From: an uncultured Merdimonas sp.
Lineage (GTDB): Bacteria; Bacillota; Clostridia; Lachnospirales; Lachnospiraceae
Reading direction: 5' to 3'
Length of the DNA stretch: 33,830 nucleotides
Assembly: GCA_944378225.1 (NCBI GenBank)
Contig: CALWGE010000003.1
Coordinates: forward strand, 69,455 to 103,284
The notes under the pieces were generated by a model that was not told the origin of the DNA, made no database searches, and saw nothing but the letters and a program-made list of their open reading frames with translations. Position 1 is the stretch's first letter. Each line of letters opens with the position of its first letter. The position numbers were made by a program, and so were the translations under genes. This document shows, one piece after another, positions 1 to 33,830 of the stretch.

Positions 1-1
1 T

Positions 2-742
2 CTTTTTGACGAACTTCTGGAGGTTCATATCAAGGATGGCGGAAATCTTACGCCTCCGGAAAATAAAAAAGATGATATCCTGTTCGGTTTTAATCCATGG
101 ACAGTCCTGGATGAGGTCATGAATCCCAATGCAGAATGGGACAAAGAGAAGGGATTTCTGATTGAAGATGCGTTTGCAGGAGAGGAAGAGTTCCGGATGC
201 CGGAGCCTTTTGGAATAAACCGTCTGGTGAAGGTGGAACACGAAGAAGTAGTTACCCTGCCGCGTTATCTGGAGAAGTATGGGCTCAGAAAGGCGAGTTT
301 TAAAATTGCATTGGATGAAAATCTTCTGAATGCATTGAAGGTGATTGACAGAATGGGATTAAGAAGTCTGCACCCGGTGAAGGCAGGCGGAGTAACAGTA
401 GTGCCGCGTGATGTGGTGGCGGCCTGTGCACCGAAGCCTCAGGATATCGGAGCAGATATGACCGGCGGTATGTGCGTGGGCGCAGACTGTATTGGAATCA
501 GGGACGGGCAGCGTAAAGAATATTTTATCTATCAGCCGTTTGATAATCAGGAGGCAATGCGGGACTTTGGAATGCAGGCAGTGGTTGCTCAGACTGGTTT
601 TGGCGCTGCCCTCGGAATTGAACTGATAGGAAGAAAAATATGGAGGGACTCAGGCGTGTTTTCACCGGAATATTTTCCGTCACGTCCTTTTATGGAACTG
701 ATGCAGGAATCAGGACTTGCTTATGGAATAGAAGAGAGGTAA
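2..742 (+). CDS. Saccharopine dehydrogenase-family protein, 3' part
   Basis: The reading frame is open from the left edge of the window, so only the last 246 residues are seen and the N-terminal NAD(P)-binding Rossmann part is missing. The visible part matches the C-terminal catalytic/dimerisation domain of the saccharopine dehydrogenase / carboxynorspermidine synthase family: it contains RSLHPVKAGG, VVPRDVVAAC and a glycine-rich DMTGGMCVG stretch before a beta-rich tail. Members of this family reduce imines formed between an amine and an aldehyde, in lysine or polyamine metabolism. The next gene is not a carboxynorspermidine decarboxylase, so the substrate cannot be set from context. An AT-rich weak hairpin (about 741-764) follows the stop, but it is not a convincing terminator. 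Confidence 0.8.
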   Translation, partial: LFDELLEVHIKDGGNLTPPENKKDDILFGFNPWTVLDEVMNPNAEWDKEKGFLIEDAFAGEEEFRMPEPFGINRLVKVEHEEVVTLPRYLEKYGLRKASFKIALDENLLNALKVIDRMGLRSLHPVKAGGVTVVPRDVVAACAPKPQDIGADMTGGMCVGADCIGIRDGQRKEYFIYQPFDNQEAMRDFGMQAVVAQTGFGAALGIELIGRKIWRDSGVFSPEYFPSRPFMELMQESGLAYGIEER

Positions 743-818
743 AATAAGGCTGGAATTTTATTTTCCGTTTTGCATGTGAAAATTTCATATAAATTTTACA
801 GAGTTTTCACAGGGAAAA

Positions 819-852
819 CATACTGGTTTGTTTAAATCAAAAGTGCAGTATG
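819..852. repeat. Inverted repeat upstream of sulfotransferase gene
   Basis: CATACTG at 819-825 is matched by CAGTATG at 846-852, with a 20-nt AT-rich spacer. A second small inverted repeat (GTTTTC 803-808, GAAAAC 814-819) lies directly before it. The right arm ends 18 nt before the start codon of the sulfotransferase gene, just upstream of its ribosome site. It could be an operator or a 5' UTR hairpin; the sequence alone does not tell which. Confidence 0.4.
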
Positions 853-870
853 TAACGAAAGGGAAAAGGG

Positions 871-2637
871 ATGAACGGGAAAAAGAAGAGAAAAAAACTG
901 ATAGCTGTACTGGTGGTGATTGTACTTCTGGTGATGGCCGTTCCTGCGGTGGTCATGTATATCGGTAAGTCTTTTACGGCAAAAGAGACAGAAGTGCGTA
1001 CGGACTGGACAATGGATGTGGGAGATGTCATTGACCGGAACGAAGAAATGCAGGTGGAGTATGCCGAGGCAGAGCTGGGAGATGGTATCCGGGCTCTTCA
1101 GCTGGTTCCGATGGATATGGAAGAGGAAGGTTTTACTTACTATGACATCTCTGTACAGGACAGGCTGGAGGGAGCACTGGAAGCGCTGAAATATAACGGC
1201 ATGGAATGGACGGCTGAGAGACCTCTTGCGGTTCTTAATCCTTATGGAACAGGAAGCAATGGTCTGTATCTTTATTTTGAAACAGAGGGAAACCGTGAGG
1301 TAAGTTATACGATCCATGTAGAGGACGAGACAATTCCGGATTTCACAAGAACAGCTGCAGAGGACGGAGAAAGCAGCTACTCCAAATCCCATGAGATTCA
1401 GATTATTGGACTGGTGCCGGGCATGAAGAATGAGGTAACTCTGACATTGTCCGGATCCTGGGGAAATGTGCGTCAGACTGTACATTTTACGGTAGATATG
1501 CCTGAGACACAGTCCGGCTATCCGGTGCAGCTGGAATACACAGATGGAGATTCAGATGCTGAGCCTGCAGAGGGTCTGTATACGATGATGCGAATCAATG
1601 GTCATCTGGGATACAGTTTTTTCTTTGATGACGAAGGAGTGCTGCGCTATGAGATGGTTCTCGAGGGCTATGGACCGGATCGTATTCTGTTTGACGGAGA
1701 TGATATCATTACCTGTGTATCCAGTGGAAAACTGGCCCGGATTAATGGAATCGGGCAGGTAGAGCAGATTTACAAACTGGGCGGCTATGTGCTTCATCAT
1801 GATATTGGTTTTGGCAGGGAAGGAGAAATTCTGGCTCTGGCAGAGGTGGAAGGCGCAGAAAATGTAGAGGATCAGCTGATCTCCATTGATATGGAGAGCG
1901 GAAAAGTGACCTGCCTGATCGATTTTACAGAAACTATGTCAGGGTATTATGAAATGACCCGTCCCATTCGTGCTACGGACACCTTTTTCTGGCAGGCAGG
2001 TGAGTGGGATTGGATTCATCTGAACAGTCTGGAGTATCTGGAGGAGGAGGACAGCCTGATCGTGTCTTCCAGAGAGACATCCGCCATTATCAAGCTGGAA
2101 CATATCCATGAGGATCCGGAGGTGTCCTGGATTGCAGGAGATTCCCGGTTCTGGGAAGATACGCCCTACGCGGAATACTGTCTGGAGCAGGAAGGAGATT
2201 TTGTTCCGCAGTACGGACAGCACTGTGTAGAGTATTTGCGGGCAGGAGAGGAAGAAGGCGTCTACTACCTGTCGCTGTACAATAATAATTACTGGTGCCT
2301 GAACAGCCGCGATGATTTTGAAATGGATGTGGCAGAGACGGTAGGAACGGATCTGTATGGACTGGGCGGTGAGACAAGCCAGGTCTATGTTTACAGAATC
2401 GATGAGAATGCAGGAACTTTTTCTCTGGAAGAGTCTTTTGATGTACCTTATTCCAGCATTGTTTCCAACGGTTCTCCGTGTGGAACAGAAGGCAACTGGA
2501 TTGTAAACAGCGGTGTGTCAAAAGTGTTCGGAGAGTACGATGCTGACGGAGTGCTCATCAGGGAGTTTGCATATGAGTGCGATATGCAGAATTACCGGAC
2601 TTTCAAATATGATTATACAGGTTTTTGGTTCGGATAG
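871..2637 (+). CDS. Membrane-anchored arylsulfate sulfotransferase (ASST family)
   Basis: This 588-residue protein has a basic N-terminus (KKKRKK) and one hydrophobic segment at about residues 10-31, with no lipobox, so it is probably a membrane-anchored extracytoplasmic enzyme. The N-terminal part (about 40-210) resembles the beta-sandwich lead-in domain of ASST proteins and the rest the six-bladed propeller. The active-site pattern is visible: HHD at 309-311, DWIHLNS with H383, R401 in SSRE, and GQH with H451, the position of the sulfated histidine in characterised enzymes. ASST moves sulfate between phenolic compounds without PAPS. A GAAAGGGAAAAGGG ribosome site precedes the ATG. The next gene starts 36 nt downstream, so they may be co-transcribed. 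The family call is strong; the natural donor is unknown. Confidence 0.88.
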   Translation: MNGKKKRKKLIAVLVVIVLLVMAVPAVVMYIGKSFTAKETEVRTDWTMDVGDVIDRNEEMQVEYAEAELGDGIRALQLVPMDMEEEGFTYYDISVQDRLEGALEALKYNGMEWTAERPLAVLNPYGTGSNGLYLYFETEGNREVSYTIHVEDETIPDFTRTAAEDGESSYSKSHEIQIIGLVPGMKNEVTLTLSGSWGNVRQTVHFTVDMPETQSGYPVQLEYTDGDSDAEPAEGLYTMMRINGHLGYSFFFDDEGVLRYEMVLEGYGPDRILFDGDDIITCVSSGKLARINGIGQVEQIYKLGGYVLHHDIGFGREGEILALAEVEGAENVEDQLISIDMESGKVTCLIDFTETMSGYYEMTRPIRATDTFFWQAGEWDWIHLNSLEYLEEEDSLIVSSRETSAIIKLEHIHEDPEVSWIAGDSRFWEDTPYAEYCLEQEGDFVPQYGQHCVEYLRAGEEEGVYYLSLYNNNYWCLNSRDDFEMDVAETVGTDLYGLGGETSQVYVYRIDENAGTFSLEESFDVPYSSIVSNGSPCGTEGNWIVNSGVSKVFGEYDADGVLIREFAYECDMQNYRTFKYDYTGFWFG

Positions 2638-2673
2638 AGAATCATTTCGGGCAGAAAGGTAAAATACAGAGAT

Positions 2674-3969
2674 ATGGAAAAGACAGATATCAGATATCAG
2701 ACTTATCTTAAAATACTGCAGGAGGAGCTGGTACCGGCCATGGGCTGTACGGAGCCCATTGCTCTGGCCTATGCGGCTGCAGAAGCCAGAAAAGTACTTG
2801 GCGCCTTTCCTGAAAATGTAAAAATCGAGGTCAGCGGAAGTATTATCAAAAATGTGAAAAGCGTCATTGTACCGAATACTAATCATATGAAAGGAATCCC
2901 CGCCGCCGCTGCTGCAGGAATTATAGCCGGCCGTCCGGAAAGGGAGCTGGAGGTAATCTCTGAAGTCACAGACGGCGAGCGGGAAGAGATTCGAAGATTT
3001 CTGGAAAATGTTAAAATCAGTGTGGAACATGTGGAGACCGGACATGTATTTGACATTACTGTTACAGAAGCCTGCGGCGAAGAGTATGCGAAGGTCCGTA
3101 TAGTCGACAGACATACCAACATTGTTTTGATTGAAAAAAACGGACAGATACTTTTCCGGAAGGAACTGGAGGAGGCACCTGCGGAAAACCATGCAGACAG
3201 AAGTCTGCTGAATATGCAGGATATCTGGGAGTTTGTTCAGACAGCAGATACAGAAGATGTAAAGGAACTTCTGGAAAGACAGATTCGATATAATTCCGCC
3301 ATCGCGGAAGAAGGCCTTCTGGGAGACTATGGGGCAAATATCGGCAGTGTTCTGCTGCGCACGTATGGAAGCGATATCCGGACAAGGGCAAAAGCCAAGG
3401 CTGCCGCAGGTTCTGATGCGCGTATGAATGGCTGTGAGATGCCCGTTATTATAAATTCAGGAAGCGGTAATCAGGGAATTACCTGCTCTGTACCGGTTAT
3501 TGAATATGCGAAAGATCTGGGATCAGGGAAAGAAAAGCTTTACAGAGCGCTGCTTCTTTCAAATCTGACAGCAATTCATCAGAAATCGGAAATCGGAACA
3601 CTGTCCGCCTACTGCGGAGCAGTAAGCGCAGGAGCCGGTGCGGGAGCAGGCATCGCTTATCTGTGCGGAGGCGGGTATCAGGAAATCATCCACACGATTG
3701 TAAATGCTCTGGCTATAGTTTCGGGCATTGTGTGCGACGGGGCAAAGGCATCCTGCGCAGCTAAAATTTCCGCTTCAGTGGATGCAGGAATTCTGGGGTA
3801 TCAGATGTATCTGAATGGTCAGGAATTCAAAGGCGGAGACGGAATTGTAATGAACGATATAGAGGCAACGATTCGGGGTATCGGTCATCTCGGAAAAGAG
3901 GGAATGAAAGGTACCAATGAAGAGATCATAAAGCTGATGATTCAGGGGAGTTCAGAAAAAAAATATTGA
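2674..3969 (+). CDS. cyuA: L-cysteine desulfidase / serine dehydratase-like Fe-S enzyme (CyuA/UPF0597 family)
   Basis: The protein is 431 residues, the usual length of the family. It opens with the hallmark GCTEP motif (C25) and has further conserved cysteines at C271 (NQGITC), C314 (SAYCGA), C354 and C361 (CDGAKASCAAK) that fit a [4Fe-4S] cluster used as a Lewis acid. Members release sulfide, pyruvate and ammonia from L-cysteine, or deaminate L-serine. The C-terminal half is very rich in Gly and Ala, as in the alpha-type serine dehydratase fold. It lies 36 nt after the sulfotransferase gene, so a shared sulfur theme is possible but unproven. Its stop codon lies inside the -35 box of the next promoter. 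Substrate preference between cysteine and serine cannot be read from sequence. Confidence 0.85.
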   Translation: MEKTDIRYQTYLKILQEELVPAMGCTEPIALAYAAAEARKVLGAFPENVKIEVSGSIIKNVKSVIVPNTNHMKGIPAAAAAGIIAGRPERELEVISEVTDGEREEIRRFLENVKISVEHVETGHVFDITVTEACGEEYAKVRIVDRHTNIVLIEKNGQILFRKELEEAPAENHADRSLLNMQDIWEFVQTADTEDVKELLERQIRYNSAIAEEGLLGDYGANIGSVLLRTYGSDIRTRAKAKAAAGSDARMNGCEMPVIINSGSGNQGITCSVPVIEYAKDLGSGKEKLYRALLLSNLTAIHQKSEIGTLSAYCGAVSAGAGAGAGIAYLCGGGYQEIIHTIVNALAIVSGIVCDGAKASCAAKISASVDAGILGYQMYLNGQEFKGGDGIVMNDIEATIRGIGHLGKEGMKGTNEEIIKLMIQGSSEKKY

Positions 3970-3994
3970 CGTTGTTCAGATTATTGTATATAAT
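3966..3994 (+). promoter_or_regulatory. Strong sigma-A promoter for the pot operon leader
   Basis: TTGACG (3966-3971), a 17-nt spacer and a perfect TATAAT (3989-3994). The -35 box overlaps the stop codon of the preceding desulfidase gene. Transcription would begin near 4001, right at the 5' arm of the leader structure. Confidence 0.85.
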
Positions 3995-4000
3995 CGAGAA

Positions 4001-4143
4001 TGCGGAGGAACACAGGAGAACTGTGGGATGAAAAAGAACTCCGCCTAATATGGTGGTTTCGCCTGTGGATGGGCGGAGGTCATTGGTTAGTAGAAGCACA
4101 TAGGACGGGAAAGTCAGTAAAGCTTTCTCCCGTCCTATTTTTT
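4001..4143 (+). ncRNA. Structured leader RNA / candidate riboswitch upstream of potD
   Basis: The predicted transcript starts at about 4001 and folds into GCGGAG (4002-4007) paired with CTCCGC (4039-4044), enclosing a CACAG-GAGAA-CTGTG hairpin (4011-4025) and an asymmetric internal loop (GGATGAAAAAGAA). The same CTCCGCC (4039-4045) can instead pair with GGCGGAG (4072-4078) around a small GGTG/CGCC hairpin, so two folds exclude each other. CACAGG (4011-4016) can likewise pair with CCTGTG (4062-4067). A terminator hairpin follows. This is the layout of an attenuator, riboswitch or small RNA. I could not match it to a known riboswitch class; similarity to c-di-GMP-I is superficial. The downstream genes suggest a polyamine or nitrogen signal, but that is inference. 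Confidence 0.55.
4101..4143 (+). terminator. Intrinsic terminator between leader and potD
   Basis: TAGGACGGGA (4101-4110) pairs with TCCCGTCCTA (4128-4137), followed by six T (4138-4143); an inner AAAG/CTTT pair extends the stem. It sits after a promoter and 44 nt before potD, so it probably works as an attenuator. It could also end read-through from the upstream gene. Confidence 0.88.
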
Positions 4144-4187
4144 GTGCAGGTAAAACCATCTATGAAAACGAAGAGGAGAATGAATGG

Positions 4188-5246
4188 ATGAAAAAGAAAG
4201 GTGTTGTTTTAGGGCTGATTGCCGCTTTGTGTATGGCAGTGATGTCCGGCTGTGGAGGGAAAGATGACAGCGGAGAGAAACTGTACATTTATAACTGGAC
4301 AGAATATATTCCTCAGGAAGTCTATGATGCCTTTGAGGAAGAGACAGGTATTGAAGTAATCGAGACCACTTTTTCTTCCAATGAAGAGATGCTTGCGAAG
4401 CTGACAGCAGGCGGTACAGAACAGTACGATATGGTAGTTGCCAGCAATTATGTTATCAAGGCAATGCAGGAGCAGGGGCTGATACAGGAGCTTGACAAGA
4501 CGCAGCTTGAAAACCTTGGAAATATCAGCGATACGGCGCTGGGCATGGACTTTGATCCGGAAAATCAGTATTCCATTCCGTTTATGGGCGGAATCACTGT
4601 CATTGCTTATAATACAAAGTTATGTCAGGAACTGGGTGTGACCATTGAAAAGTTTGATGATCTTCTGAATCCGGCTCTGGAGAATAATATTGTAGTTGTG
4701 GACGATGTGCGTGAAATCGTGGGAATTGCCCTGAAGGCACAGGGACAGGATTCCAATACGACGGACCAGGCGGTAATTGAAGGAACACTTCCCTGGCTGG
4801 AGCAGCTCGTACCAAACATTAAGGCGTATGACAGTGACAGCCCGAAGACTTTGCTGGCTTCCAATGAAGTAGCGGTAGGCGTGGTGTATAATATTGATGC
4901 AGGAATGGCTATCAATGAGAATCCTGACGTGGATGTGCTTTTTACAGAAGAGCCCTGCGAGATGTCCATGGACAATTTTGTACTGACTTCCAAGGCAAAG
5001 AATGTTGATAATGCCATGAAGTTCATTGATTTTGTGCATCGTCCTGAAATTTATAAAATGATTCTGGATGTATTTCCGGGAGTATGTGTGAATGACGCAG
5101 CCCTGGAGATTATGGATGCGCGTTATCTGGAAAATCCGGGAAGCAACGTGGATCAGTCTGAGATCGCCCGTGCAAATCTGATTGAAGAAGTAGGCGATGC
5201 AGTTACTTATTACGACGATGTATTTACAAAGATGAAAACCAACTAG
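4188..5246 (+). CDS. potD: Spermidine/putrescine ABC transporter, substrate-binding lipoprotein PotD
   Basis: The 352-residue protein has a lipoprotein signal with lipobox MSGC and lipid-bearing C22. The mature N-terminus carries the PotD/PotF signature LYIYNWTEYIP (W37, Y40), followed by the two-lobed periplasmic-binding fold with FMGGITVIAYN and a C-terminal DNFVLTSKAKN region. It captures polyamines outside the membrane for PotABC. An AGGAG site at 4174-4178 lies 9 nt before this ATG; an earlier ATG at 4180 is in another frame and stops after three codons. It is the first gene after the terminator-bearing leader, so its expression probably depends on read-through. Spermidine versus putrescine cannot be decided from what I see. 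Confidence 0.93.
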   Translation: MKKKGVVLGLIAALCMAVMSGCGGKDDSGEKLYIYNWTEYIPQEVYDAFEEETGIEVIETTFSSNEEMLAKLTAGGTEQYDMVVASNYVIKAMQEQGLIQELDKTQLENLGNISDTALGMDFDPENQYSIPFMGGITVIAYNTKLCQELGVTIEKFDDLLNPALENNIVVVDDVREIVGIALKAQGQDSNTTDQAVIEGTLPWLEQLVPNIKAYDSDSPKTLLASNEVAVGVVYNIDAGMAINENPDVDVLFTEEPCEMSMDNFVLTSKAKNVDNAMKFIDFVHRPEIYKMILDVFPGVCVNDAALEIMDARYLENPGSNVDQSEIARANLIEEVGDAVTYYDDVFTKMKTN

Positions 5247-5275
5247 AGCTTTTCTCTGCAGGATGGAGGCCTCAT

Positions 5276-5614
5276 ATGAAAAAGATAGAAATTATAACAA
5301 GACCTGATAAACTGGATATCATCAAAAAGATACTGGCTCAGAATGAGTATTCGGGTATGACGGTGACTGCGGCTATGGGCTGCGGCCGTCAGAAGGCGGA
5401 CGCCAAGGATTTTGAAGAACTGAATCTGGAAATGAATCTTCTGCCGAAGATTCACGTCATGACGGTAGTGTGGGATGAGGATCTGGAAGAAATTCTGCTG
5501 GAACTTCAGCAGAAACTGACTACGGGAAGCGTAGGAGACGGAAAGATCTTTATTTCAACCATTGATGATGTGGTCAGAATCAGAACAGGGGAGCGCGGAT
5601 ACAAGACCCTGTAA
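5276..5614 (+). CDS. PII-like signal protein in polyamine transporter operon (PotN-like?)
   Basis: The 112-residue protein is the length of GlnB/GlnK and keeps the PII core: MKKIEIITRP start, GMTVT at 27-31, G37-R38-Q39-K40 opening the T-loop, K58, the B-loop TGSVGDGKIF and the C-terminal RIRTGERG. The T-loop is not canonical: the uridylylated tyrosine region (ELYRGAEY in GlnB) is replaced by an acidic DFEELNLEMN stretch, with Leu at position 51. It therefore cannot be modified there in the usual way. It sits between potD and potA, spaced 29 and 17 nt, so the transporter is its likely partner rather than AmtB. A PII-like family called PotN has been described next to polyamine ABC genes in Firmicutes (from memory); this is a likely member. 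Ligands (ATP, ADP, 2-oxoglutarate) are unknown. Confidence 0.85.
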   Translation: MKKIEIITRPDKLDIIKKILAQNEYSGMTVTAAMGCGRQKADAKDFEELNLEMNLLPKIHVMTVVWDEDLEEILLELQQKLTTGSVGDGKIFISTIDDVVRIRTGERGYKTL

Positions 5615-5631
5615 TACAGGAGGAACGGCAG

Positions 5632-6783
5632 ATGAACAAGACGCAGGGAAACGATGTAATTGTCCGGATTTCGGATGTGGATAAAAGTTTTGACGGTGAG
5701 CGTGTTGTTAAAAAACTGAATCTGGATGTGGAAAGAGGAGAGTTTCTGACCATGCTGGGGCCATCCGGCTGTGGAAAAACCACGACGCTTCGGATGATTG
5801 CCGGCTTTGAGGTGCCCACGTCAGGACAGATTTTTCTGGAAGGAGAAGATGTGGATGACAAGAAGCCATATGAGCGCAATGTCAACACTGTATTTCAGAA
5901 TTATGCTCTGTTTCCTCATATGAATGTATTTGATAATATTGCGTTCGGACTGGTGGAGAAAAAGGTAAAAAAAGATGAAATCCGCCGCAGGGTTGAGGAG
6001 ATGATCCGTCTGGTACAGCTGGATGGTATGGAGAAAAGAATGCCGGCACAGATGTCAGGCGGACAGAAACAGAGAGTGGCTATTGCCCGCGCGCTGGTGA
6101 ATCGTCCGAAAGTATTGCTTCTTGATGAACCGCTGGGGGCTCTTGACCTGAAACTGCGTAAACAGATGCAGGGAGAGCTGAAGGCTCTTCAGCGCCGTCT
6201 GGGAATTACATTTATCTATGTTACCCATGATCAGGAAGAAGCACTGACCATGAGCGATCGGATTGCTGTTATGAACCGGGGACGTCTGGAGCAGGTAGGT
6301 ACGCCTGAGCAGGTATATAATCATCCGGAAACTAAATTTGTGGCAGATTTTATCGGAGAGTCCAATATTATTGAAGGATATGTGGAAAATATGACGGAGG
6401 ACAGTATTGAAGTTACCATGGAGTCCGGAAAAGCAGTAATTCCGGAGACTGGATACCGCATGGAAGAGATGGTATATCTCTGTATCCGTCCGGAGAATCT
6501 GAAAATTTCCACAGAAGAGAAGGAAGGTTTCCGTTTCCGCGGACAGGTACGGGAGCATATATTTATCGGTTCTACGAATAAAACCATGATTGAGATGCCG
6601 AACGGACAGATGCTGAAATCAGTGACTCCCGCAGAAGATGAACTGATTCCGACAGGTACAACGGTCAATGTATACTGGAACCCGGGAAAAGCCGTAGTCA
6701 TGCGGACGAAGGAAGAGCAGATTTACAATGTGATCGAGCAGTCTGTAGAGATAGAGGGAATGAGAAATGATCAGATCTTTTAA
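5632..6783 (+). CDS. potA: Spermidine/putrescine ABC transporter, ATP-binding protein PotA
   Basis: The 383-residue ATPase has Walker A GPSGCGKT (43-50), Q-loop Q88, ABC signature MSGGQKQ (140-146), Walker B LLLDEP (161-166), the D-loop GALD and the switch histidine in VTHDQEEA. Residues from about 240 form a TOBE-type regulatory domain typical of PotA/MalK-like ATPases. It energises the PotB-PotC channel on the cytoplasmic side. Its start has a clear AGGAGG ribosome site, and its end overlaps the start of potB by 17 nt, which points to coupled translation. It directly follows the PII-like gene, making the nucleotide-binding subunit a plausible target of that regulator. Confidence 0.94.
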   Translation: MNKTQGNDVIVRISDVDKSFDGERVVKKLNLDVERGEFLTMLGPSGCGKTTTLRMIAGFEVPTSGQIFLEGEDVDDKKPYERNVNTVFQNYALFPHMNVFDNIAFGLVEKKVKKDEIRRRVEEMIRLVQLDGMEKRMPAQMSGGQKQRVAIARALVNRPKVLLLDEPLGALDLKLRKQMQGELKALQRRLGITFIYVTHDQEEALTMSDRIAVMNRGRLEQVGTPEQVYNHPETKFVADFIGESNIIEGYVENMTEDSIEVTMESGKAVIPETGYRMEEMVYLCIRPENLKISTEEKEGFRFRGQVREHIFIGSTNKTMIEMPNGQMLKSVTPAEDELIPTGTTVNVYWNPGKAVVMRTKEEQIYNVIEQSVEIEGMRNDQIF

Positions 6784-7621
6784 GAAGCGTATCGGCGCTC
6801 TGGTTACAGTGGGTCCGACTATGCTCTGGCTCGGACTTTTTCTGATGATACCGCTGGTTTATGTGATAGGGATGAGTTTCCTGACGAAAAATGCTTACGG
6901 AGGCGTGGATTTTAAATTTACACTTTCCAATTACAGCGCTCTTTTCAGCAAAGAATATGTGAAAGTTTTTGCGGATTCTCTGTGGCTGTCTCTGGAGACT
7001 ACGATTATTTGTCTGATAGTCGGATACCCGTTTGCCTATATCATTGCCAATGCTCCCAAAAAGTGGAAGCCTGCGCTGGTTCTGCTGCTGATGCTGCCCT
7101 TCTGGACCAATTCATTGATTCGAACCTATGGGTGGAATACTCTGCTGCGTACAGAAGGAATTATCAATCATTTTCTGCAGGGAATCGGTCTGATTGACAA
7201 GCCTCTGAATATGCTGTATACAGACGGAGCCGTTCTGCTTGGTATGGTTTACGCGCTGCTGCCATTTACGGTGCTGCCGCTTCATACCTCAATTGAAAAG
7301 CTGGACAAATCGCTTCTGGAAGCTTCCAGTGATTTGGGCGCATCCAGAGTTCACACATTTATAAGAGTTATTCTTCCCCTGACGATGCCCGGTATTTTTG
7401 CCGGTTCGATTCAGACTTTTATTCCGTCTCTGGGATTCTTTTTCATTTCGGATATGATGGGCGGAGCAAAGACCATGTATATTGGTAATCTGATCAAGAA
7501 TCAGTTTCTGTCGGCCAGAAACTGGCCTTTGGGAGCAGTGCTTTCGATAGTGCTGATTGTGATTACACTGGTTCTGATGAAGCTGTATACACGGGTGGGA
7601 AGTCTGGAAGATATGGCGTAA
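6767..7621 (+). CDS. potB: Spermidine/putrescine ABC transporter permease PotB
   Basis: A 284-residue integral membrane protein with about six hydrophobic segments and the ABC-permease EAA motif (EASSDLGASRVHTF, from about residue 185) that contacts the ATPase. LPFWTNSLIRTYGW before it is typical of PotB. The ATG lies inside the end of potA, with a GAGGG ribosome site 8 nt before it. It forms the membrane channel with PotC. Confidence 0.93.
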   Translation: MIRSFKKRIGALVTVGPTMLWLGLFLMIPLVYVIGMSFLTKNAYGGVDFKFTLSNYSALFSKEYVKVFADSLWLSLETTIICLIVGYPFAYIIANAPKKWKPALVLLLMLPFWTNSLIRTYGWNTLLRTEGIINHFLQGIGLIDKPLNMLYTDGAVLLGMVYALLPFTVLPLHTSIEKLDKSLLEASSDLGASRVHTFIRVILPLTMPGIFAGSIQTFIPSLGFFFISDMMGGAKTMYIGNLIKNQFLSARNWPLGAVLSIVLIVITLVLMKLYTRVGSLEDMA

Positions 7622-7640
7622 GGAAAAGAATGTTGCAGGA

Positions 7641-7680
7641 GCTGAGGACGGGTCCCTCATGGGGATATGCCGGCCTCAGT
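7641..7680 (+). repeat. Hairpin in the potB-potC gap
   Basis: GCTGAGG (7641-7647) pairs with CCTCAGT (7674-7680), with an inner TCCC/GGGG stem. There is no T-run, so it is not a normal terminator. In a gap of 85 nt inside an otherwise tight operon it may stabilise or process the mRNA and set relative expression of the two permeases. Confidence 0.45.
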
Positions 7681-7706
7681 TCAGTATTTATTAAGGAGAG
7701 AGTACA

Positions 7707-8507
7707 GTGGAGAAACGCAGGAAAATCAGAGAATTTAAGCCGGGCAGCGTGTTTTATGCCTGTCTGGTTTACCTGTTTTTGTATCTGCCCATCTTTGTGG
7801 TAATTGCATTTTCATTTAACACTTCAGAGATGAATATTACCTTTCAGGGCTTTACGTTCGAATGGTACGGGCGGATGTTTGAAAACCGGCAGCTGATGCA
7901 GTCTTTTGTCAACACGATCATTGTGGCCGCATCCAGCACGGTGCTTTCCGTTATTATCGGAACGCTGTGTGCTTTGGGCCTTTATAAATTTGAATTTAAA
8001 CTGAAAAATATGATCAGCAGTTCTCTTTATATTCCGATTGTGATTCCGGAACTGGTATTTGCCATTGCTCTGCTGATTTTCTTTTCGTCAATTCATGTGA
8101 GCATGAGCATGATTACGCTGATCATTGCCCATGTAACGTTTTCGATGCCCTTTGTGGTTATTACTGTGCGTGCCAGACTGGCAGGCTTTGACAAATCAAT
8201 TGAGGAGGCTGCCAGAGATCTGGGCGCCAATGAGATTCGGACCTTTTTCCGGGTAACTCTTCCTATGATTTCTCCTGGCGTCATTTCCGGAGGCATGCTG
8301 GCTCTGACCATGTCTCTTGACGATGTGGTAGTCAGCTTTTTCACGGCAGGTCCGGAGAGCCAGACTCTGCCTCTGAAAATTCTGGGTATGGTACGAAAAG
8401 GAGTCTCACCGGATGTCAATGCCCTGTCTACGCTGATGATTCTGGGAACGGTTGTGATCCTGTTGACGGCTACGGTGATTCAGGGTAAACTGGAGAAAAA
8501 GATGTAA
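7707..8507 (+). CDS. potC: Spermidine/putrescine ABC transporter permease PotC
   Basis: A 266-residue permease with about six transmembrane segments. The EAA loop (EEAARDLGANEIRTFFRV) begins at about residue 165, and SLDDVVVSFFTAGP near the C-terminus is characteristic of PotC/PotI. Translation starts at GTG, set by an AAGGAGAG site six nt upstream; no in-frame ATG gives a better start. It pairs with PotB to form the transmembrane pore. Confidence 0.93.
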   Translation: MEKRRKIREFKPGSVFYACLVYLFLYLPIFVVIAFSFNTSEMNITFQGFTFEWYGRMFENRQLMQSFVNTIIVAASSTVLSVIIGTLCALGLYKFEFKLKNMISSSLYIPIVIPELVFAIALLIFFSSIHVSMSMITLIIAHVTFSMPFVVITVRARLAGFDKSIEEAARDLGANEIRTFFRVTLPMISPGVISGGMLALTMSLDDVVVSFFTAGPESQTLPLKILGMVRKGVSPDVNALSTLMILGTVVILLTATVIQGKLEKKM

Positions 8508-8517
8508 GGAGACTTCT

Positions 8518-8961
8518 ATGTTTACAATTGAGAAGATGACGGAAGACATGCGCTCAGAAGTAATGGCCATGGTAGAGTCTTTTTATCACAGCAATGCCGT
8601 AAGTCATGTGGTGGAGCGAGAAAAACTGGAGATTACTTTTTCAGATGCCGTAAGTCCGGATCCGGTTCTGGAAGGCCATGTACTGAAGGAAGACGATAAA
8701 ATTGTCGGATTCGGGTATGTGACAGTTTTTTATGCCTGCGAAGTAGGAGGCCGCTGTCTGATGTTTGAAGAGATATACCTGAAAGAAGAAGCCAGAGGGA
8801 AGGGATATGGACGGCGTTATCTGGAGACGGTGATGAGGTCACGTCCGGATGTGAAAAGATTCCGTCTGGAAGTCACGAAAAGCAATGAGGATGCAGTACG
8901 TCTCTATAAGAAACTGGGATTTGAGTTTCTTGAATACAATCAGATGGTGCTGGATCGATAG
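8518..8961 (+). CDS. GNAT-family N-acetyltransferase
   Basis: The 147-residue protein has the GNAT acetyl-CoA-binding motif A, with R93-G94-K95-G96-Y97-G98 after a beta strand (FEEIYLKEEA), and a motif B-like NEDAVRLYKKLGF near the end. The start is 10 nt after potC, with an AAGGAG site, so it is part of the operon. Acetylation of imported polyamines is an attractive role, since some GNAT enzymes (SpeG, PaiA) do this. Nothing in the sequence proves the substrate; the similarity to SpeG is only at family level. Confidence 0.82.
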   Translation: MFTIEKMTEDMRSEVMAMVESFYHSNAVSHVVEREKLEITFSDAVSPDPVLEGHVLKEDDKIVGFGYVTVFYACEVGGRCLMFEEIYLKEEARGKGYGRRYLETVMRSRPDVKRFRLEVTKSNEDAVRLYKKLGFEFLEYNQMVLDR

Positions 8962-8972
8962 GAGGGATACAG

Positions 8973-9812
8973 ATGAATGGCATAGAGAAAAGACTGATGG
9001 ACAGCTATGAAAGTATCCGCACAAAGATTCCTTTTAAGCCGCAGACTGCCCTGGTTCTCGGGTCGGGACTGGGAGGTTATGCGGAATCCGGAGATATCCG
9101 GATAGAAGGAGTGCTGAATTATCAGGATATAGAAGGCTTTCCCCAGTCGACCGTGGAAGGACATAAGGGAAGGTTTGTATTTGGATATGTCGGAGAAGTT
9201 CCTGTAGTCTGCATGCAGGGGCGTGTTCATTATTACGAAGGGTACTCCATGAATGAGGTGGTACTTCCGATTCGCCTCATGCGTCTGATGGGAGCAAAGA
9301 ATCTGTTCCTGACAAATGCTGCGGGGGGAATTAATACTTCCTATGCTCCGGGAGATCTGATGCTTATTCAGGATCATATTTCTTCCCTGGTTCCCTCTCC
9401 TCTGATAGGACCTAATCTGGAAAAACTGGGGCCCAGGTTCTGTGATATGACAGATACGTATGACGCGGAGTACCGGACACTGCTGAAGAAGACGGCAGAA
9501 AAAATCGGAGTGTCTCTGCAGGAAGGCGTTTATATACAGTTTTCCGGACCTCAGTATGAGACGCCGGCGGAAATCAGAATGGCGCGGGCCCTGGGTGCGG
9601 ATGCGGCAGGCATGAGTACCGCCTGCGAGGCAGTGGCAGCTCATCATGCAGGCATGCGGGTATGCGGTATTTCCTGCATCAGCAATATGGCGGCAGGTGT
9701 AACAGGAGAGAAACTGTCTCATGAAGAGGTTCAGGAAACGGCAGACAGAACAGCTGATCTTTTCCGGAAACTGGTAACAGCAGGTATTCTGGCAATAGGT
9801 CTGCAGAATTGA
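8973..9812 (+). CDS. punA: Purine nucleoside phosphorylase (trimeric, PNP-I type)
   Basis: The 279-residue enzyme matches the trimeric PNP family that cleaves guanosine and inosine with phosphate. Visible sites are the phosphate loop GSGLGG (S31), H64 in EGHKGRF, R84 and H86 in GRVHYYEGY, NAAGGIN, GPQYETPAEIR with E196, M214 and N238 in ISNMAAG. E196, M214 and N238 correspond to the human PNP purine-site residues E201, M219 and N243, with a constant offset of five. It starts 11 nt after the GNAT gene with an AGGAGGG ribosome site and is followed 20 nt later by cytidine deaminase, so the distal end of this operon does nucleoside salvage. Confidence 0.92.
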   Translation: MNGIEKRLMDSYESIRTKIPFKPQTALVLGSGLGGYAESGDIRIEGVLNYQDIEGFPQSTVEGHKGRFVFGYVGEVPVVCMQGRVHYYEGYSMNEVVLPIRLMRLMGAKNLFLTNAAGGINTSYAPGDLMLIQDHISSLVPSPLIGPNLEKLGPRFCDMTDTYDAEYRTLLKKTAEKIGVSLQEGVYIQFSGPQYETPAEIRMARALGADAAGMSTACEAVAAHHAGMRVCGISCISNMAAGVTGEKLSHEEVQETADRTADLFRKLVTAGILAIGLQN

Positions 9813-9832
9813 AAAAACGGAGGCGGTAAGGA

Positions 9833-10315
9833 ATGGATGACAGAACATTGATGAAGACCGCGATGCAGGCAAGAGAATATTCTTACAGCCCCTATTCGAA
9901 CTTTCGGGTAGGGGCCGCTTTGCTTTGCGAAGACGGCAGCGTTTATACAGGCTGCAATATGGAGAATGCGGCATATACGCCGGGAATCTGTGCTGAGCGT
10001 ACGGCTGTCTATAAAGCGGTCAGCGAAGGGAAACGGAAATTTGTCGCCATAGCAGTTGCAGGCGGTCCGGCGCAGGAGAATGATGCAGGAGAAAATACAG
10101 AGGAGCAGAAACTTCCACTGACGGCTCCCTGCGGAGTCTGCCGTCAGGTTATGAGAGAATTCTGCGACCCGGAGAGCTTTCGGATTATACTGGGTACAGG
10201 CCCGGAGGAGCTGCAGACATATCTTTTAAAGGAACTGCTTCCGCTGGGATTTGGTCCGGAGAATCTCGCATCTGTCCGGAAGTTAAAAGAAAAAAGAGAG
10301 GAGCCGGACGTATGA
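9833..10315 (+). CDS. cdd: Cytidine deaminase
   Basis: This 160-residue zinc hydrolase converts cytidine and deoxycytidine to uridine and deoxyuridine. The substrate-site SNFRVGAA, catalytic C53-A54-E55 and the second zinc motif PCGVCRQ (C100, C103) are all present. It is longer than the usual 130-140 residues because of an acidic insert at about residues 80-92 and a charged C-terminal tail. It overlaps the next start codon by four nt (ATGA), so the downstream membrane protein is translationally coupled. Confidence 0.93.
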   Translation: MDDRTLMKTAMQAREYSYSPYSNFRVGAALLCEDGSVYTGCNMENAAYTPGICAERTAVYKAVSEGKRKFVAIAVAGGPAQENDAGENTEEQKLPLTAPCGVCRQVMREFCDPESFRIILGTGPEELQTYLLKELLPLGFGPENLASVRKLKEKREEPDV

Positions 10316-12384
10316 AAGCATGGAACAGACTTTCACCGGTGAAGAAAGAGACTGCGCTGCTTATATTTATGGCGGCAGCAGGTCTTATAAAGCAGTTTCT
10401 TGTCTGGAATCTGCCTATCATGGCAGTTCCCCGGGGGATTCATGATGACTGGATTATGGTCCATCTGGCAGATACTTTAAGAAATGGACAATGGCTGGGA
10501 GAGTACAGCAGTCTGACGCTGACGAAAGGGATGTTTTTTCCTCTGTATCTGGCTGTGATTAACTTCTTTCATCTGTCTTATCTGAACGTGACGGCTATTC
10601 TTTATACGGTAAGCTGTATGGCATTTGTGTATGCCCTGCGTCCGCTGCTTCCCGGTCAGCTGCAGCGTTTTCTGCTGTATCTGGCCCTTTTGTGGAATCC
10701 TGTTTCTTACTCGCTTCAGGCGTTTCAGCGGGTGTATCGAAACAGTATTTCCTATATACAGGTACTTCTGATTTTCGGGGGTTTTCTGGCTGTTTATCTG
10801 CGAAGAAGAGAGCCGGTGAAAAAGCAGATCGTATGGATACTGACAGCGACAGCCGGTATGGTCAGTTTTTTCCATACCAGAGAAGACGCGCTTTGGGTGG
10901 AACCGTTTCTGGCTGTGTTTGTTCTGGTATATCTGGCCAGTCTGTTTGGGATCTGGAGAAAAGAACAGGGGAATAGGGAAAAGAATACACAAAGAGAAAT
11001 ATGGCGTACAGTCAGACCCTATGTTTTGAAGGCTGTACTGGTTGCAGTTCCGTTTCTGTGTACCCTGGGGGCCGGAAAGTGGATTGCGCACCAGAATCTG
11101 AAACATTATGGCGTTGAAGTCACAAACGAACTGCAGGAGGGCGGATTTGCCCAGATGTATAAAAGTATGATGTCTGTGAAACCGGAGGAAGAGATTCCCG
11201 GCGTCACGATGACCAGAGAAAAGATAGCCCGCATGTGCCAGGTATGCCCTACGCTGAAAGAACTGGAACCTTATATTCAGAGCAGTAAGGAATTCTGGGC
11301 CGGTGAGGAGGGAGATGCGGAAAACTGGGAAGTCCGGGACGGCTGGGTATTTTGGATTTTCCGGACAGCACTGGAACAGGCAGGTTATTATACAGACGGC
11401 GCTGAGGCAGAAAAAATCTGTCTGCAGATTCGGGATGAAATCGAAGAGGCATTGGACAAAGGTCTTCTGGAACGGCAGGCAACGATGCCGTCAGCGTATA
11501 TGTCTCCCTGGAGAAAGGGATATCTGGCAGATTTGTTCGGAGCTCTGGGAAAGGCCATAGCCTACACGACAACCTATGATGAGGTGGAGACCATGGTTTA
11601 TCTGTACAGCGAGCCGGATGAAAACGGAGGCATTCCCTTGTTTGAGCGTATAACAGGGGACAAGGCTGTATGGTATGAATCAGATCTGGTAGAAATGGCA
11701 GGATGGTATGCTTCCTATGATGGCATGGAAGGAGTTACGCTGCAGGCAGAGCTTTCTGATGGTACAGTGCTGGGAACAGCTGAATTTACAGAAAGTACAG
11801 ATGTGGCTTCCTATCTGGAACAGTTGGGTACTCCGGTGTCCGGAAGCGAGAACTGTCGTTTTTACCTGAAACTTTCCGTGGAGGACAAGCCTCAGGATAT
11901 TTATCTGCGTGCTTACAGGGACGGAGAGCTTCTGGATGAGCATAAAATGTCAGAAGATATTACATCAGTAGAACGGGAAAATTCCCGTCTCAATGTGGAC
12001 TGGTACTGGGATGTGCCGGAGCGGCACGGATTTCTGGCTGAGATTAATTACAAGGGCGAGATTCTGAATACTGTTTGTAAGATATATCGAATCACAGGTC
12101 CGATTGCGGCTATTCTGGGATTTCTGGCATGGGTGATTCTCTGCGTGCGTCGGATTCGCTGTATACAAAAGAAACAGAAGGATGAGACAGGACTTGCTCA
12201 GTGGCTGGTGGTCACAGCGCTTCTGGCCAGCTATCTGGTGCTTCTGGGCGGAATATCTTATTCTGAGATTTCAGGATGGAATGCTATTCTGTACTGGTAC
12301 CTGTCGGGTGGCTATCCGATTATGATAGCTTTTGAGGTGCTGGCAGTGATATTCGCCTGGAAGGGAAGGCATTTGCAGTTGTAA
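10312..12384 (+). CDS. GT-C-like multi-pass membrane protein, function unknown
   Basis: A 690-residue protein with about eight hydrophobic segments in residues 14-260, a soluble region of about 330 residues, and three more segments at the C-terminus (about 596-685). An Asp pair (IHDDW, D45-D46) follows the first membrane segment, as in GT-C lipid-linked glycosyltransferases, where an acidic residue in the first external loop is catalytic. FHTREDALWVEPFL after the sixth segment also resembles uncharacterised GT-C-type proteins of Firmicutes. I infer a cell-envelope sugar or polymer transfer role, weakly. It is the last gene of the operon, coupled to cdd by an ATGA overlap. No terminator follows; the next promoter begins over its stop codon. 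Confidence 0.6.
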   Translation: MKAWNRLSPVKKETALLIFMAAAGLIKQFLVWNLPIMAVPRGIHDDWIMVHLADTLRNGQWLGEYSSLTLTKGMFFPLYLAVINFFHLSYLNVTAILYTVSCMAFVYALRPLLPGQLQRFLLYLALLWNPVSYSLQAFQRVYRNSISYIQVLLIFGGFLAVYLRRREPVKKQIVWILTATAGMVSFFHTREDALWVEPFLAVFVLVYLASLFGIWRKEQGNREKNTQREIWRTVRPYVLKAVLVAVPFLCTLGAGKWIAHQNLKHYGVEVTNELQEGGFAQMYKSMMSVKPEEEIPGVTMTREKIARMCQVCPTLKELEPYIQSSKEFWAGEEGDAENWEVRDGWVFWIFRTALEQAGYYTDGAEAEKICLQIRDEIEEALDKGLLERQATMPSAYMSPWRKGYLADLFGALGKAIAYTTTYDEVETMVYLYSEPDENGGIPLFERITGDKAVWYESDLVEMAGWYASYDGMEGVTLQAELSDGTVLGTAEFTESTDVASYLEQLGTPVSGSENCRFYLKLSVEDKPQDIYLRAYRDGELLDEHKMSEDITSVERENSRLNVDWYWDVPERHGFLAEINYKGEILNTVCKIYRITGPIAAILGFLAWVILCVRRIRCIQKKQKDETGLAQWLVVTALLASYLVLLGGISYSEISGWNAILYWYLSGGYPIMIAFEVLAVIFAWKGRHLQL

Positions 12385-12407
12385 TCTGTAAAAATTATAT
12401 TTATAAT
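12379..12407 (+). promoter_or_regulatory. Sigma-A-type promoter for transaldolase gene
   Basis: TTGTAA (12379-12384), a 17-nt spacer and TATAAT (12402-12407). The -35 box overlaps the stop codon of the preceding gene. This gives a leader of about 70 nt before the aldolase gene. Confidence 0.7.
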
Positions 12408-12482
12408 AAGAAAAAACATGTGCTTCGGGCGGATACGGCGCAGGCATAAGTCGGTGTTCAGGAAGAGAACAGGAGGATAGAG

Positions 12483-13160
12483 ATGAAACTGATAATTGAT
12501 AATGCAAATATTGATGAGATACGCTCCATGTATGAATATTTCCCCATGGATGGTGTTACGTGTAATCCGACGATTTTGTCGAAAGAAAAAAGACCTCCTT
12601 ATGAGGTTTTGAAGGAAATTCGTGATTTCATTGAGGAAGGGGAACTGCATGTCCAGGTAGTCAGCGATCTGGCTGACAGTATGGTAGAGGAAGCGTATAA
12701 GATACGCAAGGAGCTGGGTGACGATACCTATATAAAAATTCCGGCCACGAAGGAAGGATTAAAAGCGATACGTATTCTGGCAGCTGCCGGAATCAACGTG
12801 ACGGCCACTGCGATTTATACACAGATGCAGGCGTTTCTGGCTGCAAAATCGGGTGCTCTTTATGTGGCTCCTTATATCAACCGGATTGATAATCTGGGTT
12901 CCGATGGTGTGCGGACGGCGAAAGAGATTCACGATATGTTCCGGAACTACAGATTTAATACAGAAGTACTGGCTGCCAGCTTCAAGAATTCCAGACAGGT
13001 AATTTCTCTGTGTGAATACGGAATCGGGGCGACTACAATTTCTCCGGACGTACTTGAACTGTTGATCAAAAATGATTCTGTGACAGCGGCTCTGAATGTA
13101 TTCCGCAAAGATTTTGAAAAACTGTGCGGTAAAGGAAAAACGATGCTGGACTGTGAGTAA
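12483..13160 (+). CDS. Transaldolase-family protein, fructose-6-phosphate aldolase type
   Basis: The 225-residue protein has the short single-domain form of the transaldolase family (FSA/TalC). The Schiff-base lysine is K85 in YIKIPATKEG, the same number as in E. coli FsaA. DGVTCNPTI near the N-terminus, ITATAIYT-like NVTATAIYTQMQA and ALYVAPYINRIDNLG are family hallmarks. It either cleaves fructose 6-phosphate to dihydroxyacetone and glyceraldehyde 3-phosphate, or works as a transaldolase in the pentose phosphate pathway; sequence alone does not settle this. It starts with an AGGAGG ribosome site and its own promoter, and a strong terminator hairpin follows at once. Confidence 0.88.
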   Translation: MKLIIDNANIDEIRSMYEYFPMDGVTCNPTILSKEKRPPYEVLKEIRDFIEEGELHVQVVSDLADSMVEEAYKIRKELGDDTYIKIPATKEGLKAIRILAAAGINVTATAIYTQMQAFLAAKSGALYVAPYINRIDNLGSDGVRTAKEIHDMFRNYRFNTEVLAASFKNSRQVISLCEYGIGATTISPDVLELLIKNDSVTAALNVFRKDFEKLCGKGKTMLDCE

Positions 13161-13169
13161 TCTACAGGC

Positions 13170-13200
13170 CGCCGCGGGCAGAGAGGTCCGCGGCGTTTTT
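13170..13200 (+). terminator. Intrinsic terminator after transaldolase gene
   Basis: A perfect 8-bp GC stem, CGCCGCGG (13170-13177) with CCGCGGCG (13188-13195), and five T. It lies between the aldolase gene and add, so part of the transcript may stop here. Confidence 0.85.
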
Positions 13201-13227
13201 GCAGTTATAGAAAAGAGGAGGAACACT

Positions 13228-14211
13228 ATGATAGATTTACATCTGCATTTTGACGGCTCTTTACTGCCGCGTACTGTACTGGAGCTGGCAGACGAACAGG
13301 GAATTGCGTTGCCGTCCAGGGAACCTGACGAGCTGAAACTTTTTCTGTCAGCTCCGGCAGACTGTGCGAGTCTGAACGAATATCTGGAAAAATTTGATCT
13401 GCCTCTTCTGGTATTGCAGACGAAAGAAGCGATTCGAAAAGGAATGTTTACTCTGGCCAGCTCCCTGAAGGAACAGGGAATGCTGTATGCGGAGATTCGG
13501 TTTGCACCGCAGCTGCATACCAGGAAAGGACTTACACAGGAACAGATTGTGAAGGCTGCTCTTCAGGGTCTTGGGGAAGCGATGGCAGGCTCCTTTTTCA
13601 AAGCGAAGCTAATTCTGTGCTGTATGCGCGGTGCAGAAAACCGGGAGGAAAATCTGCAGACAGTACGGACAGCGGCTGCCTTTCTGGGCAGAGGAGTTGC
13701 AGCTGTTGATCTGGCAGGAGCGGAAGCTCTGTACCCTACAGGGGATTTTGCTGAAAACTTTAGCCTTGCTAAAGAACTGGGCGTCCCCTTTACCATTCAT
13801 GCCGGAGAAGCGGATGGACCGGAGAGCGTGCGCGCGGCTCTTCGGATGGGAGCCAGCCGTATTGGGCATGGCGTGCGTGCAGGTGAGGATGCGGATTTGC
13901 TGAGAGAACTTCAGGAGCTTCAGATTCCGCTGGAAATGTGTCCCAGCAGCAATGTGCAGACGAAGGCAGTGCCATGTCTGGAGAAGCATCCTGTTCTGGA
14001 ATATCTGAGAAAGGGATTGCTTGTTACTGTAAATACGGATAATATGACGGTTTCTGATACAACAATGACGAAAGAATTCCGACTTCTTGAAGAAAGGCTT
14101 GGGATGACGGCTGAGGAACATCGCCGGCTTTTGCTGAATGCTGCAGACGCAGCCTTTTTGACAGAGGAAGAGCGCTGGAGACTCAAAGATGTGATTCAGA
14201 ACGTATGCTGA
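13228..14211 (+). CDS. add: Adenosine deaminase
   Basis: The 327-residue metal-dependent deaminase has the HxH zinc motif at H5/H7 (DLHLHFDGS), H191 and catalytic E194 (IHAGEADGP), H214 (RIGHG) and metal ligand D271 (NTDNM). The residue after D271 is Asn, where animal and E. coli enzymes have Asp; this variant occurs in other Firmicutes. An upstream in-frame extension of 44 codons exists, but it would overlap the aldolase gene and its terminator. An AGAGGAGG site sits right before this ATG, so this start is preferred. It converts adenosine to inosine, feeding the phosphorylase encoded about 4 kb upstream. Confidence 0.92.
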   Translation: MIDLHLHFDGSLLPRTVLELADEQGIALPSREPDELKLFLSAPADCASLNEYLEKFDLPLLVLQTKEAIRKGMFTLASSLKEQGMLYAEIRFAPQLHTRKGLTQEQIVKAALQGLGEAMAGSFFKAKLILCCMRGAENREENLQTVRTAAAFLGRGVAAVDLAGAEALYPTGDFAENFSLAKELGVPFTIHAGEADGPESVRAALRMGASRIGHGVRAGEDADLLRELQELQIPLEMCPSSNVQTKAVPCLEKHPVLEYLRKGLLVTVNTDNMTVSDTTMTKEFRLLEERLGMTAEEHRRLLLNAADAAFLTEEERWRLKDVIQNVC

Positions 14212-14241
14212 AAAAAGTATAAGGGAGCGGAAGAAAATTAG

Positions 14242-14293
14242 AAAAAGACGCAGAGAGCCTTTGGAAATGCATTCCAAAGCTCACTGCGTCTTT
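14242..14293. terminator. Bidirectional terminator between convergent genes
   Basis: AAAGACGCAG (14244-14253) pairs with CTGCGTCTTT (14284-14293). An inner stem CTTTGGAA/TTCCAAAG makes a long cruciform-like hairpin flanked by A and T tracts on both sides. It serves add from the left and the S1-domain gene from the right. Confidence 0.85.
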
Positions 14294-14349
14294 CTGATTT
14301 CAGAGTACAGAAAACTGCGGTTCGGACAGTTTCCGGCAGATTATAATCT

Positions 14350-15258
14350 TTAATTCAGCTTCAGATTTTTGAACAGTTCTCCCAGATTTGTAGTAAGTTC
14401 TTCAGCCTTGGGGATTTCCACTTTCTCTTCGCGAACTTCCTCTGCCGCTACATCTTTCAGAGCTTTCATGCTTAAAGAAAGCTTTCCGTCTTTGATTGCG
14501 ATGACTTTAACTTTTACAGTATCTCCTACCTTCAGAACAGCATCCGGAGTTTTGATGCGTTTATCAGAAATCTGAGATACATGGACAAGACCGGAAAGAC
14601 CCTCTCCCAGATCTACAAAAGCTCCGTAAGGCTGAATGCTTTCTACGGTACCTTCTGTTACGAGTCCTACTTTTACATTGGAAATCTTTGCACGGCGTTC
14701 TTCCTCTGCTTTTTCCTTTAACAGCTCACGGGCAGAGAGAACCAGCCTTTTCTTTTCGGGTTCTACTGTAATAACCTGTACCTGAAGTTCCTGATTCAGC
14801 CAGTCTTCCAGGTTTTCCACGTAACTTAATGACAGCCTGGATGCAGGAATGAAGCCCCGGATGCCCTCCACATAAGCTACCACGCCGCCTTTTACTACGC
14901 CGCCCACTTTGATATCAAGCACAGTTTTCTCGTTCATGTATTCCTGCAGCTTTTTCCATGCCAGTTCGTTGGCGGCAGCCTTTCTGGAGAGGAGGATATG
15001 TCCTTGTCCGTCATCTGTACGCAGAACCGTGGCAGTTACTTCGTCGCCTGCCTGTACATCGGCTGTGATAGAGAAGGAAGGATCGTCTGAATAATCCTCT
15101 GCCCGGATAATACCGTCGGTATAGGATTTCAGATCCACGGTTACTTCCGTATCCGATACGCCGATGACAGTGCCGGTCAGCACGTCTCCTTCCTGAACTT
15201 TACGAAGGGAGGCCTCCAGTTCGGTTGCATAATCGTCCATGGTCAGTTTCTCATCCAT
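14350..15258 (-). CDS. S1 RNA-binding domain protein (30S ribosomal protein S1-like)
   Basis: The 302-residue protein has three S1/OB-fold repeats: about residues 24-95 (EGDVLTGTVIGV...), 110-180 (a degenerate copy with GGVVKGGVVAYVEGIRGFIP) and 193-265 (canonical VTEGTVESIQPYGAFVDLG and GLVHVSQIS). A short acidic tail follows. Firmicute S1 homologues usually have three or four such domains and bind mRNA or the ribosome. Translation could start seven codons earlier, but the AGAGG ribosome site lies inside that extension, so the second ATG is the better start. It is transcribed divergently from aroD from an overlapping promoter pair and converges with add. Confidence 0.85.
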   Translation of the reverse strand: MDEKLTMDDYATELEASLRKVQEGDVLTGTVIGVSDTEVTVDLKSYTDGIIRAEDYSDDPSFSITADVQAGDEVTATVLRTDDGQGHILLSRKAAANELAWKKLQEYMNEKTVLDIKVGGVVKGGVVAYVEGIRGFIPASRLSLSYVENLEDWLNQELQVQVITVEPEKKRLVLSARELLKEKAEEERRAKISNVKVGLVTEGTVESIQPYGAFVDLGEGLSGLVHVSQISDKRIKTPDAVLKVGDTVKVKVIAIKDGKLSLSMKALKDVAAEEVREEKVEIPKAEELTTNLGELFKNLKLN

Positions 15259-15305
15259 TTTATAAGTACCTCTTTTCATTATATTTTTCGGTGTCCAATA
15301 TCTGT

Positions 15306-15334
15306 ATTATATGGTAAAATGGGACAAAAAGCAA
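15306..15334 (-). promoter_or_regulatory. Promoter for S1-domain gene (minus strand)
   Basis: Read on the minus strand: TTGCTT (15334-15329), a 17-nt spacer and TATAAT (15311-15306). It gives a leader of about 40 nt to the chosen start. Confidence 0.7.
15312..15320 (+). promoter_or_regulatory. Extended -10 promoter for aroD, overlapping the divergent promoter
   Basis: TG-G-TAAAAT at 15312-15320 is an extended -10 element with only a weak -35 (TGTCCA at 15292). It abuts and partly overlaps the minus-strand S1 promoter, so the two could compete for polymerase. Confidence 0.5.
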
Positions 15335-15355
15335 ATATAATCAGGAGAAAAATCT

Positions 15356-16141
15356 ATGAATAGAGTGAAAATACGGGATGTGATTCTGGGAGAAGGAATA
15401 CCGAAAATATGCGTTCCGGTTACAGGGTATACAGAAGAAGAAATCCGGTTACGGCTGCGGGAGGCTGCCGACACAGACGCAGATGTGGTTGAATGGAGAG
15501 CAGACTGGTATGACGGGGTGTTTGAGAAGGGAAAACTGTCGGGTATGCTGAAACTGCTTCGGGAGTTTCTGGGAGAAACCCCTCTTCTGGTAACCTTCCG
15601 GACCAGGGAAGAAGGAGGGGAGCAGGAAATTTCACAGAAAGCATACGAAGATTTCCTGTCTGAGGTTCTGTATTCCGGTCAGGCAGATATGATAGATGCG
15701 GAACTGTTCCGAGGGGAAAACCTGCTTACCCGAATCTGCAGGGAAGCCCATCAGTCAGGTACGGCGGTAGTGGCTTCCAGCCATGATTTTGAAAAAACAC
15801 CTGAAAAGGATGAGATTCTCCGCAGGCTCTGCCGGATGCAGGAATGTGGGGCTGATGTGCTGAAACTGGCTGTTATGCCGCAGAATCCCCAGGATGTGCT
15901 GACACTGCTTTCGGCTACCTGGGAAATGAAAGAGAAGTATGCGAAGCAGCCGCTGATTACCATGTCCATGGGAAGAACAGGAGTGGTGAGCCGCATGTGC
16001 GGAGAAATTTTCGGATCTGCTCTGACCTTCGGTTCTGCGGGGACAGCCTCTGCTCCGGGACAGATTCCGGTCTCTGAATTAAGAAACATTCTGAAGATTT
16101 TTCACGAGGAGCACAGAGCGGAAAAGACGTCAGGAAAATAA
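15356..16141 (+). CDS. aroD: Type I 3-dehydroquinate dehydratase
   Basis: The 261-residue enzyme of the shikimate pathway dehydrates 3-dehydroquinate through a Schiff base. All catalytic and binding residues fall at the E. coli numbers: E46 and R48 (VVEWRAD), R82 and E86, H143 (SSHDF), Schiff-base K170 (DVLKLAV), R213 (VVSRM) and Q236 (APGQ). The enzyme is therefore very probably active. No other shikimate gene is in the window, so it stands alone. The ribosome site is AGGAG nine nt before the ATG. Confidence 0.95.
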   Translation: MNRVKIRDVILGEGIPKICVPVTGYTEEEIRLRLREAADTDADVVEWRADWYDGVFEKGKLSGMLKLLREFLGETPLLVTFRTREEGGEQEISQKAYEDFLSEVLYSGQADMIDAELFRGENLLTRICREAHQSGTAVVASSHDFEKTPEKDEILRRLCRMQECGADVLKLAVMPQNPQDVLTLLSATWEMKEKYAKQPLITMSMGRTGVVSRMCGEIFGSALTFGSAGTASAPGQIPVSELRNILKIFHEEHRAEKTSGK

Positions 16142-16209
16142 GACAGAAACTCACGAAACGAGTCCTGCAAGCATACATTGTTTTTGAATGAAATACATGG
16201 TGGAAAACT

Positions 16210-17940
16210 GTGGAAAATCCAAAACTGGAAAACATGCTGAATCTTGCGCTGGATGCGACGCCGGAGGAACGTGCCCGTTCCATGAACCTGGATGTGGGAT
16301 TTGACAGGGCGGAAAATACATGGGAGTTAATCGTAAAATATACGGGCTCCCTTGGTTCCCTGGAAGAAATGGGAATTACGGTAACAGAGCTTTTGAATGA
16401 ATACGCTGTGCTGCTTGTACCGGAATCTCTGATAGAAAAGCTGGCCGGAGTGCCGCAGATCGAATATATAGAAAAACCCAAGAAGCTGTTTTTCGCTGTG
16501 GAGCAGGGAAGAACGGCTTCCTGCATTACCGGCGTGCAGAATGCCAGTTATAATCTGTACGGAGATGGCGTTCTTGTGGCGGTTCTGGATTCAGGTGTAG
16601 ATTATACGCATCCTGATTTTTGCAATGAAGACGGGACGACGCGAATCGTGGCTCTGTGGGATCAGACAATTCCCGGGACGCCTCCGGAGGGGTATCGTAT
16701 TGGAACAGAATATACGAAAGAACAGATTGACAGGGCACTGTCAGAAAGCGATCCTTTACGGAGAAGAGAACTGGTTCCCAGTATGGATACGAGCGGACAC
16801 GGTACACGTGTATTAGGAATTGCAGCCGGAAACGGGAGAGCCGGAGGAGGCCGGTTTCGGGGCGTGGCACCGAGAAGCCAGATTCTTGCAGTAAAGCTGG
16901 GGACGCCCAGGACAGATTCCTTTCCGCGCACAACGGAACTGATGCAGGGGCTGGATTACTGTATCCGGAAGGCAGTGGCACTGGGGCTGCCTGTGGCAGT
17001 CAATATCAGTTTCGGCAATACTTATGGGGCGCATGACGGCACTTCGCTTCTGGAAACTTATATTACCGATATGGCAAATATCTGGAAGTCTGTTATCTGT
17101 ATCGGGACCGGCAATGAGGGGTATGTTGCAGGGCATGCGGCCGGAAAGCTGAGAGAAGGGGAGAAAAGAGAGATTCAGCTGGCAGTGGGAGAATATGAGC
17201 CGGGGCTGAATATTCAGATTTGGAAATCTTACCTGGATGAACTGACAGTAACACTTACAAGTCCGGTCGGTCAGCAGGCAGGAATTATCCGGAATTTTCC
17301 GGGAACTCAGCGTTTTACGCTGGAGGAAACCGAGATTCTGCTGTATTACGGAGAACCGGCCCCCTACAGTCAGTCCCAGGAAATTTATCTGGAATTTCTG
17401 CCAGGCGAAATGTATGTAAATACAGGCGTGTGGACTCTGACTCTGGAGGCCAGAGAGATTCGTGACGGTCGTTTTCAGCTGTGGCTTCCCAGTGCTGCTG
17501 CTTTGAATGGAAATACGCGTTTTCTGGAACCTAAAGCAGAAACTACACTGACAATTCCATCCACTGCCCGGCGGATTGTGGCTGTAGGGGCTTATGACAG
17601 CCGCAGGCGTATCTATGCAGATTTTTCAGGCAGAGGTGATACGGCAGACGGCCGGGAGCGCCCGTTGCTGGCAGCGCCCGGAGTGGATGTGGTGACAACG
17701 GTGCCTGGTGGCGGGTATGCCCCTGCTACAGGCACGTCTTTTGCCACTCCCTTTGTGACCGGAGCGGCTGCTCTTCTGATGCAGTGGGGAATTACGGATG
17801 GAAATGATCCGTTTCTGTACGGAGAAAAGGCAGCGGCATATCTGAAAAAAGGTGCCCGAGCGCTGCCGGCTTTTGACGAATATCCCAATTCTCAGATTGG
17901 CTGGGGGACGCTGTGCGTGCGGGATAGTCTGCCAATTTAA
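16210..17940 (+). CDS. S8 (subtilisin-like) serine protease, Csp/intracellular type
   Basis: The 576-residue protein has the S8 catalytic triad D127 (AVLDSGVDYTHPDF), H197 (SGHGTRV) and S510 (GTSFATPFVTG), with oxyanion Asn N302 (GTGNEG). There is no signal peptide. An N-terminal pro-like region (about 1-95) and a beta-rich insertion (about 315-450) separate His from Ser, the layout of clostridial Csp and related cytosolic or spore subtilisins. All triad residues are present, so it should be active, unlike CspA or CspC. Translation starts at GTG with a GGTGG site six nt upstream; no in-frame ATG lies upstream, and the next one would remove eight residues. In spore formers Csp proteases activate the cortex lytic enzyme SleC, but a general role is equally possible. 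Confidence 0.85.
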   Translation: MENPKLENMLNLALDATPEERARSMNLDVGFDRAENTWELIVKYTGSLGSLEEMGITVTELLNEYAVLLVPESLIEKLAGVPQIEYIEKPKKLFFAVEQGRTASCITGVQNASYNLYGDGVLVAVLDSGVDYTHPDFCNEDGTTRIVALWDQTIPGTPPEGYRIGTEYTKEQIDRALSESDPLRRRELVPSMDTSGHGTRVLGIAAGNGRAGGGRFRGVAPRSQILAVKLGTPRTDSFPRTTELMQGLDYCIRKAVALGLPVAVNISFGNTYGAHDGTSLLETYITDMANIWKSVICIGTGNEGYVAGHAAGKLREGEKREIQLAVGEYEPGLNIQIWKSYLDELTVTLTSPVGQQAGIIRNFPGTQRFTLEETEILLYYGEPAPYSQSQEIYLEFLPGEMYVNTGVWTLTLEAREIRDGRFQLWLPSAAALNGNTRFLEPKAETTLTIPSTARRIVAVGAYDSRRRIYADFSGRGDTADGRERPLLAAPGVDVVTTVPGGGYAPATGTSFATPFVTGAAALLMQWGITDGNDPFLYGEKAAAYLKKGARALPAFDEYPNSQIGWGTLCVRDSLPI

Positions 17941-18069
17941 AAACAATATTGATACGTGCAATCTCCCGCCGGTCCTTGTTTGTGTAATTAAATTTTAATT
18001 CTTTCCTCACAATTTGAACACATTTCCCTGTTACACTAAGAAAAATGAGTGGAGGAAGGAGCAATCTTT

Positions 18070-19560
18070 ATGTACGATTACGAAAATAATACACAGAATT
18101 CAGATACTTCCGTATCTGGTTCCGGTTCCAATACAGATGCAGGAGAGAAAGCCGGCGGAGAATACCGCTACAGTGGTCCGTTTTATCAGGATTACATTTC
18201 CGGCTCGTCTTCAGACAGTAGAGGAGGCAGTTCGTCGTCCGGAAGCAGTTTTCATGACGGAACATATAGGAATATCGGAGAGGTGCCGCCGAAGAAGAAA
18301 AAAGGTTTTGGAAAGACATTTGTAAAAACTGTCTGCATTGCGCTGGTGTTTGGCATTGTGGCCGGAGCTGCTTTTCAGGGAACGAATTATCTGGGCAGAC
18401 AGTTTTTCGGAGACAAGGTCACGGTTTCCGGAAACGGAGATGAGGGTGCTGCGCCGGAAATCGGCACGGTAACACCTCAGCCCTATGACGGAACGGATAC
18501 AGTTTCCAGTCAGTCGGTGGCTTCTATTGTGGAGCAGTGCATGCCTTCCCTGGTTGCAATTACAAACGTGAGTGTACGTGAGGTACAGAACTACTGGGGC
18601 TGGGGCTGGTACAGCATGCCGCAGGAGCAGGAAGAGGTGTCCACAGGAACGGGAATTATCATTGGTCAGAATGATACAGAACTTCTGATCGTAACGAATA
18701 ATCATGTAATTTCCGGTGCTTCAGAGCTTACAGTTCTGTTCAGCGTGGATGAAGGAAATGACGAGGCCAGCGCAGTGCAGGCTCAGATAAAAGGGACGGA
18801 TGCCACGAAAGACGTGGGAGTCATTGCAGTCCCGCTGGATGAGATTCCGGAGGAAACCATGTCTCAGATTAAAGCTGCAAGTATCGGAGATTCTTCTTCC
18901 CTTAAGGTAGGAGAACAGGTAGTTGCGATTGGAAATGCCCTGGGATACGGTCAGTCAGTAACTACGGGAATTGTCAGTGCTCTGGACAGGGAAGTGTCCC
19001 TTCAGAATGACGACGGTACGGTAATCAGCAATAAGCTGATTCAGACAGATGCTGCTATTAATCCTGGAAACAGTGGCGGAGCTCTGCTGAATATGCAGGG
19101 ACAGGTGATTGGCATCAATGAGGCCAAGCTTTCTTCCAGTTATGTGGAAGGTATGGGCTATGCAATTCCCATTTCAGATGTAGAAGGAGTTATCGGAGAT
19201 CTGCAGAGTCTGGAAACACGTTCCGAGGTGGCAGAGGAAAACAGAGGATACCTGGGAGTCACCTGTCAGGATGTGACGCAGGATGTATCACAGATGTATG
19301 ATATGCCGGCAGGAGTTTATCTGAAGTCTGTAGTTCCAGGCTGCGCGGCAGATCAGGCCGGTCTGCATAAGGGTGATATTATTACGAAATTTGGCGGAGT
19401 GAGCGTAGGCAGCTATGAGGCGCTTCAGGGACGTCTGCAGTATTATGAGGCAGGAGAAACCGTAGAGGTTACGGTTCAGTCGCCGGGTGACGGAGGATAT
19501 ACGGAGAAGACAGTAGAGGTTACGCTGAGCTCCAGGGAAACAGTGGAGAAAAATCAGTAA
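18070..19560 (+). CDS. Membrane-anchored HtrA/DegP-type serine protease with PDZ domain
   Basis: The 496-residue protein has a Ser/Gly/Asn-rich cytoplasmic N-terminus (about 1-75), one membrane segment (about 82-100), a trypsin-like domain with H212 (VTNNHVIS), D248 (ATKDVGV) and S335 (NPGNSGG), and a C-terminal PDZ domain (about 385-475). This is the HtrA/YkdA layout of Gram-positive envelope quality control, acting outside the membrane on misfolded proteins. An in-frame GTG lies seven codons upstream, but the GGAGGAAGGAG ribosome site lies after it, so this ATG is the start. A TTGAAC element at 18014-18019 could be a -35 with a poor -10. A long terminator follows. Confidence 0.92.
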   Translation: MYDYENNTQNSDTSVSGSGSNTDAGEKAGGEYRYSGPFYQDYISGSSSDSRGGSSSSGSSFHDGTYRNIGEVPPKKKKGFGKTFVKTVCIALVFGIVAGAAFQGTNYLGRQFFGDKVTVSGNGDEGAAPEIGTVTPQPYDGTDTVSSQSVASIVEQCMPSLVAITNVSVREVQNYWGWGWYSMPQEQEEVSTGTGIIIGQNDTELLIVTNNHVISGASELTVLFSVDEGNDEASAVQAQIKGTDATKDVGVIAVPLDEIPEETMSQIKAASIGDSSSLKVGEQVVAIGNALGYGQSVTTGIVSALDREVSLQNDDGTVISNKLIQTDAAINPGNSGGALLNMQGQVIGINEAKLSSSYVEGMGYAIPISDVEGVIGDLQSLETRSEVAEENRGYLGVTCQDVTQDVSQMYDMPAGVYLKSVVPGCAADQAGLHKGDIITKFGGVSVGSYEALQGRLQYYEAGETVEVTVQSPGDGGYTEKTVEVTLSSRETVEKNQ

Positions 19561-19575
19561 AGCATAAGCGGAAAA

Positions 19576-19633
19576 GACCGGGTGCAGGTGGAAAGGAGGC
19601 AGGATCCTTTCCCTTGCGCCCGGTCATGTTTTT
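19576..19633 (+). terminator. Long terminator hairpin after htrA-type gene
   Basis: GACCGGGTGCAGG pairs with CCTTGCGCCCGGTC-type sequence through wobble pairs, continuing into GGAAAGGA/TCCTTTCC, about 20 bp in all, followed by ATGTTTTT. The 3' arm also contains the -35 box of the clpX promoter. Confidence 0.8.
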
Positions 19634-19643
19634 ATGCTATACT
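19614..19643 (+). promoter_or_regulatory. Extended -10 promoter for clpX gene
   Basis: TTGCGC (19614-19619), an 18-nt spacer and TATACT (19638-19643) preceded by TG-n (19635-19636). The start point would be near 19650, giving a very short leader. The -35 lies inside the upstream terminator arm. Confidence 0.65.
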
Positions 19644-19667
19644 CGGGGAAAGGAGTATACAATTTAT

Positions 19668-21131
19668 ATGGAAGACAAAGAATATTTGAAAGATACAGAA
19701 ACAGAAAATTCCGGCTCAGAACTGACGCAGGAAACGGAAAATCAGAAGGCTCAGGGAACGGAAGAGAAAAAAGAAGATGAATATGATCGCTTCTGTTTTC
19801 TCTGTCATCGTCCGGAGAGTCAGACAGGAAAGCTGATTACACTGGCTCAGGGTATGGCGATTTGTCCGGACTGTATGCAGAGAACCATGGATACGATCCA
19901 GAATGGGAATATTGATTTTTCGAAGCTTCAGGGAGTCAATATGATCAATTTTTCAGATCTTCAGAATATGTTCCCGCGTCAGCAGCAGGTGAAGAAGAAA
20001 AAGCCGAAAGAGGAGAAAAAGGCAGAACCGGTTTTTGATATTCGGAAGATTCCTGCGCCCCATAAAATCAAGGGACAGCTGGATGAATATGTAATCGGAC
20101 AGGATTACGCCAAAAAAGTAATTTCGGTAGCTGTCTATAATCACTACAAACGTGTGGCGACGGGGACTCAGGATGACATTGAAATCGAAAAGTCCAATAT
20201 TCTGATGATTGGTCCTACCGGAAGCGGAAAGACTTATCTGGTAAAAACACTGGCCCGTCTTCTGGATGTTCCGCTGGCTATTGCTGATGCCACCTCACTG
20301 ACTGAGGCAGGTTATATCGGAGATGATATTGAAAGTGTGATTTCCAAACTTCTGGCATCAGCTGACAATGATGTGGAAAAAGCGGAACGAGGTATCGTCT
20401 TTATTGATGAGATAGATAAGATTGCAAAGAAAAAAGATACACATCACAGGGACGTAAGCGGCGAGTCCGTGCAGCAGGGGCTCTTAAAGCTTCTGGAAGG
20501 TGCGGAGGTGGAGGTCCCCGTGGGAGCCAGCAGCAAAAATGCCATGGTTCCTCTGACTACAGTGAACACCCGCAATATTCTTTTTATTTGCGGAGGTGCT
20601 TTTCCGGAACTTGAAAATGTAATCAAAGAGCGGCTTAACCAGAAATCTTCCATGGGCTTTCAGGCAGATTTGAAGGATAAGTATGATAACGAGCCCAATC
20701 TGCTGGCAAAGGTTACTCTGGAGGATCTGCGCAGCTTTGGGATGATACCGGAATTTCTGGGACGTCTGCCGGTTATCTGTACTCTGGATCGTCTTACAAA
20801 GGATATGCTGGTACGCATTTTAAAGGAGCCGAAGAATGCCATTCTGAAGCAGTATCAGAAGCTTCTGGCATTGGACGAAGTCCAGCTGGAATTTGACGAT
20901 GGAGCTTTGGAAGCCATTGCAGAAAAAGCGCTGGAACGTGATACAGGTGCCAGGGCTCTGCGGGCGATTATTGAGGAATTTATGCTGGATATCATGTATG
21001 AAATTCCAAAAGACGATAATATTGGCCGCGTGACAATTACCAGAGAATATATCGAGCACACAGGAGGCCCGCTGATTGCTATGCGCGGGGTTCTGAAGCT
21101 GGAGGAGCAGACCGCTCCTGTTCAGAACTGA
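19668..21131 (+). CDS. clpX: ClpX-type AAA+ unfoldase with N-terminal extension
   Basis: The protein is 487 residues from this ATG, longer than the usual 410-430. An acidic, Glu/Thr-rich tail of 42 residues precedes the zinc finger (C43, C46, C66, C69). Then come Walker A GPTGSGKT (182-189), the pore loop GYIG, Walker B VFIDEIDK, sensor motifs and the C-terminal small domain with GARALRAIIEEF. The ClpP-docking tripeptide is MGF rather than the usual IGF/LGF. It unfolds tagged substrates for ClpP. No clpP is adjacent here, unlike the common tig-clpP-clpX-lon order, so it may be a second or divergent ClpX. Upstream in-frame non-ATG starts lie inside the terminator. AGGAG at 19651-19655 is 12 nt before the ATG, slightly far. 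Confidence 0.88.
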   Translation: MEDKEYLKDTETENSGSELTQETENQKAQGTEEKKEDEYDRFCFLCHRPESQTGKLITLAQGMAICPDCMQRTMDTIQNGNIDFSKLQGVNMINFSDLQNMFPRQQQVKKKKPKEEKKAEPVFDIRKIPAPHKIKGQLDEYVIGQDYAKKVISVAVYNHYKRVATGTQDDIEIEKSNILMIGPTGSGKTYLVKTLARLLDVPLAIADATSLTEAGYIGDDIESVISKLLASADNDVEKAERGIVFIDEIDKIAKKKDTHHRDVSGESVQQGLLKLLEGAEVEVPVGASSKNAMVPLTTVNTRNILFICGGAFPELENVIKERLNQKSSMGFQADLKDKYDNEPNLLAKVTLEDLRSFGMIPEFLGRLPVICTLDRLTKDMLVRILKEPKNAILKQYQKLLALDEVQLEFDDGALEAIAEKALERDTGARALRAIIEEFMLDIMYEIPKDDNIGRVTITREYIEHTGGPLIAMRGVLKLEEQTAPVQN

Positions 21132-21137
21132 GAAACT

Positions 21138-22100
21138 ATGAAAAATGACTGCCTGAATGTATGGAAGGGAATCGGAGCTTTTTTTGTAGTGTTTATTCAC
21201 TGCAGCTTTCCCAGTCCGATCGGAGGTATGATGAACGGGCTTGCCCGGTTTGCCGTGCCGCTGTTTTTTATGGTGAGCGGATACTTCGCTTTCGGACAAA
21301 AACCGATTGTAATCCGGCGCAGATTGAAAAAAACAGTTCGGGTTTTTGTGGAAGCCAACCTGATTTATCTTCTCTGGACATTGTTTATGATGTACTGGCG
21401 GGGAGAACTTACAATGACAGCTGCAGCTGAACTTTTGTCTCCTGTGTCATTATGGAATTTCATTTTATGGAATCAGTCCCCGTTTATGTATCATCTGTGG
21501 TTTCTGGGAGCACTCTTGTATTGTTATTTGTTTTACAGTCTGCTTGCACATTTTGGAAAAGAGGAACGGGTTTATGTTCTTATTCCGCTTTGCCTGGGAG
21601 CAAATCTGATTTTAGGAGAGGGATTTGGCATTCTGGGAATTAATCTTCCTGTTTTTTATGCAAGAAATTTTTGGGTTACAGGACTGCCGTTTTTTCTCTG
21701 GGGACATTGGTTTGCAGGGAAGCGGGGAAAGATTTCTGCGAAGACATGGATTTGGCTGTCTGCGGCAGCTGCAGGAGCCTGTCTTTCTATGGGTGAGATG
21801 ATGATTTCCGGTGGGGCAGAGCTTTATCTGGGAACGATTCTTGTAACAGGGAGCCTGTTTGCTTTTGCTTTGCAGAACCCATCCGTGGGCAGAGGCAGTC
21901 TTCTGGCGCACATCGGGGAAAAGGATTCTCAGCATATTTATTTATGGCAGGTGATTATAAATTCTCTGATTTCTTTCCTGGCAGATTTCCTGGGAATAAG
22001 TACGTATATATGGTATGCATGGATGATGCCGTTGGCTGTCTGCGCAGTGTCGTGGATGGTGGCGGAAGTGTTGGTGAAAATTTCAGAAAGGAGTATATGA
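21138..22100 (+). CDS. Membrane acyltransferase, acyltransferase-3 family
   Basis: The 320-residue integral membrane protein has about ten hydrophobic segments. The family signature is at the N-terminus: H21 in FIHCSFP and RFAVPLFFMVSGYF. Members such as OatA's membrane domain and NodX acylate sugars or peptidoglycan and lipids at the envelope. It starts six nt after clpX with a weak ribosome site, so it may depend on clpX translation. There is no extracellular SGNH domain, so transfer to a polysaccharide or lipid is more likely than OatA-like function. The substrate is unknown. Confidence 0.82.
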   Translation: MKNDCLNVWKGIGAFFVVFIHCSFPSPIGGMMNGLARFAVPLFFMVSGYFAFGQKPIVIRRRLKKTVRVFVEANLIYLLWTLFMMYWRGELTMTAAAELLSPVSLWNFILWNQSPFMYHLWFLGALLYCYLFYSLLAHFGKEERVYVLIPLCLGANLILGEGFGILGINLPVFYARNFWVTGLPFFLWGHWFAGKRGKISAKTWIWLSAAAAGACLSMGEMMISGGAELYLGTILVTGSLFAFALQNPSVGRGSLLAHIGEKDSQHIYLWQVIINSLISFLADFLGISTYIWYAWMMPLAVCAVSWMVAEVLVKISERSI

Positions 22101-22101
22101 A

Positions 22102-22395
22102 ATGAGTAAAGATGTATGGGATGATATTGGAAGGGCGGTAACCGGGGCAGCTGATACAGTGAGCCGGAAAGCTTCTGAAATTGTAGAGACCACAAGGCTG
22201 AAAAATCAGATCTACAGTCTGGAACGCGGTATCAGGAGAGATTACGAGGCTCTGGGAAAAATCGTGTACGATCGATATACCGAGGAAGGTTTTACAGAGA
22301 AACGCTTTGAAGAGCTGTGTGAAGAGATTGCCCGCAAGGAAATTCTGATTGATCAGTATGAAGGAGAAATTGAGGAGAGAAGAAAAGAGGGCTGA
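22102..22395 (+). CDS. Small charged helical protein, unknown function
   Basis: A 97-residue soluble protein with high Glu, Arg and Lys content and regular heptad-like hydrophobics from about residue 30 to the end (LKNQIYSLERGIRRDYEALG), suggesting a coiled coil. I recognise no domain. It starts with AAGGAG and lies one nt after the acyltransferase gene, so it belongs to that operon. A strong hairpin terminator follows. Confidence 0.7.
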   Translation: MSKDVWDDIGRAVTGAADTVSRKASEIVETTRLKNQIYSLERGIRRDYEALGKIVYDRYTEEGFTEKRFEELCEEIARKEILIDQYEGEIEERRKEG

Positions 22396-22402
22396 CAGAG
22401 AA

Positions 22403-22441
22403 GGCGGCTGTCCGATATTTTCGGGCGCCGCCTGTATTTTT
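22403..22441 (+). terminator. Terminator after small helical protein gene
   Basis: GGCGGC (22403-22408) pairs with GCCGCC (22427-22432), with inner CCG/CGG pairing, followed by TGTATTTTT. It reaches the stop of the convergent superoxide dismutase gene. Confidence 0.78.
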
Positions 22442-23105
22442 ATTCGCAGCAGGGAGAAGACGGTTTGTTCTGCAGAGCGTTTTCCAGCAGAATAGCCTGG
22501 TAACGCCGCTCTGCCTCATACCAGTTTATTACCTGAAACCAGGCTTTTATATAGGGCGCGCGCATGTTTTTGTGTTTCAGATAGTAGGCATGTTCCCACA
22601 GATCCAGGTTGAGAATAGGAGAGAGCTCTATAGGAAGAGGGGTATCCTGATTCGGCAGAGTGAGCAGAACCAGCTTTCCGCGTCTGTCAGCAGCAAGCCA
22701 GAGCCAGCCGGATCCGAAGAGCTTCAGTGACATTTCAAATACAACTTCGTAAAATGCTTCCCAGGTATCGAAATCCAGGAGAAGTGCATTTTTCAGTTTC
22801 CCGGATAATTTTGTGGAATTCGGAGTCATTCCGGAAAAAAAGAATTGATGACTGTAGACACCTCCTGCATTGTTTCGCACGTCCTGCCGGATTTCTTCCG
22901 GCAGGCTTTTGTTTTCTGTGAGAAGACGTTCCAGAGTCCAGTCATGGAAAGCCGGATAAGGTTTCAGCAGCCGGTTAAGGTTGTCTACATAGGTCTTCAG
23001 ATGCCTCGAATGATGAAAAAACATGGTTTCCGTATCCATATGAGGCTCCAGAGCATCGTAAAGCCAGGGCAGAGGCAGGAGTTCGAAAGGGTAACACTGA
23101 ATCAT
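22440..23105 (-). CDS. sodA: Fe/Mn-family superoxide dismutase
   Basis: From the preferred ATG the protein has 221 residues. Metal ligands are H31 (FFHHSRH), H86 (GGVYSHQFF), D168 and H172 (LDLWEHAYY). A glycine-rich GG before the second ligand and Gln in LPNQDTPL (about 153) are the Mn-type pattern, rather than the Fe-type early Gln, so Mn or cambialistic use is predicted. The aromatic pair after the second ligand (QFFFS) differs from the usual Trp-containing motif. A longer in-frame start lies seven codons upstream, but the GAGGTG ribosome site fits this ATG. It is divergent from marR-lon across a shared 206-nt region with CAGAC repeats. Confidence 0.85.
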   Translation of the reverse strand: MIQCYPFELLPLPWLYDALEPHMDTETMFFHHSRHLKTYVDNLNRLLKPYPAFHDWTLERLLTENKSLPEEIRQDVRNNAGGVYSHQFFFSGMTPNSTKLSGKLKNALLLDFDTWEAFYEVVFEMSLKLFGSGWLWLAADRRGKLVLLTLPNQDTPLPIELSPILNLDLWEHAYYLKHKNMRAPYIKAWFQVINWYEAERRYQAILLENALQNKPSSPCCE

Positions 23106-23151
23106 AGTAATCACCTCATAATTCATAATTTCATAATGTTAAAAGTATATG

Positions 23152-23218
23152 CAGACATGCGGGAAATATGTGGGTGTTCCTGCAGACTGTTCTGATGTCT
23201 GTTCATTGACATACAGAC
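23152..23218. repeat. Cluster of CAGAC/GTCTG half-sites between sod and marR
   Basis: CAGAC at 23152-23156, CAGAC at 23183-23187, GTCTG at 23197-23201 and CAGAC at 23214-23218. The last two form GTCTGT-10 nt-ACAGAC, a near-palindrome (23197-23218) covering the marR -35 box. The second and third make CAGAC-9 nt-GTCTG. The spacing suits an operator for a dimeric winged-helix regulator, possibly the adjacent MarR protein. This is inference. Confidence 0.5.
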
Positions 23219-23234
23219 GTTAAGGGGTTAAAAT
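23206..23234 (+). promoter_or_regulatory. Strong promoter for marR-lon operon
   Basis: A perfect TTGACA (23206-23211), a 17-nt spacer and TAAAAT (23229-23234). The -35 is embedded in the near-palindrome of CAGAC half-sites, so binding there would block polymerase. Confidence 0.82.
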
Positions 23235-23311
23235 ATTTTCTAATAAAAGTTTCTAGTGGAAAGTTTATGAAGACGAAGACCGGACTTTAGCCGGGGAAGG
23301 ATGAACAGAAA

Positions 23312-23752
23312 ATGGGCTATGAAGAACTTGCAAGAGAATTTTGTGAGATAGAGTTTCTCCAGTCCAGAAAGCGTCTGAGTATGATGAAGACATTGTCAGC
23401 TGGCGGAGAGGACGGAGCCATGCTGTGCGTTTATCATTTTGGAGGAAGAATCCTGGCCGGTGAGATAGCAAAGATGCTGGAGCTGTCTCCCGGGCGAACA
23501 ACGAATATTATTAATATGCTGGAAAAAAGAAGGTATATTTTCAGAGAGCCTGACAGAGAAGACAGAAGGAAGGTCTACATTGTCCTCACGCAGGAAGGCA
23601 GCGCTTATATTACAGAACGGTATGAAAATTCCCTGAGGATGTATTGTGACCTGTTCGAAAAACTGGGAGAACACGATTCGGCAGAGTATTTCAGAATATT
23701 GAAAAGGCTGCATGAAATAGCAGATGAGATATGGGAGGAGCAGAATTTATGA
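23312..23752 (+). CDS. MarR-family transcriptional regulator
   Basis: A 146-residue winged-helix protein. The recognition region (LAGEIAKMLELSPGRTT, about 49-65) is followed by the wing signature with D82, R83, D85, R86 and R87. Dimerisation helices at both ends are as in MarR/OhrR. It has three cysteines (C11, C39, C113), which could allow redox sensing, but the spacing does not match OhrR. The stop overlaps the lon start (ATGA), so the two are translationally coupled. Its likely target is its own promoter and perhaps the divergent sod gene. The ribosome site AAGGA is 12 nt before the ATG. Confidence 0.87.
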   Translation: MGYEELAREFCEIEFLQSRKRLSMMKTLSAGGEDGAMLCVYHFGGRILAGEIAKMLELSPGRTTNIINMLEKRRYIFREPDREDRRKVYIVLTQEGSAYITERYENSLRMYCDLFEKLGEHDSAEYFRILKRLHEIADEIWEEQNL

Positions 23753-26097
23753 TGACGGTACCCGTTTACGGTCTTTTGATGGCACCGGAGGTTCATTACT
23801 ATTTTCAGAAAGATTATCTGGAAAGATTAACGGCAGAAAAACCTGAAAAGGAGGAAGAGGTGCTCTTTCTGATTATGAAGGAGGATAAAAAGCCGGAGGA
23901 AATGGAACCGGAAGATTTCTATCCGATAGGACTGCTGGGCGTGGTTACGGAAGTGGAAGAGGATGGCAGCATAAGTGTCCAGGCAAAGTGCCGGACAGAT
24001 ACGGAGATATTGGGACGCGAGGGAAGCAGGTGGGATGCAGTCTGTTCTCTGCGCCCTGATATTGAAGATATGGATGCAGAAAGCCGGGAGGAGTCTTTTA
24101 AGCAGGTGCAGGGAGCGCTCCTTCAATTTGTAGATGGCTTTCAGTGGGGACTTATGGCCAGAAGTTATGTGCAGAAATGGAAGAATCTGGAGGAAATATG
24201 CGTTGCTCTGTCATATCAGCTGGGAATGACAGATGAGGAAAAGTACGCAATTCTGGCAGCGGATCGGCTTACTGAGCGGTACGAATTGATGGAGAAGGCA
24301 GTGTATGAATTTATTGAAGTCTCTAAAGTCAGCGCAGACGCTCAGCGCGCTCAGACGGAGTCCAATGAAAAAATATACAGAGAAGATGCTCTGAAAAAAC
24401 AAATTTCTATTCTGCAGAAAGAACTTGATGCCATGCATCCGGAGAGCGTGACGGATATCCGGAAATTCGAAATGAAGATTCAGGATTCCGGTATGAACGA
24501 AACAGCCCGGAAAGAGGCAGAAAAGGTATTGAACCGCATGAAGCAGGAAGGAGAAAACAGCCATGAATACGGAATGCTGTATGATTATCTGGATTTTGTG
24601 ACAGGAATTTCCTGGAAGAAAGAAAGTTTCCGTTCCATTGCTCTGGACAGGGCGGAGCAGATCCTGGAGGAAGATCATTACGGATTGAAGAAGATTAAGG
24701 AACGTGTAATTCAGCAGATTGCAGGTATGGAGCTGAAAAAGAAGCAGTCAGGCTCGATTCTTCTGTTTGTGGGACCGCCGGGAACGGGAAAGACCAGTAT
24801 CGGTCAGAGTATAGCAAGAGCTCTGGAACGGAAATATGTGAGAATCAGTCTGGGCGGCATCCGGGATGAGGCGGAGATACGGGGGCATCGGAGAACGTAT
24901 ATTGGCGCTATGCCGGGACGGATTATGGAAGGAATACGAAGAAGCGGGGTATCTAATCCGGTAATGGTACTGGATGAGGTAGATAAGCTGACAAAAGCAT
25001 TTGACGGGGATCCTTCCAGCGCTTTGCTTGAAGTGCTGGATCCCGAACAGAACAGCAGTTTTACGGATCATTATATGAACGTCCCCTATGATTTGTCAGA
25101 CGTGCTTTTTATCTGTACGGCAAACAGTGCGGATACTATTCCCGAGCCTTTGCTGAACAGGATGGAACTGCTGAATTTTCAGGGATATACAGAGACAGAG
25201 AAGATGCAGATTGCCAGAAAATATTTATTCCCGAAAGCCGCGGAGAGCGCCGGATTATCCGAAGGACAGCTGGAAGTGTCAGATGAGCTTCTGCACAGAA
25301 TCATTGCGGATTATACTATGGAAGCAGGGGTAAGAGGATTAAAGAAATGTCTGGATTCCTTATGCAGAACGGCTGCAGTGCGCCTTGTACGCGGGGAAGG
25401 TTCTCCTGTTTCTATATGCGAAGAGGAACTGACGAAAATTTTTGATATGCAGCCCATTTATCATGAAAGACTTCAGCAGTCAGGAAATCCCGGTGTAGTC
25501 ACAGGACTTGCATGGACTCAGGCAGGGGGAGATATTCTGTTTGTAGAGACCCTGTTTACAAAAGGAAAGGGAGAAATTCTCATTACAGGTCAGCTAGGGG
25601 ATGTGATGAAGGAATCTGCCCAGATAGCTGTCAGTCTTGTTAAGTTTCTGTTCCCTGAGACGGAAGAACTTTTTGAGAAAAATGATTTGCACATTCATGT
25701 GCCGGAAGGCGCGGTACCCAAGGATGGACCATCAGCGGGAATTACGCTGACGACGGCGCTTGCATCTCTGGTTACCGGTCAATGCGTAGATCCGCAATAT
25801 GCAATGACAGGCGAAGTATCACTTCGGGGCCTGGTTATGCCTATTGGCGGTCTGCCCGAGAAATTGATGGCAGCGGTGAGAGCCGGAGTGAAAAAAGTAT
25901 TTATTCCGGAAGATAATGTGAGGGATTTGTCTGACGTTGCAGATGAGATAAAAGAAAAACTGGAGATTATTCCGGTACGAAAAGTGTCAGATGTACTGGA
26001 GGCTGTGGGAATTCCCAAGACGCAGCAGGGCACAGGAAAGAGACGAAGCGCAGCAGGAATATCGGCAGATCAGAAACAGAAAACCCGAAAGAAATAA
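23749..26097 (+). CDS. lon: ATP-dependent protease Lon
   Basis: The protein is 782 residues from this ATG. It has an N-terminal substrate domain (about 1-200), a coiled-coil linker, Walker A GPPGTGKT (342-349), Walker B VMVLDEVDK, and the C-terminal protease domain with the Ser-Lys dyad S662 (KDGPSAG) and K705. A basic Lys/Gln/Arg tail of about 25 residues extends the end. It degrades misfolded and regulatory proteins in the cytosol. An earlier in-frame ATG lies within the ribosome site GGGAGGAG, so the start that overlaps the marR stop is chosen. Coupling to a MarR gene rather than to clpX is unusual. A terminator follows. Confidence 0.94.
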   Translation: MMTVPVYGLLMAPEVHYYFQKDYLERLTAEKPEKEEEVLFLIMKEDKKPEEMEPEDFYPIGLLGVVTEVEEDGSISVQAKCRTDTEILGREGSRWDAVCSLRPDIEDMDAESREESFKQVQGALLQFVDGFQWGLMARSYVQKWKNLEEICVALSYQLGMTDEEKYAILAADRLTERYELMEKAVYEFIEVSKVSADAQRAQTESNEKIYREDALKKQISILQKELDAMHPESVTDIRKFEMKIQDSGMNETARKEAEKVLNRMKQEGENSHEYGMLYDYLDFVTGISWKKESFRSIALDRAEQILEEDHYGLKKIKERVIQQIAGMELKKKQSGSILLFVGPPGTGKTSIGQSIARALERKYVRISLGGIRDEAEIRGHRRTYIGAMPGRIMEGIRRSGVSNPVMVLDEVDKLTKAFDGDPSSALLEVLDPEQNSSFTDHYMNVPYDLSDVLFICTANSADTIPEPLLNRMELLNFQGYTETEKMQIARKYLFPKAAESAGLSEGQLEVSDELLHRIIADYTMEAGVRGLKKCLDSLCRTAAVRLVRGEGSPVSICEEELTKIFDMQPIYHERLQQSGNPGVVTGLAWTQAGGDILFVETLFTKGKGEILITGQLGDVMKESAQIAVSLVKFLFPETEELFEKNDLHIHVPEGAVPKDGPSAGITLTTALASLVTGQCVDPQYAMTGEVSLRGLVMPIGGLPEKLMAAVRAGVKKVFIPEDNVRDLSDVADEIKEKLEIIPVRKVSDVLEAVGIPKTQQGTGKRRSAAGISADQKQKTRKK

Positions 26098-26112
26098 AAA
26101 GAAGAAAGAAAT

Positions 26113-26141
26113 AAAACCGGGACTGAAACAGTCCCGGTTTT
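26113..26141. terminator. Terminator after lon
   Basis: AAAACCGGGACTG (26113-26125) and CAGTCCCGGTTTT (26129-26141) form a perfect 13-bp stem with an AAA loop. A and T tracts on both sides make it work in both directions, also for the convergent tRNA gene. Confidence 0.92.
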
Positions 26142-26149
26142 AAAGAAAA

Positions 26150-26223
26150 TCGGAGTAACAGGATTTGAACCTGCGACCTCTCGGCCCCCAGCCGAGCGCG
26201 CTACCAAGCTACGCCATACTCCG
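26150..26223 (-). tRNA. tRNA-Pro (anticodon GGG)
   Basis: Read on the minus strand, a 74-nt cloverleaf. The acceptor stem is CGGAGTA/TACTCCG with discriminator A, the D arm has AGCTTGGTA, the anticodon stem is CTCGG/CCGAG with loop CTGGGGG, so the anticodon is GGG, and the T loop is TTCAAAT. The 3' CCA is not encoded, so the tRNA needs CCA addition. It lies alone between lon and glnA, and a hairpin terminator follows its 3' end. Confidence 0.95.
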
Positions 26224-26292
26224 ATAACTCAAGTGCAGATATTATTTTATTCGATTACTGTGATTTTGTCAAGCAGAAGTTTTTCTTTTTGG

Positions 26293-26321
26293 TTGACAAA
26301 TTTTCATTCAACTGCTATATT
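26293..26321 (+). promoter_or_regulatory. Strong promoter for glnA
   Basis: A perfect TTGACA (26293-26298), a 17-nt spacer and TATATT (26316-26321) with an extended -10 TG at 26313-26314. The start point would be near 26328, only about nine nt before the leader hairpin. Confidence 0.88.
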
Positions 26322-26336
26322 TTGTATCAGGACAAC

Positions 26337-26372
26337 GGCGTTCTTTTTTGCAGGAAAAGAACGCCCATTTTT
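26337..26372 (+). terminator. Leader terminator (attenuator) upstream of glnA
   Basis: GGCGTTCTTTT (26337-26347) pairs perfectly with AAAAGAACGCC (26355-26365), followed by a C, an A and five T (26368-26372). Being between a strong promoter and glnA, it should reduce read-through unless antitermination occurs. A short CTGTCT/AGGCAG hairpin with a six-base loop lies further down (about 26394-26411), but its loop lacks the A1/G4 pattern of ANTAR targets. Confidence 0.78.
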
Positions 26373-26430
26373 ATATTCTGAAGTTCTGGATTGACTGTCT
26401 GAAAAAAGGCAGGAATTAAAGGAGAATGCT

Positions 26431-27777
26431 ATGAGCCGTTATACGAAACGAGACATTCTGAGAATGGTGGAAGAGGAAGATGTGGAATTTATCCGTCTGC
26501 AGTTTGTGGATTTGTTCGGGAATCTGAAAAATGTGGCAGTAACTGCAGGACAGCTGGAGAGAGTGCTGGATCAGGGATATGTGTTTGACGGATCCTGTGT
26601 GGAAGGATTTCTGCATGATAACGATATGGATATGTTTCTGCGCCCGGATCTGAATACATTAGCCGTGTTTCCGTGGAGACCTCAGCAGGGAAGAGTGGCC
26701 CGGCTGATTTGTGATATTCAGAGGCCGGACGGAACAGTCTACAGCGGAGATCCCCGGGGAATTCTGAAGCGGGCAGTAAAGCATGCGGAAGAAATGGGAT
26801 ACCAGTTTGATGTGGGACCGGAATGTGAATTTTTCCTGTTCCATACGAATGATGAAGGAAATCCTACAACATTCACACATGAAAAAGCAGGATTTCTGGA
26901 TATGAGTCCGATTGATTTGGGAGAAAATACCCGCAGGGATATTATTCTCACACTGGAAGATATGGGATTTGACGTGGAGTCCTCTTATCATGAGGTGGCG
27001 CCTGGCCAGCACCAGATAGATTTTCGTTATGATGAGGCACTGACAACGGCAGATAATATTATGACATTTAAGCTGGCAGTAAAGGCCATTGCCAAACGTG
27101 TGGGTCTTCATGCCACGTTTATGCCTAAGCCGAGAACGGGAATGAATGGTTCCAGCATGCATACCAACATGTCCCTGTCAAGAGAGGGAAAAAATATTTT
27201 CCAGGATGCTTCTGATCCGAACGGACTGAGCCAGGAAGCGTACTGGTTTATCGGAGGTCTTCTGAAACATGCAAGGGGAATGACGGCAGTAACGAATCCT
27301 CTGGTAAATTCCTACAAACGCTTTTTCCCGGCACAGATTAACGGAGAGAGCACTGCTCCGTCATATGTGTCCTGGTCGGCTGTGAACCGCAGTCAGCTCA
27401 TTCGTATTCCGGCTCTCAGAGGAGATAATACACGAATTGAACTTCGCAGCCCGGATCCTTCCTGTAATCCGTACCTTACCCTGGCTGTCTGCCTGGAAGC
27501 GGGACTGGATGGTATAAAAAACAGGATTGAGCCGCCGGCTGCTTCAGACTGTGATGTGCGCAGAATTTCGGAAAGTGAAAGGCAGGCCCTGGGTATAGTG
27601 CCTCTTCCCAGAAATCTGGAAGAAGCGCTGGCCGCCATGGAAGAGGATGAACTTGTCAGCAGTACTCTGGGTGAGAGTATCAGCCGCAGCTATATTCAGG
27701 CAAAACGAAGAGAATGGGAAGAGTATTGTTCGCATGTGTCTGAGTGGGAGACAGAACATTATCTGTATCGTGTCTAA
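26431..27777 (+). CDS. glnA: Glutamine synthetase type I
   Basis: The 448-residue enzyme joins ammonia to glutamate with ATP. Motifs in order are FDGSCVEGF, the metal and glutamate site ECEFFLF, the ATP region HEVAPGQHQIDFR, GMNGSSMHTNMSL, NPLVNSYKRF and LRSPDPSCNPYL. Its length fits the GSI-alpha subgroup of Firmicutes (about 440-450), without the adenylylation-site region of GSI-beta. Such enzymes are regulated by feedback and transcription rather than adenylylation. It lies behind a leader terminator and just ahead of an ANTAR-domain gene, suggesting control of chain elongation. Confidence 0.95.
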   Translation: MSRYTKRDILRMVEEEDVEFIRLQFVDLFGNLKNVAVTAGQLERVLDQGYVFDGSCVEGFLHDNDMDMFLRPDLNTLAVFPWRPQQGRVARLICDIQRPDGTVYSGDPRGILKRAVKHAEEMGYQFDVGPECEFFLFHTNDEGNPTTFTHEKAGFLDMSPIDLGENTRRDIILTLEDMGFDVESSYHEVAPGQHQIDFRYDEALTTADNIMTFKLAVKAIAKRVGLHATFMPKPRTGMNGSSMHTNMSLSREGKNIFQDASDPNGLSQEAYWFIGGLLKHARGMTAVTNPLVNSYKRFFPAQINGESTAPSYVSWSAVNRSQLIRIPALRGDNTRIELRSPDPSCNPYLTLAVCLEAGLDGIKNRIEPPAASDCDVRRISESERQALGIVPLPRNLEEALAAMEEDELVSSTLGESISRSYIQAKRREWEEYCSHVSEWETEHYLYRV

Positions 27778-27838
27778 GCCTTTCCGGGGATAGCGTACCG
27801 TCCCAGAACATGACGCTGAATCCGGAGGAGGTGAGAGT

Positions 27839-28387
27839 GTGACGAATATTATTGTGCTGTTTCCTAAAAATGAAGATGCGAAGAATGTCCGCAATTTGCT
27901 TGTCCGTCATGGATTCCGGGTTCCTGCTGTCTGCACTACAGGAGCTCAGGCGCTGGCTTCAGCAAATGGTCTTGGAGACGGCATTGTTGTCTGCGGATAT
28001 AAATACCCTGATATGATGTATTCTGAACTGAAAAACCTGCTGCCGTCACACTTTGAGATGCTTCTTCTGGCTTCCCAGAGAGTATGGGGAGAATATGGAC
28101 AGGATGGGGTTGTCTGTGTGGCCATGCCGCTGAAGGTTCATGAATTGATCAGTACGCTGGAGATGATGACAGCCAGTCTCGAACGGCGAAGAAAGAAGAG
28201 AAAAGAAAAACCGGCTGTACGGTCGGAGGCAGACAGAAAGGTTCTGGATGAAGCAAAAATGATTCTGATGGAGCGTAATGGGATGTCAGAGGATGAGGCT
28301 CACAGATATCTTCAGAAATGCAGTATGGACAGCGGCACTAATCTGGTAGAAACAGCGCAGATGGTGCTGAGCATGATGAGATTTTAA
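27839..28387 (+). CDS. ANTAR-domain RNA-binding antiterminator protein
   Basis: The 182-residue protein has an N-terminal degenerate receiver-like domain (about 1-110), in which IVLFPKNEDAKN replaces the usual acidic pair and CVAMPLKVHEL occupies the site around the conserved Lys. A basic coiled linker (ERRRKKRKEK) joins it to a C-terminal ANTAR domain, with DEAKMILMERNGMSEDEAHRYLQ-type helices split near residues 139-162 and LVETAQMVL at the end. ANTAR proteins bind paired hexaloop hairpins and prevent termination. Proximity to glnA and its leader terminator suggests this target, as known for other clostridial glnA loci. Translation starts at GTG with a GGAGGAGG ribosome site. The degenerate receiver probably is not phosphorylated. 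Confidence 0.85.
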   Translation: MTNIIVLFPKNEDAKNVRNLLVRHGFRVPAVCTTGAQALASANGLGDGIVVCGYKYPDMMYSELKNLLPSHFEMLLLASQRVWGEYGQDGVVCVAMPLKVHELISTLEMMTASLERRRKKRKEKPAVRSEADRKVLDEAKMILMERNGMSEDEAHRYLQKCSMDSGTNLVETAQMVLSMMRF

Positions 28388-28439
28388 ATGCCGGGTACTG
28401 CGGAAAAGGACCTGGCCTGAAAAAGGAGAGAAGAATACA

Positions 28440-29303
28440 GTGAAATTCACAAAAATGCACGGGATTGGAAATGACTACGTTTATATGGACTGTACAAAGG
28501 AAAAACCCGAAAATCCGGGGGAGCTTGCGCGGCTGGTCAGCGATCGTCACAAGGGAATCGGAGCTGACGGTCTGATTCTGATTCAGTCCTGTGACGAAGC
28601 AGATTTCGAGATGGCTATGTATAATGCAGATGGTTCTTACGGAAAAATGTGTGGAAACGGAATCCGCTGCGTAGCGAAATTTGTATATGATAACGGACTG
28701 ACGAAAAAGACAGATCTGGATATTCTGTCCGGAGGAGCTGTAAAACATCTGAAGCTTACAGTGAAGGATGGAAAAGTAGAAAAGGTTCGTGTCAATATGG
28801 GAGAACCGGTACTGGAGCCTGCCCGCATTCCTGTTGTGGGAAAGGGGGAAATGCTGGTAGGAGAACCGGTTGTAGTAGACAATCAGGTGTGGGAGATGAC
28901 CTGTGTTTCTATGGGAAATCCTCATGCAGTGGTTTTTGTTGATGAGGTAGAGAATCTGAAGCTGGAAGAAATCGGTCCTAAATTTGAAAATCATGAGCGT
29001 TTTCCGGATCGGATTAATACAGAATTTGTCCGCAGGATAGACAGAAAGCATCTGAAAATGCGCGTCTGGGAGAGAGGATCAGGAGAAACCATGGCCTGCG
29101 GAACAGGGGCCTGCGCTGTAGCTGTGGCAGCTGTTCTCAATGGGCTGGCAGAACGCGAGGTAACTGTTCATCTGCTGGGAGGCAGTCTGGAAATCTGCTG
29201 GGATGAAAAGGATAACTGTGTCTATATGACAGGACCGGCAGCGACCGTATTTACCGGAGAATTTGATCCGGAAGAACTCAAAGTAAGCATAAATCAGAAA
29301 TAG
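28440..29303 (+). CDS. dapF: Diaminopimelate epimerase
   Basis: The 287-residue enzyme epimerises LL- to meso-diaminopimelate for lysine and peptidoglycan. The two catalytic cysteines are C71 ([10 protein letters not shown]) and C220 ([10 protein letters not shown]), and [10 protein letters not shown] opens the protein as usual. The start is GTG, with AAGGAG 11 nt upstream. It is followed 46 nt later by dapL, the enzyme that makes its substrate, so the pair catalyses consecutive steps. Confidence 0.95.
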
Positions 29304-29349
29304 AATAAATATCAGGACCGTCAGAATACGGTACGGAGAGGAGAAAATC

Positions 29350-30564
29350 ATGTATAAGATTAACGACAATTATCTGAAACTTCCGGGAAGTTACCTGTTT
29401 TCCACAATCGGTAAAAAAGTGGCGGCTTATTCAGCAGAACATCCGGAAAAGCAGATTATCCGCCTTGGTATTGGCGATGTAACCCAGCCTCTGGCTCCGG
29501 CTATTATTGAAGCGCTTCATAAGGCTGTGGATGAGATGGCGCATGCAGAGACTTTTCATGGATATGCTCCGGATCTGGGGTATGAATTTCTTAGAAATGC
29601 CATTGCAAAGCACGATTTTCAGTCCAGAGGAGCGGATATTTCCGCAGATGAAATTTTTGTGAGCGACGGAGCCAAATGTGACTCCGGAAATATTCAGGAA
29701 ATTTTCAGTACAGATAATAAAATCGCTGTCTGCGATCCGGTATATCCGGTTTATGTGGACAGCAATGTCATGGCCGGCCGTACCGGAAGTTATGATCCGA
29801 AGACAGAAACCTGGAGCGATGTGATTTATATGCCCTGTACAGCAGAGAATGGTTTTGCTCCTGAACTTCCAAAGGAGACGCCTGATCTGATTTATCTGTG
29901 TTTCCCCAATAACCCTACCGGTTCTACCATTACAAAAGCACAGCTTCAGGAATGGGTGGATTATGCAAATAAAGTAGGAGCAGTCATCATTTATGATGCT
30001 GCCTATGAAGCTTATATTTCTGAAGAAGGCGTACCGCATACGATCTATGAGTGTGAAGGTGCAAGAACCTGCGCGATTGAACTGCGCAGCTTTTCAAAAA
30101 ATGCCGGCTTTACAGGTGTTCGCCTGGGCTGTACGGTGGTACCGAGGGATTTGAAATGCAAAGAGGTGTCTCTGCATGCACTCTGGGCAAGAAGGCATGG
30201 AACCAAATATAACGGAGCGCCTTACATTGTGCAGAAAGCAGGCGAAGCAGTTTATTCACCGGCAGGAAGGGCACAGCTTAAAGAGCAGGTAGCTTATTAT
30301 ATGAATAACGCGAAAACCATTTTAAATGGACTCAAAGACGCTGGATATACAGTATCCGGAGGAGTCAATGCACCTTACATCTGGCTGAAGACTCCAGAGA
30401 ATATGAATTCCTGGGAGTTCTTTGATTATCTTCTGGAGCACGCAGGCGTAGTAGGAACACCTGGTTCAGGCTTTGGTCCCAGTGGAGAGGGCTATTTCCG
30501 CCTGACTGCTTTCGGATCTTATGAGAATACGGTGGCGGCTCTCGATAGAATCAGACAGCTGTAG
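29350..30564 (+). CDS. dapL: LL-diaminopimelate aminotransferase
   Basis: The 404-residue PLP enzyme converts tetrahydrodipicolinate to LL-diaminopimelate in one step, bypassing the acyl routes. Signature pieces are the N-terminal [44 protein letters not shown] and the PLP lysine K250 in [10 protein letters not shown]. The gene follows dapF with an AGAGGAG site and is closed by a strong terminator. Confidence 0.95.
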
Positions 30565-30609
30565 GAAACGACTGTACTAAAAACAATAGCAATAATTATG
30601 ATTTTGCAG

Positions 30610-30671
30610 CAGGATTTTCTGTATCGTGATGTACATATAAAAACACCACGGAATGGAAAATCCTGTTTTTT
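30610..30671 (+). terminator. Terminator after dapL
   Basis: CAGGATTTTC (30610-30619) pairs perfectly with GAAAATCCTG (30656-30665), followed by six T. The loop contains a small TGTA/TACA hairpin. Confidence 0.85.
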
Positions 30672-30685
30672 ATTTCCAAAACCTA

Positions 30686-30714
30686 TTGACTTGATTTCAT
30701 ATATCTGGTATCCT
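30686..30714 (+). promoter_or_regulatory. Promoter for the surface-protein gene
   Basis: TTGACT (30686-30691), a 17-nt spacer and TATCCT (30709-30714). The -10 is inside a 9-bp inverted repeat (30705-30725), which suggests regulation by a DNA-binding protein. Confidence 0.65.
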
Positions 30715-30725
30715 TCGGATATCAG
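30705..30725. repeat. Inverted repeat over the promoter -10 (candidate operator)
   Basis: CTGGTATCC and GGATATCAG pair over nine positions (one G-T wobble as RNA) around a TTC centre. The repeat covers the -10 and the expected start point, a typical place for a repressor site. There is no T-run, so it is not a terminator. Confidence 0.55.
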
Positions 30726-30912
30726 ACAGATCTGTTGTTTCAAAGAGGAGAGTCTCCTCATAAATTCCAGACAAATTATTCTATAAAAACTATAAAGTAA
30801 GCGGAGAAGGTGGTGCCGGAAAGATTATTTTTGTATGTGTATGGCACAATCGGTTTTAGCGTGAAAAAAACGTAATTCAGAGAGCGATGTCTGCTCTTGG
30901 AAAGGGAAAAAT
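30726..30912 (+). other. Long leader of the surface-protein gene
   Basis: About 190 nt without a gene. It contains a perfect GAGGAGA-g-TCTCCTC palindrome (30745-30759), GTGCC/GGCAC arms (about 30813 and 30845), an AGAGC/GCTCT hairpin near the ribosome site (about 30882-30898), and a GGAAAGGG ribosome site. I found no match to a known riboswitch and no terminator in it. It may be a structured 5' UTR. Confidence 0.4.
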
Positions 30913-33830
30913 TTGAAAAAAGGAAAGAGGAAAATAAGAATAAAAGTCCTGGCAGTCCTGCTTGCGGCTGCGCTTGGCATGGCTTCTTATACAGATGCCA
31001 AATCGGTGTCTGCGGCTGGGACTTCAGTCTGTACAGAGGAATTACAGACTGATTTTCAGTCTGAGACGCAGGTACAAGTGAAGGAAAACTATGAGCAGAA
31101 AACAGAAACGGATGAAACAGACGAATCAGACGAACCTAATGGTACAGAAGAACAAATTCCGGAGACTTCGGTTTTGTCCGAAGAGATTTCAGTGACAGGA
31201 CAGGGAGAAAAAGTATCTGTCATAGTTCCTCAGGATACCTATTCGCCCGGGGATACCATAGAGGTTGTTCTTACACCGGATGAGGACTGTGTTCTTGTAC
31301 AGGACAGCATTTGTGTCAGGAATGAAGAAGGAACGGAGGCTGTTTATGAGTTGAACGGGCCGGATGAGCAGGGTTCTTTCACACTGACATTCCAGGCGGC
31401 AGAGACGGATATGCTCATAACGGCAGAAGCAGTTCCCCGGGAGCAGTATGCGGTGACAGTAACGACAGAAAGTCTGGAAGAAGGGGCTTCTGTGTTTGAG
31501 ACCTCTGTGGAGCCTATGGAGTTTTACGAGGGTACGGAAGTCACGGTTCATGTGGAATACTCCGGAGATCAGATCTGGACAGCCACGGTGACTTCTGGAG
31601 AAGAAAACACAGACCTTGATTTTCAGGTGTCTTCTTCTGCGGTTACGTTTACCATGCCTGCGGCAGACGTAGAAGTAGTGTTATCCGAAAGGGAAGGACA
31701 GAACCTGGGGGATTTGTCAGCGGCAGACGACAGTATCGCCGGGGACTGGCAGGGAAACACTTCTTCTACAAAAAAAGAGCATGAACCGGATGTGGAGCTT
31801 TCCAAGTCTGCCCGCTGGACAGACATTGAGGACGGGTATGCGGAGTTGACGATTACGGAAAAGGATACTTCTGATTACTCCAACATCCCGGTGGATTACA
31901 TTATCATCCTGGATCGGACCCGGACCATGTCTTTGAGCGGCATGACCTGGGAGCAGGGAGGCTATCCCGATATTGTAAATGAAAATTCTCCCTGTATTAA
32001 TCCGGACCACTATTATCATAAGGGAGGAATTTCCCTCAGCCTGGTGGATTACTATACCGGATTTGACCATTCCAGCGGGTACTGGTTCAATGATCTGTCA
32101 GGAGGAGCCTCAAGCTGGACGAAGCGCCACTATAACGGGGCGGGGCAGAACATCGGCGTCAGCTATGGGAACGGCTGTCAGGATCGCCTTACTATGGCGA
32201 GACAGGCCATTTACGAACTGATGGATCAGATTGAGAAAGACAATGCATCTGTTCCGGATGGGAAAATCAAATCCCGTGTGGCCTTCTGGTCCTTTGCGGA
32301 TGGTACTTATTACGGAGCGGCAGATTCTTACCGGCTCCGGGGACTTTTCAACTATACCCCCTGGACAGAAGATTATGGGGCGGTAAAGACAGCAGTCAGT
32401 CAGGTAAAAACCTTTTCCGGGACCTATTATACGGAATCCCTGAAAGAAGCCTATCGTATGATTACAGAACGGAACCGGACAGACAGCGCGCATGCGGATG
32501 TCTATACAAAAGTGATCTTTATATCAGACGGAGTCTGCGGAGATCCGGACTGGAATACGGTGCGCAGCTATGCCAATCAGATAAAATCTCTGCCTAACAC
32601 GGATCTCTTTACCCTGGCCATCGGCATGCCCTCCGGCTCGGAGGGAGCAGCGTTTCTGGCAGAACTGGCCACCCAGAAGCCGGACGGAACCTATACGGCG
32701 AATTTCTGGCAGAACCTTTCCTTTTCCGGAGGAACAGGCTCCGCGCTTGCAGAGACTCTGTTCAGCATCAACGGGAAAGCCGGGGAGATCAGCGCCGGGG
32801 ACAAGGTGCTGACAGATCAGATTGAGACGAAATACTGGGAGCCCGTGGAGATCGTGAGCGCAGACGGCGGCTCCGGGGCGGCTGTCCTGGACAAAGCGAC
32901 AGGAAAGCTCACCTGGCGGGTGCCGGAGGGAGCGGGGCAGACCTACCGCTGTACTGTCCGGCTGAAGCTGAAAGACGAGTACCGGTATCTTTTGTCGGAT
33001 ACTTCTTATCCCACCAACCGGGACGGGGAAGGAGCGGCGTCGGACCTTACAAAGGCCGGAGCCGTGATGAGATATACGATTCAGGGAGGTATTTACAATC
33101 AGGAAAGGCGTAAGACAGGAGTTGTGACGCCGAAACTGAAGTACGGAACGGCAGCCTTTTCCGGAGAAAAACACTGGACGGTCAGCGGATCCCGGGCAGA
33201 CAGCATTATGGTGAAGCTGATGCGGACGCTGCCCTCCCAGAGTACGGCAGTGCAGGTCAACAATGCCGTTACCAATGCAGGACGGGGCTGGGCTTACTCT
33301 TTTTCGGCGCGTCTGATGCCGGATGGAAGTACAAAGCCCCTGATCAAATACGATGAAAACGGGCGGACGGTGCAGTATGAGGTGACAGAAACAGTACCGG
33401 AGTATTATACGAAGCTGGATAACGTGGTGTCGTCGGGAAAGCCGGATGAGAACGGAGGCAGCGTGACGGACGTTCAGCTGTATAACGAGCCGTTCAAGGT
33501 AAAGGCACAGCTGAAAAAGGTGGATGAGGAAACCGGAAATCCCTTAAGCGGAGCAGTGTTTGGGGTCTGTGCCTGGAGTGAGCGGGCTGAGAAATACGTA
33601 CCCTACCGGGGAACCACAGACACGTCGTCAAAGCCTTATGAGACGGGAACCATGGCCGGAGCGGCAGAAGGGATGACTTTGACCGAGACAGAAAAAGGCG
33701 TTTATCTTACCCCATCCTGGCTCTGGTATTCCCAGGATAACCAGGGAAAATTCCGTATCATAGAGACTTCTGCGCCGGAAGGATACTTTGGAGACTGGAA
33801 GGAAGAGCTTTACGTAACGGAGAACTCTAC
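30913..33830 (+). CDS. Secreted VWA/CnaB-domain adhesin or pilin tip protein, 5' part
   Basis: The frame is open for 972 codons to the window edge, so the C-terminus and any LPXTG signal are not seen. It starts at TTG with GGAAAGGG upstream; the only early in-frame ATG is inside the signal peptide. Residues 1-35 are a Sec signal (basic KKGKRKIRIK, then a Leu/Ala core). An acidic Thr/Glu-rich stretch (about 40-95) and two beta-rich repeats (about 95-270) follow. A VWA domain starts near 325 with MIDAS-like DRTRT (D334), followed by a long insert and FISDGVCGD. Around residue 860 a CnaB/SpaA domain begins (LKKVDEETGNPLSGAVFGV) and ends ETSAPEGY, so isopeptide bonds are likely. The layout is that of ancillary pilins such as RrgA. 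DNA from about 32550 on is more GC-rich than the 5' part. Confidence 0.85.
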   Translation, partial: MKKGKRKIRIKVLAVLLAAALGMASYTDAKSVSAAGTSVCTEELQTDFQSETQVQVKENYEQKTETDETDESDEPNGTEEQIPETSVLSEEISVTGQGEKVSVIVPQDTYSPGDTIEVVLTPDEDCVLVQDSICVRNEEGTEAVYELNGPDEQGSFTLTFQAAETDMLITAEAVPREQYAVTVTTESLEEGASVFETSVEPMEFYEGTEVTVHVEYSGDQIWTATVTSGEENTDLDFQVSSSAVTFTMPAADVEVVLSEREGQNLGDLSAADDSIAGDWQGNTSSTKKEHEPDVELSKSARWTDIEDGYAELTITEKDTSDYSNIPVDYIIILDRTRTMSLSGMTWEQGGYPDIVNENSPCINPDHYYHKGGISLSLVDYYTGFDHSSGYWFNDLSGGASSWTKRHYNGAGQNIGVSYGNGCQDRLTMARQAIYELMDQIEKDNASVPDGKIKSRVAFWSFADGTYYGAADSYRLRGLFNYTPWTEDYGAVKTAVSQVKTFSGTYYTESLKEAYRMITERNRTDSAHADVYTKVIFISDGVCGDPDWNTVRSYANQIKSLPNTDLFTLAIGMPSGSEGAAFLAELATQKPDGTYTANFWQNLSFSGGTGSALAETLFSINGKAGEISAGDKVLTDQIETKYWEPVEIVSADGGSGAAVLDKATGKLTWRVPEGAGQTYRCTVRLKLKDEYRYLLSDTSYPTNRDGEGAASDLTKAGAVMRYTIQGGIYNQERRKTGVVTPKLKYGTAAFSGEKHWTVSGSRADSIMVKLMRTLPSQSTAVQVNNAVTNAGRGWAYSFSARLMPDGSTKPLIKYDENGRTVQYEVTETVPEYYTKLDNVVSSGKPDENGGSVTDVQLYNEPFKVKAQLKKVDEETGNPLSGAVFGVCAWSERAEKYVPYRGTTDTSSKPYETGTMAGAAEGMTLTETEKGVYLTPSWLWYSQDNQGKFRIIETSAPEGYFGDWKEELYVTENS

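Follow-up and report, generated by a model that had tools for sequence, protein, structure and literature searches.

The window, a stretch of 33,830 nt from an uncultured Merdimonas sp., carries an operon of five genes (potD, a PII gene, potA and potB- and potC-like genes), which is preceded by a promoter and by a structured leader RNA that ends in a terminator. All features lie on the forward strand:

3966..3994, + strand: sigma-70-type promoter, TTGACG-17-TATAAT (11 of 12 consensus positions)
4001..4143, + strand: leader RNA, whole element (match to covariance model R1, 132 bits)
4002..4007, + strand: 5' strand of helix P1, GCGGAG, pairing with 4039-4044 (changes on both sides in three of six pairs)
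4030..4038, + strand: A-rich stretch GAAAAAGAA in the P1 loop, largely conserved in the alignments
4039..4044, + strand: 3' strand of P1, CTCCGC (covariation, changes on the potD tree)
4045..4056, + strand: 5' strand of helix P2, CTAATATGGTGG (unchanged in 16 of 17 sequences; one change in L040)
4058..4065, + strand: 5' strand of helix P3, pairing with 4070-4077 (four pairs changed on both sides)
4070..4077, + strand: 3' strand of P3, overlapping the GGCGGAG (4072-4078) of the original prediction
4080..4090, + strand: 3' strand of P2, TCATTGGTTAG, invariant in the alignment
4094..4123, + strand: T5, the 5' arm and loop of the terminator, near-invariant in the alignment
4100..4143, + strand: intrinsic terminator with T-run (-19.8 kcal/mol in the window)
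4188..5246, + strand: potD, polyamine-type substrate-binding protein (NCBIfam PotD, 234.6 bits, below the cut-off of 582)
5276..5614, + strand: PII nitrogen-regulatory protein gene (Pfam PF00543, 93.9 bits)
5632..6783, + strand: potA (NCBIfam TIGR01187, 392.2 bits, above the cut-off)
6767..7621, + strand: potB-like permease gene (ORF named by position and similarity)
7707..8507, + strand: potC-like permease gene (ORF named by position and similarity)

The near-consensus promoter originally predicted to fire into a structured RNA is well borne out. Four promoter-like sites were found between 3600 and 4600 (shuffle mean 1.5), the other three scoring 9 of 12, and relatives carry a TTGAC box and TATAAT at the same spacing. 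Transcription probably starts at about 4000-4002, at the 5' strand of P1, and the leader, of approximately 143 nt, occupies the region between promoter and potD. When 149 nt were folded, the leader was more stable than all of 200 shuffles (z -3.73), and its first 103 nt were more stable than 197 of 200 (z -2.78). The strong terminator predicted 44 nt ahead of potD is also there, its T-run ending at 4143, although a simple terminator scan did not flag it. In one relative (L015) the -10 box of the leader promoter sits between the arms of a perfect 12-bp inverted repeat (CCCTCGCACTTT ... AAAGTGCGAGGG), which also overlaps P1; some relatives have imperfect versions, the window has none. This repeat might serve as a DNA operator or simply be a consequence of P1.

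PotD of the window aligns with E. coli PotD structures over nearly its whole length (phmmer). Among spermidine-contacting positions, those in the stretches NWTEY, S.Y, DD.RE and MD are kept, but two tryptophans are replaced, one by the Y of VVYN and the other by the S of EMSM, and the true substrate may therefore differ from spermidine. All five genes follow the RNA in each of the six neighbourhoods examined, and a gene for a GNAT acetyltransferase comes next in five of them. A saccharopine-dehydrogenase-like gene, distant kin of carboxynorspermidine synthase (80.2 bits against a cut-off of 800), is found close to the operon both in the window and in three of six other neighbourhoods (L123, L124 and L125). 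Glycine riboswitches (RF03166) were found beside the pot leader in two genomes of the sister genus g14 (L105, 1005-1240, - strand, 144.7 bits; L040, 1723-1934, + strand, 153.8 bits); they are on the opposite strand to the leader, apparently before a divergent saccharopine-dehydrogenase-like gene. The presence of PII within the operon suggests nitrogen control. The PII protein is 95 to 99% identical across six relatives (L120-L125), and PotD is 74 to 91% identical. A PII gene flanked by potD and potA also occurs where no RNA was detected, in G144 and in G223, whose contig ends early.

When 98 relatives were searched at the DNA level, 17 gave a match, namely all 16 genomes of the window's genus and one g14 genome. 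The covariance model R1, built from 15 leader sequences, detected one copy of the RNA per genome in all 16 members of the genus and in three of the four g14 genomes. The fourth (G449), which is 87% complete, has neither the RNA nor a potD match at E 1e-60. Wider samples were searched with stricter filters and with eight candidates scored per genome, so that weak relatives may be missed; here R1 matched 4 of 397 genomes in the family sample (all g1 or g14), 3 of 392 in the order sample and 1 of 398 in the phylum sample, the last being the window's own genome. The order matches were the window and two weak ones (E 0.007 and 0.015), which on inspection were judged chance resemblances to the terminator in unrelated contexts. 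Each genome of the genus (16 of 16) has a single occurrence of a 25-base T5 pattern when up to three mismatches are allowed. A search with an exact pattern returned 17 records of named genomes, including uncultured Merdimonas sp. MAGs, Candidatus Merdisoma merdipullorum and Lachnoclostridium sp. An138 and An131, and the pattern was absent from the viral contigs searched. Judged by the convincing matches, the RNA is so far confined to two related genera of gut Clostridia, g1 and g14.

The link to potD is close. It is the gene directly downstream of the RNA in 18 of 19 RNA-bearing genomes, and in the 19th (G002) the contig ends. Inspection of the stretch upstream of potD-PII-potA in G144 revealed no such RNA, nor was one present in G223, where potD is 67% identical, in the 188 nt that remain upstream before the contig end. 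The gene immediately upstream of the promoter varies, being serine-dehydratase-like in the window, an arylsulfotransferase gene in L123 and others elsewhere; given these different upstream genes (window 871-3969 and L120-L125), the promoter moves together with the RNA and the operon as a unit. The spacer between RNA and potD contains no promoter-like site in the 16 loci scanned (a count that leaves out L004, which has no spacer, L008 and L017, and takes L040 and L104 as one locus), and potD should thus depend on read-through. In L009 the spacer measures 253 nt and includes a long inverted repeat (CCCTCTCTTGACAAG ... CTTGTCAAGAGAGGG) that may be an insertion.

The transcript of about 143 nt that results from termination might act mainly in trans as a small RNA, with potD served by read-through only. 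An own promoter, an own strong terminator and a frozen loop with frozen single-stranded segments are what such an RNA would have. However, the fixed position directly upstream of potD despite differing genes further upstream, together with the joint absence of RNA and potD from G449, argues against a main role in trans, which is considered rather improbable.

The leader fits no known class, in agreement with the original prediction. Rfam gave no family over the leader when the window was scanned at the gathering score, no riboswitch in the leader at E values up to 10 and, in the loci of seven relatives, no match covering the leader at E values up to 2. The two matches obtained at E ≤ 10, to a nematode snoRNA and a microRNA family (E 6.5 and 9.1), are at chance level, far below their gathering scores. 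A suspected likeness to the c-di-GMP-I riboswitch proved superficial. The window does contain the short look-alike words GTGGGATG and GCCTAA, but GTGGGATG is missing from the second sequence group and the Rfam model was unmatched in the window, in the leader (E ≤ 10) and in the seven relatives (E ≤ 2). A T-box leader was rejected as the Rfam T-box model was unmatched, and a SAM-I/spermidine riboswitch because there was no SAM-I match and the fold consists of P1, P2/P3 and the terminator, not of the four stems of SAM-I. In the literature outside subscription journals and supplements, no published description of the RNA was found; in the main text of PMC11109978 neither polyamine nor putrescine occurs.

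The consensus fold of 17 distinct sequences comprises P1 (4002-4007/4039-4044), P2 closing P3 (4045-4090) and the terminator, and 99.2% of its cells are paired. In this 17-row alignment, which was fitted to the consensus structure and whose covariation counts therefore lean towards it, seven pairs and 27 cells changed on both sides, compared with shuffle means of 3.0 and 7.3 (0 of 500 as high) and with at most one pair and three cells in slid registers of the fold. Further pair types were no more frequent than in shuffles (16 against 15.2; 167 of 500 as high). The alignment is without L004 and L005, whose RNAs equal those of L002 and L003, respectively, and L018-L021 overlap the same places. 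The same fold emerged from an independent MAFFT alignment of 15 sequences, in which five pairs were changed on both sides. On the potD tree, the varying pairs account for two to four changes each in P1 and for one to six in P3. Repeated compensatory changes thus support the helices P1 and P3. The counted pairs of P2 and of the terminator never vary, so that covariation speaks neither for nor against them. P2 has many G-U wobbles and an internal loop, a pattern which appears closer to a binding core than to a plain helix.

These data bear on the mutually exclusive helices of the original prediction, in which CTCCGCC (4039-4045) would alternate between GCGGAG upstream and GGCGGAG (4072-4078) downstream. 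Both complements are present in the window, where the two forms are only 0.9 kcal/mol apart. Covariation among homologous leaders had been the proposed check on both helices, and it is found for the upstream one, GCGGAG/CTCCGC, which is P1. The downstream one, 4039-4045/4072-4078, is not supported. Among the 17 distinct sequences one of its seven pairs is unformed in eight and another in six, and its paired cells (85.7%) do not exceed column shuffles (84.6%; 76 of 500 as high). They do exceed slid registers (37.0 to 57.1%), as is expected when a helix is drawn from one row. When forced, the downstream helix comes within 3 kcal/mol of the P1 form in only two of 17 sequences (the window and L016, at 2.7 kcal/mol) and is 4.1 to 22.4 kcal/mol worse in the other 15. 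Its pair probability reaches at most 0.38 in the window, 0.52 in L016, 0.29 in L014 and 0.00 in the remaining 14; in L014, despite the probability of 0.29, it is 6.1 kcal/mol worse with all possible pairs forced. The cross-complementarity is accounted for by the similarity of the P1 and P3 strands in the window (GCGGAG and GGCGGAG), and GGCGGAG fits better as the 3' strand of P3, with TTTCGCC just upstream as its partner. A switch between these two helices is accordingly very unlikely.

The most conserved part of the leader lies elsewhere. Across the 17 sequences, T5 has one base that differs in two and a 4-nt insertion in one (L017). The 3' arm of the terminator, in contrast, reads CCC, CC, CCA, GCG, GCA or TGG between CTTTCT and GTCCTA. 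Terminator pairing alone would not give such an asymmetry, and the 5' arm probably has a second role beyond the terminator. A 57-nt core, which comprises the P2 strands, the linker and the 5' arm and loop of the terminator up to where the 3' arm begins and was picked after the alignment was seen, is identical to that of the window in nine of ten distant relatives and has one change in the tenth, in a count that ignores gaps such as the insertion in L017. Fourfold-degenerate sites of potD, however, show only 35 to 48% agreement between the window and the same ten relatives. This comparison used 15 loci and excluded L002, L004, L008 and L040; L040 has two changes in the core. The terminator itself is stable throughout (-14.6 to -20.7 kcal/mol in 16 distinct sequences, L040 excluded).

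The alternative hairpin that T5 could form (GC 4096-4097/4122-4123 and GAC 4104-4106/4113-4115) is weak, at only -1.9 to -3.0 kcal/mol, far below the terminator, and pairing of T5 with the conserved upstream blocks was no better than that of shuffled T5 (347, 473 and 288 of 500 as good). No conventional antiterminator is therefore visible.

This would suit a protein-dependent antiterminator, in which an RNA-binding protein holds T5 and/or P2-P3 and so blocks the terminator. BglG/LicT-type and ANTAR proteins act as RNA-binding antiterminators, and the conserved T5 does overlap the 5' arm of the terminator. The sole candidate protein tested was CsrA (PF02599), found in nine of 16 RNA-bearing genomes and absent from the other seven, including the window's own; a CsrA-regulated leader was accordingly rejected. 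ANTAR targets consist of two hairpins with 6-nt loops that have A at position 1 and G at position 4. The conserved 6-nt loop GGGAAA does not fit this rule, the P1 and P3 loops vary and, by inspection, the GGGAAA loop is predicted only without the terminator 3' arm, so an ANTAR-type antiterminator was rejected as well. Control by a protein is unlikely overall, although it deserves some weight.

Coupling of translation to termination has still less in its favour. The leader peptide would be encoded by the ORF at 4050-4103 (MVVSPVDGRRSLVSRST) or that at 4028-4048 (MKKNSA), and 14 of 16 distinct sequences (L040 excluded) keep an open frame running from ATGGTGGTT to the same stop. However, it is out of frame in L002 and has an internal stop in L017, no Shine-Dalgarno-like sequence is seen by inspection just ahead of the ATG of ORF 4050-4103, and ORF 4028-4048 has no ATG in the second sequence group. 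As there is no conserved translated ORF, both a leader-peptide attenuator and an odc1-like uORF were rejected, and attenuation of this kind is extremely improbable.

It is clear that this is a genuine, strongly conserved, lineage-restricted leader RNA with the anatomy of an attenuator. Its riboswitch-type features are a conserved structured domain in the 5' leader, with covariation in P1 and P3, and a terminator as the expression platform. The favoured reading, to which a probability of roughly 0.55 is given, is that the leader acts in cis as a transcription attenuator of the potD-PII-potABC operon and most likely represents a lineage-restricted riboswitch class not yet described. The attenuator or riboswitch of the original prediction is therefore retained as a structured, attenuator-type leader before a polyamine operon, but its alternating helices are not.

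As the terminator far outweighs the T5 hairpin and the 16 spacers scanned contain no promoter-like site, the default state would be OFF: the far more stable terminator would form and transcription would stop. Expression should then need something that holds T5 in another fold. In the ON state, an effector would stabilize a fold joining T5 (4094-4123) with the P1-P2-P3 core; with T5 held there, the terminator would be blocked and RNA polymerase would read on. An effector-bound core of P1, P2-P3 and T5, and hence an ON switch, is the most economical reading. The aptamer-like pattern of variable helices and fixed internal loops modestly favours a small-molecule effector, and riboswitch function of the leader is probable on this comparative evidence. 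A connection of this small molecule with polyamine or nitrogen status is conjecture based on the genes. The complete proposal is more tentative, with odds of around one in three: a new riboswitch class in two related genera of gut Clostridia, whose ligand core includes the 5' arm and loop of the terminator, and in which a ligand, a metabolite of polyamine or nitrogen status, dismantles the terminator to switch the PII/polyamine-importer operon ON. With its compact leader, fixed gene context, clear terminator and near-frozen sequence, the RNA is a directly testable candidate for polyamine or nitrogen sensing. The frozen terminator arm also raises a structural question, namely which fold besides the terminator uses it.

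Known systems offer partial parallels. The pbuE adenine riboswitch is an ON riboswitch with an aptamer that overlaps the terminator. The proposed mechanism would resemble such riboswitches in that a ligand-stabilized fold would sequester the terminator 5' arm, but in Rfam they have no sequence or structure relation to the window RNA. Earlier evidence for polyamine riboswitches is called unconvincing in PMC10853860, where one class of modest affinity is presented. This spermidine riboswitch is described there as a SAM-I variant of four-stem architecture that precedes biosynthesis genes, with 13 examples reported. It is like the window RNA in being a leader with a terminator, in its link to polyamine genes and in its narrow distribution; unlike it, the window RNA precedes an importer operon and has no SAM-I match. 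The potE and odc1 motifs, as outlined in PMC8632094, are likewise candidate structured RNAs upstream of polyamine-related genes, from which the window RNA is set apart by layout as described and by the Rfam scans rather than by direct sequence comparison. The odc1 motif includes a uORF, whereas none is conserved in the window RNA. According to the same source, the potE motif lies approximately 200 nt from its gene and has no obvious expression platform, whereas in the window RNA the terminator directly follows.
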